A stretch of DNA of 64,000 bases from Acrocarpospora corrugata. GTDB lineage: Bacteria; Actinomycetota; Actinomycetes; Streptosporangiales; Streptosporangiaceae. The number at the start of each line of letters is the position of its first letter. Within the stretch, counting starts at the first letter, position 1. Positions 1 through 64,000 of this stretch are shown here, one piece after another. Both the position numbers and the translations under genes were made by a program. The notes under the pieces were generated by a model. It searched no databases and had not been told where the DNA came from. It saw nothing but the letters and a program-made list of their open reading frames with translations. Where the stretch lies: contig NZ_BLAD01000036.1 in the NCBI RefSeq assembly GCF_009687845.1, positions 124,001-188,000 of the forward strand. Direction: 5' to 3'.

Positions 1-256
1 AGCGGTGGCCGCGGCGGGGGTCGTAGGGGCCGTGGACGCGGTAGCCGTACCGCTGACCGGGCATGATGCCCGGCAGGTAGCCGTGCCAGACGAAGCCATC
101 CATCTCCGGCAGGTCGATCCGGGTCTCGATCTGGTCGTCGTCGTAGAGGCAGAGCTCGACCCGGTCGGCGATCTCGGAGAACACCGAAAATCCCGTGCCC
201 ACCCCATCCCAGGTGGCGCCGAGTGGGTACGGCTCTCCAGGCCAGATGTCGCGCAT
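1..256 (-). CDS. glgX: Glycogen debranching enzyme GlgX, N-terminal part (runs off the left edge)
   Basis: Translating the minus strand from an ATG at 256 gives an open frame to the window edge (85 codons) beginning [18 protein letters not shown] and continuing with [19 protein letters not shown] and [14 protein letters not shown]. This is the characteristic start of the GlgX/TreX-type debranching enzymes: a CBM48 starch-binding module (PxPLGAxxDGxGxxFxxFSE) followed by the [12 protein letters not shown] joint into the GH13 barrel. The family hydrolyses alpha-1,6 branches of glycogen in the cytoplasm. Only the first tenth or so is visible, so catalytic residues cannot be checked. The call rests on the N-terminal signature. 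Confidence 0.85.
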
Positions 257-357
257 GTATCCCCATTGTCCACTGATGAGCCCCCTTCTGCACCCCGTCA
301 ATTTCCCGGTCGATAGTCTGTTTTGGCAGTCCGTATCGTGGAGCATCGGGGGAGCTC

Positions 358-1008
358 ATGAGGTACGTGGGGTTTCTTACCCTATTGTCGGGCATCGCGC
401 TGACGACCGGATGCACCCACGAACCCGCCCTGGCCCTCGCGGCCGCAGCCCAGTCAGTGACCCCCGAGGGCTGGTGCAAGACCCATGGCGGCATCGTGCA
501 GTCCTACGTCACGAAGAATCCGGAAGCTCCGACCGTGGAGCTGCCCATGTGCGTCTTCCGCAGCCCCGACGGCACCCAGATCCTCATCGGCGCGTCCACA
601 TTGGCCGCCGAGGAGGCCACCTTGGCAGCGGTGGCCTACGTCAACCGCCCGCCGATGCCCAACGCCGGCAGCGCCCCCAACCCCGCCGTCGCCTACTGCG
701 AGTCCCTGGGCGGCAAATCAGACCCCGCAGGCTGGACCCCCACCAACCGCCCCACCGCCACCCCAGTCCCGCTCTGCTTCTTCACCGACAAGTCGGTCAT
801 CGACGCCTGGGGCCTGGCCGCCCGCGCCTCCAGCACCCCACGCGGCCCCGACCTGACCCCCAAATTCCGCTACCAGACACCCACGCCGGGCCTCTCAGCC
901 GCGCCCCGAAACACCCCGCCCCCCGCCACTCCTTCAAACGCGGACCGGACGGCACCAAAGATCACCGAACCCCCGGTTTCGGACGCGCGCCCGCTTCCCC
1001 TTCCCTAG
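358..1008 (+). CDS. Lipoprotein with two DUF333-like repeats
   Basis: 216-aa predicted lipoprotein. The first 20 residues form a signal peptide ending in the lipobox LTTGC (Cys19), so it should be anchored on the outer face of the membrane. Two similar modules follow: about residues 38-95 (WCKTHGG...LPMCVF) and about 108-155 (NPAVAYCESLGGK...VPLCFF...WGLAAR). The second is a clear DUF333 ('putative hemolysin') pattern of YCexxGG ... C.F..G....W; the first looks like a diverged copy. The last 60 residues are Pro/Thr-rich and low complexity. A GGGGGAG Shine-Dalgarno lies just before the ATG. Function is not known; it stands alone between glgX and an aldehyde dehydrogenase. Confidence 0.75.
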   Translation: MRYVGFLTLLSGIALTTGCTHEPALALAAAAQSVTPEGWCKTHGGIVQSYVTKNPEAPTVELPMCVFRSPDGTQILIGASTLAAEEATLAAVAYVNRPPMPNAGSAPNPAVAYCESLGGKSDPAGWTPTNRPTATPVPLCFFTDKSVIDAWGLAARASSTPRGPDLTPKFRYQTPTPGLSAAPRNTPPPATPSNADRTAPKITEPPVSDARPLPLP

Positions 1009-1088
1009 CCGCACCCCGGGCTCCTTCAAACGCGGTTCCTCCCGGACCGAGCAGCACCCGGATTGCCACCTCCGCCGGTTTCGACGAT

Positions 1089-1116
1089 AGTCAAGCAAGC
1101 GTACGCTTGGTGGACT
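1089..1116. promoter_or_regulatory. Palindromic operator upstream of aldehyde dehydrogenase
   Basis: A perfect 14-bp palindrome (CAAGCGTACGCTTG, 1096-1109) sits inside a 28-bp dyad (AGTCAAG.../...GTGGACT) with only two mismatched pairs. It ends 21 bp before the preferred ATG of the aldehyde dehydrogenase. The shape is typical of TetR-family operators. No TetR gene is present in the window, so the regulator is encoded elsewhere. Confidence 0.6.
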
Positions 1117-1137
1117 GTTTCGATGGTGGAGGCGGGT

Positions 1138-2577
1138 ATGCGGGAGTACCGGAATCTGGTCGGTGGCGAGCTCGTCGATGCCGTCGAGGGGCGGTTACTG
1201 GATTCCGTGAACCCGGCGACCGGGGAGGTTTGGGCGCGGGTGCCCGCCAGCGGGGCCGCCGACGCGGAGGCCGCGGTGGCGGCGGCGCGGGCGGCGCTGC
1301 CGGGGTGGGCCGGGATGCCGGCGTTGGGGCGGGCGCATTTCCTGCGGAAGGTCGCGGCGGTTTTCGCGGAGCACGCGGAAGAGCTCGCCCGGGTGGAGAC
1401 GACCGACAATGGCCGGATAATTCGGGATACGTTGAAACGTGATTTGCCGGGGATGACCTATCTCTGGCAGATCGCGGCAGGTCAGGTGATCGACGCGGTC
1501 AAAGGGGATACGGTCATTCTCGGGCCGGACACCTGGGGGTTCACGCGGCGCGAGCCCTACGGCGTGGTAGTGGGAATCATCCCCTGGAATTCCCCTATTT
1601 CCACCTTCTCGGCGAAGGCCGCTTACGCCCTGGCTGCCGGAAACACGGTCATCATCAAACCCGCGGAACAGGCGTGCGCGGGCGTCCTCCGCCTGGGCGA
1701 ACTACTCGCGGACGTGCTGCCACCCGGAGTCCTGAACATCGTGAGCGGCCTGGGCGAGGACGTCGGCGACGCCCTGGTCCGCCACCGCGGCGTCAACAAG
1801 ATCAGCCTCACCGGTTCCACCCAGACAGGCCAGATCATCACCCGAGCCTCAGCCGACTCCCTGAAGCCCCTGACCTTCGAACTCGGCGGCAAATCCCCAA
1901 ATATCGTCTTCGCGGACGCTGACTTGGACGCAGCCGCCGCAGGCGTCACCATCAACTCGATCTACACCGGCAACGCCGGCCAGGTCTGCGTCGCAGGCTC
2001 GCGGATCCTGATCCAGCGACCGATCTGGACCGAGATGATCGAACGAATCGCCTCCACCGCAGCCCAGATCAGACTCGGTGACCCCCTGGACATGGCCACC
2101 ACGATGGGCCCCATCGTCTCGTCCGGACAGTACGAACGTGTCCTCGGCTACCTCGAAATCGCCGAGAAGGAAGGCGCCGAACTCCTGTTCGGCGGCCGAT
2201 TCGGAGCCGAAGTAGTGCCCTCACTCCCCGCCGGCTACTGGGTAGAACCAACCCTCTACACCACCACCGACAACCGCCTGAAAATCTGCCAGGAAGAAAT
2301 CTTCGGCCCCGTCGCCGTCGCCATCCCCTTCGACACCGACGACGAAGCCCTCACCATCGCCAACGACTCCGACTACGGCCTCGCCTCCGGCGTATGGACC
2401 CAGAACCTGGCTCGAGCCCACCGCTTCGTCCGCGACCTCAACAGCGGCTGCGTCTGGGTGAACACCTTCCGCCAAATGCCCGCCGGCCTCCCCTTCGGCG
2501 GCCTCAAGGACAGCGGCTACGGCCACGACGGCGTCCTCGAATACACCCGGGAAAAGGCCGCGATCATCCAGACCTGA
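1138..2577 (+). CDS. Aldehyde dehydrogenase (NAD(P)+-dependent, ALDH superfamily)
   Basis: 479-aa cytosolic aldehyde dehydrogenase of normal family length, oxidising an aldehyde to the acid with NAD(P)+. Visible signatures are the cofactor-side IIPWNSPI, the general base Glu248 in FELGGKSPN, and the catalytic Cys284 in NAGQVCVAGSR. C-terminal residues include GLPFGGLKDSGYG. The ATG at 1138 is chosen because GGAGG lies 5 nt upstream and because upstream in-frame ATGs (1063, 1123) would place the start before or very near the 28-bp operator palindrome. The substrate cannot be deduced. It is probably controlled by the palindrome at 1089-1116. Converges on the LigD gene with a 17-bp gap. Confidence 0.9.
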   Translation: MREYRNLVGGELVDAVEGRLLDSVNPATGEVWARVPASGAADAEAAVAAARAALPGWAGMPALGRAHFLRKVAAVFAEHAEELARVETTDNGRIIRDTLKRDLPGMTYLWQIAAGQVIDAVKGDTVILGPDTWGFTRREPYGVVVGIIPWNSPISTFSAKAAYALAAGNTVIIKPAEQACAGVLRLGELLADVLPPGVLNIVSGLGEDVGDALVRHRGVNKISLTGSTQTGQIITRASADSLKPLTFELGGKSPNIVFADADLDAAAAGVTINSIYTGNAGQVCVAGSRILIQRPIWTEMIERIASTAAQIRLGDPLDMATTMGPIVSSGQYERVLGYLEIAEKEGAELLFGGRFGAEVVPSLPAGYWVEPTLYTTTDNRLKICQEEIFGPVAVAIPFDTDDEALTIANDSDYGLASGVWTQNLARAHRFVRDLNSGCVWVNTFRQMPAGLPFGGLKDSGYGHDGVLEYTREKAAIIQT

Positions 2578-2594
2578 CCTCCGCCCAAGGGCCC

Positions 2595-3596
2595 CTACTC
2601 GTCGTCGTGCCGCGCCTTGGATGGTTGCACGCGTTTCGGTTCGCCTGGCATCTTCGGATAGTTCGGCGGATACGGCATGTCGCCGCGGTCGTCCTCCTCA
2701 TACCGGCGCAGCAGTTCCTCCAGGGAGAACGACTGGTCGTCGATGGTCTGGTGGACGTCGCCGAGTTTGGCGAAGCGTTCCGGCATGGTGCGGATGTCGA
2801 AGTCGCGGGGGTCGCAGTCGGACAGTTCGTCCCAGGTGACCGGGGCCGAGACCGTGGCCTCCGGTTTGGCGCGGACCGAGTAGGCGCTGGCGATCGTGCG
2901 GTCGCGGGCGTTCTGGTTGAAGTCGATGAAGACGCGTTCGCCGCGTTCCTCCTTCCACCAGGCGGTGGTGGCCAGGTCGGGGACCCGGCGTTCGACCTCC
3001 CGGGCGAAGGTGATCGCCGCGTATCTGACCTCGGTGAACGTCCAGCGCGGCTCAAGACGGATGGCGACGTGGATGCCGCGGTTTCCCGACGTCTTCGGGA
3101 AGCCGGTCATGCCGAGGTCGTCGAGCACGCTCTTGGCCGCGAAGGCGACCTTCCTGGCCTGGTCGAAGCCGGTGCCGGGCTGCGGGTCGATGTCGATGCG
3201 GAGCTCGTCGGGATGGTCGAGGGTGCCGCGCCGGGAGTGCCACGGGTGGAAGTCGATCGTCCCCAGGTTGGCGCACCAGGCGATGCCCGCGACTTCGGTG
3301 GGGCAGAACGCGTCAGCCGTACGCCCGCTGGGGAAACGGACGTTCACCGTTTCGATCCAGTCAGGGTGTTTGGGCATGCGTTTCTGGTAGATCGCCTCGG
3401 TTTCGATGCCATCGGGATGGCGTTTGATGTAGGTCGGGCGTTCGCGCACCGCCCGCAGCACGCCGTCGCCGACGCTCACGTAGTACTCCACCAACTCGCG
3501 CTTGGTCGCGCCGATGCCTGGGAAGTAGACCTTGTCCGGGTTGCTGACCTTGACGGTCCGGCCCCCGACGTCGAGTTCTATGTACGGCGATGCCAT
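2595..3596 (-). CDS. ligD: Stand-alone LigD-type polymerase/primase domain (NHEJ)
   Basis: 333-aa protein equal to the polymerase (PolDom, archaeo-eukaryotic primase fold) part of LigD, which fills gaps and adds ribonucleotides at double-strand breaks during Ku-dependent end joining. Diagnostic stretches are NPDKVYFPGIGATK, PTYIKRHPDG, the metal-binding pair D135/D137 in RIDIDPQPG, KTSGNRGIHV, and VFIDFNQNARDRTIASAYSVR with the third acidic residue. There is no ligase or phosphoesterase domain, as in actinobacteria where the three LigD activities are separate genes. No Ku or ligase is in the window. No Shine-Dalgarno precedes the ATG at 3596, and a TAGTGT hexamer 6 nt upstream suggests a leaderless transcript. 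Confidence 0.9.
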   Translation of the reverse strand: MASPYIELDVGGRTVKVSNPDKVYFPGIGATKRELVEYYVSVGDGVLRAVRERPTYIKRHPDGIETEAIYQKRMPKHPDWIETVNVRFPSGRTADAFCPTEVAGIAWCANLGTIDFHPWHSRRGTLDHPDELRIDIDPQPGTGFDQARKVAFAAKSVLDDLGMTGFPKTSGNRGIHVAIRLEPRWTFTEVRYAAITFAREVERRVPDLATTAWWKEERGERVFIDFNQNARDRTIASAYSVRAKPEATVSAPVTWDELSDCDPRDFDIRTMPERFAKLGDVHQTIDDQSFSLEELLRRYEEDDRGDMPYPPNYPKMPGEPKRVQPSKARHDDE

Positions 3597-3602
3597 AACT
3601 GG

Positions 3603-3608
3603 ACACTA
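3603..3608 (-). promoter_or_regulatory. -10-like hexamer for a leaderless ligD transcript
   Basis: On the minus strand TAGTGT (TANNNT) ends 6 nt before the ATG at 3596, where no ribosome-binding site is visible. That geometry would start transcription at or next to the A of the ATG. No convincing -35 was found, so this is a weak call. Confidence 0.3.
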
Positions 3609-3689
3609 CCCAGTCCCACCGACAGACCGGGAAGCTTCTCGAACGGGTTCATGTTGACGTTGGTAACCCGACGAACAAGGCTGGTGAGC

Positions 3690-4088
3690 ATGGACAAGGT
3701 GGTCAAGAGCGACGCCGAGTGGCGCGTGCAGCTGTCCCCGGAGGAGTTCCGGGTGCTGCGGCAGGCGGGCACCGAGCGGCCGTTCACCGGGGAGTACGTC
3801 GACACCAAGACCGTCGGCGTCTACAACTGCCGGGCCTGCGGGGCAGAGCTGTTCCGCTCGGACACCAAGTTCGAGTCGCACTGCGGCTGGCCCTCTTTCT
3901 TCGAGCCGAGCGAGTCCGACGCGGTCACCCTGATCGAGGATCGCACGCTCGGCATGACCCGGGTGGAGGTGCGCTGCGCGGCCTGTGACTCGCACTTGGG
4001 TCACGTCTTCCACGGGGAGGGCTACCCGACCCCGACCGACGACCGATACTGCATCAACTCGGTCAGCCTGACCCTCAAGCCCGTCTAG
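3690..4088 (+). CDS. msrB: Peptide-methionine (R)-S-oxide reductase MsrB
   Basis: 132-aa MsrB, which reduces the R-epimer of methionine sulfoxide in proteins. Structural zinc is held by two CxxC pairs (C47/C50 and C96/C99). The catalytic cysteine is C121 in RYCINSVSL and a likely resolving cysteine is C65 in SHCGWPSF. The length fits the single-domain family. The ATG at 3690 follows GGTGA. The frame is open far upstream, but only this part resembles a protein family. Its stop codon shares the 4-bp palindrome CTAG (4085-4088) with the stop of the convergent gene. It lies near hemQ as in M. tuberculosis (Rv2674/Rv2676c). Confidence 0.95.
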   Translation: MDKVVKSDAEWRVQLSPEEFRVLRQAGTERPFTGEYVDTKTVGVYNCRACGAELFRSDTKFESHCGWPSFFEPSESDAVTLIEDRTLGMTRVEVRCAACDSHLGHVFHGEGYPTPTDDRYCINSVSLTLKPV

Positions 4089-4627
4089 GCGTCCGGTTCC
4101 GGGTGGGTGACCCGGCAGTCGCGGTCCTCCGGGCCGAGGATGTTGGCGAGGACGGGATTCCCGTTCTCGCCGAACTCGGCCTGGACGAAGACGACGGGAT
4201 CGTGTTCGCCGATGGACTCCAGGTAGAGCAGACCGCGCTCGCAGAGCCGGAGCGCGGTCCTGGAGTTGTTCGCACCCTCCGGCAGATCCGTATATATCCG
4301 CAGATAGCGCCCGGTGGTACGGATATCCGTTACCCGGCCGTTCGTACGGTCGGCCCAGCGCTTGTTGAAATAGGCGACAGCGGAATCGTCGCTGTGTTCC
4401 GTCTTCCCGGAGGCCGGCTTCTCGGCACCGCTCGCCACATGAAGCTCCCCCGAGGACGTCGGCGTCACGGACGCGGCCACCGGACGAGGCGGCGGATCGG
4501 ATCGCAGCAGCGGAACCCCCACCGCGACACCGCCCAGCCCCAGGCAGACCGCCCCGACGCCGATCTCGGCGAGCCGCGACCTCGGCCGCCGCCGCCGTCC
4601 TCTGGAACGTGCCAGCCGAGCAGACAT
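4085..4627 (-). CDS. Single-pass membrane protein of unknown function
   Basis: 180-aa protein that I do not recognise. An Arg-rich cytoplasmic N-terminus (SRGRRRRPRSR) is followed by one hydrophobic segment at about residues 20-42. A Ser/Thr/Glu-rich linker and a folded-looking extracytoplasmic domain of about 100 residues follow (VAYFNKRWADRTNGRVTDI ... LYLESIGEHDPVVFVQAEF), with two cysteines. GAGGGG lies next to the ATG at 4627, better than the in-frame ATG at 4645, which has no ribosome-binding site. It is transcribed in the same direction as the haem genes, 109 bp downstream of hemQ, so co-transcription is possible. Confidence 0.65.
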   Translation of the reverse strand: MSARLARSRGRRRRPRSRLAEIGVGAVCLGLGGVAVGVPLLRSDPPPRPVAASVTPTSSGELHVASGAEKPASGKTEHSDDSAVAYFNKRWADRTNGRVTDIRTTGRYLRIYTDLPEGANNSRTALRLCERGLLYLESIGEHDPVVFVQAEFGENGNPVLANILGPEDRDCRVTHPEPDA

Positions 4628-4736
4628 CGCCCCTCGCAATGACATGGGATTTCGTTTGAGTATCGCAAGAAAGGCGAGATCACGACCGGCAAACATGCGG
4701 AACGGGCATGCCCACCGGACATGCCCGACAACGGCG

Positions 4737-5438
4737 TTACGGCAGCGCGGCCACCAGTTCACTGACCGGCTTACGCGTGCCCGTGTAGAACGGGATCTCG
4801 ATCCGGGTGTGCCTGCGGGCCTCCGCGCCGCGCAGATGCCGCATCAGGTCGACGATCCGGTGGAGTTCGTCGGCCTCGAAGGCGAGCATCCACTCGTAGT
4901 CGTTCAGCGCGAAGCAGGCGACCGTGTTGGCCCGCACGTCCGGATAGTCGCGGGCCATCTTGCCGTGCTCGGCGAGCATGGCCCGGCGCTCGGAGTCCTC
5001 CAGCAGATACCAGTCCAGCGACCGGACGAACGGATACACCGACACGAAGTTCTTCGGCTCCTCATCGGCGAGGAAGGCCGGAATGTGTGACTTGTTGAAC
5101 TCGGCCGGCCGGTGCAGCGCCATCGCCGACCAGACCGGCTCGCTGGCCCGCCCCAGCCCGGTACGGCGGAACCGCCCGTACACCTCCTGCAGATCCTCCG
5201 CCGACGGCGCGTGCCACCACAGCATGAAGTCGGCGTCGGCCCGGAACCCGCCCACGTCGTAGACGCCCCGGGTGACCACGTCCTTCTGCTCGGACTGGGC
5301 CAGCAGCTCCGCCACCTCCTCGGCGACCGCGTCCCGGTTGCCGGGCAGGGCGTCGCGCAGCCGGAAGACCGACCACATGGTGTAGCGGATCACATTGTTC
5401 AGGTCACGCGCTCTTGGTCGCGGGGTGGCTTCCGTCAT
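4737..5438 (-). CDS. hemQ: Coproheme decarboxylase (HemQ/ChdC)
   Basis: 233-aa protein of the chlorite-dismutase superfamily. In Gram-positive bacteria HemQ converts coproheme III to haem b by two H2O2-dependent decarboxylations, the last step of the coproporphyrin-dependent route. Seen here: [19 protein letters not shown], the active Tyr in [14 protein letters not shown], the proximal-His region [14 protein letters not shown], and [16 protein letters not shown]. The chosen ATG at 5438 follows GGGGAG at 9 nt and overlaps the 3' end of the oxidase gene by 35 bp, indicating translational coupling. The order hemQ-hemY-hemE matches the mycobacterial locus. Confidence 0.95.
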
Positions 5439-6846
5439 GACGCCATTCTCCCCCCGGATCCAGGTGCTCCAGAATCCGGGATGCTGCTCTCCTCGCCGTA
5501 CCGACACAGGCGGGGATGCCGAGGCCGTCGTAGGCGGCGCCGCAGACGGCCAGGCCGGGCCGGGCGTCGACGGCGGCGCGGGCGCGGGCGATCCGATCGA
5601 GGTGGCCGACGTCGTACTGCGGCAGCCCGCCGCCCCACCGGCTGACCCGCGAGTCGATCGGCGGGCCCTGCACGCCCGCGGTGTGGGCGAGTTCGGCCGC
5701 GGCGAGGGCGACCAGGCCGGCGTCGTCGCGCTGGAGCACGTGCTCCTCGCCGACGCGGCCGATCGAGCAGCGGACCAGCACCAGTCCGGAGCCGGCCAGG
5801 TGCGGCCATTTGGTGGTGCTGAAGGTGACGGCCTTGACCGCGCGGCCCTCGATCGGCGGAACGAGGTAGCCGCTGCCCTCCGGCAGGGCGGCGAAGGCGT
5901 CCCGGGGGTAGGCGAGGGTGACGATGGCCATGCTCGCGTACTCGATCGCGGCCAGTTCCGCGGACGCGCCGGGCACGTCCCGGCTGAGCAGCCGCGCCGC
6001 CGCCGGGGCCGGGACGGCGACGATGACCGCGTCTGCGTCGACCAGTTCCTCCGCTCTGGTCGGCCCGGTCAGGAGCCGCCAGCCCGTGCTGGTACGGCTG
6101 AGCCCGCGCACCATAACCCCGGTCCTGACCTGGGCGCCCGAGGCCGCCGCCAGCGCGGGTGGCAGGCTGCCGAGGCCGCCCTTGAGCGTGGTGAACACGG
6201 GACCGGCGTCCTTCGGGCCGGCGGCCACGATGTTCTTGGCCGCTTGGAGCAGTGATCGTTCCGTCCGGGCCGCCGCCGCGACGGCCGGCATGGTCGCGGC
6301 CAGGGACAGCCGGTCGGCGCGGCCCGCGTAGACCCCGCCGAGCAGCGGTTCGACCAGCCGGTCGACGATCTCGTCGCCCATCCGGGCGGTGATGTACTCG
6401 GCAACCGATATGTCTCCGTCAACCAGGGTGGGCGGCAGCACCTGATCCATCGGTACCCGGGCCAAACCGCCTGGCGACAGCAGGCCCGATTTCGCCAGCG
6501 CGGCCAGATCGGACGGCACGCCCATGACCTGCCCGGACGGCATCGGGCGCAGTTCGCCCCTGGACAGAATCGACGACCGCGTGGTGCCGGGATCCACCAA
6601 TTGATCCGCCAGCCCGATCGCCGCGACCAGTTCCCTGCCTTCCGGCCGCCGCGCCAGCATGGCCTCGGCCCCGGCGTCGATCAGCACCCCCGCGACCTCG
6701 GACGCGGTCAGTTTCCCGCCGATCCGGGGCGCCCCCTCCAGAACCGTGATCCGCAACCCCGGTCCGGCCTGCGCCCGCAGGAACCACGCCGCGGCCAGCC
6801 CGGCGACCCCCGCCCCCACGATCACGACGTGCTTGTCCATCCCCAT
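5404..6846 (-). CDS. hemG: Coproporphyrinogen III / protoporphyrinogen oxidase (HemY-type, CgoX)
   Basis: 480-aa FAD-dependent oxidase. The N-terminal Rossmann motif [17 protein letters not shown] binds FAD, followed by [13 protein letters not shown]; later [10 protein letters not shown] and a C-terminal [15 protein letters not shown] are typical of the HemY family. With HemQ downstream the enzyme should oxidise coproporphyrinogen III to coproporphyrin III. An ATG at 6846 (or 6840) is used; the upstream GTG at 6885 has no ribosome-binding site and adds residues not expected for the family. Transcribed toward hemQ, with a 35-bp overlap. Symbols hemY and cgoX are also used. Confidence 0.92.
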
Positions 6847-6966
6847 GCCGTTCAACGCTACCCGCAGCCCCCGCCGGTCCCCCACCTAGATCCTGCGGAC
6901 TCTGCCGTGACAGCATCGTGACGATCCGTTTCAAACCGGCTGCCGACTCGAAGCGTCTTCAAGGAC

Positions 6967-8010
6967 ATGAAGAAAATGCGGCCCACGCCCGGCAGGGCGG
7001 CACGAGGCCTGGGATATCTGCTGGTTCCGCTGACGGTGTCCGCGTTCCTGGCCGCCGGGTGCGGGGGCGCCGAGATGGGGGGCAGCACCGCCGCTCCCGC
7101 GATGTCATCGGAGAACGAGGCGGCGATGGGCGGGGTCGCGCAGGACTCCGCCGCCGCCAAGATGGCACCGTCGCAGGCGCCCGAGGGCGAGTCCGCCGAC
7201 CAGTCGCGGCGGGCCGTCGGCAACAGCGGGCCGGTGCAGCCGATCAACATCCAGACGGTGGATCGGTCGATCATCTACACGGCCGAGCTGACCGTGCAGG
7301 CCAAGGACGTGGGCAAGGCGAGTGACAGCGCCAAGCAGCTCGTGCTCGGCGCGGGCGGTTACGTCTCGGACGAGAAGAGCAACGCCTTCAGCGGCAGCAA
7401 CAGCGAAGCCATGATCACGTTCAAGATCCCGCCGGCGCGTTACGCGGAGGTGCTGGTCAAGCTCGGCACCGATCTCGGCGAGCGGCGCTCCCTGCACCAG
7501 GGCGCCCAGGACGTCACCGGCGAGGTGGCCGACGTGGCGGCCCGGGTCAAGTCGGCGGAGTCCGCGCTGGACCAGTTCCGGCTGCTGCTCACCAAGGCCG
7601 ACAAGATCGGCGAGATCCTGGAGATCGAGCGGGAGATCCAGAACCGCACCGCCGAGCTGGAGTCCCTCCAGGCCCGGCAGAAGGCCCTCGCCGAGCAGAC
7701 CGGCATGGCCACGGTGACCCTCACCCTGGTCGGCCCCAGCGTCGTGATCGAGACGCCGCAGGAGGAGCCGAGCGGCTTCTTCGGCGGCCTTGAGGTCGGC
7801 TGGAACGCCCTGGTGAAGGCGGTCGAGATCGGCCTCACCCTGCTCGGCACGCTGCTCCCGTGGCTGATCCTGATCGTCCTGATGTGGGTGATCGTCCAGC
7901 AGATCCTCCGCCGGGTACGGCCACGGCAGACGGCCCCCGCCGTCACCGTCCAGGAGAAGGCCCCGGAACCGAAGGACGACGCCCCGGTGGGCAGCACGTC
8001 CGAAAGCTGA
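6967..8010 (+). CDS. DUF4349 lipoprotein with coiled coil and C-terminal membrane helix
   Basis: 347-aa protein. A signal peptide ends in the lipobox AAGC (about residue 35). A Ser/Ala-rich linker leads into the DUF4349 domain (about 95-260): IIYTAELTVQAKDV, GGYVSDEKSNAF, then a helical section rich in Glu/Lys that should form a coiled coil (EREIQNRTAELESLQARQKA). A membrane helix near 295-320 (LLPWLILIVLMWVIVQQIL) and a basic tail follow. It is thus attached at both ends, unusual for a lipoprotein but normal for this family. Role unknown. It separates hemE from hemG and reads against them. AAGGA precedes the ATG; an ATG 9 nt later is equally possible. Confidence 0.8.
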   Translation: MKKMRPTPGRAARGLGYLLVPLTVSAFLAAGCGGAEMGGSTAAPAMSSENEAAMGGVAQDSAAAKMAPSQAPEGESADQSRRAVGNSGPVQPINIQTVDRSIIYTAELTVQAKDVGKASDSAKQLVLGAGGYVSDEKSNAFSGSNSEAMITFKIPPARYAEVLVKLGTDLGERRSLHQGAQDVTGEVADVAARVKSAESALDQFRLLLTKADKIGEILEIEREIQNRTAELESLQARQKALAEQTGMATVTLTLVGPSVVIETPQEEPSGFFGGLEVGWNALVKAVEIGLTLLGTLLPWLILIVLMWVIVQQILRRVRPRQTAPAVTVQEKAPEPKDDAPVGSTSES

Positions 8011-8013
8011 TCG

Positions 8014-8044
8014 GAAAGGGCTGCCCCAAGCGGGCAGCCCTTTC
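8014..8044. terminator. Bidirectional terminator between DUF4349 gene and hemE
   Basis: A perfect 13-bp stem (GAAAGGGCTGCCC at 8014-8026, GGGCAGCCCTTTC at 8032-8044) with a 5-nt loop lies exactly between two convergent stop codons. Both strands end the stem with AAA/TTT, so it can serve both genes. Confidence 0.85.
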
Positions 8045-9082
8045 TCAGCGCCGGCTGGTGCTGTGGATGTGCTCGGTCAGCCGGGCCAGCTGGTCCGGGT
8101 CGGTGGCGGGCAGCACGCCGTGGCCGAGATTGAAGATGTGGCCCTCGGCGACCCGCCCGGTCTCCAGGATGGTGGTGGCCCGCTCGGCGACGACCTCCCA
8201 GGGCGCGAGCAGGATCGCGGGGTCGAGGTTCCCCTGCAACGCCTTGCCCGCGCCGACCCGCAGGGCCGCCTCGTCCAGCGGCACCCGCCAGTCGACGCCC
8301 ACGACGTCCGCCCCCGCCTCGCCCATGATGCCGAGCAGTTCCCCGGTCCCCACCCCGAAGTGGATCCTCGGCACGTCCAGATCGGCCAGCCCCGCGAAGA
8401 TCCGGCTGGTGTACGGCAGCACGAAGGTGCGGTAGTCGTGGGGAGCCACCGCCCCCACCCAGGAGTCGAACAACTGGAGCGCGGACGCGCCCGCTTCGGC
8501 CTGGATGCGCAGGAAGCCCAGAGTGATGGTGGTGAGCCGGTCCATCAATTCGTGCCAGAGGCCGGGATCGCCGTACATCATGGCCTTGGTGCGGTCGTGG
8601 TTCTTGGACGGGCCGCCCTCGATGAGGTAGGAGGCCAGCGTGAACGGGCCGCCGGCGAAGCCGATCAGCGGCACCCGGTCCAGCTCCTTGACCAGCGCGC
8701 CGATGGCCTCGGTCACATAGGGCACGTCATCCGGCTCGATCGGCCGCAGCCGGGTGGCCGCAGCCGCGTCCCTGATCGGGTCGGCCACGACCGGGCCGAC
8801 GCCGGGCTTGATGTCGAGATCCACGCCGATGGCCTTGAGCGGCACCACGATGTCACTGAAGAAGATCGCCGCGTCCACCCCGTAACGGCGGACCGGCTGC
8901 AAGGTGATCTCAACGACCAGGTCCGGGGTGGCGCACGCGGCCAGCATCTCCGTCCCGGCCCGCAGCGCCCGGTATTCGGGCAGCGACCGCCCCGCCTGGC
9001 GCATGTACCAGACCGGCGTGTACGGAACGGGCCGGCGGCGGCACGCCAGCAGAAACGCGGACTCGGCAAGCTGGGCATTCAC
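8045..9082 (-). CDS. hemE: Uroporphyrinogen III decarboxylase
   Basis: 345-aa HemE, which decarboxylates the four acetate side chains of uroporphyrinogen III to give coproporphyrinogen III. Family marks are PVWYMRQAGRSLPEYRALR near the N-terminus (substrate-binding Arg and the PxWxMRQAGR signature), IFFSDIVVPLKAIG, PLIGFAGGPFTLASYLIEGG, QLFDSWVGAVAP, and HFGVGTGELL ... VVGVDWR near the C-terminus. Length is standard. A GGGTGA precedes the ATG. It supplies the substrate of the oxidase/HemQ pair, although here the DUF4349 gene on the other strand lies between them, so it needs its own promoter. Confidence 0.96.
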   Translation of the reverse strand: MNAQLAESAFLLACRRRPVPYTPVWYMRQAGRSLPEYRALRAGTEMLAACATPDLVVEITLQPVRRYGVDAAIFFSDIVVPLKAIGVDLDIKPGVGPVVADPIRDAAAATRLRPIEPDDVPYVTEAIGALVKELDRVPLIGFAGGPFTLASYLIEGGPSKNHDRTKAMMYGDPGLWHELMDRLTTITLGFLRIQAEAGASALQLFDSWVGAVAPHDYRTFVLPYTSRIFAGLADLDVPRIHFGVGTGELLGIMGEAGADVVGVDWRVPLDEAALRVGAGKALQGNLDPAILLAPWEVVAERATTILETGRVAEGHIFNLGHGVLPATDPDQLARLTEHIHSTSRR

Positions 9083-9322
9083 CCGTCAAGGGTGCCATGC
9101 CCAGCACCCGGTCGGTGCGGCAACCCCAAGCCGATCATGGAATCGGGCAATCCCGGAGACGTCCCTCCCCAACAGACCGGTACGGCTCGGCAAAGTGTTC
9201 GCCAATCGCACCTCGTGCATCGATTCCATTACCACTTTCGAGACACGCCGAGCGCGATGCGGGGAAATGTCGGCGGGACATGTCAACGTCGGACCGAGTT
9301 CACGGGTTCCGACGAAAGGGCG

Positions 9323-9490
9323 ATGACTTCGATGTGGAGTTCCCCCGAACACCGCACTGAGCGCTGTGCCGCCTGCGCCGCCGAGCGCGCGTTCGAACAG
9401 CCGCCCTGCCAAGACGGACACGAGATCTGCGGTGAGTGGTCCTGTGTGGACTGCGGCAGCGCCCTGTTGCTGGCCCAGGCGGCGGCTTGA
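9323..9490 (+). CDS. Small CxxC (zinc-ribbon-like) protein
   Basis: A 55-aa frame starting at an ATG with AAAGGG just upstream. It contains cysteine pairs CAAC and CVDC plus further Cys residues (QPPCQDGHEIC), a spacing that suggests one zinc ribbon. The start MTSMWSSPEHRTERC and the end CGSALLLAQAAA look like a compact single-domain protein. It lies divergently from hemE and ahead of the DUF3000 gene. Function unknown; it could be a nucleic-acid or protein-binding zinc knuckle. The call depends on the cysteine pattern and ribosome-binding site, because the frame is too short for coding statistics. Confidence 0.55.
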   Translation: MTSMWSSPEHRTERCAACAAERAFEQPPCQDGHEICGEWSCVDCGSALLLAQAAA

Positions 9491-9547
9491 TCATCAAATA
9501 TGGCCACCACGACCTCCCCTCTGCTTCGCGCGCTCCCGAATCCGGCC

Positions 9548-9553
9548 TACTCT
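9548..9553 (+). promoter_or_regulatory. -10-like hexamer for a leaderless DUF3000 transcript
   Basis: TACTCT ends 6 nt before the ATG at 9560 and no Shine-Dalgarno is present, the arrangement expected for a leaderless mRNA. The -35 region is not convincing. Confidence 0.3.
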
Positions 9554-9559
9554 TCGGTC

Positions 9560-10150
9560 ATGACCTTCGGTGATTCACCGGCGCCGCCGGCCGCCTTCCG
9601 GCGCGCGCTGGAGACGTTGCGCCCCGCCGAGGTCCGCCCAGAGATCGAACTGGAGGACATTCCGGCTCCGCAGCGGCTGGCGCCGTACTCGGGCGCGGTC
9701 GGCGCGTCCGTCTACCGGGACGACGACGAACTGGCCATCGGCCGCCTGATCATGCTGTTCGACCCGGACGGCCAGCGCGGCTGGGAAGGCCCGTTCCGGC
9801 TGGTGGCCTATGTGCGGGCGGACATGGAGCCGGAGATCACTTCCGACCCGCTGCTCGGCCCGGTCGCCTGGAGCTGGCTGACCGAGGCGCTGGAGGCGCA
9901 CGGGGCCGCGTTCGCGGCGGCCGGCGGCACGGTGACCCGGGCGGTGTCCGAGGGATTCGGTAACAAGGACAACGATCCCGTCACAACCGAGCTGGAACTA
10001 CGTGCGTCCTGGTCCCCGCTGGACGAAGATCTGTCCGCCCACGTGGCCGCGTGGTGCGACTTGATGTGCCTGGCGGCGGGAATCCCCCCGCTGCCGCCCG
10101 ATGTCGCGGCGCTGAAGCCGCGACGTGACATTCATCCGAAAGTGCATTGA
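9560..10150 (+). CDS. DUF3000 domain protein
   Basis: 196-aa actinobacterial DUF3000 protein of unknown function. Recognisable stretches are PAAFRRALETLRPAEVRPEIELEDI split around Pro-rich ends, RLAPYSGAVGASV, EPEITSDPLLGPVAWSWL and the C-terminal GIPPLPPDVAAL. The ATG at 9560 matches the usual family start shortly before the FRRAxExLR motif; an upstream ATG at 9500 adds 20 unrelated residues. The family is normally next to RNase D and hemE (compare Rv2680-Rv2681 of M. tuberculosis), as here. No catalytic residues are evident. Confidence 0.85.
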   Translation: MTFGDSPAPPAAFRRALETLRPAEVRPEIELEDIPAPQRLAPYSGAVGASVYRDDDELAIGRLIMLFDPDGQRGWEGPFRLVAYVRADMEPEITSDPLLGPVAWSWLTEALEAHGAAFAAAGGTVTRAVSEGFGNKDNDPVTTELELRASWSPLDEDLSAHVAAWCDLMCLAAGIPPLPPDVAALKPRRDIHPKVH

Positions 10151-10356
10151 TCGGAAAGTGCTCTGACGGCTCTTTCTCCGCCCTACCGAGAGGAGGCTCG
10201 GTTGATCGTCTCGGCCGCCGCCTCCCCATGCGGTCGCGGCATGCCATAGCTTGAGACATCGACCTACCCGGAGCACACCGTGCCGGACCGTTCCAAACTA
10301 CTCGAACCCGCGAATTGCCGCCATGAGGGACGAGGTAGCCACACCGAGGGTGTTCA

Positions 10357-11583
10357 GTGAGCGATGAGAAAGACGTCCAGCCGCTGCTGGAGCCCCGGGA
10401 GGGCATCCCGGCCGTAGTGGAGAGCGACGCGGCGCTGGCCGCGACCGTGCGGACGTTCGCGGCCGGGACCGGGCCGGTCGCGGTGGACGCCGAGCGGGCG
10501 TCCGGCTATCGCTACAGCGGCCGCGCGTACCTGGTGCAGCTGCGCCGGGTGGGCGCGGGCAGCGCGCTGATCGACCCGATCGAATGCCCGGATCTGACCG
10601 GCCTGGACGCCGCGCTCGACGGCGCCGAAGTGGTGCTGCACGCGGCCACCCAGGACCTGCCGTGCCTGGCCGAGCTGGGCTTCCGGCCGAAGCTGCTGTT
10701 CGACACCGAACTGGCCGGGCGGCTGCTCGGCTACGAGCGGGTCGGGCTGGGCACCATGGTGGAGGTCGTGCTCGGGCTCGGCCTGGTGAAGGGGCACAGC
10801 GCGGCGGACTGGTCGACCCGGCCGCTGCCGGAGGACTGGCTGCGCTACGCCGTCCTGGACGTCGAGGTGCTGATCGAGCTGCGCGACGTGCTCCACGCCG
10901 AACTGGTGGAGAGCGGGAAGCTGCCCTGGGCGATGGAGGAGTTCGCGGCGATCCTGGCCGCGCCGACCGCGCCGCTGCGCAGCGACCCGTGGCGGCGGAC
11001 CAGCGGGATACACCGCGTCAGGACGCTGCGCGGCCTGGCCGTGGTCCGCGAGCTGTGGACGCTGCGGGACGAGCTGGCCAGGGACTCCGACCTGGCGCCG
11101 GGCCGGGTGCTGCCGGATTCGGCGATCGTGCAGGCCGCGCTGGACCTGCCGCGCACCACCAAGGCGCTCACCGAGATCGCGCCGTTCACCGGCCGGAGCG
11201 CGCGGCGGCATCTGCGCGAGTGGCTGAACGCGGTGACCCGGGGCCGGATCATGGCCGAGGACGAGCTGCCGCAGCCGATCGGCCCCGGCGACGGGCCGCC
11301 CCCGGCGAACCGGTGGGCGGACCGGGATCCGGCCGCCGCGAAACGGCTGCACGCGGCCCGGACGGTGGTGGCCGCGCTGGCCGACGAGCACCGCATGCCG
11401 ACCGAGAACCTGCTCCAGCCGGACGCGGTCCGCCGGCTCACCTGGGAGCCGCCGGAGTCCGTGGACGAGGACGTGATCGCCGAACGGCTGCGCGAGCTGG
11501 GGGCCAGGGAGTGGCAGGTCGGCCTGGCCGCCCTGCCGCTCGCCAAGGCCCTGCAGCGGCTGGAGACGAAGGGCGAGGTCTGA
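10357..11583 (+). CDS. rnd: Ribonuclease D-like 3'-5' exonuclease with HRDC domain
   Basis: 408-aa protein. The N-terminal DEDD exonuclease domain (about 25-200) shows VDAERASGYRYSGRAYLVQL (first Asp-x-Glu), HAATQDLPCL, LFDTELAGRLLGYERVGLG and the fourth Asp in RYAVLDVEVLIEL with the Tyr expected of the DEDDy class. An HRDC-like helical domain follows at about 225-300 (LAVVRELWTLRDELARDSD ... PGRVLPDSAIVQAA). It should trim RNA 3' ends. Start is a GTG. Its stop TGA abuts the stop TCA of the convergent glucosidase, making the palindrome TGATCA at 11581-11586. Confidence 0.9.
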   Translation: MSDEKDVQPLLEPREGIPAVVESDAALAATVRTFAAGTGPVAVDAERASGYRYSGRAYLVQLRRVGAGSALIDPIECPDLTGLDAALDGAEVVLHAATQDLPCLAELGFRPKLLFDTELAGRLLGYERVGLGTMVEVVLGLGLVKGHSAADWSTRPLPEDWLRYAVLDVEVLIELRDVLHAELVESGKLPWAMEEFAAILAAPTAPLRSDPWRRTSGIHRVRTLRGLAVVRELWTLRDELARDSDLAPGRVLPDSAIVQAALDLPRTTKALTEIAPFTGRSARRHLREWLNAVTRGRIMAEDELPQPIGPGDGPPPANRWADRDPAAAKRLHAARTVVAALADEHRMPTENLLQPDAVRRLTWEPPESVDEDVIAERLRELGAREWQVGLAALPLAKALQRLETKGEV

Positions 11584-13131
11584 TCAGCTGAGCCGCAGCC
11601 ACACCGCGGTGTCCTGGGGCAGGACGCCGCCGGCGATCGTGCCACTGGCCAGCAGCACCGACGCGTGCACGGGCAGCGGCACCGCTTCCCGGCCCAGGTT
11701 GACCAGGCAGGCGAAGCCGTCGCCCCGGGTGAAGGCCAGGTCGTAGCCGGCCAGCCAGGCGAACTCGCCGCCGGGGCGGGCGGCGATGGCCGCGCGGTAG
11801 AGCTCCAGCGTGGAGGCCGGGTCGGCGAGCTGGGCCTCGACGGTCAGCTCCGCCCAGCCGTCCGGCTGGGGCAGCCAGGCGGCCGGGCCTTCGCCGAATC
11901 CGTACGGCTGAGCCGTGCCGGACCAGGGCAGCGGGACGCGGCAGCCGTCCCGGCCGAGGCGGGCGCCGCCGGTGCGGTGGAATACCGGGTCGTCGCGGTC
12001 GGCGGCGGGGATGTCGAGGAACTCCGGCAGGCCGAGCTCCTCGCCCTGGTAGACGTAGGCGGAGCCGGGCAGGGCGAGCAGCAGGAGGGCGGCGGCGCGG
12101 GCCCTGCGGGTGCCGAGTGCGACGTCGACGTCCGCGTCCGAGCGGGCGGGGGCGGGCGCGCCGTACCGGCTGACCGGGCGCATCACGTCGTGGTTGCTGA
12201 TCACCCAGGGGGCGACCACGTCGGAGCCCTCGGCCAGGGTGATCGAGGCGGTGATCGTCTGGCGGAGCGCGGCGGCGTCCCAGGCGGACTGGAACAGGAA
12301 GAAGTTGAACGCCTGCGGCATGCCACCGGGGACGAAGTAGGGCTCCAGGTGGATGATCTCGTCACCCCAGAACTCCCCCACCGCCGTGCGGCTGCCGGGG
12401 AACACGTCCGCCGGGTAGGAGTCCAGGATGGCCCGCCAGGTGGCGTAGTGGGCGACCAGCTCCGGCCGGTGGAACCAAGGGGACGGGCGGTCGGACGGAG
12501 TTGGGTCCGGCACGTCGGGCAGTTCGGGGTCCTTGAACAGGCCATGCGCCACGTCCACCCGCAGCCCGGCGACGCCCCGGTCCAGCCAGAACCGCAGGAC
12601 CTTCTCGAACATGGCGGGCACGGCCGGGTTCGCCCAGTTCCAGTCGGGCTGGGAGGAGTCGAACAGGTGCAGGTACCACTGCCCGTCGGGGGTCTGGGTC
12701 CAGGCCGGGCCGCCGAAGATGGACTGCCAGTTGTTGGGGGCGTCGCGGAAGATGAACAGCTCGCGTTCCGGGCTGCCCGGTCCGGCGGCGAGCGCGGCCT
12801 GGAAGGCCGGGTGCGCGGTCGAGCAGTGGTTGGGCACGATGTCGACGATCACCCGGATGCCGTGCCCGGCCGCCGCCGCGAGGAAGGCGTCGAAGTCGGC
12901 CAGGGTGCCGAACCTGGGGTCCACGTCGCAGTAGTCGGCGACGTCGTACCCGCCGTCGGCGAGCGGCGAGGGGTAGAACGGCGAGAACCAGACGGCGTCC
13001 ACCCCGAGCTCCGCCAGGTACGGCAGGCGGGCCAGCGCTCCGGCGAAGTCACCGGTGCCGTCGCCGTTCCCGTCAGCGAAGCTGCGGGGGTAGATCTGGT
13101 AGACGACGGCATCACGCCACCATTGCGTCAC
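11584..13131 (-). CDS. GH13 alpha-glucosidase
   Basis: 515-aa cytosolic alpha-glucosidase of the GH13 family. It starts TQWWRDAVVYQIYPRSFAD GNGDGTGD and carries region I DIVPNHCS, the nucleophile Asp in LRVDVAHGL, the acid/base Glu in TAVGEFWG, and the transition-state Asp in ISNHDVMR. It would release glucose from the non-reducing end of alpha-glucosides. A GTG at 13131 with GGGAGA upstream is preferred over a TTG at 13161. It is divergent from the oxidoreductase operon, and the two share a promoter region with two LacI operators, so both should be induced by the same sugar. Confidence 0.9.
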   Translation of the reverse strand: MTQWWRDAVVYQIYPRSFADGNGDGTGDFAGALARLPYLAELGVDAVWFSPFYPSPLADGGYDVADYCDVDPRFGTLADFDAFLAAAAGHGIRVIVDIVPNHCSTAHPAFQAALAAGPGSPERELFIFRDAPNNWQSIFGGPAWTQTPDGQWYLHLFDSSQPDWNWANPAVPAMFEKVLRFWLDRGVAGLRVDVAHGLFKDPELPDVPDPTPSDRPSPWFHRPELVAHYATWRAILDSYPADVFPGSRTAVGEFWGDEIIHLEPYFVPGGMPQAFNFFLFQSAWDAAALRQTITASITLAEGSDVVAPWVISNHDVMRPVSRYGAPAPARSDADVDVALGTRRARAAALLLLALPGSAYVYQGEELGLPEFLDIPAADRDDPVFHRTGGARLGRDGCRVPLPWSGTAQPYGFGEGPAAWLPQPDGWAELTVEAQLADPASTLELYRAAIAARPGGEFAWLAGYDLAFTRGDGFACLVNLGREAVPLPVHASVLLASGTIAGGVLPQDTAVWLRLS

Positions 13132-13183
13132 GGGTTCTCCCTGTTCGTACGTTCTTCGCAAAGTTAATCAGCAGATCGGCACC

Positions 13184-13197
13184 GGAAAGCGCTTGCC
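13184..13197. promoter_or_regulatory. LacI-family operator O1 (GGAAAGCGCTTGCC)
   Basis: One-mismatch copy of the palindrome GGAAAGCGCTTTCC, on the glucosidase side of the divergent promoter region. Its centre is 40 bp from O2, about four helical turns, which would place both on the same face of the DNA. Confidence 0.7.
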
Positions 13198-13223
13198 CAC
13201 CGAGCGATGGCCTCATATCCTCA

Positions 13224-13237
13224 GGAAAGCGCTTTCC
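13224..13237. promoter_or_regulatory. LacI-family operator O2 (perfect palindrome)
   Basis: GGAAAGCGCTTTCC is a perfect 14-bp palindrome with the central CG typical of LacI/GalR operators. It lies 24 bp before the ATG of the oxidoreductase at 13262, a position suited to repression. Confidence 0.75.
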
Positions 13238-13261
13238 ACCCTTTGAGCAGGAGATATCGCG

Positions 13262-14407
13262 ATGAGCGATCACGTCCTCGGCGTCGTGATGAACGGCGTC
13301 ACCGGCCGGATGGGCTACCGCCAGCACCTGGTCAGATCCGTGCTGGCCATCAACGAGCAGGGCGGCGTCACCCTGCCAGACGGCGGCCGGGTCCGGCTCC
13401 GGCCGGTGCTGGTCGGGCGGAACGCCGCCAAACTCGCCGAACTGGCCGACCGGCACGGCGTCGCCGACCACACCACCGACCTGGACGCCGCGCTGGCCGA
13501 CCCGGCGAACACGATCTACTTCGACGCGCAGGTCACCCAGGCGCGGGTGGCGGCCACGCTGAAGGCGATCGCGGCCGGGAAACACGTGTACACCGAGAAG
13601 CCGACGGCCGAGTCGGTGACCGAGGCGATCCGGCTGGCCCAGGCCGCCGAGGACGCCGGGGTGCGCAACGGGGTCGTCCAGGACAAACTCTTCCTGCCGG
13701 GCCTGCTCAAGCTGAAGCGGCTGATCGACGGCGGCTTCTTCGGCCAGATCCTGTCCGTGCGCGGCGAGTTCGGCTACTGGGTGTTCGAGGGCGACTGGCA
13801 GGCCGCGCAGCGCCCGTCCTGGAACTACCGGTCCGAGGACGGCGGCGGCATCGTGCTGGACATGTTCCCGCACTGGGCGTATGTGCTGGAGAACCTGTTC
13901 GGCCCGGTCGTCTCGGTGTACGCCCAGGTGAGCACGCACATCCCGGAACGCTGGGACGAGAGCGGCCAGCGGTACAAGGCGACCGCCGACGACGCCGCCT
14001 ACGGGGTGTTCGAGCTGGCCGGGGGCGTGATCGCGCAGATCAACTCGTCCTGGGCGGTCCGGGTGAACCGCGACGAACTGGTGGAGTTCCAGGTGGACGG
14101 CACACACGGCAGCGCGGTCGCCGGGCTGCGCGGCTGCCGGGTCCAGCACCGGAGCGCGACCCCGAAGCCGGTGTGGAATCCGGATGTGCCGGCCACCGCG
14201 CGGTTCCGGGACGGCTGGCAGGAGGTGCCGGACAACGCCGAGTTCGACAACGGATTCAAGGTGCAGTGGGAGCAGTTCATCCGGCATGTGGTGGCGGGGA
14301 CGCCGTTCCCGTACACACTGCGCTCCGGGGCCAGGGGTGTGCAGATCGCCGAGCTGGGGCTGCGCTCGCACGCGGAGGGCCGGCGGCTGCCGGTGACCGG
14401 CCTGTGA
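13262..14407 (+). CDS. Gfo/Idh/MocA-family sugar dehydrogenase
   Basis: 381-aa NAD(P)-dependent oxidoreductase acting on a sugar or glycoside hydroxyl. The N-terminal Rossmann domain shows GVVMNGVTGRMGYRQHL. The catalytic-lysine motif is present as VYTEKPTAES, followed by the alpha/beta C-terminal domain with GGGIVLDMFPHWAYVLENL, where D and H usually bind substrate. AGGAGA precedes the ATG by 8 nt. First gene of a three-gene operon with GTGA overlaps to DUF993 and an isomerase. It may form a 3-keto sugar that a TIM-barrel partner then cleaves; that is inferred from context only. Confidence 0.88.
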   Translation: MSDHVLGVVMNGVTGRMGYRQHLVRSVLAINEQGGVTLPDGGRVRLRPVLVGRNAAKLAELADRHGVADHTTDLDAALADPANTIYFDAQVTQARVAATLKAIAAGKHVYTEKPTAESVTEAIRLAQAAEDAGVRNGVVQDKLFLPGLLKLKRLIDGGFFGQILSVRGEFGYWVFEGDWQAAQRPSWNYRSEDGGGIVLDMFPHWAYVLENLFGPVVSVYAQVSTHIPERWDESGQRYKATADDAAYGVFELAGGVIAQINSSWAVRVNRDELVEFQVDGTHGSAVAGLRGCRVQHRSATPKPVWNPDVPATARFRDGWQEVPDNAEFDNGFKVQWEQFIRHVVAGTPFPYTLRSGARGVQIAELGLRSHAEGRRLPVTGL

Positions 14408-15564
14408 GCGCGTCGATCGAGCTGCCCGGCGGGACCTACCGGCTGCGGGAGCCGGTGTCGTGGCCGCGACCGTCAGGTCCGCCGGCCGGGCGGGTGGGGT
14501 ACGCCGCCGCGCACGTGGTCGCCGATCCGCTCGGCGACAACACCCCCGGCGCTCCGGCCGCCATCGACTGGGCGGCCACGCTCCGGTTCCGGCGGCACCT
14601 GTGGTCCTGCGGGCTGCGGGTGGCCGACGCGATGGACACCGCGCAGCGCAACAACGGCCTGGACTGGGCGGCGACCCGGGAGCTGATCCGGCTGAGCTCG
14701 GCCGAGGCCCGCGACTTCGGCGACCCCGCCGACCTGATCGCCTGCGGCGCGGGCACCGACCACGTGCCCGGCGCGGGTACGCCCCGGGCCATCGAGTCGG
14801 CGTACCAGGAGCAGGTCAGGACCGTCCAGGAGAGCGGCGCGACCGTGATCCTGATGGCCAGCCGCCAGCTGGCCGCGATCGCCCGCGCGGCGGACGACTA
14901 CCACGCGGTCTACGGCAAGCTGCTGGCCGAGGTCGAGCGGCCGGCCATCCTGCACTGGCTGGGCGAGATGTTCGACCCGAACCTGGCGGGCTACTGGGGC
15001 TCCCGCGACGTCGAGACGGCCACCGCGTCCTTCCTGGAACTGATCCACGCGAACGCCTCGAAGATCGAGGGCGTGAAGGTGTCACTGCTGGACGAGTCGC
15101 ACGAGGTACGGCTTCGCGCGGCCCTCCCCGAAGGGGTGCGGCTCTACACCGGCGACGATTTCAACTATCTGTCGCTGATCAAGTCGGGCTCGCACGCGCT
15201 GCTCGGCATCTTCGACGCGATCGCCCCCGCCGCCGCTGCCGCCTTCCAGGCCCTGGACGCGGCCGAGAGCGCGGCGGAACCCGCGGACTGGCTGGCCGAG
15301 TACGACCGCATCCTCGCGCCGACCGTCCCGCTCTCCCGCAAGATCTTCGAAGCTCCGACATTTCACTACAAGACCGGGATCGTCTTCCTGGCCTGGCTCA
15401 ACGGGCACCAGGACGCCTTCACGATGGTGAACGGCGCCCAGTCGGCCCGGTCACTGCCGCACCTGGCCGAGGTGTTCCGCCTCGCCGACCAGGCCGGGCT
15501 GCTGGCCGATCCCGACCTCGCCGTGCGCCGGATGCGCGCGCTCCTGGCGGTGCACGGCCTGTGA
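14404..15564 (+). CDS. DUF993 (dihydrodipicolinate-synthase-like) protein
   Basis: 386-aa protein of the DUF993 family, whose fold is related to the DapA/NanA class-I aldolase TIM barrels. Characteristic blocks are LWSCGLRVADAMDTAQRN, DLIACGAGTDHVPGAGT, EQVRTVQESGATVILMASR, HWLGEMFDPNLAGYWGS, LYTGDDFNYLSLIKSGSH and NGHQDAFTMVNGAQSARS. Lys residues suitable for a Schiff base are present (EGVKVSLLD). No member's reaction is known to me. The GTG at 14404 overlaps the preceding stop as GTGA, and the gene ends with another GTGA overlap, so all three genes are translationally coupled. Confidence 0.82.
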   Translation: MSASIELPGGTYRLREPVSWPRPSGPPAGRVGYAAAHVVADPLGDNTPGAPAAIDWAATLRFRRHLWSCGLRVADAMDTAQRNNGLDWAATRELIRLSSAEARDFGDPADLIACGAGTDHVPGAGTPRAIESAYQEQVRTVQESGATVILMASRQLAAIARAADDYHAVYGKLLAEVERPAILHWLGEMFDPNLAGYWGSRDVETATASFLELIHANASKIEGVKVSLLDESHEVRLRAALPEGVRLYTGDDFNYLSLIKSGSHALLGIFDAIAPAAAAAFQALDAAESAAEPADWLAEYDRILAPTVPLSRKIFEAPTFHYKTGIVFLAWLNGHQDAFTMVNGAQSARSLPHLAEVFRLADQAGLLADPDLAVRRMRALLAVHGL

Positions 15565-16385
15565 ACCAGCTCTCGCTGAACCAGTGGACGACCAGGCGAT
15601 GGACGGTCGCCGAGGCCGTGGACGGTTGCGTGCGGCACGGCATCGAGGCCATCGGCCTGTGGCGGCAGAACGTCGCCGAGCAGGGGCTGAACGAGACGGT
15701 GAAGCTCGTCCGGGGAGCGGGACTGAGAGTGTCCTCGCTGTGCCGTGGCGGGTTCCTGACCGGGCCCGAGCCGCTGGCCGACAACCGGCGGGCCATCGAC
15801 GAGGCCGCGGCGCTGGAGGCGTCGTGCCTGGTCATGGTGGTGGGCGGGCTGCCCGGGGTGGTGCCGGGCGAGCCGCTGGGGGTGTTCTCCCGGGACTTGG
15901 CGGGGGCGCGGGCGCTGGTCGCCGAAGGGCTGGCCGAGCTGGCGCCGTACGCGGCGGATCGGGGGGTGCGGCTGGCGCTGGAGCCCCTGCACCCGATGTA
16001 CTGCGCCGACCGGGCGGTGCTGTCCACGCTCGGGCAGGCCCTCGACTTCGCGGAGCCGTACCCGCCCGAGGTGGTCGGGGTGGTCGTGGACACCTTCCAT
16101 CTCTGGTGGGATCCGGGGGTGTTCGACCAGATCGCGCGGGCCGGTGCGCGGATCGCCAGTTATCAGGTGTGCGACTTCCTGTGCCCGCTGCCGGCGGACG
16201 TGCTGCTCGGGCGGGGCATGATGGGCGACGGCGTGATCGACTTCGCCCCGCTCAACCGGGCGGTGGCCGAGGCCGGGTACCGGGGCGAAATCGAGGTGGA
16301 GATCTTCAACGCCGACGTCTGGGCCGCCGACCCCGACACGGTCCTGACCACGATGAAATCCCGCTACGCGGACTTGATCGCGTAG
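15561..16385 (+). CDS. Sugar phosphate isomerase/epimerase-family TIM barrel (first)
   Basis: 274-aa member of the xylose-isomerase-like/AP-endonuclease-2 superfamily. Putative metal ligands are Glu in RLALEPLHPMY, Asp and His in GVVVDTFHLWWDP, and Glu in GEIEVEIF. It begins NQLSLNQWTTRRWTVAEAV. These barrels isomerise, epimerise or eliminate keto-sugars; with a Gfo/Idh/MocA enzyme in the same operon, a 3-keto-glycoside or inositol-like substrate is plausible. The GTG at 15561 overlaps the DUF993 stop. Its 3' end overlaps the convergent second isomerase by 22 bp, inside a 12-bp hairpin. Confidence 0.82.
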   Translation: MNQLSLNQWTTRRWTVAEAVDGCVRHGIEAIGLWRQNVAEQGLNETVKLVRGAGLRVSSLCRGGFLTGPEPLADNRRAIDEAAALEASCLVMVVGGLPGVVPGEPLGVFSRDLAGARALVAEGLAELAPYAADRGVRLALEPLHPMYCADRAVLSTLGQALDFAEPYPPEVVGVVVDTFHLWWDPGVFDQIARAGARIASYQVCDFLCPLPADVLLGRGMMGDGVIDFAPLNRAVAEAGYRGEIEVEIFNADVWAADPDTVLTTMKSRYADLIA

Positions 16386-16390
16386 CGGGA
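16359..16390. terminator. Hairpin containing the stop codons of both convergent isomerases
   Basis: A perfect 12-bp stem (TCCCGCTACGCG at 16359-16370, CGCGTAGCGGGA at 16379-16390) with an 8-nt loop. The + gene stops at 16383-16385 and the - gene at 16364-16366, both inside the stem. Because the hairpin is translated from both strands, both proteins end with a Ser-Arg-Tyr-Ala stretch. No U-tract is obvious, so termination is inferred from position. Confidence 0.6.
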
Positions 16391-17140
16391 CACCCACTCC
16401 CGCGCCCCCGGCAGCACTTGGTCGACCGGTTCGACGTCCGGATACCAGGTGCGCTCCCATTCCAGGGAGACCCAGCCGCCGAACCCCCGCAGCAGCTCAC
16501 CGCAGGTGTCCAGCGGCACGGAACCGGCCCACAGGGGACGCGGCGTGGTGTCCGTGGAAGACACGGCGTCCTTGATCTGTACGTACGACAGGTGGCCGTT
16601 CAGCGCCGCGCAGGTGTCGGCGGGGGTTTCGCCGTGCCGCCAGGGATGCACCACGTCCCAGATGGCGCCGGTGACATCGCCGAGGTCCACGACGTCCAGC
16701 AGCCGCCCGACCGCCGCCCCGGTCGGCAGCGCGTCGTGCGTCTCCACGAGCACCCGGACGCCGCGCTCCCGGCAGAGCCCGGCGACGGCCAGGATCCGCC
16801 GCCCGGCGGCCTCGGCGTCGGTTCCGCCGGGAAACACCCGGACCCCGGACGCACCCAGGTCGGCGGCGAGTTCCAGATCGGCGCGCAGCCCGGCGATCAC
16901 CACTTCGTCCGGCCCTGCCTCCGCGATCCTGATATATCCGGCGACAGCCGCGACCTCCAGCCCCCGCCCGCGAATCGCCTCCCGGACCGCGACCCGTTCG
17001 CCCGCGTCCAGCCCGGCGAACACCCCCGTATCCGGATGCAGCCGAAGCTCCAGCCCTTCACACCCGAACCGCGCCGCCGTCTCGATCGCCGCCGCCAGGT
17101 CCTCCCCCGGCAGGCCCAGCGTGCTGACCGCCAGCCTCAT
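16364..17140 (-). CDS. Sugar phosphate isomerase/epimerase-family TIM barrel (second)
   Basis: 258-aa protein, also of the xylose-isomerase-like TIM-barrel superfamily but only distantly similar to the convergent one. Candidate metal ligands: Glu in VLVETHDALP, Asp and His in AIWDVVHPWRHGE, His/Gln in GHLSYVQIKDA, Glu in SLEWERTWYPD. It starts MRLAVSTLGLPGEDLAAAI. The ATG at 17140 overlaps the LacI stop as ATGA, so regulator and enzyme form one transcript. Having two such barrels on opposite strands of one regulon suggests sequential steps, or a hetero-oligomer as in known C-glycoside deglycosidases; that is an inference. Confidence 0.82.
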   Translation of the reverse strand: MRLAVSTLGLPGEDLAAAIETAARFGCEGLELRLHPDTGVFAGLDAGERVAVREAIRGRGLEVAAVAGYIRIAEAGPDEVVIAGLRADLELAADLGASGVRVFPGGTDAEAAGRRILAVAGLCRERGVRVLVETHDALPTGAAVGRLLDVVDLGDVTGAIWDVVHPWRHGETPADTCAALNGHLSYVQIKDAVSSTDTTPRPLWAGSVPLDTCGELLRGFGGWVSLEWERTWYPDVEPVDQVLPGAREWVSRYAIKSA

Positions 17141-18129
17141 CGCGCGCACACGCTTTCCCGCAGCACGACCTCTCCCTCCACCGCCACGACCCTGGGCTCC
17201 GACGCCGTGGTCAGCGCCAGTTCGACCGCGCGGGACCCCATCTCGGCGAGCGGCAGCCGTACCGTCGACAGCGCCGGCACGAGATCGCGCAACGTCGGGA
17301 TGTCGTCGAAGCCCGCCACCGACACGTCGTCCGGCACGCGGACGCCGCGTTCCCTGAAGGCCGCGAGCGCGCCCACCGCCATCACGTCGTTGACCGCGAA
17401 CACGCAGGTCACCTCGGGCAGGACCGAGGCCGCCGCGGCGTGGCCGCCGTCCCGGTCGAAGGGGCCGTGCACGATCTGCGGGTCCGGCAGGCCGAGTTCG
17501 GCGAGCGCGGCGCAGAACCCGGTGCGGCGGTCGGCGGCGGTGAGCAGCTGCGCCGGCCCGGCCAGCACCGCGAACCTGAGGTGCCCGAGCGCGGCCAGCT
17601 CCCTGGCCAGCCGCCCCGCGCCCGTGTGGTTGCCCGGCGCGATCGTGTCCACCCCGAGCAGATCCTGCCCGACACTGGCCACCCGCCCGCCCTGCGCCCG
17701 GTACCGGTCGAGTTCGGCCCGCAGCCGCCCGGTCAGCACCGGATCCGCCACCCGCGACCCCGCGATCAGCACCGCCTTGGCCCGCTGCGCGTTCAGCGTC
17801 GCCACATAGGCGATCTCCCGCTCCGGATCCCGGTGGGTGGCGCCGACCATGACCACGTGCCCGTCGGCGTCGGCCGCCCGCATCGCCCCGTCCGCGATCG
17901 CCGCGAAATACGGATCGACCAGGTCGTGCACCACCAGCCCGATCACGTTGCCGGCTCCTCTGGCCAGTGTCTGCGCGGCCACGTTGGTGCGGTATCCGAG
18001 CTCGGCCGCCGCCTTCTCCACCCGCGCCCGCATGGCCGCCCCGACCTGGCGGGTGCTCCCGTTGAGTACCCGCGAGGCCGTCGCCAGCGACACCCCGGCC
18101 TGCCTCGCGACGTCTTCCAGCGTGACCAC
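17137..18129 (-). CDS. LacI-family transcriptional regulator
   Basis: 330-aa repressor. The N-terminal helix-turn-helix (residues 2-25, TLEDVARQAGVSLATASRVL) and hinge helix (VAAQTLARGAGNVIGL) are classical. The C-terminal periplasmic-binding-like domain contains GLVVHDLVDPYFAAI and VSVAGFDDIPTLRDLVP. A GTG start with GGAGG 6 nt upstream. The sequence 12-25 bp upstream of the start (18141-18154) matches the two operators in front of the glucosidase and the dehydrogenase, so it very probably represses itself and both arms of the cluster until the sugar effector binds. Confidence 0.93.
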   Translation of the reverse strand: MVTLEDVARQAGVSLATASRVLNGSTRQVGAAMRARVEKAAAELGYRTNVAAQTLARGAGNVIGLVVHDLVDPYFAAIADGAMRAADADGHVVMVGATHRDPEREIAYVATLNAQRAKAVLIAGSRVADPVLTGRLRAELDRYRAQGGRVASVGQDLLGVDTIAPGNHTGAGRLARELAALGHLRFAVLAGPAQLLTAADRRTGFCAALAELGLPDPQIVHGPFDRDGGHAAAASVLPEVTCVFAVNDVMAVGALAAFRERGVRVPDDVSVAGFDDIPTLRDLVPALSTVRLPLAEMGSRAVELALTTASEPRVVAVEGEVVLRESVCAR

Positions 18130-18140
18130 AGGACCTCCAC

Positions 18141-18154
18141 GGAAAGCGATTTCC
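18141..18154. promoter_or_regulatory. LacI-family operator O3 (GGAAAGCGATTTCC), autoregulatory
   Basis: Third copy of the GGAAAGCGNTTNCC palindrome, 12 bp upstream of the lacI start codon. Presence of the same site in front of the regulator and its neighbours ties the regulator to the cluster. Confidence 0.75.
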
Positions 18155-18211
18155 CAGTATGCCAGGCCCGGCCTGCCCGCTACCCTCCCGAATGGACAAA
18201 ACGGAGGTTAC

Positions 18212-18811
18212 GTGCGCGAACTGCTGCTTGGGCTCGGGCTGGGTCTGGGCGCCGGGCTCTCACCGGGGGCCCTGCTCGGCCTGGTGATCACGGCCAGCCT
18301 GCGGGGCGGCTTCCCGGCGGGGCTGCGGATCGCGTGTGTGCCGCTCCTGTCCGACCTGCCGGTCGTGCTGATCACCATCACGGCCGTGGGCGCGCTGCCG
18401 GAGGCGTTCCTGCGCGGGCTCTCGCTGGCCGGCGGGGCCTATGTGGTGTATCTCGGCCTGCACGGGCTCCGCGACGCCAGGACCGCCGAGCCCCCCGAGC
18501 CCGGCGGCGAGGCGTCCGCGCAGGTGTTCAAGGGGGTCGTGGTCAACATGCTCAACCCGCACCCCTGGCTGTTCTGGGCCGCCGTCGGCGCGCCGATCTT
18601 CGTCGCGGCCTGGGACGCCGGGCCCGGCCGCGCGCTCGCCTTCGTGTTCGGCTTCTACCTGGTCCTGGTCGGCTCCAAGGCGGTGCTGGCCGGACTGATC
18701 GGCGCAGGCAGGCACCGGGTGGGCGTGCGCGGCTACCGCCTGCTGCTGGCCGCCAGCAGCCTGCTGCTCGCCGGAGCCGGGCTGGTGCTCATCGCCTCCG
18801 GGCTGGCCTGA
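18212..18811 (+). CDS. LysE/RhtB-family exporter
   Basis: 199-aa integral membrane protein with about six hydrophobic segments and the LysE-family signature GAGLSPGALLGLVITASLRGG near the N-terminus, followed by SDLPVVLITITAVGA, AYVVYLGLHGLRDA and the central NMLNPHPWLFWAAVGAP. Members export amino acids or small metabolites. The GTG at 18212 has GGAGG 5 nt upstream. It is divergent from lacI and converges with the amino acid permease, overlapping it by 23 bp. The substrate is unknown. Confidence 0.88.
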   Translation: MRELLLGLGLGLGAGLSPGALLGLVITASLRGGFPAGLRIACVPLLSDLPVVLITITAVGALPEAFLRGLSLAGGAYVVYLGLHGLRDARTAEPPEPGGEASAQVFKGVVVNMLNPHPWLFWAAVGAPIFVAAWDAGPGRALAFVFGFYLVLVGSKAVLAGLIGAGRHRVGVRGYRLLLAASSLLLAGAGLVLIASGLA

Positions 18812-20255
18812 ACCCGACCCGGCTGTGCCGGGTGCTGTAGAGGTAGTAGACGACGACGCCGAGCAGCATCCAGACGATGAAGCGCAGCCAGGTCTCCACG
18901 GCCAGGTGCAGCATCAGGTAGACGCAGGCCAGCACCGACGCCGCCGGCAGCCACGGCACCAGCGGCGCCCGGAACGAGCGCGGCAGATCCGGCCGGGTCC
19001 GCCGCAGGACCACCACACCCACCGACACCACCACGAACGCGAACAGCGTCCCGATGTTCACCATCTCCGCCAGCGTGCTCAACGGGATGAACCCCGCCAG
19101 AATCGCCGTGACTCCCCCGATGATCATTGAGATCTTGTACGGCGTCCGGAACCGGTGATGCACCACCGCCAGCCCGCGCGGCAGCAGCCCGTCCCGGCTC
19201 ATCGCGAAGAACACCCGGCTCTGCCCGAGCATCAGAATCAGGATCACCGTGGTCAGCCCCGAGATCCCGCCCACGCTGATCACCCCCGCCAGCCACGGCT
19301 GCCCGACCTCCTTGAACGCGTCCGCCAGCGGCGCGCTCTCGGTCAGCCGCGCGTACGGCCGCATGCCCACCACCACCAGCGACACCGCCACATACAGGAT
19401 CGTGCAGACGGCGAGCGAGGCCACGATGCCGATCGGCAGATCCCGGTGCGGGCGGCGGGTCTCCTCCGCGGCTGTGGCGACCACGTCGAAGCCGATGTAG
19501 GCGAAGAAGACCACGGCCGCCGCGGTGAAGATCCCGGCCACCCCGAACACGGTGGGCGTCACCCCGAACAGCACCTGGACCAGCGGCGCGGCCAGCCCGG
19601 ACGCGCCCTCGGTGGCCCTGGCCGGCGGGACGAACGGCGTGTAGTTGGCGCCGCTGACGAAGAACAGCCCGGCGAAGACGACCAGCAGGATCACAGCCAC
19701 CTTGACGGTCACCATGACCAGGTTGAACCGGGCCGACATCTTGACGCCGGCGATCAGCAGCCAGGTCAGCAGCAGCACGACGAGCACGGCCAGATAGTTG
19801 AACGACCAGCCGCCGACCGACAGCACCGGCACGGTGACGCCGAGACTCTCCAGCACCGACACGACGTAGCCGGACCAGCCCACCGCCACCACGGCCGCGC
19901 CCAGCGCCATCTCCAGCATCAGGTCCCACCCGATGATCCAGGCCGGGAACTCGCCGATCGTCGCGTAGGCGAACGTGTACGCCGAACCCGCCACCGGCAG
20001 CGTCGAGGCGAACTCGGCGTAGCAGAGCGCGGCCAGCCCGCACACCACGGCCGCCACCACGAACGACAGCGCGACCGAGGGCCCCGCGTAGTTCTTGGCC
20101 GCGATCCCGGTCAGCGTGAAGATGCCGGTCCCGACGATGACGCCGATGCCGAACACGGTCAGATCCAGCGCGCTGAGCGTCCGCTGGAGACGATGCTCAC
20201 CCTCATCCGCATCCGCGATGGACTGTTCGACCGATTTGGTGCGGAAGATGGCCAT
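18789..20255 (-). CDS. Cationic-type amino acid permease (APC superfamily)
   Basis: 488-aa permease with 12-14 predicted membrane helices. After the N-terminal SALDLTVFGIGVIVGTGIF come NYAGPSVALSFVVAAVVCG, CYAEFASTLPVAGSAYTFAY, IGWDLMLEMALGAAVVA and VVFFAYIGFDVVATAAEETR, the last being the consensus amphipathic region of the CAT (YfnA/CAT-1) subgroup. It imports amino acids with protons. GGGAGG lies 7 nt before the ATG. It converges on and overlaps the LysE gene by 23 bp; importer and exporter being neighbours may be chance. Confidence 0.9.
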   Translation of the reverse strand: MAIFRTKSVEQSIADADEGEHRLQRTLSALDLTVFGIGVIVGTGIFTLTGIAAKNYAGPSVALSFVVAAVVCGLAALCYAEFASTLPVAGSAYTFAYATIGEFPAWIIGWDLMLEMALGAAVVAVGWSGYVVSVLESLGVTVPVLSVGGWSFNYLAVLVVLLLTWLLIAGVKMSARFNLVMVTVKVAVILLVVFAGLFFVSGANYTPFVPPARATEGASGLAAPLVQVLFGVTPTVFGVAGIFTAAAVVFFAYIGFDVVATAAEETRRPHRDLPIGIVASLAVCTILYVAVSLVVVGMRPYARLTESAPLADAFKEVGQPWLAGVISVGGISGLTTVILILMLGQSRVFFAMSRDGLLPRGLAVVHHRFRTPYKISMIIGGVTAILAGFIPLSTLAEMVNIGTLFAFVVVSVGVVVLRRTRPDLPRSFRAPLVPWLPAASVLACVYLMLHLAVETWLRFIVWMLLGVVVYYLYSTRHSRVGFRPARRR

Positions 20256-20349
20256 CCAGCGCCTCCCTGATCATGCCCGTCCCTGGACACTTCCCGGCCA
20301 AGCGCTTAAGAATCGGCGCGTTAGGCAAAGGAAGTGCCCCGGGCGGGGA

Positions 20350-22230
20350 TCAGGTGAGTGCGGGACTGCGCTTCGCGATCCCCTCGGTGATCTGCCTGGC
20401 CAGGTCCTGCCCGGTCAGCCCGAACTCGGTCAGCAGCTTCTGCCGCTTGGCCTGGTCCAGGAAACGCTGCGGAATCCCGTAGGTCCGGACCGGCACGTCC
20501 ACGTCCGCGTCGCGCAGCGCGCGGGCCACCGCGTCGCCGCTCGCGCCGACCCGGCCGTTGTCCTCGACCACCACCACCAGCTTGTACGCCGCCGCCGCCC
20601 CGACCAGCTCAGGATCCAGCGGCTTCACCCAGCGCGGGTCCACCACGGTGGCGCCGATGCCCTGCGCGGCCAGCAGCGACGCCGCCTCCAGGCAGACCTC
20701 CGCCATCGGGCCCACCGAGACCATCAGCACGTCCTTCTCGGCGGGGGCGGCGCGCAGCACGTCCATCCCGCCGAGCGCGGCCACCGGCTCGAACTCGCGG
20801 ACCACCGCGCCCTTCGGGTAGCGGATGACCGACGGGCCGTCGCCGATGTCCAGGCACTCGCGGAGCAGTTCGCGCAGCCGGGAGGCGTCCCGCGGCACCG
20901 CCACCGCCAGCCCCGGCACGACCTGCAGGATGGACAGGTCCCACATGCCGTTGTGGCTGGGGCCGTCGTCGCCGGTCACGCCGGCCCGGTCCAGCACCAC
21001 GGTGACCGGCAGCCGGTGCAGCGCCACGTCCATCAGCAGCTGGTCGAAGGCCCGGTTCAGGAAGGTGGAGTAGACCGCGACCACCGGGTGCAGGCCGCCC
21101 AGCGCCAGCCCGGCCGCCGAGGTGAGCGCGTGCTGCTCGGCGATGCCGACGTCGAAGATCCGGTCGGGGTAGGCGTCGGCGAACTCGGCCAGGCCGGTCG
21201 GGTGCAGCATGGCCGCGGTGATCGCCACCACGTCCGCCCGCTCGGCGCCGATCCGCACCATCTCCTCGGTGAACACGTTGGTCCACCCGTACGCCTTCGG
21301 GGTCTCCTCGCCGGTGACCACGTCGAAGGGCTGCGGCGCGTGGAAGCAGTCCTCCTCGTGGTTCTCCGCCGGGGTGTAGCCGTGGCCCTTGGTGGTGAGC
21401 ACGTGCACGATGACCGGCCCGCCGAAGCTCTTGGCCTTGCGCAGGGCGGTCTCCACGGCCTGCTCGTTGTGGCCGTCGATCGGGCCGACATACTTCAGGC
21501 CGAGGTCCTCGAACATCGCCTGCGGGGCGATGATGTCCTTGATGCCCTTCTTGATGCCGTGCAGCGTGTCGTACAGCACCGGGACGTTGCCGAAGCGGTC
21601 CTTCACGAACTCCAGGACCTGCTCGTAGTTCTGGGTGACCCGGAGCTTGGCCAGGTGGGTGGCGAGGCCGCCGATCGTCGGCGAGTAGGAGCGGCCGTTG
21701 TCGTTGACCACGATGACCAGCGGCAGGTCCTTGTTGGCGGCGATGTTGTTGAGCGCCTCCCAGGCCATGCCGCCGGTGAGCGCGCCGTCGCCGATCACCG
21801 CCACCACGGTGCGGTCGGCCTGGCCGCGCAGCTTGATCGCCTTGGCCAGGCCGTCGCCGTAGGACAGGGCCGTGGAGGCGTGCGAGTTCTCCACCAGGTC
21901 GTGCTCGGACTCGGCCTGGCTGGGGTAGCCGGACAGGCCGCCCTCCTGGCGGAGCGTGCCGAACCGCCCGGCCCGGCCGGTCAGCATCTTGTGCACGTAG
22001 GACTGGTGGCCGGTGTCGAAGACGATCGGGTCCTGCGGGGAGTCGAAGACGCGGTGCAGGGCGATGGTCAGCTCGACCACCCCCAGGTTGGGACCGAGAT
22101 GCCCACCGGCTCCCGAGCCCGCCACGGACGAGACCAGCAGGTCGCGGATCTCCGCCGCGAGCTCTGGCAGATCCCGTGGGTCCAGTCGCTTGAGGTCGTG
22201 CGGTCCGCTCACGGACTCCAGTAGCCCCAC
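20350..22230 (-). CDS. dxs: 1-deoxy-D-xylulose-5-phosphate synthase
   Basis: 626-aa thiamine-diphosphate enzyme that joins pyruvate and glyceraldehyde 3-phosphate in the first step of the MEP isoprenoid pathway. Visible are [47 protein letters not shown], the ThDP motif [23 protein letters not shown], and the pyrimidine-domain [18 protein letters not shown]. The GTG at 22230 follows GGAGGG. Length is normal. It lies between inserted accessory regions on both sides but keeps its ancestral place after RNase D. Confidence 0.97.
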
Positions 22231-22315
22231 TGCTCACCCTCCGCTTCGGCGTCGATCAGGGACGAGTCTAGTTCGCCGTTCTCCTTACGCCTCCCCTACC
22301 TTGCCGGGAATCGCT

Positions 22316-22344
22316 TTGCCCGCCCTTGACTTGTCCCGTACGCT
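22316..22344 (+). promoter_or_regulatory. Promoter of zinc peptidase 1 (near-leaderless)
   Basis: TTGCCC (22316-22321), 17-bp spacer, TACGCT (22339-22344), then 9 nt to the GTG at 22354. The same spacing recurs at the paralogue (30847-30885), which raises confidence. Transcription would begin about 3 nt before the start codon. Confidence 0.5.
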
Positions 22345-22353
22345 CCAGGTTTC

Positions 22354-23115
22354 GTGCGTATTCTGACTTTGCTGATCAGTGGCCTGCTCGGTGCCACTCT
22401 CCTCGCCGGACCGGCTCAGGCCGCGCCGGTTCCCACCGGCAAGGCCGCGCTCACCCAGAACCCGCTGTACAAGACGGGCGAGTTCGACTGGACCGAGTGC
22501 GTCGAACTGGACCGGCGGCCGGACGACCTCAACTCCTACCAGCTGTACCTGGATCACCTGCTCGACTGCCTGGACCGCTCCTGGTCGGAGGAGTTCGCGC
22601 AGGCCGGGCTGAAGTTCAGCAAGCCGAAAGTCCGCTACATCACCAAGAGTGTGGCCACCGGCTGCGGCAAGTACCCCATCAACTACGCGGCCGGTCTGTA
22701 CTGCCCGGTCAACAAGACGATGTGGGTGGCCATCAGCAAGTGGCAGCTCGCCGACCCCGACGAGTTCACCCTGTTCAACGTGATCGCGCACGAGTACGGG
22801 CACTACGCCCAGGATCGGGCCGGCATCCTGCCGGCCGCCATGCGCCTGCAGAAGAAGGCCCCCAAGGCCAGGCAGTACGCGATCCAGCGCCAGGTCGAAC
22901 TCCAGGCCGAGTGCTTCGCGTCCGCGTTCATCGGCAGCGTCTGGCACTCGCTCGGCCGTGAGGAGTTCGACTTCCAGGACCTGATGGACCTGACCTACGG
23001 CGACGTGCTGCACGGCAAGACCAAGAACATCCGCTACTGGATGAAGCGGGGCTGGGACGGCAACGGCCCGAAGGTGTGCAACACCTTCACCGCGCCGGCG
23101 TCACGGGTCTCCTGA
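22354..23115 (+). CDS. Secreted neutral zinc metallopeptidase, paralogue 1
   Basis: 253-aa exported protein with a signal peptide cleaved near AQAAP (residue 24). The zinc site HEYGH lies at about residue 149 in NVIAHEYGHYAQDRAGIL, with a downstream glutamate in QVELQAECFASAFIGS as third ligand, the pattern of the 'putative neutral zinc metallopeptidase' family. Conserved cysteines (CGKY, LYCP, KVCNTF) probably form disulphides. The GTG has only a weak AGG upstream; the promoter geometry suggests a near-leaderless mRNA. It is paralogous to 30885-31709, and together they bracket the GTPase/kinase block. Its end overlaps the convergent GAP1 gene by 15 bp. Confidence 0.85.
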   Translation: MRILTLLISGLLGATLLAGPAQAAPVPTGKAALTQNPLYKTGEFDWTECVELDRRPDDLNSYQLYLDHLLDCLDRSWSEEFAQAGLKFSKPKVRYITKSVATGCGKYPINYAAGLYCPVNKTMWVAISKWQLADPDEFTLFNVIAHEYGHYAQDRAGILPAAMRLQKKAPKARQYAIQRQVELQAECFASAFIGSVWHSLGREEFDFQDLMDLTYGDVLHGKTKNIRYWMKRGWDGNGPKVCNTFTAPASRVS

Positions 23116-25260
23116 GTCTGAGTCCTTCTTCTTCGAATCCTTCTTGTCGCTGGGCTTCCCCGACGGTGTGACGCCGTCGGGGGAGTCCTGGGCGCTGAAG
23201 GTCGCCGCCGGCGTGTACTGCGGCTGCGAGGTCTGGGTCTCCACCGGCGGCGTCACGGCGGGATCGCCTCGGTCGCCGAACAGGATCACCAGCGCGACCG
23301 TCACGGCGAACAGGATCAGCACGATCAGGACGAACACCGTCCAGCCCGACAGGGTGTGCGGCAGCCACCCGCGAAGCCTCCCGCCCAGGCGCCGGGCTCG
23401 GCCCTCGCCGGGTTCCCTGTCCTCCTGTAAACTCATGATCGGGTTGAGCGGCGGCCCGCCGGACGTCTTGCCGAAGGAGTGAACCGGGGAGGTCGTCCGG
23501 CGAATCGGCGGGCTCTCCGGACTCACCACGACAGGCTCGGGCGCACGCATCGCCGCCTCCAGCCGGGCCACCTCCGCCTTGGCCAGCCCTTCCGCGCGGA
23601 GATAGTCGCTCACGGCGGCGCGGACCGCCTCGCCCGAGTCCTGACCGGCCAGATCCAGGGCGGCGGCCAGCAGCGGGCCCTGGCCGGGCTTGAGCGGGAA
23701 CCGCACGATCCCGGTGAAGTCCCGGACGCCGAGGGCGGGGCCGTACGCCGCGGACAGGAGCTTTCTGAGCTTGTCCTGCTGGAGTTCTGGCCGGTGCGGG
23801 AGGGCGACGGCGAGGGGAGCGGCCAGGTGACCGACATCCCGCAGCGCGGGAGCCAGATCCGTGTCCGAACGGCTCTCACCGCGCCGGACCAGCTCCTCGT
23901 GCACGGCCAGGACCACCTGTGCGTCGATCGGCTGCCGCCCGGCCGCCCTGACCACCTCGGGTGTCGGCGGCTTGTCCAGGGCGCGGAAAAGATCGGCGCC
24001 ACCGAGCCTGCTGGCCAGGTAGAGGGAGACGGCGAGCTCGTGGGCCGGCATGGCGTAGAGGGTGTGCAGCAACCGGCGGGACGGGACCTCGATCTGGCCG
24101 ATCACGTGCTGCAGCCCGGCCATGGTGAGGGCCGGGCCGTAGGCGACGTCGAGGACCACCTTGCGCGGCTCTTTCAGCCGGACGTCCGTCTGGCACAGCT
24201 GGACGAGCAGCCCGCTCTCCTTGACGATCTCCTGGAAGGCGGCCCGCTCCCCCGCGGCGAAGTCGTTGTCCGCGGCCTCCCGCAGGAACGCGACGGGATT
24301 CTCCAGGTGAGCGAGCTCGCCGCCGGTCAGGTGCTCCGCGCACTCGCGCAGCGCCTGCTCCACCGAGGACCGGTGGATCGGCCGCCGGCGGGTTCCCGGC
24401 CGCACCTCGAACTCCGCCAGGCGGGTCAGCGCCCCATCGCGGCCCTGCGCGTTGAAGGCGCGCTGCTCGGGGTCGGCGGCCAGCCAGTCGATCAGCTCGG
24501 TCAGGTGGGGGGCGCTCCCGGCGAGATGCTCGTAGTAGCTGTGCGCCGCATGGAAGCGCCCGGGAATCGCCGCCTTCTCCCCCCAGACCACCGACCTGGC
24601 CCCGGCGGGCGCGGCGTCGGCGAAGGAGAGCCGGATGGTGTGGTTGACGGCGACGCTGGTCCAGGTGGAGGCCCGCAGCTTGACCCGCAGGCCGTACGGC
24701 AGCAGGGCCGCCACCACGTCCAGGAAGCGCAGCCGCTGCTCGGCCGAGAGCGGGTCGCCGACGATGCAGACGTGCTGGTCGGACAGGAGCAGCGCGGCCA
24801 CGCTCATCGCGGTGCGATCGACCCGCAGCGCCAGCTCGGCGGGGTTCAGGATCGGGACGGCGACGTCCAGCAGCTCGCCGTCGCCGGGGTAGGCGGGATC
24901 GGTCAGGCACTGGTCGAGCGCCCGGTAGAGCCCTTCGTAGGACACCCGGTGCTCGGCCAGCTGCCGGTAGGGCACGCTGAAGTAGCGGGTCGCCGCGATC
25001 CCCCTGCCGCTCCGGTCGGCCTGGTCCGACCAGCGCCGGATGATCAGCATGAGCCGGGCGTTGTCGCCGGCCCCGACCCAGCCGAGGGTGATCTGCGGCA
25101 GCTGGCGGGGGGTGCCGGTCACGTACTCGGCTCTGACCTCGGCGAAGCTGGCGCGGTTGAGGGGGCCGCGGCTGCACGCGATCAGGCCGTACTCGTCGTT
25201 GCTGCCGGGCTGCTTTCCCTCCACCGCCCATTCGACCCGCAGGCGCACGTCGCGGCTCAT
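23101..25260 (-). CDS. GAP1-like (GTPase-associated protein 1) membrane-anchored protein
   Basis: 719-aa protein. The N-terminus (RLRVEWAVEGKQPGSNDEYG LIACSRGPLNRASF, then FSVPYRQLAEHRVSYEGLY) resembles the GAP1-N domain described for proteins encoded beside TRAFAC-type GTPases in predicted bacterial conflict/signalling systems. A long helical middle part follows. Near residues 640-665 is one strong membrane helix (WTVFVLIVLILFAVTVALVI), then a Thr/Pro/Lys/Asp-rich tail (KKDSKKKDSDSGDP) that would lie outside the cell. The ATG at 25260 overlaps the GTPase stop as ATGA, making a coupled pair. No enzymatic motif is visible; it probably senses, scaffolds or executes the output of the GTPase. Confidence 0.65.
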   Translation of the reverse strand: MSRDVRLRVEWAVEGKQPGSNDEYGLIACSRGPLNRASFAEVRAEYVTGTPRQLPQITLGWVGAGDNARLMLIIRRWSDQADRSGRGIAATRYFSVPYRQLAEHRVSYEGLYRALDQCLTDPAYPGDGELLDVAVPILNPAELALRVDRTAMSVAALLLSDQHVCIVGDPLSAEQRLRFLDVVAALLPYGLRVKLRASTWTSVAVNHTIRLSFADAAPAGARSVVWGEKAAIPGRFHAAHSYYEHLAGSAPHLTELIDWLAADPEQRAFNAQGRDGALTRLAEFEVRPGTRRRPIHRSSVEQALRECAEHLTGGELAHLENPVAFLREAADNDFAAGERAAFQEIVKESGLLVQLCQTDVRLKEPRKVVLDVAYGPALTMAGLQHVIGQIEVPSRRLLHTLYAMPAHELAVSLYLASRLGGADLFRALDKPPTPEVVRAAGRQPIDAQVVLAVHEELVRRGESRSDTDLAPALRDVGHLAAPLAVALPHRPELQQDKLRKLLSAAYGPALGVRDFTGIVRFPLKPGQGPLLAAALDLAGQDSGEAVRAAVSDYLRAEGLAKAEVARLEAAMRAPEPVVVSPESPPIRRTTSPVHSFGKTSGGPPLNPIMSLQEDREPGEGRARRLGGRLRGWLPHTLSGWTVFVLIVLILFAVTVALVILFGDRGDPAVTPPVETQTSQPQYTPAATFSAQDSPDGVTPSGKPSDKKDSKKKDSDSGDP

Positions 25261-26255
25261 CGGCCGTTCCCGGGTTTCAGCTGATCAGCGTAGATCTGCT
25301 CGGCCAGCCAGGTGACCGGTTCGCGGACGTTGATGGGCCTGGCCTGGCCGCGGATCTCGAATTCGGTGGAAGGCTCCCGGCCGTTCGTGCCGTCCTGCGG
25401 TTTCCGAACCATATTCTGGTAATCGCGGGGATTGAAACCGCGCGTGCCCGGCTTGAGATAGAAGCCGATCGACGAGGTCACGAAGAACTTGATGCGGTCG
25501 GGCCGGAAATACTGCTCCAGCGCGCCCATGACGAATTCCGCGCTGCCGCTGGCCGAAATGTCGCAGAGATTGTGGAACAGCGTCTGCGCGTTCTCGTCGT
25601 CCACCGCCGGGAAACCGTGCGGATCGTCCGGATCCGTGGTGACGAGATTCAGCTTCTCGGCGGTCTCCAGCACCCGCCGGTCGTCGAATTTGGTGATGCA
25701 GACGGCCAGATAGTGCGGGAGCCGCCCGTCGGACGGGGCGTCCTCGGCGAGCATCCTGCTGGCCAGCTGGATCAGCGCGCCGTGCAGGTACTCGAAGGCG
25801 TTCCCGTCCTCGAATTCGCGGATCGGGTCGAAGAGGTAGACGATGCCCCGGCTCCGCTGCAGGTTCTCCAGCAGCTTCGCGTGATCGGCGGGCCGTTCCT
25901 TGTCGGTGTACACCCCGCCCGGCGGATCGATCAGGTTGAGGCCGACCCGGGGCGCCGGCATCGTCCTGGCCTTGCCGTTGAACCGCCCGGCGAACCGTTT
26001 CTGCAGCTGGACCGGGTCGCCGAGGAGCAGCCACCTGAACCGTTCTATGTCGATGGTGGCCGGCGGGAACTCCCGCCGGGCCAGCGCCGCGGACTTGTCC
26101 CGCAGGATCTCGATCGACGCAGGATCGGTGCCGACCAGCCGCCAGGGCCCGCGCCGCTGCAGCAGGGCGAAACTGAGGGCGGCCAGCAACGTGGTCTTGC
26201 CGCTTCCTGGGGCTCCCCACATGGCGATGTGGTCGGAGTCCTCCTGCTCGGACAT
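25257..26255 (-). CDS. TRAFAC-type P-loop GTPase of the GAP1 system
   Basis: 332-aa NTPase. Walker A/G1 is GAPGSGKTT (residues 14-22). The G3 Asp-x-x-Gly lies in LNLIDPPGGVY, and a G4-like TKFD occurs in YLAVCITKFDDR, pointing to GTP rather than ATP. Further conserved-looking stretches are GIVYLFDPIREFE and FVTSSIGFYLKPG near the C-terminus. There is no transmembrane helix. The ATG at 26255 is preferred over a GTG at 26267; spacing does not decide clearly. It is the middle gene of the operon vWA-like, GTPase, GAP1, with ATGA coupling to GAP1. The family occurs in predicted immunity or signalling islands; its biological trigger is unknown. Confidence 0.75.
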   Translation of the reverse strand: MSEQEDSDHIAMWGAPGSGKTTLLAALSFALLQRRGPWRLVGTDPASIEILRDKSAALARREFPPATIDIERFRWLLLGDPVQLQKRFAGRFNGKARTMPAPRVGLNLIDPPGGVYTDKERPADHAKLLENLQRSRGIVYLFDPIREFEDGNAFEYLHGALIQLASRMLAEDAPSDGRLPHYLAVCITKFDDRRVLETAEKLNLVTTDPDDPHGFPAVDDENAQTLFHNLCDISASGSAEFVMGALEQYFRPDRIKFFVTSSIGFYLKPGTRGFNPRDYQNMVRKPQDGTNGREPSTEFEIRGQARPINVREPVTWLAEQIYADQLKPGNGR

Positions 26256-26283
26256 CTGTTTCTTCACTCCACTCGGTTGATGA

Positions 26284-27693
26284 TCACATCAGGGGAAAGT
26301 TGATCCGCTGGTCCCGCGCGGCCAGGCCCAGCGCGGTGCCGAACGCCGGGATGTCGACTGAGGACAGGTCGGCCAGCGCGGCCCGCCCCAGGCGGAACCA
26401 CTCGGGACCGGCCTGGTCGGCCGGACGGTCGCAGATCACGCCGAGCGTCGCGCCGGGGCGGCTCTCGAACCGGAGCGCCAGCTCCTCCCAGTCGTGCTCG
26501 TCGGGGCACGGCAGGATGTGCGAACGGGCGTACGGCGGATGCGGCGGACGCCCGCCGACGATGAGCAGCGCGGTGTGGTCGCCGCCGTGCTCACGCCCGA
26601 GCCCGTCGAGCACCTCGGCGAGCATGTCCTCCACCTGGGCGCCGTCCGGATAGCCCGGCCGGACGGTCAGATCGAGCCGGAGCCGGGTCAGCGCGTCCAG
26701 GGACCTGGCGGGGTCCGCCGCCCATTCGAGCACCCTGACCGGCTCCTGCTTGGCCTTGAACTCGTAGGCGTGCGCGCCGTAGGTCAGGAGCGAGACCCGG
26801 AGCCGCCCGGGGAGCCGCCCGGCCGCCTCCTTCACCATCTGCTCGGCCCGGTCCAGCCGGTCCCCCACCGTGTACGCCTCACCGCACGTCTCGATCGCGC
26901 AGATCAGATGGGACGGCGACGCGTGCGGCCGCCAGTGACCGGGGACCGACGCGATCAGGTCGGACCAGTCCCGCCGGTCGGGGGCGAGCCCGCTCAGGCC
27001 GGTCAGGCGCACCCGCCCGGGGGCGCGCAGTTCCGCGGTCAGCTCGTGCGCGCCCGGCGGAAGCGCGGCGGCGTGCAGCGAGAGCAGGTCAGGGGTCTTG
27101 CCCTCCCAGGCCACCACGGCGAACGCGACGCCGGCCGGGTCGCTGAACTCGCAGTGGAACGGCACCCCGACGGTGTCCCCGCGCCTGGAGCCGATCGGGA
27201 ACAGCGGGTGGCCGGCGAACTCCAGCCGGCCGGAGCCCGGCGCGCGGGTCAGCACGACCAGGTCGTAGGAGAGGGTCAGCGGGTCCTCGGCCATGGCCCG
27301 GCGCAGCAGCGCCGTCAGGTCGGCCCCCGGCGCGGTGCCGGCGGCGGCGTCCGGGCGGGCTTCGCGCAGCCAGGCCAGGGCCTGGTCGGTCGCGCCACCG
27401 GCGTGGGTGACGACCAGGAGGGCGGGGCCGCCGCCGGTGGCCGCGAGCATGTCGAGGATCGCGTTCCTGGCCGGTTCCGGGTCGGCCGCCCAGCCGTACT
27501 CGCCGCCAGGGCCGGGCCAGGGCCGCACCGGCTCGACCCAGCAGCGGGGAATGCCCGCCTCGTCGCGGCTCAGCTGGTAGACGACCAGCCCCGCCGCACC
27601 CAGCTCCAGCACAGCCAAACGCCCAGAAGTGACGATTCCGGCAATCGACCCAGCAAGTGCGTTACGCAGCAATTCATCGCCAGAATCAGCCAA
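26284..27693 (-). CDS. vWA-like protein of the GAP1/GTPase operon
   Basis: 469-aa soluble protein that I recognise only by architecture. An N-terminal alpha/beta region (RLAVLELGAAGLVVYQLSRD ...) and an Ig-like middle (PGAHELTAELRAPGRVRLTG) precede a C-terminal Rossmann-like domain beginning HLICAIETCGEAYTV GDRL, with LLTYGAHAYEF and TALLIVGGRPPHPP. Its strand order resembles a von Willebrand A domain, but the metal-binding DxSxS is degenerate (IETCG). The TTG start has AGGGG at 5 nt. It is first in the operon, immediately downstream of an AT-rich control region with the palindrome TCATATATGA. A sensor or adaptor role is an inference. Confidence 0.5.
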   Translation of the reverse strand: MADSGDELLRNALAGSIAGIVTSGRLAVLELGAAGLVVYQLSRDEAGIPRCWVEPVRPWPGPGGEYGWAADPEPARNAILDMLAATGGGPALLVVTHAGGATDQALAWLREARPDAAAGTAPGADLTALLRRAMAEDPLTLSYDLVVLTRAPGSGRLEFAGHPLFPIGSRRGDTVGVPFHCEFSDPAGVAFAVVAWEGKTPDLLSLHAAALPPGAHELTAELRAPGRVRLTGLSGLAPDRRDWSDLIASVPGHWRPHASPSHLICAIETCGEAYTVGDRLDRAEQMVKEAAGRLPGRLRVSLLTYGAHAYEFKAKQEPVRVLEWAADPARSLDALTRLRLDLTVRPGYPDGAQVEDMLAEVLDGLGREHGGDHTALLIVGGRPPHPPYARSHILPCPDEHDWEELALRFESRPGATLGVICDRPADQAGPEWFRLGRAALADLSSVDIPAFGTALGLAARDQRINFPLM

Positions 27694-27907
27694 AGTGGCC
27701 CCTACCGCCCTTTAACGACATTTCATATATGAGCGAATTTGACATCCAGCCCCCGCCGAATGATCACATTGCACGAAATAGCAAACTATGACCTGCTACA
27801 TAATACTTTTCGGAGCCATGTTATGATGCCTCAGTTTTCGGGAAATCCGTAACGGTACGAACAGCTAAATCGGGCGGCGCCTGATCAACCAGAACGGACA
27901 TTCTGGA
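27694..27907. promoter_or_regulatory. AT-rich divergent control region of the GTPase/kinase block
   Basis: This 214-bp gap is visibly AT-richer than the surrounding genes and separates the GAP1/GTPase/vWA operon from the DUF4407/kinase operon. A perfect 10-bp palindrome TCATATATGA lies at 27723-27732, 30 bp before the vWA start. A TATGAT hexamer at 27822-27827 could be a -10 for the rightward operon. Exact promoters are uncertain. Confidence 0.5.
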
Positions 27908-29314
27908 ATGGATCGCATTAAAAGGTTCCTGGTTGCCCTGTCCGGCGCCCGCCCGGAAGTCCTTCGGCGCTGCCCCACGGAACAGGGCAAATTCGAGGGC
28001 ATCGGCGGCGCCGTGCTCACCACCGCCGTCCTCGCCGTCATCTCCATGACATTCGCGCTTTCCACCGCCCTCGACGTCCCGCTGCCGCTGGCCATTCCCG
28101 CCGCCCTCATCTGGGGCACCGCGATTCTGGGCCTGGACCGCTGGCTGGTCAGCACGATGCGCTCGGACGGCGGGCGCAAGTGGGGCATCGCGCTCCCCCG
28201 CATCCTGATGGCCGTGCTCATCGGCTTCGTCGTGTCGACCCCGCTGGTGCTCCAGATCTTCGACTCCGAGATCGAGGCCAGGATCGTCCAGATCAAGCAG
28301 GCGCGGGCCAACGAGTTCGCCCGCCAGCAGCAGCAGGACACGATCGGCCAGGACATCACCGCCCTGCGCAAGCAGGTGTCGAACCTCAACAACGTGATCA
28401 GCTCGGACGGCGACGTCGCCATCGACCCCGCCTCCGACCGCAAGTTCAAGACCCTCACCAAGGAGCGGGACGAGCAGCAGAAACTCGCCGACAGCAAGTA
28501 CGCCGAGTGGCAGTGCCAGCTGTACGGCGGCCCAGCCTGCGTCAAGAAGGGCAACGGCCCGCTCGCCCGGGCCAGCGAGACCACCTACCGCAAGGCGCAG
28601 AGCGGCGTCGACAAGCTCAACCGGCAGCTGGAGAACCGCAAGAAGCAGCTCAGCACCACCGACGCGGAGAACAAGGAGGCCCGGCTGGCCCAGGCCAAGG
28701 CCGACCTGCCGAAGGTCCAGACCGAGCTGGACGCGGCCGTCGCCCGCCAGGCCGACCTGCAGCGGCTGGCCGACGCCCAGACCCGGGCCAACGGCGGCCT
28801 GCTGCTGCGGCTCCAGGCGCTGAACGAGGTGTCCGGCCAGGACTTCACCATGCGGGCCGCGCACATCCTGCTGTTCCTGCTGTTCCTGCTGATCGAGTGC
28901 CTGCCGGTGGTGGTCAAGCTGATGATGCGGCCGGGCAACTACGAGCGCATTCTCGGCATGGCCGCGGAGCAGGAGTTCCGCGAGGCCAAGCAGAGCTTCG
29001 CCCGGCGGCCCGGCGTGACCGGCGGGAACTTCGACATCGCGGAGCTCTGGCGGCGGCCGGAGACCGCCGCGCCGCCGGGGCCCGGCCACACGGTTCCGGA
29101 GACTCCACTACCGGAGCCCCCCGAGCCCGAGCCGCGCCCTGATCCTTCGCGCCCTGATCCTTCGCGCCCTGATCCTTTCGGCGTGACCCGTGACCACCGG
29201 TCGCTGGACGACGAGTCCATCCGCGAGATGCGGGACCGGCGGGGCCTGCGGGCGCACGTGCCGGACGGCTCCGACCGGACCAGCGGCTTCGAGCTGTTCC
29301 CCGAGGACGACTGA
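27908..29314 (+). CDS. DUF4407 four-helix membrane protein with large coiled coil
   Basis: 468-aa membrane protein of the DUF4407 family. The N-terminal LSGARPEVLRRCPTEQGKFE is the family signature. Predicted helices are at about 31-52, 56-77, 98-117 and 316-338. Between the third and fourth helix lies an extracytoplasmic coiled-coil region of about 190 residues with a CQLYGGPACVKKG insertion. The cytoplasmic C-terminal tail is Pro/Asp/Arg-rich and includes three tandem RPDPS units. No clear Shine-Dalgarno precedes the ATG. A kinase gene starts 7 nt after its stop, so the pair is co-translated; the acidic tail could be a kinase target, but that is inference. Confidence 0.8.
   Translation: MDRIKRFLVALSGARPEVLRRCPTEQGKFEGIGGAVLTTAVLAVISMTFALSTALDVPLPLAIPAALIWGTAILGLDRWLVSTMRSDGGRKWGIALPRILMAVLIGFVVSTPLVLQIFDSEIEARIVQIKQARANEFARQQQQDTIGQDITALRKQVSNLNNVISSDGDVAIDPASDRKFKTLTKERDEQQKLADSKYAEWQCQLYGGPACVKKGNGPLARASETTYRKAQSGVDKLNRQLENRKKQLSTTDAENKEARLAQAKADLPKVQTELDAAVARQADLQRLADAQTRANGGLLLRLQALNEVSGQDFTMRAAHILLFLLFLLIECLPVVVKLMMRPGNYERILGMAAEQEFREAKQSFARRPGVTGGNFDIAELWRRPETAAPPGPGHTVPETPLPEPPEPEPRPDPSRPDPSRPDPFGVTRDHRSLDDESIREMRDRRGLRAHVPDGSDRTSGFELFPEDD
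29134..29178 (+). repeat. 3 x 15-bp tandem repeat inside the DUF4407 gene
   Basis: The unit GCGCCCTGATCCTTC is repeated three times (29134, 29149, 29164; last base differs) and encodes RPDPS three times in the cytoplasmic tail. A 15-bp period keeps frame, so copy number could vary between strains without disrupting the gene. Confidence 0.85.
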
Positions 29315-29321
29315 ACCCCCC

Positions 29322-30785
29322 ATGAGCTTCGAGAACGACGTGCTGATCGGCGGCGGGCGGTACCGGCCGATGACTCCCCTCGGGGAGGGCGGGATGGGCA
29401 TCGTCTGGCTGGCCGAGGACCTCACACTGCGCCGCCAGGTGGCGATCAAGCGCCTGCGGCCCGAGCACACCACGAAGGAGCAGGAGGACCGGCGGAAGCG
29501 GGCGCTGCGGGAGGCCAAGATCCTCTCCTCCGTCGACCATCCGGCCATCGTCCAGATCTACGACGTGTTCCAGGAGGACGATCACCCCTGCATCGTCATG
29601 AACTACATCGACGGGGACTCGCTCCAGGAGCTGCTGGAGCAGGGCCGGCTGCCGGGCGAGCGGGAGCTGGCCTCGATCGGCCTGCGCGTGCTGGGCGCGC
29701 TGGACGCGGCGCACCGGGCCAAGGTGCTGCACCGGGACGTCAAGCCGGCCAACATCATGATCACCGACGCGGGGGACGTCTACCTGGTCGACTTCGGCAT
29801 CGCGCACATGATCGGCGAGACCAAGCTGACCCGGACGAACAGCTTCATCGGCACGCCCGAGTTCCTGGCTCCTGAGCGGCTGGAGGGCCACGAGCCGGGA
29901 CCGCAGGCGGATCTGTGGTCGCTGGGGGTGACGCTCTACCTCATGCGGGAGGGCCGCTCGCCGTTCCGCCGGGGCGACAACGCGCCCGCCACGATGCTGG
30001 CCATCCTGCGCGACGATCCGCCCCCGGCGCGGCCGGGCCGGCTCGCCGACACCACGGCCAAGTTGCTGGTCAAGGACCCGGGCCGGCGGCTGGACGCCCG
30101 GGGCCTGGCCGCCGAGCTGAAGTCGATCCTGGACGGCACGGGACCGTCCCGGCGGGAGTCCACCCGCCCGGTGGACCTGGGGTCGCTGCCGGCGGCCCAG
30201 GCCGCGCGGCAGGTCGCCGGGCTGCCGGCGGAACTGGCCGGGTCACTGGTGGCGCGGCTGCCGGCCGAGGCGGCGCGGGAACTGCTGCTCGCCGCCGAGC
30301 CGCAGGCGATCGCGAGAATCCTGCTGGCGCTGCCGCCGGGCCAGGCGGGACCGTTGCTGGCGCGGCTGCCGGCCAAGTCGGCGGGCCCGGTGCTGAACCT
30401 GATGGCCGCCGATCCCGGGCGGGCCGCCGCCGTCCTGGCCGTGCTGCCCCCGGCGCGGGTCGGCCGGAGTCTCAGTTACACGGCCGAGCGGCACGCCGCC
30501 GAACTCCTGGCCGCGCTGCCGCCTGAGGACGCCGCCACCGTCATCCGGCGGGTGGACCGCCGGGCCACCGGCGGGATCATCACGGCGCTGGCCGGGACCG
30601 CGCTGGCCGTCCGGCTGGTCGGGACGATGCCGATCGACGAGGCGTGTGACGTGCTGCGGTTCGTGCCGCCCCCGATCACGGCCGCGATCGTCAGGGCCCA
30701 GCCGCCCGATCACGCGGAGAAGCTGCTCAACGGCTTGAGCCCGGCCATCCGCCGCCCGGTGGAACGGCACCTCCAGGCACCCTGA
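29322..30785 (+). CDS. Ser/Thr protein kinase fused to MgtE-N-like helical repeats
   Basis: 487-aa Hanks-type kinase. Intact catalytic features: glycine loop LGEGGMGIVWLA, Lys in VAIKRL, HRDVKPANIMI, DFG in YLVDFGIAH, GTPEFLAPE, and DLWSLGVTLY. It has no transmembrane helix and no PASTA domain. From about residue 285 to the end it has Ala/Leu-rich repeats of about 24-26 residues with the motif LP(A/P)xxAxxLLxx (LPAELAGSLVARLPAEAARE ..., LPPGQAGPLLARLPAKSAG ...), resembling the right-handed superhelix of the MgtE N-domain/FliG-like fold. Starts 7 nt after the DUF4407 stop, without its own ribosome-binding site. Likely a cytosolic kinase recruited by the membrane partner. Confidence 0.88.
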   Translation: MSFENDVLIGGGRYRPMTPLGEGGMGIVWLAEDLTLRRQVAIKRLRPEHTTKEQEDRRKRALREAKILSSVDHPAIVQIYDVFQEDDHPCIVMNYIDGDSLQELLEQGRLPGERELASIGLRVLGALDAAHRAKVLHRDVKPANIMITDAGDVYLVDFGIAHMIGETKLTRTNSFIGTPEFLAPERLEGHEPGPQADLWSLGVTLYLMREGRSPFRRGDNAPATMLAILRDDPPPARPGRLADTTAKLLVKDPGRRLDARGLAAELKSILDGTGPSRRESTRPVDLGSLPAAQAARQVAGLPAELAGSLVARLPAEAARELLLAAEPQAIARILLALPPGQAGPLLARLPAKSAGPVLNLMAADPGRAAAVLAVLPPARVGRSLSYTAERHAAELLAALPPEDAATVIRRVDRRATGGIITALAGTALAVRLVGTMPIDEACDVLRFVPPPITAAIVRAQPPDHAEKLLNGLSPAIRRPVERHLQAP

Positions 30786-30846
30786 ACCCCACCGACCACA
30801 AGGGCATATCTGCCACTATCAGCCTATTCTTGTCTATTTGCGTAAC

Positions 30847-30875
30847 TTTACTCGCATTCTGGCCTGCAATAGGGT
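30847..30875 (+). promoter_or_regulatory. Promoter of zinc peptidase 2 (near-leaderless)
   Basis: TTTACT (30847-30852), 17-bp spacer, TAGGGT (30870-30875), 9 nt to the ATG at 30885. The geometry is identical to that at 22316-22354. Confidence 0.5.
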
Positions 30876-30884
30876 CCTAAAACC

Positions 30885-31709
30885 ATGCGAACACCCCTCA
30901 TCGCAGTTGGCCTCGGCCTCAGTGCCGCCCTCCTGGTCGCGGGTACGGCGCAGGCCCAGGTGGCGCCGGATCGGGCCCCGGTGGCCGCCCCCGCGTCGGT
31001 CACGACGGCCGTCGCGGCGCCCTTCCCCACCGTGCTGTCGAAGAACAAGATCTACCGTTCCGGAAGCGTCGACACGATCGACTGCGCTCCCGCCGAGCCG
31101 CGCCCGGGTAGTGCGGCGGCGGTCAAGACGTACCTGCTGAAGGTGTATCGCTGCGTCAACCAGATGTGGGCGCGGCAGTTCAAGGCGGTCGGCTGGGCCT
31201 ACCGGGTGCCCAAGATCGTCATCAGGACCAGCGGCTACACGACCCCGTGCGGCAAGCTCACCAAGACCTACCCGGCGCACTACTGCTCGCAGCAGCAGAC
31301 GATCTACTGGGTGCTCCAGCGGCAGGACGTCAAGCAGCCGTTCCCGCTGGTGCTGGCCAAGACCATGGCGCACGAGATCGGGCACCACGTGCAGCAGCGG
31401 GCGGGCATCCTGAACCCGTACTACAACCTGGCCTGGAAGGCGCGGACCAAGACGGCCAAGAACCTGCTCAGCCACCGGGTCGAGCAGCAGGCCGAGTGCT
31501 TCGCCGGGGTGTTCATGGGCGGCGCGCAGGACTCGCTGCCGGTGGACTTCGAGGAATGGGACCAGATCAACACCTGGGCCAAGGAGAACGCCACCGACAC
31601 CATGCACGGCAAGGGCGCCAACCAGGTCTACTGGCTGGAGCGCGGTTTCGACTCCGGTTCCCCGGCGGCCTGCAACACCTGGGTCGTCTCGAACGCCCGC
31701 GTGGCCTAG
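30885..31709 (+). CDS. Secreted neutral zinc metallopeptidase, paralogue 2
   Basis: 274-aa exported protein. Signal peptide with likely cleavage after GTAQA (residue 24). Zinc motif HEIGHH in KTMAHEIGHHVQQRAGIL, third ligand region RVEQQAECFAGVFMGG, and conserved cysteines (TTPCGKL, HYCSQQ, AACNTW) parallel those in the copy at 22354. The two share order of blocks but are clearly diverged. No Shine-Dalgarno; a -35/-10 pair places the transcript start about 3 nt upstream. Its stop shares the palindrome CTAG (31706-31709) with the stop of the convergent ROK regulator. Substrate unknown; an extracellular or cell-wall role is expected. Confidence 0.85.
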   Translation: MRTPLIAVGLGLSAALLVAGTAQAQVAPDRAPVAAPASVTTAVAAPFPTVLSKNKIYRSGSVDTIDCAPAEPRPGSAAAVKTYLLKVYRCVNQMWARQFKAVGWAYRVPKIVIRTSGYTTPCGKLTKTYPAHYCSQQQTIYWVLQRQDVKQPFPLVLAKTMAHEIGHHVQQRAGILNPYYNLAWKARTKTAKNLLSHRVEQQAECFAGVFMGGAQDSLPVDFEEWDQINTWAKENATDTMHGKGANQVYWLERGFDSGSPAACNTWVVSNARVA

Positions 31710-32914
31710 GTGGCGATCCTGGCCAGCACTTCCAAGGGGTCGGCGAGCACCTGGGCGAAAGCCAGCTCGGCGGCCCCGACGATGGTGGCGTCGTCCACCA
31801 GGGCCGAGGTGCGCAGCCGCAGCGACTCGCGCAGCGCCGACAGGGTGCAGGTGTTGAGGCGGCTGCGGACCTGGGCGGCCGAGCCGAGGTAGATCTCCCG
31901 CAGGGTGCCCCCGAAGATCACGACTTCGGGGTTGAAGATGTTGATCAGATTGGCCACCCCGAAGCCCAGCCAGTCGCCGACCCGGTGCAGCGCGTCCTGG
32001 GCGATGATGTCGCCCTTGTCGGCGGCCTCGACCACGGCGCGGATGCCGTCCCTGCCCCGCTCGCCGCGGGCCAGCCGGCCGGCGTGCTCCAGCAGGGCCC
32101 GCTCGCCGACCTCGGCCTCCAGGCAGCCGCGGGAGCCGCAGCCGCACGGGCGGCCGTCGGGGTTGACGACCGTGTGGCCGACCTCGCCGCCGTATCCGGC
32201 GACGCCGCCGAGCAGCTGGCCGTTGACGATGATGCCGCCGCCGATGCCGACGTCGCCGTGCAGGTAGATGAGGTCGCGGCTGCCGACGCCGATGCCCCTG
32301 GTGTGCTCGGCCAGCGCGCCCAGGTTGGCGTCGTTGCCGACCGAGACCGGCAGGCCGATGGCCAGCTTGCGGGAGAGCACCTCGCCGAAGGGCGCGTCTT
32401 CTAAGCCGATGTTGGGGGCGAACCTGACCACGCCATCGGATTTGCGCACCGCGCCGCAGAGGGCGGCGGCGGCGCCGACGCAGACCGTGTCGGGGCGGAT
32501 CTTGCGCTGCATCTGCCGGGCGAACCCGGCCAGCGTCTCCACCACCTCGGTCATGTCGAAGGAACCGCGCGACCTGACGGCCTCGCGGCGGTCCAGGATC
32601 ACGCCGCCGAGACCGATCCGGGCCGCCACGATCCGGTCCACGCCCACGTCGAAGGCGAGCACGTAGAACCGGGCCGACTCGGGACGCACCACCAGGGACG
32701 GGCGACCGGCCCGCCCGGTGTCCCTGGGCAGCTCCTCGCGGACCAGGCCGGCCGCGGTCAGGTCGGCCGTGAGCGCCATGATGGTGCTCCGGTTGAGTCC
32801 CATCCGGTTGGTCAGCTCGGCCCGCGACGTGGGGCCGCCCAGGTGCACGTGGCGTAGCAGCGTGCCCAGGTTGTGACGGCGGATCTCCTCCTGCGAGGGA
32901 CCTGCGCGCAACAT
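31706..32914 (-). CDS. ROK-family transcriptional regulator (XylR-like)
   Basis: 402-aa repressor: N-terminal winged helix-turn-helix (EEIRRHNLGTLLRHVHLGGPTSRAELTNRMGLNRSTI, about residues 8-45) joined to a ROK sugar-binding fold. The ROK part shows VLAFDVGVDRIVAARIG, the GGIIVNGQL strand, AGYGGEVGHTVV and the zinc-binding CxCGxxGCxE as CGCGSRGCLE. The ATG at 32914 follows AGAGG; upstream GTG starts would overlap the permease gene. It is the last gene of the xylose-type ABC operon, so it is probably induced with it and acts on the dyads ahead of the binding-protein gene. Confidence 0.9.
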   Translation of the reverse strand: MLRAGPSQEEIRRHNLGTLLRHVHLGGPTSRAELTNRMGLNRSTIMALTADLTAAGLVREELPRDTGRAGRPSLVVRPESARFYVLAFDVGVDRIVAARIGLGGVILDRREAVRSRGSFDMTEVVETLAGFARQMQRKIRPDTVCVGAAAALCGAVRKSDGVVRFAPNIGLEDAPFGEVLSRKLAIGLPVSVGNDANLGALAEHTRGIGVGSRDLIYLHGDVGIGGGIIVNGQLLGGVAGYGGEVGHTVVNPDGRPCGCGSRGCLEAEVGERALLEHAGRLARGERGRDGIRAVVEAADKGDIIAQDALHRVGDWLGFGVANLINIFNPEVVIFGGTLREIYLGSAAQVRSRLNTCTLSALRESLRLRTSALVDDATIVGAAELAFAQVLADPLEVLARIAT

Positions 32915-32960
32915 TCGTTCTGCCTCTGGTGCCGTTCGGGGGTCAGGTGTCGGGCTCACC

Positions 32961-34205
32961 CTATCGACGGCCGGAAGCGGACGCCCGCTTGCGGGACAGC
33001 GCGTCCACACCGGCCGACAGGAGCAGCACCGCGCCGGTGACCACGTACTTGACGCTGGCGCTGTAGCCCATCAGGCCCATGCCGTTGATGACCACCGCGA
33101 CCACCGCGCCACCGAGCAGCGCGTCCAGCACCCGGCCCTTGCCGCCGAACAGGCTGGTGCCGCCGATGACGGCCGCGCCGACCGCGAACAGCAGCACGGT
33201 GCTGCCGCCCGTGTTCGGGTCCACCGAGTTGGCCCGGGAGGCGGCGATGATGCCGCCGATGGAGGCCATGAACGAACAGATCACGAAGGCGGAGATGCGG
33301 ATCCGGTCCACGTTGATACCGGCCCGCCTGGCCGCTTCCGCGTTCCCGCCGACCGCGTACACGTGCCGCCCGTAGGCGGTGCGGTGCAGCGCGAACGTCC
33401 ACACGATGAGCAGCACCAGGATCACCGGCACCACGATCGGCACGCCGCTCAGCGAGATGAGCGCAGGGTTACGGCTGCGCTCCAGGTTGAGCACGTAGAC
33501 CGCGACGCCGGAGACGACCGCCAGCGCGCCGACCCGGACCGCGATCACGGCGAAGGAGTCGGCCAGCAGGCCGCGCCCGAGCCGCCGCCGCATCTGGGTA
33601 AGCTGAATGCCCGCGTAGATGAGCACGCCGACGACCAGCACCGCCCAGCCGAGCAGCGGAGGCAGGTTGCTGTTGGCGACGGCCAGGATGGTCTCGTCCC
33701 GGATCGAGATGTTGGTGCCCTCGTCCAGCAGGATCAGCGCCACGCCCTGGAACGCCAGGAAGGCGGCCAGCGTGACCACGAACGAGGGGATGCCCAGCTT
33801 GGCGACCAGGACCCCGAGCACCAGGCCGATCAGCACGCCGGTCACCATCGCGGCCAGCACCGACAGGTACCAGGGCCAGCCCTCGTTGGTGAGCAGCACC
33901 GCCATCACGGCCGCGCAGACGCCGCTGGCGAAGCCGGCGGACAGGTCTATCTCGCCCAGCAGCAGGACGAAGACCAGGCCCATCGCGATGACCGTGACGC
34001 CGGCGCCCTGGGTGAACAGGTTGGCGAAGTTGATCGGCGACAGGAACGACGGGCTCAGCGACGCGAACACCGCGCACAGGACGACCAGGCCGATCACCGC
34101 GGGCAGCGCGCCCAGGTCACCCCCGCGCACCCGCTCGAAATAGTCCCGGACCTGCGATCCGATGGCGGGGGAGCCGGTCTTCTGCGGGCTGGTTGTCGTC
34201 GTCAT
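32961..34205 (-). CDS. xylH: Sugar ABC transporter permease (XylH-like)
   Basis: 414-aa membrane protein with 10 or more hydrophobic segments, of the RbsC/XylH permease family. Landmarks are SPINFANLFTQGAGVTVIAMG, VLLLGEIDLSAGFASG (the conserved G-E-I-D-L-S loop), PSFVVTLAAFLAFQGVAL and the EAA-like cytoplasmic loop GGNAEAARRAGINVDRI, followed by GTSLFGGKGRVLDALLGG. Forms the membrane channel with the ATPase encoded upstream, whose stop overlaps this ATG as ATGA. Sugar specificity is assigned from the binding protein. Confidence 0.9.
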   Translation of the reverse strand: MTTTTSPQKTGSPAIGSQVRDYFERVRGGDLGALPAVIGLVVLCAVFASLSPSFLSPINFANLFTQGAGVTVIAMGLVFVLLLGEIDLSAGFASGVCAAVMAVLLTNEGWPWYLSVLAAMVTGVLIGLVLGVLVAKLGIPSFVVTLAAFLAFQGVALILLDEGTNISIRDETILAVANSNLPPLLGWAVLVVGVLIYAGIQLTQMRRRLGRGLLADSFAVIAVRVGALAVVSGVAVYVLNLERSRNPALISLSGVPIVVPVILVLLIVWTFALHRTAYGRHVYAVGGNAEAARRAGINVDRIRISAFVICSFMASIGGIIAASRANSVDPNTGGSTVLLFAVGAAVIGGTSLFGGKGRVLDALLGGAVVAVVINGMGLMGYSASVKYVVTGAVLLLSAGVDALSRKRASASGRR

Positions 34206-34978
34206 GCGCTTGCTCCGTTGCCGGTTGCCAGGCCGAGCTCCCCGCTGCGCCCCGCCGTGATGAGTTCCACGATCTGGGAGTGCGTGACCTCGGAGGTCTT
34301 GACCTGGGCGGCCATCCGGCCGAGGTAAAGGGCCGCGATCCGGTCGGACACGGCGAAGACGTCATTCATGTTGTGCGAGATGAGTACCACGGCGAGGCCG
34401 TTGTCGGCCAGCCTGCGGACCAGTTCGAGCACCTGCGCGGTCTGCGCCACGCCGAGGGCGGCGGTCGGCTCGTCCAGGATGACGACCTTGCTGTTCCACA
34501 GCACGGCCTTGGCGATGGCGACGGTCTGGCGCTGGCCGCCGGACAGGCTGGAGACGTGCTGGCGGAGGGATTTCACGGTCCGCACCGACAGGCCGGCCAG
34601 CGTCTTGGCGGCCATCTCCTCCATCGTGTCCTCGTCCAGCACCAGGCCGCTCTTGCGCTCCCGGCCGAGGAACATGTTCTGCACGATGTCGAGGTTGTCG
34701 CAGAGCGCGAGGTCCTGGTAGACGATCTCGACGCCCATCGCGGCGGCGTCCCTGGGCCCGCTGACGTGGACCTTCTCGCCCGCGAAGAAATACTCCCCCG
34801 AGTCCATCGGGTGGATTCCGCCGATGCACTTCACCAGCGTGGACTTACCGGCGCCGTTATCGCCGACAAGTGCGGTCACCTCTCCGGGATACACCGAAAA
34901 AGCGACATCGTGAAGGACCTGCACGGGGCCGAAGCTCTTGTCTATTCCGCGCAGTTCCAGGACGGGTGCCTGGGACAT
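34202..34978 (-). CDS. xylG: Sugar ABC transporter ATPase, single nucleotide-binding domain (XylG-like)
   Basis: 258-aa ATPase. Walker A GDNGAGKST, Q-loop region IVYQDLALCDNLDIVQNMF, signature LSGGQRQ, Walker B VVILDEPTAALG and the H-loop LISHNMNDV are all intact. Unlike classical XylG/RbsA proteins (about 500 aa, two domains) it contains one domain only, so the functional transporter presumably uses a homodimer. GGAGA lies 5 nt before the ATG at 34978. It is coupled to the permease by an ATGA overlap. Confidence 0.9.
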   Translation of the reverse strand: MSQAPVLELRGIDKSFGPVQVLHDVAFSVYPGEVTALVGDNGAGKSTLVKCIGGIHPMDSGEYFFAGEKVHVSGPRDAAAMGVEIVYQDLALCDNLDIVQNMFLGRERKSGLVLDEDTMEEMAAKTLAGLSVRTVKSLRQHVSSLSGGQRQTVAIAKAVLWNSKVVILDEPTAALGVAQTAQVLELVRRLADNGLAVVLISHNMNDVFAVSDRIAALYLGRMAAQVKTSEVTHSQIVELITAGRSGELGLATGNGASA

Positions 34979-35048
34979 GGGCTCTCCTGGTTCCACAGTG
35001 GTACGGCTTGCGCCTTGAGAGGCGCAAGCCGTACCAGACGGAATGAAA

Positions 35049-36170
35049 CTAGCTGATTCCGGCTTCGGTGCACTTGTCGGCGAAGTCGGCGGTGCAGAGT
35101 TCTTCCTTGGTCACGAAGCCGTCGGCGACGACGTCCTTGACGCTGTCGAAGAAGATGGGCTTGGGCACCAGGAGCACGGCGGGGACGTCCGCGCCGGTCT
35201 CGGTGTCCTTGACGGTGCCGCTGGCGGCGGGCTTCTGGCCCTGGGCCAGGCCGATGGCGAGCTCGGCGGTGGCGTCGGCCTCCTGCTTGACGGCCTTGTA
35301 GACGGTCATGCACTGGTCACCGGCGAGGATGTTCTGCAGACCCTGCACGGTGGCGTCCTGGCCGGTCACCGGGACCTTGCCGTTGAGCTTGTTCTTCTTC
35401 AGCACCGAGATGGCGGCGTTGCCGAGACCGTCGTTGGCGGCCAGCACACCGGCGATCTTCGGCTCCTTGGTCAGCTGCTGCTCGAAGATCGTGCCGGCCT
35501 GGGCGTTGTCCCAGTCCGGAACGGCGTCGGCCGGACCGGCGACGTACTCACCGGCGTCGTACTTCGGCTTGAGGACGCTCTCGTAGCCCTCCTTGAACAG
35601 GGTGGCGTTGTTGTCGGTCGGCGAACCGTGCAGCTCGGCCACGACCGGCTTGTCGGCCTTCAGGTCGGTGAGGCACTTGACCAGGCCCTCGCCCTGCAGC
35701 TTGCCGACGGCGGTGTTGTCGAAGCTGACGTAGTAGTCGGCGTTGCCGCCGAGGGTGAGGCGGTCGTAGTCGATGGTCGCGACGCCCTGCGCCTTGGCCT
35801 TGTCCAGGACGGCCTTGCCGGTGCCGCTGTCCAGGTTGACGATCGCCAGCACGGTGACGCCACCGGTGATCATCTGGTCGGCGATGGTCTGGAACGCGGT
35901 CTTGTCGCCCTGCGCGTTCTGGATGTCGTAGGCCACGCCGGCGGCCTTGAAGGCCTCTTCGAGGTACTTGCGGTCGGCGGTCTCCCAGCGAGCGGAGGAC
36001 TTGCTGTCCGGGAGGATGACGCCGATCTTGCCGGGCTTCGACGCGGCGGCCGACGAGGCGGCGGGCGCGGCGCTGCTCGACGCGCCGGTGTCACCGCTCT
36101 CGCCCCCGCACGCGGTGAGGCCGAGGGAAAGTGCCGCGACCGCGGCGATGCTGAGGATCCCCTTGCGCAT
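35049..36170 (-). CDS. xylF: D-xylose-type ABC transporter substrate-binding lipoprotein (XylF-like)
   Basis: 373-aa lipoprotein with lipobox LTAC (Cys about 21) and a Ser/Ala linker, followed by a type I periplasmic-binding fold. Sequence blocks IGVILPDSKSSARWETADR, QGDKTAFQTIADQMI, the YDRLTLGGNADYYVSFDN region and NDGLGNAAISVLKK match XylF more than RbsB. Two Cys pairs near the C-terminus may be oxidised. First gene of the operon xylF-xylG-xylH-ROK; 70 bp separate it from xylG. AAAGGA precedes the ATG at some distance. Xylose is the most likely ligand, but other pentoses cannot be excluded. Confidence 0.9.
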   Translation of the reverse strand: MRKGILSIAAVAALSLGLTACGGESGDTGASSSAAPAASSAAASKPGKIGVILPDSKSSARWETADRKYLEEAFKAAGVAYDIQNAQGDKTAFQTIADQMITGGVTVLAIVNLDSGTGKAVLDKAKAQGVATIDYDRLTLGGNADYYVSFDNTAVGKLQGEGLVKCLTDLKADKPVVAELHGSPTDNNATLFKEGYESVLKPKYDAGEYVAGPADAVPDWDNAQAGTIFEQQLTKEPKIAGVLAANDGLGNAAISVLKKNKLNGKVPVTGQDATVQGLQNILAGDQCMTVYKAVKQEADATAELAIGLAQGQKPAASGTVKDTETGADVPAVLLVPKPIFFDSVKDVVADGFVTKEELCTADFADKCTEAGIS

Positions 36171-36220
36171 GATGCGTGGGTCCTTTCTCTGGCTGGGGGT
36201 CTATGGGGGGTGGGAGTCCA

Positions 36221-36328
36221 TCACCGAAGTGGTGAATGTTGTTTGGGACAACGTAAGCCAGGACCAAAGGGGGAGGTAGACACAGGACGGTAACGTTTGT
36301 TGTCTGCGGTAACAATGAAGAAACATTG
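36221..36328. promoter_or_regulatory. Cluster of dyads upstream of xylF (candidate ROK operators)
   Basis: Several short inverted repeats are stacked 50-160 bp ahead of xylF: TCACC-N5-GGTGA (36221-36235), GTTGT-N5-ACAAC (36238-36252), TTGTT-N9-AACAA (36297-36315), CAATG-N6-CATTG (36313-36328), plus two GGTAAC copies. The first two have centres 17 bp apart. The ROK regulator of the operon is the obvious candidate to bind here, but its site is not established. Confidence 0.45.
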
Positions 36329-36411
36329 GACAAATCCACCTACGTCCAGCGAGGACACCGGTTGATCACCTGCCGGACCCCTGGAGGTCACCTGCTCAGG
36401 AATGCGGAAAA

Positions 36412-36436
36412 CCGCCCGTCGTGGTGCGACGGGCGG
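36412..36436 (-). terminator. Terminator after acnA
   Basis: A perfect 10-bp stem CCGCCCGTCG/CGACGGGCGG with a 5-nt loop, followed on the minus strand by TTTTCC, 22 bp after the acnA stop. Confidence 0.8.
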
Positions 36437-36458
36437 CTCTCTGTGGGCCTGGTAGGGG

Positions 36459-39245
<2,787 letters not shown>

Positions 39246-39321
39246 GAAGTCTCGCCTCCCCAAGGGTTCTGGTCCTAAGTCGCTCTCGCATCCTCCCGCA
39301 CCGCCCGGCCACGCCGGTCAG

Positions 39322-39340
39322 TCAGGTATGCCTAACCCGA
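39322..39340. promoter_or_regulatory. DtxR/IdeR iron-box-like sequence upstream of acnA
   Basis: TCAGGTATGCCTAACCCGA matches the consensus TTAGGTTAGSCTAACCTAA at about 13-14 of 19 positions, best in the AGGT and CCTAACC halves. It is 77-95 bp upstream of the acnA start. Imperfect, so a weak call. Confidence 0.3.
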
Positions 39341-39352
39341 GAGCGAATAATG

Positions 39353-39381
39353 TCTCGACACCAAGATATCTCGACATCAAG
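39353..39381. repeat. 16-bp-period direct repeat in the acnA promoter region
   Basis: TCTCGACAYCAAG occurs at 39353-39365 and 39369-39381, separated by 3 bp and including the palindrome AGATATCT across the joint. The position, directly upstream of acnA and ending at the stop of the next gene, suggests a tandem regulator site. Confidence 0.55.
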
Positions 39382-40107
39382 CTACCCGCTGGTAACACCC
39401 AGGCGTAAGAACAACAAAACCACGACGGCGACCGACAGCACCGGGGCCAGGATGTTCTGCTCGAACCGCTTCCCGGTCTTGAACCCGATGTCGTACGGCA
39501 GCAGCCACTTGCCCGGAATCGGCCACAGCACCGGGCACCCGCGCTCGGTCAGGCAGTCCCCCAGCACATGGACGAGACATCCGATCCCGATGGCGAACCC
39601 CAGCCAGGCATACTGCACCCCCAGCGTGAGGAAGGTGGCGAACAGCCCGGCCGTCAGCCCGATGTTGACCAGCGCCGAGGTGAACTTCTTCCCCGGCACC
39701 CCGATCCCGATGGCCCGCAGCGCCAGCCCGATGGCCAGGACCACGATGACGTCCCGCCCGATCGGATAGTTCTGCGCCAGGAAGTGCGCCCCCACGCCCA
39801 GGCCCAGCGCGAACAGCAGCGAGTGGGTGGCGTGCCGGTGCCCCCCGCTGATCACGTTCACCGCCTTGCTCAGCGCCCAGGTGACCGGCCCGAACGTCTG
39901 GGCGATGGTGGCGCTCGGATGATCGAGGTCGGGCAGCATCGCCGCGCCCGCGCAGATCAGCGCCCCCGCCACCAACTCGGCCGGCGTCAGCGCCGACCCC
40001 ACCACCGTCGCCAGCTCGGGGGCGACAACCGTCGGCAACGCGACAAGCCCCGGGGCGACACCCAGCCAGACCACGGCTCCGCTGAGCGCATGCGAATGCC
40101 CCATCAT
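39382..40107 (-). CDS. Membrane-bound metal-dependent hydrolase-like protein (YdjM/DUF457)
   Basis: 241-aa polytopic membrane protein. It begins MMGHSHALSGAVVWLGVAP and has LPDLDHPSATIAQTFGP, SGGHRHATHSLLFALGLG and VHVLGDCLTERGCPVLWPI, the His/Asp pattern of the YdjM (DUF457, LexA-regulated in E. coli) family. Six or so hydrophobic segments. Its exact reaction is not known. The start at 40107 (two adjacent ATGs) is chosen because the conserved GHSHALSG should be at the N-terminus; the frame is open farther upstream but that part is unlike the family. Confidence 0.85.
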   Translation of the reverse strand: MMGHSHALSGAVVWLGVAPGLVALPTVVAPELATVVGSALTPAELVAGALICAGAAMLPDLDHPSATIAQTFGPVTWALSKAVNVISGGHRHATHSLLFALGLGVGAHFLAQNYPIGRDVIVVLAIGLALRAIGIGVPGKKFTSALVNIGLTAGLFATFLTLGVQYAWLGFAIGIGCLVHVLGDCLTERGCPVLWPIPGKWLLPYDIGFKTGKRFEQNILAPVLSVAVVVLLFLRLGVTSG

Positions 40108-40184
40108 GCGTAGATCACGACCCCGGATGCTACGGCAAAGGTCCGACAAAATTGCGGACCACGGGCGGCGTGTCAGCACGCGAA

Positions 40185-40244
40185 GACGGGGTTGTTCCGC
40201 TCCAAGAGCACCCCCCAGCCCTCTCAGAGCAGAACAACCCCGTC
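40185..40244. repeat. Large interrupted inverted repeat between YdjM and PadR genes
   Basis: Two 18-bp arms (40185-40202 and 40227-40244) pair with one mismatch: GACGGGGTTGTTC perfectly paired, then one mismatch, then GCTC/GAGC, around a 24-nt loop. It is the strongest long-range dyad in a non-coding part of the window. It has no coding gene upstream on the plus strand to terminate, so it may be the terminator of an unrecognised small RNA, a regulatory RNA structure, or the remnant ends of a small transposable element. Confidence 0.6.
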
Positions 40245-40320
40245 TGTGAGTTGTAACGGCCTGGTATCGGTGGATGTTCCCGAGCCATCCCATCAATTTT
40301 TAGTGACCTACGTCACGATG

Positions 40321-40348
40321 TTGCCAGAAAGAATGTTCGCGATATATC
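40321..40348 (+). promoter_or_regulatory. PadR promoter with overlapping GATATATC palindrome
   Basis: TTGCCA (40321-40326), 16-bp spacer, TATATC (40343-40348). The -10 lies within the perfect palindrome GATATATC (40341-40348), a good position for PadR autorepression. A related GTATATC occurs downstream of the operon at 41624-41630. Confidence 0.45.
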
Positions 40349-40392
40349 TTTGAGGCATCGAGAGAGGTCGAGTAGAACAGTTGGGGGAAGTC

Positions 40393-41082
40393 ATGACTTC
40401 TGCACACACCATGGGCGGGCCCTGGGGGCAGCCCCACGAAATCCATCGCCATCTGCGCGAGGCGGCACAGCTGCTCAGCGCCGCGTGGCACGACGGTCCC
40501 GGCGGGCCGCGCGAGCAGCGGCACCGCGGCCACCGGCACGGCTGGGGCGGCCCCGGATTCGGTCCCGGCGGCCCGTTCGGGCCCGGATTCCTGTTCGGCG
40601 GCGGGCGCGGCTTCGGCCGGGGACAGCGCAAGGCCAAGCGCGGCGACGTGCGGGCCGCCATCCTGGCCCTGCTGGCCGAGGAGCCGCGCAACGGCTACCA
40701 GATCATCCAGGAGATCGCCGAGCGCAGCCAGGGCGGCTGGAAGCCGAGCCCCGGCGCGGTCTACCCGGCGCTCCAGCAGCTCACCGACGAGGGCCTGGTC
40801 CTCGCCCAGGAGATCGACGGGCGCAAGACCTTCCGGCTCACCGAGGCCGGGCAGGCCTACATCGCCGAGCACGCGCACGAGGTCCGCGCGCCGTGGGAGG
40901 AGATGACGCCGGACATCGGCGAGGACGTGCACGAGCTGTTCGACCTGTCCAGGCAGGCCGCCTCCGCGCTGTTCCAGATCGCCCAGGGCGGCTCGGACAG
41001 CCAGATCCGGCAGGCCAAGCAGATCCTGGCCGAGACCAGGCGCAAGCTCTACCAGGTGCTGGCCGACGGCGACGAGGAGTGA
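40393..41082 (+). CDS. PadR-family transcriptional regulator
   Basis: 229-aa regulator. An N-terminal His/Gly-rich stretch of about 70 residues (REQRHRGHRHGWGG, GPGFGPGGPFGPG) precedes the PadR winged helix at about 80-160: AKRGDVRAAILALLAEEPRNGYQIIQEI, WKPSPGAVYPALQQLTDEGLV, GRKTFRLTEAG. A helical dimerisation tail follows. The His/Gly-rich leader could bind a metal. The ATG at 40393 has GGGGA 6 nt upstream. The next gene follows after 6 nt; co-transcription of a PadR gene with a small membrane protein is common and suggests control of membrane stress or export. Confidence 0.9.
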   Translation: MTSAHTMGGPWGQPHEIHRHLREAAQLLSAAWHDGPGGPREQRHRGHRHGWGGPGFGPGGPFGPGFLFGGGRGFGRGQRKAKRGDVRAAILALLAEEPRNGYQIIQEIAERSQGGWKPSPGAVYPALQQLTDEGLVLAQEIDGRKTFRLTEAGQAYIAEHAHEVRAPWEEMTPDIGEDVHELFDLSRQAASALFQIAQGGSDSQIRQAKQILAETRRKLYQVLADGDEE

Positions 41083-41088
41083 TCGGCG

Positions 41089-41607
41089 ATGCCCGCTGGA
41101 TTCGACCGGCCCCCGTCCAGGAGTGACCTCCGGATCGGGGATCGGGAACGGGACCAGGTGACCTCGGCCCTGCACGACGCGTTCGCGCAGGGCCGGATCA
41201 CCCGCGAGGAGCTTGACGAGCGGCTGGAGACGACGCTCACCGCCCGGACCGCCGGCGATCTGCGCACGGTGCTGGCCGATCTGGTCAGCGCGGACGATCC
41301 GGTCAATCCGGTGAGTCCGCTGCCGGGCCCGCCGTACCCCTACCGGGGGGATCTGGCGACCTGGGGGCATCACTACGCGATGGCGCGGCGGCACGCCGAC
41401 CGGCGGGCCGAGCGCCGGGCGCACCATGCGCACTGGGCGGGGCGGCGGCGGTCGGGGCCGCCGCCGCTGGTGCCCGCGATCCTGGTGTTCCTGCTGATCG
41501 CCGGCGCGGTGACGGGTTCGCTGTTCATCGTGCTCAAGGTGGCCATGTTCGTGCTGATCGGATCGGTCGTCTTCGGGATCGTGCGGCACCGGCACGCCCG
41601 CCGCTAA
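41089..41607 (+). CDS. DUF1707 domain protein with two C-terminal membrane helices
   Basis: 172-aa protein. The N-terminal DUF1707 domain (about 12-65) reads LRIGDRERDQVTSALHDAFA QGRITREELDERLE, a SHOCT-like element. A Pro/Tyr and then Arg/His-rich linker precedes a hydrophobic hairpin (LVPAILVFLLIAGAVTG and LKVAMFVLIGSVVFGI). GAGGAG overlaps the upstream stop region and serves the ATG. It is in an operon with padR. The domain is thought to mediate oligomerisation or membrane association; its role is unknown. Confidence 0.85.
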   Translation: MPAGFDRPPSRSDLRIGDRERDQVTSALHDAFAQGRITREELDERLETTLTARTAGDLRTVLADLVSADDPVNPVSPLPGPPYPYRGDLATWGHHYAMARRHADRRAERRAHHAHWAGRRRSGPPPLVPAILVFLLIAGAVTGSLFIVLKVAMFVLIGSVVFGIVRHRHARR

Positions 41608-41642
41608 TTCAAGAAATAACGTCGTATATCGGGATTTGGGTC

Positions 41643-41671
41643 TTGACGCGTTATTGCCGTCATTCAACGAT
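41643..41671 (+). promoter_or_regulatory. Candidate promoter of the DUF6879 gene
   Basis: TTGACG (41643-41648), 17-bp spacer, AACGAT (41666-41671). The -35 is good and the -10 poor. The GTG start is 45 bp downstream with a strong GAGGAGG. Confidence 0.4.
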
Positions 41672-41715
41672 CAATCCGGCGCGGACAACTGCATAGCTGC
41701 CGAGGAGGCCCGTCG

Positions 41716-42327
41716 GTGCGAGAGACATGCCGGAGCGATGACGTGTTCACGCGGATTCGCCAGGCCGGCGGGCTGACCATGGACCGGGGCGAGTACAGCG
41801 CCGACTTCTACGGCGTGTACCGGGAGATGGAGGGCGTGCTCTGGAAGCTGGAGCGCGCCCAGTACTTTCACGAGCCCTACTCCAAGAGCTGGGTGGCCTG
41901 GGCGGAGGGCGACTGGGACCGTTCCCTGGCCCTGATCGAGGCCGCCTCAGCCGAGTACGAGGCCGACCTGTCCCCCCGGGTGGAGCTGCGCCGGCTCCGC
42001 ATCGTCGAACGTCCGCTGAGCCCGTACCTGGCCTGGGAACTGCGGGTGCTGGCGGCCCGCGCGACCGCCGGCGAGAAGGCCCGGGTCCTGGACGCGGACG
42101 CCGTACGCCACCTGGAGCGGGACCGGCCACTGCCCGAACTGCTGATCCCCGCCGGCGACCTGATGTACGAGATCCTCTACGACCGCGGCGGTTCCCACGT
42201 CGGCGGACGCCGGATCCACGACCGCGAACTCATCGAACCCTGCCTGACCCTCCTCACCGACCTGTACGGCCAGGCCGAGGAACTCCCCGCCTACCTGGAC
42301 AGGGAACCCCTACCCCATCTCCTCTAG
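41716..42327 (+). CDS. DUF6879 family protein
   Basis: 203-aa soluble protein matching the actinobacterial DUF6879 family: VLWKLERAQYFHEPYSKSWV, AWAEGDWDRSLALIEAA, RLRIVERPLSPYLAWEL and the C-terminal DLMYEILYDRGGSHVGGRRI. The family is usually near an XRE regulator and a DUF397 protein; neither is adjacent here. Function unknown. A GTG start with GAGGAGG about 8 nt upstream. It converges on the sugar porter and overlaps it by 18 bp. Confidence 0.75.
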   Translation: MRETCRSDDVFTRIRQAGGLTMDRGEYSADFYGVYREMEGVLWKLERAQYFHEPYSKSWVAWAEGDWDRSLALIEAASAEYEADLSPRVELRRLRIVERPLSPYLAWELRVLAARATAGEKARVLDADAVRHLERDRPLPELLIPAGDLMYEILYDRGGSHVGGRRIHDRELIEPCLTLLTDLYGQAEELPAYLDREPLPHLL

Positions 42328-43716
42328 CGCCCGCCCCTTCGTCTCCCTGACCAGGAACAACACGAACAACAACGAAAGCACCGCGAAACCGGCGTACGCC
42401 AGGTACGTCAGCGCCAGATTCCACTCGGACAACGCCGGGAAAGTCACCGTGACCAGCCAGTTCGCCAGCCACTGCGCCGCGGCGGCGACGGACAGCGCGG
42501 CGGCCCTGAGCCGGTTCGGGAAGATCTCCCCCAGCAGCACCCAGACCACCACCCCCCACGACAGCGCGAAGAACAGCACGAAGCAGTTGGCCGCGACCAG
42601 CGCCACCGCGCCCTGGAACCCGGGCAGCGTCACGGCGCCCTCGACCAGCCTCCCGGCGCTGAACGCCCAGGCCGCGACCGCCAGCGACACCGCCATCCCG
42701 GCCGAGCCGACCAGCAGCAGCGGGCGGCGGCCGAGCCGGTCCACCAGCGCGATCGCGACCAGCGTGCCGACCAGGTTGATGATCGAGCTGGAGAAGCTGA
42801 TCAGCAGCGAGTCGGCCTGGTTGATCCCGACCGACTGCCACAGCACCGACGAGTAGTAGAAGATCACGTTGATGCCGACCAGCTGCTGGAAGACCGACAG
42901 GATGACGCCGATCCAGACGATCGGCAGCAGCCCGAACCGGGGCCCGCGCAGGTCGGACAGGCGCGGCCGGCGCTCGCCGCGGAGCACGGCCGAGATCTCC
43001 GCCACCCGAGCGTCCAGGTCGACGTGCGCGCCCTCGACCTGGCGCAGCACCTCGCGCACCCGCTCATCCCGGCCGGCCGCGATCAGGAACCGCGGCGACT
43101 CGGGGATGACCAGCGCGAACGCCAGGTACGCCAGCGCGGGCGCCAGGCAGGCCCCGAGCATCCACTGCCACGCCTGCAGCGGGCCCAGGGCGTTGTTCAC
43201 CTCGCCCCCCGCCCACTGCGCGATCCCGTAGTTGACCAGCTGGGACACCGCGATGCCGAGCACGATGGCGAGCTGCTGGAAGGAGCCGAGCCGCCCCCGG
43301 TAGGCGGGCGGCGCGACCTCGGCGATGTAGGCGGGACCGATCACCGACGCCATCCCGATCGCGATCCCGGCCAGCACCCGCCAGAGCGCCAGGTCCCAGA
43401 TCGCGAACGGCAGCATCTGCCCGACCGAGCTGATCGCGAACAGCGCCGCGGCCACCTGCATGGTCCTGATCCGGCCCCACCGGTCGGCCAGCCGCCCGGC
43501 GAACCAGGCGCCGGCGGCCGAGCCGAGTAGGGCGATCGCGACCACGAACCCGATCGTGACCGGGCCGACGCGGAAGTGGCGCTGGATGCCGACCACCGCG
43601 CCGTTGATCACCGCGCTGTCGTAGCCGAACAGGAAGCCGCCGATGGCCGCCGCCGCGGTGATGAACACCACCCGCCCGAGGTGTTCCTGCTTCGCTCCCG
43701 CCGGCGATCTCCCCAT
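42310..43716 (-). CDS. Sugar porter of the MFS (GlcP/XylE-like)
   Basis: 468-aa transporter with 12 predicted helices. Sugar-porter signatures are present: GGFLFGYDSAVINGAVVGI, the A-loop GRLADRWGRIR, PESPRFLIAAGR, QQLVGINVIFYYSSVLW, VDRLGRRPLLL and the C-terminal RETKGRALEEM. It should import a hexose or pentose with protons. The ATG at 43716 has only a weak AGGG. Single-gene unit; no sugar-catabolic gene adjoins it. Confidence 0.92.
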   Translation of the reverse strand: MGRSPAGAKQEHLGRVVFITAAAAIGGFLFGYDSAVINGAVVGIQRHFRVGPVTIGFVVAIALLGSAAGAWFAGRLADRWGRIRTMQVAAALFAISSVGQMLPFAIWDLALWRVLAGIAIGMASVIGPAYIAEVAPPAYRGRLGSFQQLAIVLGIAVSQLVNYGIAQWAGGEVNNALGPLQAWQWMLGACLAPALAYLAFALVIPESPRFLIAAGRDERVREVLRQVEGAHVDLDARVAEISAVLRGERRPRLSDLRGPRFGLLPIVWIGVILSVFQQLVGINVIFYYSSVLWQSVGINQADSLLISFSSSIINLVGTLVAIALVDRLGRRPLLLVGSAGMAVSLAVAAWAFSAGRLVEGAVTLPGFQGAVALVAANCFVLFFALSWGVVVWVLLGEIFPNRLRAAALSVAAAAQWLANWLVTVTFPALSEWNLALTYLAYAGFAVLSLLFVLFLVRETKGRALEEMG

Positions 43717-43746
43717 GCCCTGGGTGCCTGCCCCGGAAAACCGGGC

Positions 43747-43890
43747 TTAGTCGATCCGGATGCGGCTCCTATGGCAGACCGCGCAGATCTGGACGTGGAC
43801 GCGCCCGATCTGTTCGGCATCCTGCCAGTCGTGCCGAAAGTGGAACCACCGCCGGCGCCGCCGCCACCAATCACCGCCCGTTTGGTTCAT
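43747..43890 (-). CDS. Small basic CxxC protein
   Basis: 47-aa frame on the minus strand: MNQTGGDWWRRRRRWFHFRH followed by DWQDAEQIGRVHVQICAVC and HRSRIRID. The Trp/Arg/His-rich start, one CxxC and a basic end resemble short actinobacterial and phage proteins with half a zinc ribbon. There is no clear Shine-Dalgarno before the ATG at 43890; a GTG at 43908 is an alternative. It lies between pnkp and the sugar porter, same direction as both. Coding status is likely but not certain. Confidence 0.5.
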   Translation of the reverse strand: MNQTGGDWWRRRRRWFHFRHDWQDAEQIGRVHVQICAVCHRSRIRID

Positions 43891-44009
43891 GAGTGATCGC
43901 ACGCTCACGCTCTGTTGCCTCACTCGATCGTAAGGCCAATTCCGGGCAGAGTCTCGCGTCGGAGTTGCCGATTTCTTGGCCGAATATTGCGCGCGATCAA
44001 TATGGCTGG

Positions 44010-46517
44010 TCAGAGCCGGGGATCGACCGGTTCCGACTCCATCGCCAGCACGCCGAACACGGCCTCGTGCACCCGCCAGAGCGGCTCCCCGTCCGCCAGC
44101 CGGGACAGCGCCTCCAGGCCCAGCGCGTGCTCGCGCAGCGCCATCGAGCGCTTCCTGCCGAGGAAGCGCCGCCGCAGCACGTCCAGCGACTCGGTGTAGT
44201 CCGGGCCGTAGATGATCCGCAGGTACTCCTGGCCGCGCACCTTGACGCCCGGCTGCACCCGTCCCTCCGGCCGCTCCACCGGCTTGACCACCATGCCCTC
44301 GCCGCCGGCCGCCGTCATCGCCTCCCACCAGGCCACGGCGGCGTCCCTGGACTCCGCCGAGTCGAGCGAGACGTAGACGCGCCTGGTCGGCCCGATCAGC
44401 GGCGAGTCCAGCCGGGCCAGCAGGTCCAGATGCCAGTCATGCGGCTGGTGTACGGCCGTCGCCCGCCCCTCGGCGGCGAGGATCTGGAACGGCGCGAACC
44501 GGACGCCGTCCAGGCCGGAGACCGGCCAGCAGTAACGCGCATAGGCGTCCCTGAACCGGGCAGCGTTGTCCTGACGGCGTCGGGCGCGGTCCAATGTCGA
44601 GCCCACATCCAGTCCGCGCCCGGCCGCCGCTTCCAGCGCCGCGACCACCTCGGGCAGCGCCGCCCCGGCCGCCGCCCCGACCGAGGCGTACTGGCCGCGG
44701 ATCAGGCTCTCCGCCTTCGCCGACCAGGGCAGCAGCTCGCCGTCCAGGACCAGCCAGTCGGTGCCGAGCTCGGCCCAGAGCGGCTCGGCCGCCGCGCGCA
44801 GGCCGTCCACCAGCTCACCCATCAGCGCGCCGAAGAACGGGCGGCCGGTCCGGGTGTACACCATGCCGGCGCCGCCGTCGGCGACCCCGAAGCGCTTCTC
44901 GGCCGCCTCCGGCGTCCTGGCCAGCACGGCCACGGCCCGGGAGCCCATGTGCTTCTCCTCGCACACCACCCGGGTGACGCCGGCGGCGGCGAACTCCTCG
45001 AACGCCTCCGCCGGGTGCTCCAGGTAGCCGTCCAGCCGGGAGGTCTCCGGCGGGGCCATCGTCGGCGGCAGGTAGACCAGCCAGCGCGGGTCCACCGCGA
45101 ACCTGCTCATGATCTCCAGCGCGGCGGCGGCGTTCTCCTCCCTGATCCGGATGGTGCCGCCGAACCGGGTCTCCACGAACCGGTTCCCGCGCACGTCGCC
45201 GATGTCGAGGGCGGCCGGGTCGCGCTGCGGGGGGCCCGCCAGCGGGCGGGCGGGCTCGTACCAGACCTGCTCGGCCGGGACCGAGACCAGCTCGCGCTCG
45301 GGGTAGCGGAGCGCGGTCAGCCGGCCGCCGAAGACGACGCCGGTGTCCAGGCAGATCGTGTTGTTGACCCATTCCGGCTCGACGGTGGGGGTGTGGCCGT
45401 AGACGACCATGGCGCGGCCCCGGTACTCCTCGGCCCAGGGGTAGCGGATGGGCAGGCCGTACTCGTCGGTCTCGCCGGTGGTGTCGCCGTAGAGGGCGAA
45501 GGCGCGGACCCGGCCGGAGGCGCGGCCGTGGTAGGGCTCCTTCAGCCCGGCGTGCGCGACCACCAGTCTGCCCTCGTCGAGCTGGTAGTGGCTGATCAGG
45601 CCGTCCATGAACGCCGTCGCGGCGGTCACGAACTCCGGGTCGGCCTCGCCCAGCTGGGCCAGCGACTCGGCCAGGCCGTGCGCGACCCTGACCTTGCGGC
45701 CGTTGAGCGCGCGCACCAGCTTCTGCTCGTGGTTGCCGCAGACGCACAGCGCGGTCCCGGCCTCGACCATGCCCATCACCCGGCGCAGCACGCCCGGCGT
45801 GTCGGGCCCCCGGTCCACGAGATCGCCGACGAACACGGCGGTACGGCCCTGCGGGTGCCGGCCGTCCTGGTACCCGAGAGTGGAGAGCAGGGTCTCCAGC
45901 TCCGACGAGCAGCCGTGCACGTCGCCGATGATGTCGAAAGGCCCGGTCCGGTGCCGGAGGTCGGTCCAGGCGGGTTCGAGGGTGATCGTCACATTGTCGA
46001 TCTCGGCGCCGCGCAGCACGTGCACCCGGCGGAAGCCGTCCCGGGAGATCTTGCCGAGCGAGCGGCGCAGGTCCTTGTGCTGGCGGGTGATCACGTGCGG
46101 GCCGAAGTCCCGGTCCGGGCGGGTCGCGTTCCGCTCGACCGCCAGCTCGGCCGGCACGTCCAGCACGATCGCGTCGACCAGCACGTTGTGCGCCTTGGCC
46201 AGCGCCACCAGCTGCTGGCGGGCCTGGTACTGCACGCTGGTGGCGTCGACCACGGTGAGCAGGCCGCGCCTGAGCCGGGTGCCGACGATGTGGTGCAGCA
46301 TCTCGAACGCGTCCGGGGTGGCCGACTGGTCGTTCTCGTCGTCGGCGACCAGGCCGCGGCAGAAGTCGGAGGAGATCACCTGGGTGGGGCCGAAGTGCCT
46401 GCGGGCGAAGGTGGACTTGCCGCTGCCGGAGACGCCGACCAGCACGATCAGCGCCATGGCGGGCACGCCGATCTCGCGGGCCACCGGGGGTACCGGCTGC
46501 TCAGGCTGCTCGGACAT
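44010..46517 (-). CDS. pnkp: Polynucleotide kinase-phosphatase-ligase Pnkp (RNA repair)
   Basis: 835-aa trifunctional RNA end-healing and sealing enzyme. Kinase domain: P-loop GVSGSGKS (28-35) and VVDATSVQYQARQQ. Metallophosphatase domain from about 190: IIGDVHGC, FVGDLVDRGPD, CGNHEQ, YGHTP. C-terminal ligase/adenylyltransferase: catalytic Lys522 in CEEKHMGSRAVAV, WLVLDGELLPWS and GEGMVVKP. Bacterial Pnkp needs Hen1 for ligase activity and together they repair tRNAs cut by ribotoxins. Here pnkp follows hen1 with a 17-bp overlap, the standard operon. Length (about 840-870 aa) and all motifs are intact. Confidence 0.95.
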   Translation of the reverse strand: MSEQPEQPVPPVAREIGVPAMALIVLVGVSGSGKSTFARRHFGPTQVISSDFCRGLVADDENDQSATPDAFEMLHHIVGTRLRRGLLTVVDATSVQYQARQQLVALAKAHNVLVDAIVLDVPAELAVERNATRPDRDFGPHVITRQHKDLRRSLGKISRDGFRRVHVLRGAEIDNVTITLEPAWTDLRHRTGPFDIIGDVHGCSSELETLLSTLGYQDGRHPQGRTAVFVGDLVDRGPDTPGVLRRVMGMVEAGTALCVCGNHEQKLVRALNGRKVRVAHGLAESLAQLGEADPEFVTAATAFMDGLISHYQLDEGRLVVAHAGLKEPYHGRASGRVRAFALYGDTTGETDEYGLPIRYPWAEEYRGRAMVVYGHTPTVEPEWVNNTICLDTGVVFGGRLTALRYPERELVSVPAEQVWYEPARPLAGPPQRDPAALDIGDVRGNRFVETRFGGTIRIREENAAAALEIMSRFAVDPRWLVYLPPTMAPPETSRLDGYLEHPAEAFEEFAAAGVTRVVCEEKHMGSRAVAVLARTPEAAEKRFGVADGGAGMVYTRTGRPFFGALMGELVDGLRAAAEPLWAELGTDWLVLDGELLPWSAKAESLIRGQYASVGAAAGAALPEVVAALEAAAGRGLDVGSTLDRARRRQDNAARFRDAYARYCWPVSGLDGVRFAPFQILAAEGRATAVHQPHDWHLDLLARLDSPLIGPTRRVYVSLDSAESRDAAVAWWEAMTAAGGEGMVVKPVERPEGRVQPGVKVRGQEYLRIIYGPDYTESLDVLRRRFLGRKRSMALREHALGLEALSRLADGEPLWRVHEAVFGVLAMESEPVDPRL

Positions 46518-47988
46518 CGTCGTCTCCTGCGGTGAAGATCGCCATCTGGGTGGGCGAGCCGAGTTCGGGGTCGTCGTCGCCGACCGGGCGGTAGGCGACG
46601 CGGTAGCCGTACCGGGCGGCGACGGCGGACGCCCAGTCCCGGAACTCGGCGCGGGTCCACTCGAAGCGGTGGTCGGGGTGGCGCATGCCGGTGAGGGTCT
46701 CGTAGCGCACGTTGTATTCGGCGTTCGGGGTGGTGACGATCACGTGGCCCGGTTTGGCCGCGCCGAAGACGACGCGTTCGAGCGCGGGCAGGCGGGGTGG
46801 GTCCAGGTGCTCGACGACCTCCATCAGGACGGCCGCGTCGAAGCCGGCGAAACGGATGTCGGTGTAGGTGAGGGAGCCCTGGAACAGGTCCAGCCGGTCG
46901 CGTCTGGCCTCCGGCATGCGGTCCAGTTTGAGTTTGCGCGCGGCCAGGGTGAGGGCGTGCGCGGAGACGTCGACTCCGGCGATCTTCGTGATGGCGCGGT
47001 TCGCGAGCAGCGCGCCGACCAGCTGTCCCGAGCCGCAGCCGAGATCGATCACGGTGCGGGCCCCGACGTCGTCCAGCGCGGCGAGAACGGCCTCCCGCCG
47101 GAGGAGGTTCAAGGGCGTCGGGCGCGGGGACGCCGCTGCCGCCTCCCCCGCGAGCCGCTCGCCGGTCGGGTCGCCGGTCAGTGGCTCCGCCTCCGTCGAC
47201 GCCTCGGGGGTCTCCTCCTCGATCGGGGGCTCCAGTGCGTCTTCGAGGTCGTCGCCGATTTCGGCCAGGCGGGCGAGCGCCTCCCTGGTCAGCGCCGTGC
47301 GCCGGGTGAGGTAGCGGCGGGTGATCAGCGCTCGGGCGGGGTGCGCGGCCAGCCAGCCCTCGCCCGCGCGGATGAGCTTGTCGACCTCGTCGCTGGCCAC
47401 CCAGTAGTGCTTGGCGTCGTCCAGCACGGGCAGCAGCACGTACAGGTGGTTGAGCGCGTCCGCGAGGCGGACTTCGCCGCGCAGCGTCAGCCGTACATAT
47501 CGGGAATCTCCCCACTCGGGGAAACTTTCGTCCAGCGGTACGGCCACCGCCTCGACCTGCCATCCGAGCGGCTCGAAGAAGCGGTGGGCCAGTTCGGCCC
47601 CGCCCCGGCACGGCAGCGCGGGCAGGAAGATCTCCAGCGGGATCGCCCGCTCGGCCAGTTCCTGGCGCGCGGCGCAGCGGCCCGCCCGCGCCGTCCTGAA
47701 CACCTCGGCCAGGGCCGAGGCCAGCAGCGACGAGGCGGCGTACGGCCGGTCGTTGACGTACTGCCCGAGCGAGAAGTCGGGTGAGGACGCGCCGCGCGAG
47801 CGCACCAGCCGGATCGGGTCGACGTCCAGCAGGAGCGCCGCCGTGCACCGTTCGTCGCCCGCCTCCGGATAGAAGACCTGGGCCGTCCCGAAGGAATGGG
47901 AGAACTCCTGCACCTTGTCCGGATGCTTGTGCAGGAGGAACCCAAGATCGGTGGCCGGGCGGTGAGTGGTGGAAATCGTCAGCAGCAC
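46501..47988 (-). CDS. hen1: 3'-terminal RNA ribose 2'-O-methyltransferase Hen1
   Basis: 495-aa partner of Pnkp. The N-terminal half (LLTISTTHRPATDLGFLLHKHP, FGTAQVFYPEA ...) is the Hen1-N domain that activates the Pnkp ligase. An acidic linker (EEETPEASTEAEP) separates it from the methyltransferase, with SAM motif VIDLGCGSGQLVG and the metal-binding EVVEH plus a downstream His (TGMRHPDHRFEW). It methylates the 2'-OH at the break so that the repaired RNA cannot be cut again. The GTG at 47988 gives the usual start VLLTISTT; a TTG two codons earlier is less likely. No Shine-Dalgarno is apparent. Confidence 0.95.
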   Translation of the reverse strand: MLLTISTTHRPATDLGFLLHKHPDKVQEFSHSFGTAQVFYPEAGDERCTAALLLDVDPIRLVRSRGASSPDFSLGQYVNDRPYAASSLLASALAEVFRTARAGRCAARQELAERAIPLEIFLPALPCRGGAELAHRFFEPLGWQVEAVAVPLDESFPEWGDSRYVRLTLRGEVRLADALNHLYVLLPVLDDAKHYWVASDEVDKLIRAGEGWLAAHPARALITRRYLTRRTALTREALARLAEIGDDLEDALEPPIEEETPEASTEAEPLTGDPTGERLAGEAAAASPRPTPLNLLRREAVLAALDDVGARTVIDLGCGSGQLVGALLANRAITKIAGVDVSAHALTLAARKLKLDRMPEARRDRLDLFQGSLTYTDIRFAGFDAAVLMEVVEHLDPPRLPALERVVFGAAKPGHVIVTTPNAEYNVRYETLTGMRHPDHRFEWTRAEFRDWASAVAARYGYRVAYRPVGDDDPELGSPTQMAIFTAGDDDVRAA

Positions 47989-48027
47989 GAGCAAAGTTTG
48001 CCGTATTTGTCCGGCAAGCTCGCTGGA

Positions 48028-48939
48028 TTAAACGTGCGGCATGATCTCCGCCGCGATCAGCTCCAGGTGGTCGAGGTCGGCCAGATCCATGACCTGCAGG
48101 TAGAGATGCTCCGCGCCCAGCTCGCGGAACTGGTGGATCTTGTCGAGGACTTCGGCCGGGGTGCCCGCCAGGCCGGTCTTGCGCAGTTCGGCGGGATCCT
48201 CGTCGATGGCCTCCGCCCTCCTGGCCACCTCGGCCTCGTCCGCGCCCACGCAGACGGTCTGCGCCGCGGACAGGATGATCGACCGCCCGGTCAGGTCGCA
48301 GGCCGCGCGGACCCGGTGGAAGGCCTCGCCGGTCTCCTCCACGCCGTGGAACGGGATGTTGTACTCGGTCGCGAACGCCGCCGCCAGCCGGGGCGTGCGC
48401 CGCGCTCCCGCGCCGCCGATGATGATCGGCAGCGGGCGCTGGACCGGCTTCGGCAGCGCAGGGGAATCGGTCAGCCGATAGTGCTTCCCGGCGTAGGAGA
48501 ACGGGCTCTCCGCGCCCCACAGCCCGGTCACGATGTCGAGTTGCTCCTCCAGCATCTCGAACCGCTGCCCGATCGGCGGGAACGGGATCCCGTACGCCGC
48601 GTGCTCGGCGTCGAACCAGCCGACGCCCAGGCCCAGCTCGATCCTGCCTCCGCTCATCTGGTCGGCCTGGGCCACACTGACCGCCAGCGGGCCCGGCAGG
48701 CGGAACGTCACCGGGGTCACCAGCGTGCCGAGCCGGATCCGCGAGGTCTCCCGCGCCAGCGCGCCCAGGGTCACCCAGGCGTCCGTGGAGCCGGGCCCGG
48801 GAGCGCCCGCGCCGATCCGCAGGTAGTGGTCGGAGCGGAAGAACGCGTCGAAGCCGAGCCGCTCGGCGGCCTGCGCGACCGCCAGCAGATCGTCGTAGGT
48901 GGCGCCCTGCTGGGGTTCGGTGAAGATCCTCAACTTCAT
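48028..48939 (-). CDS. LLM-class F420-dependent oxidoreductase
   Basis: 303-aa luciferase-like TIM barrel. N-terminal KLRIFTEPQQGATYDDLL, then RLGFDAFFRSDHYLRIG, LARETSRIRLGTLVTPVTFR, LGLGVGWFDAEHAAYGIPFP and PLPIIIGGAGARRTPRLAA are characteristic of the actinobacterial F420 clade that reduces or oxidises small substrates. The actual substrate is unknown. ATG start. It lies just upstream of hen1 in the same direction (39-bp gap), so read-through into the RNA-repair operon is possible without implying a shared function. Confidence 0.88.
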   Translation of the reverse strand: MKLRIFTEPQQGATYDDLLAVAQAAERLGFDAFFRSDHYLRIGAGAPGPGSTDAWVTLGALARETSRIRLGTLVTPVTFRLPGPLAVSVAQADQMSGGRIELGLGVGWFDAEHAAYGIPFPPIGQRFEMLEEQLDIVTGLWGAESPFSYAGKHYRLTDSPALPKPVQRPLPIIIGGAGARRTPRLAAAFATEYNIPFHGVEETGEAFHRVRAACDLTGRSIILSAAQTVCVGADEAEVARRAEAIDEDPAELRKTGLAGTPAEVLDKIHQFRELGAEHLYLQVMDLADLDHLELIAAEIMPHV

Positions 48940-49022
48940 CGTCCCATTATCCCCACCCGGCTCCCGCGCGGTTGCTAGGGTTCAACTCCCGTGTGCGGAA
49001 TGTAGTCGGAAGACAACGCTCG

Positions 49023-50081
49023 GTGGTGAAAGTGGAGACGGCACGGCATGCCCGACCGGCGGGGACCCCGCCTCGGTCCGTCCTCGTCCTGGCCTCGCTC
49101 ACCCTGGTCAACGGCACGGCGGCGGCCCTCTGGCTGCTCCCTGGACGCCCACTGAGCTCGCTGTCCGCGCCGCTCACCCCGCCGATCGCGGCTCAGCCCG
49201 CCGTCGTGGTGAGCGACCCGCCCGGTGGCGGGGTGCGGCGGCCGGCCTACGTGGCGTTCGTGGACGCGGTCCGCGACCCCGAGTTCAACCTGCCCGCGGC
49301 GGCCCGCAGGACCGGGGTGACCTCCTACACGCTCGGGCACATCAGCGCGGGCCAGGACAGCTGCGTGCCGACGTGGGGCGGGCAGTCGACGCCCCCGAAT
49401 CCGCTGGTGCGCGGCCTCGACCGGCTCAGGGCCGAAGGCGGCGACGCGGGGCTCGCCTTCGGCGGGCCGGAGGGCCGGGAGCTCTCGGCCACCTGCGCCG
49501 ACCCGGACCTGCTGCTGCCGGCCTACCGCCGGGTCATCGCCGCCTACCAGCCCGCCTCGCTGGACTTCGAGATCCACGACTCCGCCGACCCCGCCACCGC
49601 CGCCCGCCGCGCGACGGCCATCGCCAGGCTCCAGCGCGAGTTCAAGGCCGAGGGCCGGACCCTGCCGGTGACGTTCACCCTGCCCGCCTCCGCCCAGGGC
49701 CTCTCCCCCGAAGACCGCACGATGCTCCAGCGGACCCGCCAGGCCGGCGCCGAGATCAGCACGGTCAACCTGCTGGTCCCGTTCGAGCCCGGCGCCACGA
49801 CCAACCTCCGCCGCCTCTACCAGGCCGCGAAGAGCGCCCACGGCCAGCTCGCCTGGGCCCTCGGCACCCGCGACCGCGCGAGCTGGCGCCGGCTCGGCCT
49901 CACTCCACTCCTGGCCGGCCCGCAGGACCTCTCCATCCAGGACGCCCGCCGCCTGGTCGCCTTCCAGGCCCGCACCCACCTGGCCTGGCTCTCCGTGCGC
50001 GGCGCGACCCCCACCGACGAGGTCTCCCGCACCCTCGGCTCAACCACCCCGACGAACCCGAAGCTGGCCCAGCTCAACTAG
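49023..50081 (+). CDS. GH18 chitinase-like protein lacking the catalytic acid (pseudo-enzyme)
   Basis: 352-aa protein with an N-terminal membrane anchor or signal (RSVLVLASLTLVNGTAAALW) and a GH18-like barrel: YVAFVDAVRDPEFNL, GVTSYTLGHISAGQDSCVPTW, AGLAFGGPEGRELSATCADP, VTFTLPASAQGLSP. In active relatives the fourth strand reads DFDxE-G; here it is LDFEIHD, so the catalytic Glu is His and the preceding Asp is Glu. The later MxMDY strand is also lost (VNLLVPFEPG). It may bind glycans without hydrolysis. The start is uncertain: a GTG at 49023 is chosen; upstream TTG and GTG are possible. Confidence 0.7.
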   Translation: MVKVETARHARPAGTPPRSVLVLASLTLVNGTAAALWLLPGRPLSSLSAPLTPPIAAQPAVVVSDPPGGGVRRPAYVAFVDAVRDPEFNLPAAARRTGVTSYTLGHISAGQDSCVPTWGGQSTPPNPLVRGLDRLRAEGGDAGLAFGGPEGRELSATCADPDLLLPAYRRVIAAYQPASLDFEIHDSADPATAARRATAIARLQREFKAEGRTLPVTFTLPASAQGLSPEDRTMLQRTRQAGAEISTVNLLVPFEPGATTNLRRLYQAAKSAHGQLAWALGTRDRASWRRLGLTPLLAGPQDLSIQDARRLVAFQARTHLAWLSVRGATPTDEVSRTLGSTTPTNPKLAQLN

Positions 50082-50181
50082 CCACGCCTACCCCTGCCGC
50101 CCGCGACGAGTCAGCCCCCGATCGGGTCTCGGCCTGCGAGTTCAAAGCCGCTGAATAGCCTGCCGGTGACACGGCCCAGGA

Positions 50182-50547
50182 TCAGCCGTTGATCAGTTCG
50201 GCTGCTTCCGCCTCGGCGCGCAGGCGCAGAATGTATTCGGCGACTTCGACGGGGACCAGTGCCGCTACTCGTTCTCCCTGGTCGTCCCGGACGAAGGTGA
50301 TGGCTCCGCGCTCGCGCGCCTCGCCCACGATGGTCGGCAGGTGCATGGTCGCCTGGTCCAGGTCGAGATCGTCCATGGCGTGCACCACTCTCTCGTCCTC
50401 CCGCCGGGTCAGCGGGGCCCGCCGCGCGGCCGTCTGCGCGGACAGCCGGCGGTATCGGTCCTCGCGGACCCCTTCGGCTTCCCGTCCCCAGCGCCTGCTC
50501 CGGGCAGCCCGATCGACGTGATCCCACATCCGCTCGTGCGCGTCCAT
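50182..50547 (-). CDS. Phd/YefM-like antitoxin domain protein (orphan)
   Basis: 121-aa protein. The N-terminal half is Arg/Glu-rich and helical (MDAHERMWDHVDRAARSRRW). The C-terminal half LPTIVGEARERGAITFVRD DQGERVAALVPVEVAEYIL resembles the Phd/YefM antitoxin fold (x-ExRxxGxxxxVxxxGxPVAxLVPxxxYexL). Antitoxins of this type are normally about 80 aa with the DNA-binding domain at the N-terminus, so this is an extended version. No toxin gene adjoins: one side is the GH18 gene, the other a coding remnant. The start is 50547 or 50556. Confidence 0.6.
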   Translation of the reverse strand: MDAHERMWDHVDRAARSRRWGREAEGVREDRYRRLSAQTAARRAPLTRREDERVVHAMDDLDLDQATMHLPTIVGEARERGAITFVRDDQGERVAALVPVEVAEYILRLRAEAEAAELING

Positions 50548-50601
50548 GCCACCCATTGTCCCGCACCATGCTGGAACGCCAGGACCAGGCACGCGACGTC
50601 G

Positions 50602-50868
50602 TTACTTGACCACCTCAGCAGTCCCGGCAGTCCCAGGAGCCTCGTCCGGGCCTTCGCCGTCGCCCCCCGGACGCGCCGCGGAATTCCCCTCGATCATGTC
50701 GATGAAGTCCGGCGTGGTCGGCATTCCGGACGACGACGCCTCCAGCGGAAAGATCCCCTTGACCAGATAAACGATCTGGACCCAGGTGTCGATCTCTCTT
50801 TCGTTCCCCGTGACGCCCTCCTCTACGAAGAGTGCGTCACATTCCGTTCCATTTCCGCGATCAAGGTC
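50602..50868 (-). pseudogene. Startless coding remnant downstream of the trmA-like gene
   Basis: Between the antitoxin gene and the methyltransferase (a 342-bp stretch without a normal gene) the minus strand has an 89-codon open frame from after a TAG (50869-50871) to a TAA at 50602. Its product contains ECDALFVEEGVTGNEREID and TWVQIVYLVKGIFPLEASS, then a Gly/Pro/Ala-rich tail ending AEVVK. Third codon positions are mostly G/C, as in real genes here, but there is no ATG, GTG or TTG in the first half; the first is an ATG at 50724, leaving 40 aa. Either a 5'-truncated or frameshifted gene, or an unusual start. I do not recognise the family. Confidence 0.45.
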
Positions 50869-50889
50869 CTACACCCGGCAAATCCTGAT

Positions 50890-52134
50890 TCAGTCTTGGC
50901 CGACCGACTGGGTCAGGAGCGCCACGCACTCCACATGATGCGTCATCGGATATTGATCAAAAGCGCGGAGTTCGGCCAGCTCATAGCCCAGTTCGGCGAA
51001 CCAGTTCAGGTCGCGCGAGAGGGTCGCCGGGTCGCAGGAGACGTACACGATCCTGGTGGGGGTCAGGGACGCGATGCGGGCCACCACAGGGCGGCCCAGG
51101 CCGGCGCGGGGCGGGTCGCAGACGACCAGGTCGGCTTGGGCGATGTCGAGGCGGTCCAGGGCCTCTTCCACCTTGCCGCGCTCGGTCTGGGCCTGCGGGA
51201 GGTCGCGGAGGTTGTGGCGGGCGTCCTGGACGGCGGGGGGCTCTGATTCGATGCCGAGGACGGCGCCGGTGGGGCCGACGGCTTCGGCCAGGGCGGCGGC
51301 GAACAGGCCGACGCCGCAGTACAGGTCCAGGGCCCACTCGCCGGGCTTGGGCTGGGCGAAGTCCAGGACGGCGCCCTGCAGCGTGGCAGCGGCGGCCGGG
51401 TGGACCTGCCAGAAGCCGCTGGCCGAGACGCGGTAGTCGCGGTCGCCGACGTGCTCGACCAGGGTGCCCTTGCCTCGCAGGACGCGGGTGCCGCGGCGGC
51501 CCTCGTCCAGCATGACGGAGGCGTCCAGGTCGGGGATGCGCACGTCGCGGTGGGGCTTCGGGGTCACGATGACCGCGCGGTCCCCGCCGGTGGCGGCGAT
51601 GAACTCGACGGTGGCCGCGCCTCGCCAGCCCTCGGTGGAGACCCGCAGGTCCTCGATGTCGGGGTGGGCGATCAGGCAGGCGTCCACCCGCTCGATCTCG
51701 TGCGAGCGGTGCCGGCGCAGCCCGAGGCGGCCGTCGCGGTCGGCGGCGAACTGCACGCGGGTGCGCCAGCCGAGGCCGCCCGGCGTGCCGGGCACCTCCT
51801 CCACGACCACGTCGCGGGTGATCCCGGCCAGGCGCTGCAGCTGCTCGGCGATGACCTCGGCCTTGAAGCGGCGCTGCGCGGCCGGCGCGGCGTGCTGCCA
51901 GTCGCAGCCGCCGCAGCGGCCGGGGCCGCTGAACGGGCAGGGCGGCGTGACCCGGTCGGGCGAGGGCTCCAGGATCTCGACGGCGTCGGCGCGCAGGAAG
52001 CGGGTGGTCTCCTCGGTCACCCGGGCCAGGACCCGCTCCCCGGGCAGCGCGTGCCGGACGAACACCACCCGGCCCTCGTGCCGGGACACACACCAACCAC
52101 CGTTCGCGACCGGGCCAACTGTCAGTTCGAGCAT
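50890..52134 (-). CDS. Class I SAM-dependent RNA m5U methyltransferase (TrmA/RumA-like)
   Basis: 414-aa enzyme. The N-terminal TRAM-like beta domain (MLELTVGPVANGGWCVSRHEGR) and the Fe-S cluster cysteines CPFSGPGRCGGCDWQH are those of RlmD/TrmA uracil-5 methyltransferases. The SAM domain shows LDLYCGVGLFAAALA, VVCDPPRAGLG and the catalytic Cys in YVSCDPATLSRDL; YELAELRAFDQYPMTHHVE is the C-terminal signature with the general-base region. The target could be tRNA or rRNA. It precedes a permease gene in the same order as in M. tuberculosis (Rv2689c-Rv2690c). Confidence 0.92.
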   Translation of the reverse strand: MLELTVGPVANGGWCVSRHEGRVVFVRHALPGERVLARVTEETTRFLRADAVEILEPSPDRVTPPCPFSGPGRCGGCDWQHAAPAAQRRFKAEVIAEQLQRLAGITRDVVVEEVPGTPGGLGWRTRVQFAADRDGRLGLRRHRSHEIERVDACLIAHPDIEDLRVSTEGWRGAATVEFIAATGGDRAVIVTPKPHRDVRIPDLDASVMLDEGRRGTRVLRGKGTLVEHVGDRDYRVSASGFWQVHPAAAATLQGAVLDFAQPKPGEWALDLYCGVGLFAAALAEAVGPTGAVLGIESEPPAVQDARHNLRDLPQAQTERGKVEEALDRLDIAQADLVVCDPPRAGLGRPVVARIASLTPTRIVYVSCDPATLSRDLNWFAELGYELAELRAFDQYPMTHHVECVALLTQSVGQD

Positions 52135-52141
52135 CCCTCAA

Positions 52142-54178
52142 TCATGCCTTGGGCTGACGGTCGTCACGCCCGTACGGCCTGCGCACCTGCCCCGGGGCGG
52201 ACGGCTCGGGCCGCCCCTGCAGCCGGTCCGCGGACTCCAGCTGCCACGGCACGCTGGTCACCATCACGCCCGGCTTGAACAACAGCCGCCCCTTCAGCCG
52301 CAACGCGCTCTGGTTGTGCAGCAGATGCTCCCACCAGCGCCCGACCACGTACTCGGGGATGTAGACCGTCACCACGTCCCGCGGCGACCGGCGCCGCAGC
52401 GACCGCACATAGTCCAGGATCGGCCGGGTGATCTCCCGGTACGGCGAGTCGAGGATCTTCAACGGCACCGGGATCCCGCGCCGGTCCCACTCCTCGCGCA
52501 ATCGCGCCGACTCGTCCGGATCCACCCCCACGCTGACCGCCTCCAGCGTGGAAGGCCGGGTGGCCCGCGCGTACGCCAGCGCCCGCAGCGTCGGCTTGTG
52601 CACCTTGGACACCAGCACGATGGCGTGGTTGCGGGCCGGCAGCATGGAGGTGTCCAGGTCGCCCTCCGGCGCGGCCAGCTCGGCGGCCACCGCGTCGTAG
52701 TGGTGCCTGATGGCCTTCATCATCAGGAACAGCACCGGCATCGCGATGCAGACGATGTACGCGCCGTGCGTGAACTTGGTCACCAGCACCACGACCAGGA
52801 CCACCCCGGTCATCATCCCGCCGAACCCGTTGATCATCCGGGACCGCATCATGTGCATCCGCAGTTTGGCGTCGGTCTCGGTGCGCAGCAGCCGGGTCCA
52901 GTGCCGGACCATGCCGATCTGGCTGAGCGTGAACGACACGAACACACCCACGATGTACAGGTTGAGCAGGCGGCTCACGTCCGCGTCGAAGGCCCAGATG
53001 AGCAGGCAGGCCGCGGTCGCCAGGATGACGATGCCGTTGCTGAAGGCCAGCCGGTCCCCCCGGGTGTGCAGCTGGCGGGGCAGGTAGCGGTCCTGGGCGA
53101 GGATCGAGCCGAGCACAGGGAAGCCGTTGAACGCGGTGTTGGCGGCCAGGAACAGGATCAGCGCGGTGACCGCGGAGACGAGCACGAACAGCACTGTGTC
53201 GGCCCCGAACACGGCGGACGCGACCTGGGAGATGATCGGTTCCTGGTAGTAGTCCGGGCCGACCGGCTGACCGCCGGGGGTGAGCAGGCTGTGCGCGACC
53301 TCGGCGGGGTCGGCCACGGTGACCCCGGACTTGAGGCCGAGGAAGATGATGCCGCTGAACATGATGACGGCGACCAGGCCCATCATGAGCAGGGTGGTCG
53401 CCGCGTTCCTGCTCTTCGGCTTGCGGAAGGCGGGCACGCCGTTGCTGATCGCCTCGACCCCGGTCAGCGCCGCGCAGCCGGACGCGAAGGCCCGCAGCAC
53501 CAGGAAGACCAGGGCGAACCCGGCCAGGTCCACCTGTTCCGGCCGCACGTCGAAGCCCTCGGTGGGCGCGTGCAGGTCATGCCCGAGCACGAACATCCGG
53601 ATCAGGCCCCAGCCGATCATGCAGACGACCGCGGCCATGAAGGTGTACGTCGGGATGGCGAAGGCGATCCCTGACTCGCGGATGCCGCGCAGGTTCATCA
53701 GGGTGAGGACGATCACGATGGTGATGGCCACCCCGGGCTTGTTCTCGCCCACGAACGGGATGGTCGCGCCCACGTAGTCGACGCCGTTGGCCACCGACAC
53801 GGCGACGGTCAGCACGTAGTCCACCAGCAGCGCGCTGGCCACGGTCAGCCCCGCGTTGGGCCCCAGGTTGACGGTGGCCACCTCGTAGTCGCCGCCCCCG
53901 CTCGGGTAGGCGTGCACGTTCTGCCGGTAGGAGGCGACCACGGTGAGCATGATGACCACGACGGCCACCGCCACCCACGGGCTGAACGAGTAGGCGCTCA
54001 CGCCCGCGATGGACAGGATGACCAGGATCTCCTGCGGTGCGTACGCGACGGAGGAGAGCGCGTCACTGGCGAAGACGGGCAGGGCGATGCGCTTGGGGAG
54101 CAGCTGACCGTGCAGCTCGGTGCTCCGCAATGCGCGCCCGACCAGCAGGCGCTTGGTAAGATCCGTCACTTTTGACAC
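52142..54178 (-). CDS. KimA-like APC-superfamily transporter (probable K+ importer)
   Basis: 678-aa protein with about 12 membrane helices and a cytosolic domain of about 200 residues. It aligns by eye with KimA/YdaO of Bacillus subtilis: LPVFASDALSSVAYAPQEIL, SYRQNVHAYPSGGGDYEVA, LLVDYVLTVAVSVANGVDY, CAALTGVEAISNGVPAF, the C-terminal VGRWWEHLLHNQSALRLKG. KimA is a proton-coupled potassium importer, and the divergent pair of TrkA/RCK genes supports K+ as substrate. A GTG at 54178 is chosen; no Shine-Dalgarno, but TAGCAT lies 8 nt upstream. Corresponds in position to Rv2690c. Confidence 0.82.
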   Translation of the reverse strand: MSKVTDLTKRLLVGRALRSTELHGQLLPKRIALPVFASDALSSVAYAPQEILVILSIAGVSAYSFSPWVAVAVVVIMLTVVASYRQNVHAYPSGGGDYEVATVNLGPNAGLTVASALLVDYVLTVAVSVANGVDYVGATIPFVGENKPGVAITIVIVLTLMNLRGIRESGIAFAIPTYTFMAAVVCMIGWGLIRMFVLGHDLHAPTEGFDVRPEQVDLAGFALVFLVLRAFASGCAALTGVEAISNGVPAFRKPKSRNAATTLLMMGLVAVIMFSGIIFLGLKSGVTVADPAEVAHSLLTPGGQPVGPDYYQEPIISQVASAVFGADTVLFVLVSAVTALILFLAANTAFNGFPVLGSILAQDRYLPRQLHTRGDRLAFSNGIVILATAACLLIWAFDADVSRLLNLYIVGVFVSFTLSQIGMVRHWTRLLRTETDAKLRMHMMRSRMINGFGGMMTGVVLVVVLVTKFTHGAYIVCIAMPVLFLMMKAIRHHYDAVAAELAAPEGDLDTSMLPARNHAIVLVSKVHKPTLRALAYARATRPSTLEAVSVGVDPDESARLREEWDRRGIPVPLKILDSPYREITRPILDYVRSLRRRSPRDVVTVYIPEYVVGRWWEHLLHNQSALRLKGRLLFKPGVMVTSVPWQLESADRLQGRPEPSAPGQVRRPYGRDDRQPKA

Positions 54179-54186
54179 GTCTGACG

Positions 54187-54192
54187 ATGCTA
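54187..54192 (-). promoter_or_regulatory. -10-like hexamer for a leaderless KimA-like transcript
   Basis: TAGCAT on the minus strand ends 8 nt before the GTG at 54178, with no ribosome-binding site between. The weak -35 keeps confidence low. Confidence 0.3.
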
Positions 54193-54276
54193 GCCGTCCC
54201 GGGCCCGCCCAGCGCACGCGGCACTCCTTCTGCGCGCCATACTGGGCACACAGACGTCTCGACACCGGCGGGGAGC

Positions 54277-54942
54277 ATGCACATCGTGATCATGGGGTGC
54301 GGGCGGGTGGGGTCGACGCTCGCACACATCCTTGAGGACAACGGCCATTCGGTCGCGATCATCGACCGGGATCCGCAGGCGTTCCGGCGGCTGCGCTCCG
54401 GGTTCCGGGGCCGCCGGGTGACGGGCATGGGCTTCGACCGCGACGTGCTGGAGGAGGCCGGGATCGAGTCGGCCGCCGCGTATGTGGCGGTCAGCAGCGG
54501 CGACAACTCCAACATCATCTCGGCCCGGGTGGCCAGGGAGACCTTCGGCGTGGACAACGTCGTGGCCCGCATCTACGACCCGCGCCGCGCCGAGGTCTAC
54601 CAGCGGCTCGGCATCCCGACCGTGGCGACGGTCCGGTGGACCGCCGACCAGATCCTGCGCCGGGTGCTGCCGGAGGGCGCGGAGCCGCTCTGGCGGGACC
54701 CGACCGGCACCGTGGTGCTGGCCGAGGTGACCTTCAACCCGGCCTGGATCGGCACCGCGGTCCGCGGCGTGGAGACGGCCACCGGCGCCCGGCTGGCCTT
54801 CATCAACCGGATGGGCGAGGCCCTGGTGCCCAAGCCCGACACGGTGGTCCAGGAGGGCGACATCCTGCACGTGGTCACCGCCGGGAACGAGATGGAGCGG
54901 GTCAACAAGGTGCTGTCCGGCGTTCCCGACGAGGAGATCTGA
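54277..54942 (+). CDS. TrkA/RCK-family K+ transport regulatory protein (CeoB-like)
   Basis: 221-aa RCK protein: N-terminal Rossmann domain starting MHIVIMGCGRVGSTLAHIL (G-x-G-x-x-G) with the acidic strand end IIDRDPQAFRRL, then a TrkA-C domain (VLAEVTFNPAWIGTAVRGVE ... VVQEGDILHVVTAG). It binds NAD(H) or nucleotides and gates potassium transport. The ATG at 54277 follows GGGGAG and places the Rossmann motif at the N-terminus; an upstream ATG at 54172 adds 35 unrelated residues. It overlaps the second TrkA gene by one base (TGATG). Confidence 0.92.
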   Translation: MHIVIMGCGRVGSTLAHILEDNGHSVAIIDRDPQAFRRLRSGFRGRRVTGMGFDRDVLEEAGIESAAAYVAVSSGDNSNIISARVARETFGVDNVVARIYDPRRAEVYQRLGIPTVATVRWTADQILRRVLPEGAEPLWRDPTGTVVLAEVTFNPAWIGTAVRGVETATGARLAFINRMGEALVPKPDTVVQEGDILHVVTAGNEMERVNKVLSGVPDEEI

Positions 54943-55601
54943 TGCGCGTCACGATCGCGGGGGCGGGCGCCGTCGGGCGGTCCATCGCGGCCGAGCTGCT
55001 GGAGAACGGCCACGAGGTCCTGCTCATCGACATCGACCCGAAGGCCATCAAGATCGACAGTGTGCCGCGGGCGGAGTGGCTGCTGGCCGACGCCTGCGAG
55101 ATCACCGCGCTGGACGAGGCCGGGCTCAACGCCTGCCACGTGGTGATCGCGGCCTCCGGCGACGACAAGGTCAACCTGGTCGTCTCGCTGCTGGCCAAGA
55201 CGGAGTACGGGGTGCCCCGGGTGGTCGCCCGGATCAACCACCCGAAGAACGAGTGGCTGTTCAACGAGTCCTGGGGGGTGGACGTGGCCGTCTCGACGCC
55301 GCGCCTGCTCAGCGCCCTGGTCGAGGAGGCGGTCAGCGTCGGCGACCTGGTCCGCCTGATGACGTTCCGTCAGGGCCAGGCCAACCTGGTCGAGCTCACC
55401 CTGCCCGAGGACGCGCCGGTGGTCGGCCAGCGGGCCGGTTCTGTGCCGTGGCCGACCGACTCGGTCCTGGTGGCGATCCTGCGCGAGGGCCGGGTCCTGG
55501 TGCCGTCGGCGGACGACCCCCTGGAGGCCGGCGACGAACTGCTGTTCGTCGCCAGCCAGGAGGTCGAGGAGGAGCTAGGCCAGCTGCTCTCGCCGCACTA
55601 A
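54942..55601 (+). CDS. TrkA/RCK-family K+ transport regulatory protein (CeoC-like)
   Basis: 219-aa second RCK protein: MRVTIAGAGAVGRSIAAELLENGHEVLLIDID (Rossmann G-x-G-x-x-G and acidic end), VVARINHPKNEWLF, and a C-terminal TrkA-C domain (VELTLPEDAPVVGQ, PLEAGDELLFVAS). GGAG lies 6 nt before the ATG, inside the end of the first gene. The two probably form a hetero-oligomeric RCK ring. No TrkH/TrkG membrane subunit is in the window, so the KimA-like protein divergently encoded next door is a candidate partner. Confidence 0.92.
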   Translation: MRVTIAGAGAVGRSIAAELLENGHEVLLIDIDPKAIKIDSVPRAEWLLADACEITALDEAGLNACHVVIAASGDDKVNLVVSLLAKTEYGVPRVVARINHPKNEWLFNESWGVDVAVSTPRLLSALVEEAVSVGDLVRLMTFRQGQANLVELTLPEDAPVVGQRAGSVPWPTDSVLVAILREGRVLVPSADDPLEAGDELLFVASQEVEEELGQLLSPH

Positions 55602-55610
55602 CTGACAGCG

Positions 55611-56309
55611 CTAACTGACAGCGGGCCGCATGGCCGTGCGGCCACGGGCGAGCACCCAGCCGACCGTGGCCAGCGCGGCCAGGTAGACCGGCCAGCCGAG
55701 CGCGATCTTGGCGATGCCGAGCCAGACCACCTGCCCGGCCAGGTACAGCGGGATCTGCACGGTCAGCTTGATCAGGCCGGGCAGCACCATGATCCAGGAG
55801 ACCTTGGTGCACAGCTTCACGATGCCCTTGTCCCGGTGCCAGGCGAGCGGATCCTCCGGGTTGGTCGCGCCGAGCATGAAGCCCATGAACGGCCAGCGCA
55901 CCAGGATCGAGAAGATCATGATGGCCTCGACGACCGCGATCCACAGCATGCCGGGCAGGAACGCGTCCTCGGCCTTGCCGCTGCGGAGCGCGAAGAACGC
56001 GCCGATGCCGATGCCGAACAGGCTGTTCAGCACGAACTGCGGGGTGGACCGCTGCACGATCCTGGCCACCAGCAGGACGGCGGCGATGCCGCCGCTGAGG
56101 ATGAGCGAGAGCTGCAGCTGCTCGGTGGTGATCCAGGCCAGGGTGAAGGTGATCGTGGGCACGGCGGCCTCGACCGTGCCACGCTTGCCGCCGAACGCCT
56201 TGGCCAGCTGGGCCCGGACGGCCGCCTCGACCGTGTCGTAGACCGGTGCGGCCGGGGTGGGTTGCGGTGCCGTCGCCGTCACGGGCACGGCCTCATCGGC
56301 GGTACTCAC
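55611..56309 (-). CDS. DUF3159 membrane protein
   Basis: 232-aa actinobacterial DUF3159 protein with about five or six membrane helices. After a Thr/Pro/Ala-rich start come YDTVEAAVRAQLAKAFGGKRG, VPTITFTLAWITTEQLQLSL, VLNSLFGIGIGAFFALRSG, LPGMLWIAVVEAIMIFSILV and LCTKVSWIMVLPGLIKLTVQ. The family resembles intracellular septation/channel-like proteins and has no known function. The GTG at 56309 has GGGGAA 6 nt upstream; an ATG at 56354 overlapping the upstream stop as ATGA is the alternative. It corresponds to Rv2693c. Confidence 0.85.
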   Translation of the reverse strand: MSTADEAVPVTATAPQPTPAAPVYDTVEAAVRAQLAKAFGGKRGTVEAAVPTITFTLAWITTEQLQLSLILSGGIAAVLLVARIVQRSTPQFVLNSLFGIGIGAFFALRSGKAEDAFLPGMLWIAVVEAIMIFSILVRWPFMGFMLGATNPEDPLAWHRDKGIVKLCTKVSWIMVLPGLIKLTVQIPLYLAGQVVWLGIAKIALGWPVYLAALATVGWVLARGRTAMRPAVS

Positions 56310-56350
56310 TCGTCGTTCCCCGTTTCCTCTTAATCCGGAAATTTCCGGTT

Positions 56351-56752
56351 TCATCCGGCTGGGCGCAGCTCGTATCGCGGATTGAACATGACCTTGCGGC
56401 CGTCCTGCAGGCTCACCAAGCCCTCGGCGCGGACCACCCGGCCAGGTTCGATCCCGGCGATCTTCCGGCGGCCGAGCCAGACCAGGTCGATCACGTCCGA
56501 CCCGTCGTAAAGCTCGGCTTCCAGTGCGGGCGCGCCGCCGCGCGGGCGGAGCGTCACCGTACGCAGCGTACCGGCCACGCAGAAACGCTGCCGCTCGCCG
56601 CAGGAGGCGATCGGGGTCGCGCCGTGCCGGTCCAGGTCGGATCGGAGTTCGGCGGCCTCGAGTTCGGCCTGGCTGCTGGTCAGTCGGCGAAAGAAGCCGC
56701 GCAGGCCGCCCCGATGCGGTCCGCCCTTATTTGGGGGCTCCTGAGTTGTCAT
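56351..56752 (-). CDS. OB-fold nucleic-acid-binding domain protein
   Basis: 133-aa protein. A short helical, Gly/Arg-rich start (GGLRGFFRRLTSSQAELEAAEL) is followed by an OB-fold of about 85 residues: RQRFCVAGTLRTVTLRPRGG, ALEAELYDGSDVIDLVWLGRR, GIEPGRVVRAEGLVSLQDGR, MFNPRYEL. The VxLVWLGRRxIxGIxPGxxl pattern is shared by the small actinobacterial OB proteins next to DUF3159 (Rv2694c position), similar to the RecG/tRNA anticodon OB fold. Probably binds single-stranded nucleic acid; no experimental role known to me. Confidence 0.85.
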   Translation of the reverse strand: MTTQEPPNKGGPHRGGLRGFFRRLTSSQAELEAAELRSDLDRHGATPIASCGERQRFCVAGTLRTVTLRPRGGAPALEAELYDGSDVIDLVWLGRRKIAGIEPGRVVRAEGLVSLQDGRKVMFNPRYELRPAG

Positions 56753-56800
56753 GATTTATCAGCCTAGGCGATGCCTACCGCCGGGGGCCAACGGCGGTGG

Positions 56801-57472
56801 TCAGCGGATTTCGGTGATCTCCGGGCCCCGCTCGAACGGGTTGTAGTACTCCGGTTCCGGCTCCTGCTCCATGGCCTGCCGCGCCTCGGCGGGCAGCCGC
56901 AGCGCGATCGCCTCCTTGGGGGCCATCGGCTCCTCGCCCCGGACCACCACGATGTCCTTGATCACGTTCTCCAGCATCTCGGCGGCGGCCGGGTCGATCG
57001 CCGCCCGGCCGCTGACGACCGCGCGCAGGAACCAGCGCGGCCCGTCGATGCCGAGATAGCGGACCGGCTGCGGGGACTCGCCCGGCTGCTGCGGGACCTT
57101 GGCCGCCAGCTCGACCCCGAACGGGCCCTCCTGCTCGGTCACGGTGCCGCCGGCCACGCCGACCTCGCGGGTCAGCTCGGCCCTGACCTCGTCCCAGATG
57201 CCGCTGCGCTTGGGCGCGGCGAACGCGTGCACCTGCAGGGCGCTCTCCTCGACCAGCACCAGGGCGCCGATGATCTGGTCACCTGCCACCTGGAGCTGGA
57301 CCTCGAAGCCGGCCCCGATGGGCAGCAGCAGGCCGCCCAGGTCGACCCGCTCGGCGGTGGGAAAGCCCTCGTCGGCATCCCACGGACCGGACTCGCGGAC
57401 CGGACTCGCCGGTTCCGTCTCGGGCGGGGCCGCTGCCACGGTCTCGGCGGCGCCGCGTCGGCGTCGGAACAC
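56801..57472 (-). CDS. DUF3710 protein
   Basis: 223-aa actinobacterial DUF3710 protein, soluble. It starts FRRRRGAAE and contains ERVDLGGLLLPIGAGFEVQL, ALQVHAFAAPKRSGIWDEV, GPFGVELAAKVP, YLGIDGPRWFLRAVVSG and the acidic C-terminal EPEPEYYNPFERG. The GTG at 57472 gives the normal family start; AAGGAG lies 10 nt and GGAAG 4 nt upstream. It follows dut in the same direction with a 28-bp gap, the arrangement also seen in mycobacteria (Rv2696c-Rv2697c). Biochemical function unknown. Confidence 0.87.
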   Translation of the reverse strand: MFRRRRGAAETVAAAPPETEPASPVRESGPWDADEGFPTAERVDLGGLLLPIGAGFEVQLQVAGDQIIGALVLVEESALQVHAFAAPKRSGIWDEVRAELTREVGVAGGTVTEQEGPFGVELAAKVPQQPGESPQPVRYLGIDGPRWFLRAVVSGRAAIDPAAAEMLENVIKDIVVVRGEEPMAPKEAIALRLPAEARQAMEQEPEPEYYNPFERGPEITEIR

Positions 57473-57500
57473 GTCTTCCACACTCCTTGACGTTGATTTG

Positions 57501-57938
57501 TTAGCGGCCGGTGGAGCCGAAGCCCCCGGCGCCGCGCGCCGAGCCGGGCAGTCGTTCCACTTCGTGGAAGGCCGCCTTCTCGACCCGCTGGATGACCAGC
57601 TGGGCCACCCGGTCGCCACGCCGCAGCCGGACCGCTTCCTTGCTGTCGGTGTTCAGCAGCGTGACCCGGATCTCACCCCGGTAGCCGGCGTCGACCGTGC
57701 CAGGCGCGTTCACCAGGGTGACCCCGAACCGGGCCGCCAGGCCCGAGCGCGGGTGCACGAAGGCCGCGTAACCGTCGGGCAGCGCGATCGCCACTCCGGT
57801 GCCGACCATGGCCCGCTCGCCGGGGAGCAGTTCGACGTCCTCGGCCGCGTACAGGTCCGCGCCCGCGTCGCCCGGATGCGCGTACGACGGGAGCGGCAGC
57901 TCGGGGTCGAGCCGGTGAATCAGCACCTCGACACTCAT
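57501..57938 (-). CDS. dut: Deoxyuridine 5'-triphosphate nucleotidohydrolase
   Basis: 145-aa trimeric dUTPase hydrolysing dUTP to dUMP and pyrophosphate, keeping uracil out of DNA and supplying dTMP synthesis. All five motifs are visible: [11 protein letters not shown] (1), [10 protein letters not shown] (2), [11 protein letters not shown] with the catalytic Asp (3), [12 protein letters not shown] (4) and the C-terminal arm [13 protein letters not shown] (5). ATG start. First gene of the run dut, DUF3710. Confidence 0.97.
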
Positions 57939-57949
57939 GAATCGAAACC

Positions 57950-59146
57950 CTACCCGCTCGAGGTCGCCGGCACCGCGTCTCCCGCGCCTGGTGGGGGCGG
58001 TGTTTCTGGCGGCGTCACCGGTGGTTCACCGGCGGCGGGCGGCAGCGCCGGCGGGTCGCCCCTGCGCAGTTCGGGCAGCGCCCGGTAGATCACGGCGGTC
58101 ACCGGGACCGCCACCGCCGCCCCGGCGATCCCGCCGAGCACGCCCCCGATGGCCAGCGCCAGAATGATCGCCAGCGGATGGAACTCCAGCGCCCGCCCCA
58201 CGATGAGCGGCTGGAGCACGTGGTTCTCCAGCTGCTGCTCGACCACCAGGACGCCGACGAAGATCAGCGCGTACACCCAGCCCTGCGAGCCGAAGACGAC
58301 CAGGGTGGCGACCGCCCCGGCGAAGAAGATGCCCACGATCGGGATGAAGCTGGCCAGGAAGATCAGTACGGCCAGCGGCGCCCACAGCGGCACCCGCATC
58401 CCCGCCAGCACCACCCCGATGATCACCCCGTGCACGGCGGCCACCGCGACCGTGCCCAGCACGTAGTGGGACAGCGTCCGCCAGGCCGCCCGCCCGGCCC
58501 GGTCCACCCGGGGCGCCGCGGAGCCGAACGCCCGCAGGAACCAGGCCCAGATCCGGTCCCCGTCCTTGAGCAGGAAGAAGGTGATGAACAGCAGCAGCAC
58601 GATGGAGGCGAGCACCTCGATGATCGCGGTCGCGCCGGTCAGCACGGTGCTGGTGATCTGGCCGCGCTGCTGGTCCAGCTGCCGGGTCAGCTCCTCCACG
58701 AAGTCGGCGATCTGCGCCTCCTTCAGGTGGAACGGCCCGGTGATCAGCCAGTTCTGCGCGTCCCTGGTGGTCTGCTGGATCTGCGCGACCAGGCCGGGGA
58801 ACTCCTCGTTGGCGCGGACGCCGACCAGGAAGCCCACCCCGATGATGAACGCGAACGCGACCAGCATGGTGATCCAGGTCGCGTAGATCGGCCGCATCCC
58901 GGCCGCGCGCAGCCGGTTGGTCAGCGGGAAGAGCAGGGCGGTCAGCAGGAATGCGATGGCCACCGGCAGCGCGACGAAGCTCAGCCTGGCGATGATCATC
59001 GCGATCAGGTAGATGAACGCGCCGAGCACGATCACCCGCCAGGCCCACGCGGCCAGGGTGTTCAGGATGGGCGGGACGCCAGGTCCACGCCGGTGCGGCC
59101 GGTCGAGCCCTCGCTCTGAAATATGACGCTCCTTCTCCGAGATCAC
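57950..59146 (-). CDS. AI-2E-family (TqsA/PerM) transporter
   Basis: 398-aa membrane protein of the UPF0118/AI-2E family. About eight helices: [19 protein letters not shown], a cytoplasmic or extracytoplasmic helical loop ([35 protein letters not shown]), [62 protein letters not shown]. The Pro-rich C-terminal tail is poorly conserved. Members export small molecules or Na+/Li+ for H+; a quorum role should not be assumed. A GTG start at 59146 where GGTGATC overlaps the start; the Shine-Dalgarno is unclear. Confidence 0.88.
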
Positions 59147-59186
59147 CTATCCACACTGGCACGCGCTGCCCGAGATCGCGCACCCA

Positions 59187-61703
59187 TTAACCGATGACCG
59201 TGCGGACCGCGAGCGGCTCCTCCCCCGGTTCGAGCACGAACTCCTCCACGTTCCCGGCCGCGCAGAGATCGTCCTGGGCCGGCCGGACCAGGTCGGCCCC
59301 GGCGCCGCTGACCTCCAGCCGGGAGACCTCGGCGCGCATCGAGAGCTTGGCCGCCGACTTGGCCTTGCGCACCTGGCGCAGCACCTCGGCGACGGTCTCC
59401 AGCACGGCGGGGTCGCCGTCCAGCCCGGCCGGGACCGGCCAGGCGGCGCGGTGCACCGAGCCGGACCGCCACCAGGACCAGACCTCCTCGGTGACGAACG
59501 GCAGGAACGGCGCGAACAGCCGCAGCAGCACGTCCAGCGCGTGCCGCAGGGCGGCCACCGCGGAGGCGTCCCCGTCGTAGGCGCGGGCCTTGACGAGTTC
59601 CAGGTAGTCGTCGCAGAACTGCCAGAAGAACCGTTCGGTGCGTTCCAGCGCGCGGGTGTAGTCGTAGGCCTCGAACGCCGCGGTGGCCTCGCCGATCAGC
59701 GTGTCCAGCCCGGCCAGCATGGACAGGTCGATCGGCGCCTCGATCGGGCCGTCCTGCTCGCCGAAGCCGAGGATGAACTTGGCCGCGTTCAGGATCTTGA
59801 TGGCCAGCCGCCGGCCGATCTTGATCTGGCCGGTGTCGAAGGCGGTGTCGGTGCCAGGACGCCCGTTGGCGGCCCAGTAGCGCATGGCGTCGGAGCCGTA
59901 CTCCTCCAGCAGGCCGAGCGGGGTGAGCACGTTGCCCTTGGTCTTGGACATCTTCTTGCGGTCCGGGTCCAGGATCCAGCCGGAGATGGCGGCGTGCGCC
60001 CAGGGCAGCACGTTGTGCTCCTGGTGGCCCCGGACCACGGTGGAGAACAGCCAGGTACGGATGATCTCGTGCGCCTGCGGCCGCAGGTCCATCGGGAACA
60101 CCCGCTGGAACAGGTCGTCGTCCCGCTCCCACCCCGCCGCGATCTGCGGCGACAGGGACGAGGTCGCCCAGGTGTCCATCACGTCAGGATCCCCCGCGAA
60201 CCCGTACGGCTGCCCGCGCCGCGCCTCGCTGAACCCGGGCGGCGCGTCGCTGGACGGATCCACCGGCAGCATGCTCTCCGGCGGCACGATCGGCGCCTCG
60301 TGGATGGGCATGCCCTCGGAGTCGAGCTGGTACCAGACCGGGATCGGCACCCCGAAGAAACGCTGCCGGGAGATCAGCCAGTCCCCGTTGAGGCCGCTCA
60401 CCCAGTTGTCGTAGCGGACCCGCATGTGCGGCGGGTGCCAGGTCAGCTCCTTGCCCCGGTCGAGCAGCTCCCAGCGCAGCTTCTCGTCCCTGCCGCCGTT
60501 GCGCACGTACCACTGCCGAGTGGTGACGATCTCCAGCGGCCGGTCGCCCTTCTCGTAGAACTTGACCGGGCGCAGCACCCCGCGCGGCTCCCCGTCCAGG
60601 TCGCCGGAGTCGCGCAGCATCTGCACCAGCCGCTCCCGCGCGCTGTGCGCGGTCTTCCCGGCCAGCTCCTTGTACGGCTCGGCCGGCACCCCCTCCGGCG
60701 GCTCGGGCAGCAGCCGCCCGTCCCAGCCGACGATGGCCCGGGTGGGCAGGTCCAGCTCGCGCCACCAGGTCACGTCGGCGGTGTCGCCGAACGTGCAGAT
60801 CATCGCGATGCCGGAGCCCTTGTCCGGTTCGGCCAGGTGGTGGGCGAGCACCGGCACCTCGACCCCGAACACCGGGGTGCGCACGCTGCTGCCGAACAGC
60901 GGCCGGTACCGCTCGTCGTCCGGGTGGGCGACCAGCGCCACGCAGGCCGGGATCAGCTCGGGCCGGGTGGTCTCGATCCAGACCCGGTCGGCGAAGCCCT
61001 GCGCCTGCTGCTCGGGCGTCAGGTGGAAGCCGATCCGGTGGAAGGCGCCGGGCCAGTCCCGGTCCTCCAGCTCGGCCTGGGCGACGGCGGTGCGGAAGGT
61101 GACGTCCCAGAGCGTGGGCGCCTCCGCCAGATACGCCTCACCCCTGGCCAGGTTGCGGAGGAACGCCCGCTGGGAGGCCGCCCGCGCGTTGCCGTCGATG
61201 GTCGCGTAGGTCAGCGACCAGTCCACCGACAGCCCGAGCCGCCGCCACAGCTCCTCGAACGCCTTCTCGTCCTCGATGGTGAGCCGCTCGCACAGCTCGA
61301 TGAAGTTCCGCCGCGAGATCGGCGCCTGCTGCTTGCCTGGCTTGTCCGGCGGCGCGAACCCCGGCTCGTACGGCACCGAGGGATCGCAGCGCACCCCGAA
61401 GTGGTTCTGCACCCGGCGCTCGGTGGGCAGCCCGTTGTCGTCCCACCCCATCGGGTAGAACACCTCACGCCCGCGCATCCGCATGAAGCGGGCGATCGTG
61501 TCCGTGTGGGTATACGAGAAGACGTGACCGACATGCAGGGAGCCGGAGACGGTGGGCGGCGGGGTGTCGATCGAGTAGATCTGCTCGCGGGTCTTGGTCC
61601 GGTCGAAGCGGTAGACTCCGTCGTTCTCCCAGCGGCCTACCCATACCGTCTCCAGCCCATCAAGGGTGGGACGTTCTGGTGGCATGGATCGCTGAGTCGT
61701 CAT
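59187..61703 (-). CDS. valS: Valyl-tRNA synthetase
   Basis: 838-aa class I aminoacyl-tRNA synthetase. HIGH motif as GSLHVGHV, KMSKS as KKMSKTKGN (last Ser replaced by Thr), editing (CP1) region with TTRPELIPACVALVAHPDDE, and CDDYLELVKARAYDGD in the anticodon domain. The length fits the shorter valS type common in actinobacteria; the C-terminal coiled-coil arm typical of E. coli ValS looks reduced. GAGGTGG precedes the ATG. It is 40 bp upstream of the AI-2E-family gene in the same direction. No T-box-like leader was recognised. Confidence 0.96.
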   Translation of the reverse strand: MTTQRSMPPERPTLDGLETVWVGRWENDGVYRFDRTKTREQIYSIDTPPPTVSGSLHVGHVFSYTHTDTIARFMRMRGREVFYPMGWDDNGLPTERRVQNHFGVRCDPSVPYEPGFAPPDKPGKQQAPISRRNFIELCERLTIEDEKAFEELWRRLGLSVDWSLTYATIDGNARAASQRAFLRNLARGEAYLAEAPTLWDVTFRTAVAQAELEDRDWPGAFHRIGFHLTPEQQAQGFADRVWIETTRPELIPACVALVAHPDDERYRPLFGSSVRTPVFGVEVPVLAHHLAEPDKGSGIAMICTFGDTADVTWWRELDLPTRAIVGWDGRLLPEPPEGVPAEPYKELAGKTAHSARERLVQMLRDSGDLDGEPRGVLRPVKFYEKGDRPLEIVTTRQWYVRNGGRDEKLRWELLDRGKELTWHPPHMRVRYDNWVSGLNGDWLISRQRFFGVPIPVWYQLDSEGMPIHEAPIVPPESMLPVDPSSDAPPGFSEARRGQPYGFAGDPDVMDTWATSSLSPQIAAGWERDDDLFQRVFPMDLRPQAHEIIRTWLFSTVVRGHQEHNVLPWAHAAISGWILDPDRKKMSKTKGNVLTPLGLLEEYGSDAMRYWAANGRPGTDTAFDTGQIKIGRRLAIKILNAAKFILGFGEQDGPIEAPIDLSMLAGLDTLIGEATAAFEAYDYTRALERTERFFWQFCDDYLELVKARAYDGDASAVAALRHALDVLLRLFAPFLPFVTEEVWSWWRSGSVHRAAWPVPAGLDGDPAVLETVAEVLRQVRKAKSAAKLSMRAEVSRLEVSGAGADLVRPAQDDLCAAGNVEEFVLEPGEEPLAVRTVIG

Positions 61704-61772
61704 GCCACCTCATGGTATGGCGTCGACTCGGCTGTCGTGGGTACAGGCTAGGGTCGTTACCGAGGAGGAATC

Positions 61773-62072
61773 ATGGCGGGTAAGGAAGAGAAGCCGGACA
61801 TCCAATGGCGGATCGTGGGCGGTCTGGTCGGGCTGGCCGTCGGCTTCGCCTCCAAGAAGGTGCTCTCCTTCGCGTGGGAGAAGGCCACCGGCAAGAAGCC
61901 GCCGGCCAACACCGATTCGCCCGACGTGAGCCTGGGCGAGGCGCTGGCCTACGCGGTCGTGATGGGGCTGGGCATGGAGGTGGCCAGGATCGTGACGACC
62001 CGGGCCGCGGCCAGGAAGTGGCACAACTGGAAAGCCGCAGCCCAGGATATCCAGGACGAACTCAAGGACTAG
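61773..62072 (+). CDS. DUF4235 small membrane protein
   Basis: 99-aa protein of the DUF4235 family: RIVGGLVGLAVGFASKKVLS (first hydrophobic segment), FAWEKATGKKPP, then SLGEALAYAVVMGLGMEVARI (second) and TTRAAARKWHNW. Two membrane helices with both ends charged. A strong GAGGAGG lies 4 nt before the ATG. It is divergent from valS; its stop TAG abuts the otsA stop, forming TAGCTA. Function unknown. Confidence 0.87.
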   Translation: MAGKEEKPDIQWRIVGGLVGLAVGFASKKVLSFAWEKATGKKPPANTDSPDVSLGEALAYAVVMGLGMEVARIVTTRAAARKWHNWKAAAQDIQDELKD

Positions 62073-63449
62073 CTAGCTCTCCAGCGCCGTCAGGAACTCG
62101 TTCGCCCATCGATCCACGTCGTGGGTGGCGACCCGGCGGCGCATCGAGCGCATCCGGCGTCCCAGCTCGTGCGGGGGCGCCTGCATGGCGGTCATCATCG
62201 AGCGCTTCATGCCGTCGATGTCGTAGGGGTTGACCAGGTAGGCCTGGCGCAGTTCGTCGGCGGCGCCGGCGAACTCGCTGAGCACCAGCGCGCCGCGCAG
62301 GTCGTGCCGGCAGGCCACGTACTCCTTGGCGACCAGGTTCATGCCGTCCCGGAGCGGGGTGACCATCATCACGTCGGCGGCGGAGTAGAGGGCGGCCAGT
62401 TCGTCCCGGCCGAAGGACTGGTGCATGTAGGTGATGGGGGCGCGGCCGATCTCGCCGTACTCGCCGTTGATCCGGCCGACCTGGAGTTCGATGTCGTTGC
62501 GCAGCCGGATGTACTCCTCGACGCGCTCCCTGGTCGGCGTCGCGACCTGGACGAACACCGCCTCGCCCGGCTTCAGCCTGCCCTCGGCGAACAGCTCGCC
62601 GTAGGCCTTGAGGCGGGCCCTGATGCCCTTGGTGTAGTCCAGCCGGTCGACGCCCAGCAGCACGTGCTCGGGGTCGCCCAGTTCGGCCCTGATCTCCTTG
62701 GCCCTGGCCATCACGTGAGATTCGCGGACCAGCTGGTCGAGCTCCCCGAAGTCCACCGAGATCGGGTACGCCTCGGCCCGCACGGTCCGGCCGTCGTCCA
62801 GCTGGATGTCGTTCTTGACCGCGGAGACGCCCAGCATCTTCCGGCACAGCCGGACGAAGTTGGACGCGCCACCCGGGCGCTGGAAGCCCACCAGGTCGGC
62901 GCCCAGCAGCCCCTCCAGCAGCTCGCGCCGCCACGGCAGTTGCTGGAACAGCTCCCCGGGCGGGAACGGGATGTGCAGGAAAAAGCCGATCTTCACGTCG
63001 GGGCGGAGCTTGCGCAGCATGCTGGGCACCAGCTGGAGCTGGTAGTCCTGCACCCACACCACGGCGCCGGGCGCGGCGGCGTCGGCCGCGGCCCGGGCGA
63101 AACGATCGTTGACCGCCTTGTACGCGTCCCAGAGCACCCGGGAGTAGATCGGCGGAGCCACCACGTCGTGGTAGAGCGGCCACAGGGTCGCGTTCGAGAA
63201 CCCCTCGTAGTAGAACTCGACTTCCATCGAGGACAGCGGCACCGGGATCAGGTGCATGCCGTCATGGTCGAACGGCTTGAGCTCCTCGCCCGCCGCTCCG
63301 GTCCAGCCGAGCCAGGCCCCGTCACGGCGCTGCATGACGGGCGCGATCGCGGTCACCAGACCGCCGGGACTACGGCGCCATGATTTTTCGCCCACTCGGT
63401 CGACCGGCAACCGGTTCGCGACGATCAGGAACGAGCTGGTGCCACGCAT
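62073..63449 (-). CDS. otsA: Trehalose-6-phosphate synthase
   Basis: 458-aa GT20 glycosyltransferase making trehalose 6-phosphate from a nucleoside-diphosphoglucose and glucose 6-phosphate. Landmarks: [12 protein letters not shown] at the N-terminus, [54 protein letters not shown] and the sugar-donor site [16 protein letters not shown] with [13 protein letters not shown]. The ATG at 63449 has GGAGG 4 nt upstream; the frame extends upstream without homology. No otsB is adjacent inside the window. Confidence 0.95.
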
Positions 63450-63606
63450 GAGCCCTCCAGTGAACCATCGCCTTGGGACCACCATACGTAAGGTCCCCGG
63501 AACGGCACATACCCCCCACGAAGTGCACAATTCACGACCAAAGCTGTGAGAATGATCTCCCGCAGGTCGGCAGCCATGGCTGAGAGGTTTAGACCTTTTG
63601 GTTACA

Positions 63607-63620
63607 GTTTGATATCAAAC
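63607..63620. repeat. 14-bp perfect palindrome GTTTGATATCAAAC
   Basis: The palindrome overlaps the stop codon of the last gene (63615-63617), and wider arms GAGGTTT/AAACCTC enclose it. It may end that gene's transcript or be a site for regulation of otsA 160 bp away; the sequence does not decide. Confidence 0.4.
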
Positions 63621-64000
63621 CTCGGGGGCAGGTGGCAGTGCGCGCTGCCGGCGCAGATCAGCCCGTACGGCCTGGGAGAGTCGTTTGGTCGCGGCCCGGT
63701 TCAACGCGCCGCCCGCGACGGCCCCGGTGAGGAAGGGGCCCAGAGTGGTGAGATGCCGCCCGAGCGTGCGCATCAGGCGGTTGCGCAGCGACGCCTTCGC
63801 CGCCGCGCCGAGCGCCAGCGTCACCGACGCCGGGCTGAGCGGGTCGACCCCGCGCTGTTTCGACCAGGCCACCGCGAACTGGGCGGCCCGCTGGCCCCCG
63901 CTGCCCTGGACCTGGATTCCGTAGGCTTCGTGCAGTTCCGCCAGCAGCTTGACCTCGATGGCCGCCACCACCAGGGTTTCCGCGACCAGCTGCGCCGGAG
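63615..64000 (-). CDS. Conserved hypothetical protein, 5' part missing (runs off the right edge)
   Basis: The open frame continues to the window edge, giving at least 128 codons: PAQLVAETLVVAAIEVKLLA, ELHEAYGIQVQGSGGQRAAQ, FAVAWSKQRGVDP, then ASLRNRLMRTLGRHLTTLGP and FLTGAVAGGALNRAATKRLS, and a basic tail. The Ala-rich helices with a glycine-rich hydrophobic stretch near the end (GPFLTGAVAGGALN) resemble the C-terminal part of EcsC-like membrane-associated proteins of actinobacteria. That family assignment is tentative. A GTG at 63971 could start a 118-aa version, but the preceding codons look equally protein-like, so I treat it as truncated. Confidence 0.6.
   Translation of the reverse strand, partial: PAQLVAETLVVAAIEVKLLAELHEAYGIQVQGSGGQRAAQFAVAWSKQRGVDPLSPASVTLALGAAAKASLRNRLMRTLGRHLTTLGPFLTGAVAGGALNRAATKRLSQAVRADLRRQRALPPAPEV

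Follow-up and report, generated by a model that had tools for sequence, protein, structure and literature searches.

Five genes in the window (the whole stretch of 64,000 nucleotides analysed here) appear to encode a membrane GTPase switch that controls an active Ser/Thr kinase together with a DUF4407 protein, and that is inherited as a single module. From the sequence evidence we put the probability of this reading at about 0.6. The module lies between two genes for secreted-type Zn peptidases (Table 1). All seven open reading frames proposed in an earlier, sequence-only reading of this DNA are real, and lie at the positions it gave or inside its span. The GTPase and GAP1-like genes overlap by 4 bp. 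The likely start of the kinase is the ATG at 29322, 7 bases past the DUF4407 stop, while its longest ORF runs from 29190. Some gene calls, including this start, were made with a custom codon-position caller, some of whose antisense calls are artefactual; transmembrane (TM)-like segments were defined throughout by a simple hydropathy threshold.

Table 1. The five-gene module, its divergent intergenic region and the flanking peptidase genes (positions in the window).
Feature	Position	Strand	Product and basis
Zn peptidase A (secreted-type), left flank, outside module	22354..23115	+	Pfam Zn_peptidase
GAP1-like protein gene	23101..25260	-	719 aa; ORF, no Pfam match, GAP1-M traces in relatives
DO-GTPase-family GTPase gene	25257..26267	-	336 aa; DO-GTPase2 profile, hhalign
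vWA-like protein gene	26284..27693	-	469 aa; without DxSxS MIDAS motif; hhalign
Divergent region	27694-27907	.	214 bp, AT-rich; base composition
DUF4407 membrane protein gene	27908..29314	+	468 aa; Pfam, TM-like segments
Ser/Thr protein kinase gene	29322..30785	+	487 aa; Pkinase and FliG_M/MgtE_N-like tail
Zn peptidase B (secreted-type), right flank, outside module	30885..31709	+	Pfam Zn_peptidase; tandem paralogue of A at empty site

The proposal that the five central genes form one membrane-linked unit is strongly supported by their distribution, order and phylogeny. The GAP1-like and vWA-like queries, run separately, converged on the same 58 carriers among 200 genomes of the order, and these carriers belong to a single family. 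Phylum-wide, a module query other than that of the order search, with four candidates scored per genome, matched 3 of 396 genomes, including the window's own. A check for independently distributed operons found that the two halves co-occur, with the order <GAP1 <GTPase <vWA-like, then DUF4407> kinase>, complete in 52 of the 58 loci and the DUF4407 gene present in 57. A high-scoring DUF4407 subfamily (260-290 bits) was found in 24 of 101 genomes, every one a module carrier; the remaining DUF4407 matches in these 101 genomes reach at most 241 bits. In all five gene trees the window groups with its congener G597 and then with L062 (Planotetraspora), and tree-distance correlations are 0.87-0.96 (52 loci). 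Since the five genes keep together and have a common history in many related genomes, it is very probable that their products act jointly in membrane signalling, as a single device. The copy in a further congener, G144, stands apart from the window in every tree, at a position that differs among the five. Matching gene trees may partly mirror common species history.

The named loci come from genera including Streptosporangium, Microbispora, Herbidospora, Planotetraspora and Actinomadura. The kinase is absent beside the vWA-GTPase-GAP1 trio in five loci (L088, L089 and L116-L118) and adjoins DUF4407 in only 11 of the 28 named loci, some of the others ending at contig ends; it is thus not indispensable.

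The GTPase is, by profile comparison, a true DO-GTPase relative. The window copy matches Pfam DO-GTPase2 at 27.4 bits (curated cut-off 27), and profile-profile comparison (hhalign) of its family with DO-GTPase2 gave 99% with E 3.9e-18 over 224 columns, i.e. the whole domain. Among 29 members, 24 match DO-GTPase2 and 23 match DO-GTPase1 (E up to 0.01). The motifs GAPGSGKTT, DPPGG and TKFD, on which a TRAFAC-like GTPase had been proposed, are all present. The position that we equate with the Walker B glutamate, from the hhalign alignment to DO-GTPase2, is Gly in 19, Glu in 4, Arg in 4 and another residue in 2 of 29 proteins. There is also a weak PADLOC match to mad8 (E 1.9e-7).

The GAP1 assignment of the 719-aa protein is weak, and the GAP1-N-like label given to it previously was not confirmed. 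Neither GAP1-N1 nor GAP1-N2 matched the window protein (E up to 1) or 43 relatives (E up to 0.01). GAP1-M matched 5 of 43 family members (best E 4.9e-4) and not the window protein, in which residues ~137-204 of the N-terminal part could be aligned to GAP1-M without significance. When 91 genomes were searched with GAP1-M, all 3 sub-threshold matches (E up to 0.01) fell in GAP1-like genes. Comparison by hhalign was not significant (16.8 against 25.1 for the best decoy; proteins taken from 32 of 35 loci), and GAP1-N2 membership was rejected, hhalign doing no better than decoys and none of the 43 proteins having a GAP1-N2 match. Profile searches across 23101-26255 therefore recovered the expected DO-GTPase but no GAP1-N, with traces of GAP1-M in relatives only.

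The single C-terminal membrane helix foreseen for this protein is found in the window copy, as one strong TM-like helix at residues ~642-660 followed by a short polar tail. Copies from 27 of 57 loci show a domain of 232-290 residues enclosed by a pair of TM-like helices, an architecture that fits a membrane receptor role. Visual inspection suggested that this ectodomain might be a solute-binding protein, and one of the 27 members matches SBP_bac_11 (E 0.034). Neither the ectodomain nor the GAP1-like alignment had a significant match in the PDB.

The vWA label of the 469-aa protein has modest support. Its family scored 29.5 bits against true vWA domains in hhalign, with the best of 32 decoys at 23.2, which favours the label, but Pfam vWA matched none of 31 members and the DxSxS MIDAS motif is absent from the family. 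At the expected place, which was set by us and agrees with the hhalign alignment, the consensus reads HLICAVExxG. No match to the vWA-like protein was found in the PDB.

Both products of the opposite operon are what they had been taken for, with Pfam matches to DUF4407 (E 2.3e-82) and Pkinase (E 1.3e-53). The DUF4407 protein has four TM-like segments and, between the third and fourth, a large loop with two invariant cysteines (C203 and C211). We read this loop as having coiled-coil character and as probably lying on the outer side; the DUF4407 alignment gave no significant PDB match. In the kinase, Lys43, Glu64, His137, Asp139, Lys141, Asn144 and the DFG motif are conserved in 36/36 sequences and Arg138 in 35/36, and these intact catalytic residues suggest an active enzyme. 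All 36 also carry a C-terminal MgtE_N-like (FliG_M/MgtE_N) tail.

The divergent region, described before as AT-rich, has 48% G+C, which is low against the 63-76% of the surrounding 1-kb windows. A block of 17 bases at 27817 (CATGTTATGATGCCTCA) is near-identical in the window's two nearest relatives, and conservation outside it is poor (11 sequences). A shared operator was rejected, and a sigma-70 scan revealed no promoter-like site.

The two outer genes each match Pfam Zn_peptidase (E 1.7e-19 and 3.9e-24), and these secreted-type peptidases lie on both sides in the same orientation, as proposed. Their suggested role as extracellular arms was rejected: in three congeners peptidases A and B directly adjoin with no module between them, and in 57 neighbourhoods (L062-L118, most of 20 kb) peptidases never bracket the module. 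Among these, pepA-like genes occur only in L065 and L066 (E 2.8e-9), with ~3 to 5 kb between gene and module. The window and a fourth congener, G597 (L278, outside the 57 neighbourhoods), have the module in the gap between the peptidases, which would fit insertion between two tandem peptidase genes, or loss from the other congeners. Within the window's genus, two genomes have the module between the peptidases and one has it elsewhere, while two have no clear module gene; a vWA-like search of five congeners added two matches, a second one for G597 and a distant one for G596. The gene adjacent on the left is one that we take to be dxs, and the genes to the right encode, among others, a ROK protein, a periplasmic binding protein of sugar type and aconitase. 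A dxs-trmA interval is not confirmed in the proposed form: the site lies between the tandem peptidase genes with the dxs-like gene on the left, and a TrmA family was matched by none of the 10 proteins scanned on the window's flanks.

Module proteins of the window and G597 are 48-67% alike, against mostly 82-96% for flanking proteins (lowest for pepB, 74%). In other genera, the GTPase, vWA-like and DUF4407 proteins are roughly as conserved as the flanks, whereas the GAP1-like protein falls below them in 18 of 20 pairs and the kinase in 19 of 22. This comparison used 22 non-independent locus pairs with at least 3 common flanking genes, not every gene yielding a value in each pair. In these genera, it gives no support to the idea that the module as a whole diversifies fast. 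The vWA-like query had no match in 72,556 plasmid records, nor the GTPase query in 50,697 phage records.

We propose that DUF4407, with its large loop probably outside, would sense or scaffold at the membrane, and that the vWA-like and GAP1-like proteins might couple its state to the GTPase as this binds and hydrolyses GTP. Once switched, the complex would license the kinase to phosphorylate cellular targets, its FliG/MgtE-like tail being a probable docking surface. Candidate inputs are phage infection, damage to the envelope and cues from development.

Two functional settings for such a device compete. In one, it serves envelope or developmental signalling in mycelial actinomycetes, mostly vertical within genera and with variable sensor parts; we hold this as a tentative reading. 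Concentration in one family of one order, as against three phylum-wide matches with a different query, speaks for it, as do the genera of the named loci, the membrane and ectodomain architecture, and the stability of three genes within genera. Patchiness inside the window's own genus is not what one expects of a core developmental function. That patchiness, with 58 of 200 genomes as carriers and one site filled in two congeners and empty in three, would suit an immune (conflict) system in which the trio would recognise an invader at the membrane and growth would be arrested by the kinase as effector, along the lines of other DO-GTPase systems proposed by Kaur and colleagues. The DO-GTPase family and its mad8 match fit, as do the divergence of the window and G597 modules between similar flanks, the low conservation of the GAP1-like protein and kinase, and a CHAT-domain gene that adjoins a vWA-GTPase fusion in L064. 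However, the protein's tie to GAP1 is weak, three of the genes are too stable within genera to suggest the fast turnover typical of defence, plasmid and phage matches are lacking for the queries used, and the scanned window flanks look like ordinary metabolism and regulation. The PADLOC matches of the kinase (PD-T4-6 and mad6) are, in our reading, what any such kinase may give. We regard the immune role as rather doubtful.

That two independent operons stand back to back by chance is very improbable and strongly disfavoured. The five loci without such a kinase beside the trio, and DUF4407 genes outside the module, speak for it; the canonical order, the DUF4407 subfamily confined to carriers and the matching trees speak against it.

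To our knowledge, little is known of bacterial relays from receptor to GTPase to kinase, and no published description of this five-gene device was found. The switch-and-kinase module pairs a GTPase with a kinase that seems catalytically intact and with a defined membrane partner, and it gives DUF4407 a specific gene context. Because the site is empty in close relatives and the genes are few, the module is testable by deletion or transfer.

The kinase resembles PknB-type Ser/Thr kinases in its kinase domain (best NCBIfam model PknB_PASTA_kin, 225.6 bits, below the cut-off of 450), but has no TM-like segment and no PASTA match, and a helical-type tail instead. Closer parallels exist in the same genome, where contigs C42 and C73 hold two GAP1-N2 systems (GAP1-N2 at 133 and 83 bits). 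These too are GTPase-GAP1 pairs, with GTPases in the set aligning with the window family; unlike the module, they have GAP1-N2 and, in our reading of sequences called with the custom caller, Hsp70- and GrpE-like neighbours.

DO-GTPase/GAP1 systems were predicted computationally (Kaur et al. 2020, PMC7159879). As far as that account describes them, the module shares with its DO-GTPase/GAP1-N2 kinase theme a DO-GTPase-family GTPase with a GAP1-like partner directly downstream, a membrane-anchored GAP1, a vWA-like component, a kinase with intact catalytic residues and an actinobacterial host. It differs from the systems described there in lacking GAP1-N2, fn3 (FNIII) matches (seven window proteins), the CxxC zinc-ribbon (0/59 module GTPases) and PP2C (the seven central genes and 10 flanking proteins of the window). 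Its kinase has a FliG/MgtE-like tail, its partner is DUF4407, which the main text of that paper does not mention, and most members have Gly at the presumed position of the Walker B glutamate conserved in DO-GTPases (PMC7159879). A third DO-GTPase class ('GAP1-N3') is conceivable, whose divergent GAP1 and vWA protein lacking MIDAS would link the GTPase to a DUF4407 receptor and an active kinase in a relay at the membrane, with exchangeable GAP1 ectodomains setting the input; we offer it tentatively. On our best reading, the module is a so far undescribed version of the DO-GTPase/GAP1 systems.

That the trio of genes for a GAP1-like protein, a DO-GTPase-family GTPase and a vWA-like protein forms a functional unit with the divergent genes for a DUF4407 membrane protein and a Ser/Thr kinase is well supported. 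The sequence-only reading had proposed a single system of these five genes, and its ORFs proved real; co-occurrence, gene order, a reverse test with DUF4407 and gene trees all bear the proposal out. In an order-wide sample of 200 genomes, the GAP1-like and vWA-like queries recovered the identical 58 carriers. Neighbourhoods of up to 20 kb were taken from the 57 carriers besides the window (three were shorter than 20 kb, one a 5-kb contig). Family models placed GAP1-like, GTPase and vWA-like genes in 58 of 58 loci, the last by construction, since vWA-like matches defined the choice of locus, and DUF4407 in 57, the 5-kb contig being the exception. The complete divergent order was counted by script in 52 of the 58 loci, including two (L076, L083) in which the kinase is cut by a contig end. 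Loci L088, L089 and L116 to L118 contain the trio and a nearby DUF4407 gene, without such a kinase beside the trio; in L117 an AAA protein is encoded between trio and DUF4407.

Among at least 28 loci from named genomes, where the GTPase is present by construction and several stretches stop at contig ends, the matches listed include the GAP1-like gene in 27 of 28, the vWA-like gene in 25, DUF4407 in 18 and a kinase adjoining DUF4407 in 11. Two Frankia loci have the GTPase and GAP1-like genes alone. A phylum-wide search with four candidates scored per genome recovered the vWA-like family from 3 of 396 genomes, one of them the window's own. In the reverse test, DUF4407 matches of 260-290 bits occurred in 24 of 101 genomes, every one a module carrier, and all remaining matches scored at most 241 bits; the 43 genomes with no match are not listed. 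If the set is G000 to G100, as the numbering suggests, these 24 are all of its carriers and the other 77 genomes have none.

Five gene trees were built from the 52 loci with all five genes (the window, the congener G597 and 50 others), using the first 330 residues of the GAP1-like protein. The window and G597 are paired in each tree (support 0.999-1.0), and a Planotetraspora locus joins next in all five (0.969-0.979 in four, no value in one). From tree to tree, the pairwise distances among the 52 loci correlate at 0.87-0.96. The copy in the congener G144 lies apart from the window in every tree, at a position that differs among the five.

The flanking peptidase genes, pepA (left) and pepB (right), both of the Zn_peptidase family (Pfam), adjoin directly in the congeners G595, G596 and G144, with 79 to 95 bases between the ends of the alignments to the window; an apparent terminator can be read in the G596 gap, 3' of the first peptidase gene. 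In G597 the module occupies the same site as in the window, with two GAP1-like genes. Its proteins are 48-67% identical between the two, the flanking proteins 74-96% (pepB 74%, pepA 85%, ROK 88%, dxs 89%, two ABC proteins 90 and 96%, and a permease, compared over part of the protein, 83%). The vWA-like search gave a single match in the window's genome (9.27 Mb, 170 contigs), two in G597 (one at the site, the other on contig C57, 38%), one in G144 (contig C7, 42%), a very distant one in G596 (43 bits, 28%) and none in G595. The module may have been either inserted at this site or lost from it. The pepA protein has ten matches in the window's genome, both flanking genes included, and close pairs occur in several relatives too.

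Coordinates of features in the window and in related loci
Feature	Sequence	Position	Remark
Alignment to G595/G596/G144 ends	window	23111-23116	
17-base block CATGTTATGATGCCTCA	window	27817	divergent region; nearly identical in G597 and Planotetraspora
Alignment to G595/G596/G144 restarts	window	30835-30861	
Pnkp-type RNA-repair protein	window	44010-46517	PNKP ligase, AAA kinase and metallophosphatase domains
vWA-GTPase fusion gene	L064	14225-16945	tail to tail with GAP1-like gene
vWA-GTPase fusion gene	L090	2925-5747	tail to tail with GAP1-like gene
Second vWA-like match	G597, C57	201173-202459	
Distant vWA-like match	G596, C33	146900-147928	

DUF4407 and the kinase have clear profile matches in the window. 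The expected GTPase family was found, with a marginal Pfam match to DO-GTPase2 and a profile alignment (hhalign, 99%) of 224 columns between the GTPase family and 30 DO-GTPase2 matches, including two from the window's genome. The GAP1 assignment fared less well. Neither the GAP1-like nor the vWA-like protein of the window matched Pfam, NCBIfam or PADLOC at the limits used, GAP1-M was detected in 5 of 43 relatives of the former (best E 4.9e-4), and direct profile comparison with GAP1-N2 proteins did not rise above 31 decoys. In a set of 91 genomes, all three GAP1-M matches below the threshold fall within module GAP1-like genes. The vWA label is modestly supported: the family scores 29.5 bits against true vWA domains, above all 32 decoys (best 23.2), and lacks the MIDAS metal site (DxSxS).

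The GAP1-like gene is single in 27 of 57 loci (e.g., L063, L069, L098), where its product has a domain of 232-290 residues between two TM-like helices, and paired in 10, where one of the two proteins has a TM helix and the other lacks it; the arrangement varies in the remaining 20. Judged by eye, the domain is similar to a solute-binding fold, although it had no significant match in profile searches or in the PDB. The kinase has MgtE_N in 36 of 36 sequences, FliG_M in 24, and catalytic residues invariant in all 36, except for Arg138 (35/36). The DUF4407 protein has four TM-like segments, and its Cys203 and Cys211 are invariant in 33 sequences.

Other contexts were also found. A CHAT (caspase-like) domain gene adjoins the vWA-GTPase fusion of L064, and L090 carries another member of that gene's cluster. 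Two GTPase and two GAP1-like genes flank the kinase and vWA-like genes in L139 (Streptomyces) and L189; in these two loci, and also in L138 and L188, a gene downstream of the GAP1-like one codes for a true-vWA-domain protein whose N-terminus looks secreted-type. The window's genome also has two GAP1-N2 systems, on contigs C42 and C73, with neighbours that we read as Hsp70- and GrpE-like.

The module might alternatively be viewed as an immune system. Against PADLOC, the window GTPase matched mad8 (E 1.9e-7), the two peptidases gave weak matches to capP (E 3.1e-5 and 9.9e-4), and many kinase models, including PD-T4-6 and mad6, matched the kinase. Module genes were compared with the flank mean in 22 locus pairs sharing at least three flanking genes. 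Conservation was below that mean for the GAP1-like gene in 18 of 20 pairs and for the kinase in 19 of 22; that the vWA-like (below in 7/22), DUF4407 (6/22) and GTPase (1/7) genes are mostly not less conserved than their flanks argues against an immune role.

A literature search on DUF4407, DO-GTPase/GAP1 and the MgtE/FliG/kinase combination, with preprints and most subscription papers outside its scope, found by title no further paper on such systems. DO-GTPase/GAP1 systems have been predicted to be conflict systems, one theme combining an active kinase with PP2C and vWA (PMC7159879). DUF4407 is unmentioned in the main text of that paper, whereas the module described here has it; the module is most likely a new form of the DO-GTPase systems, with DUF4407 and a catalytically intact kinase.
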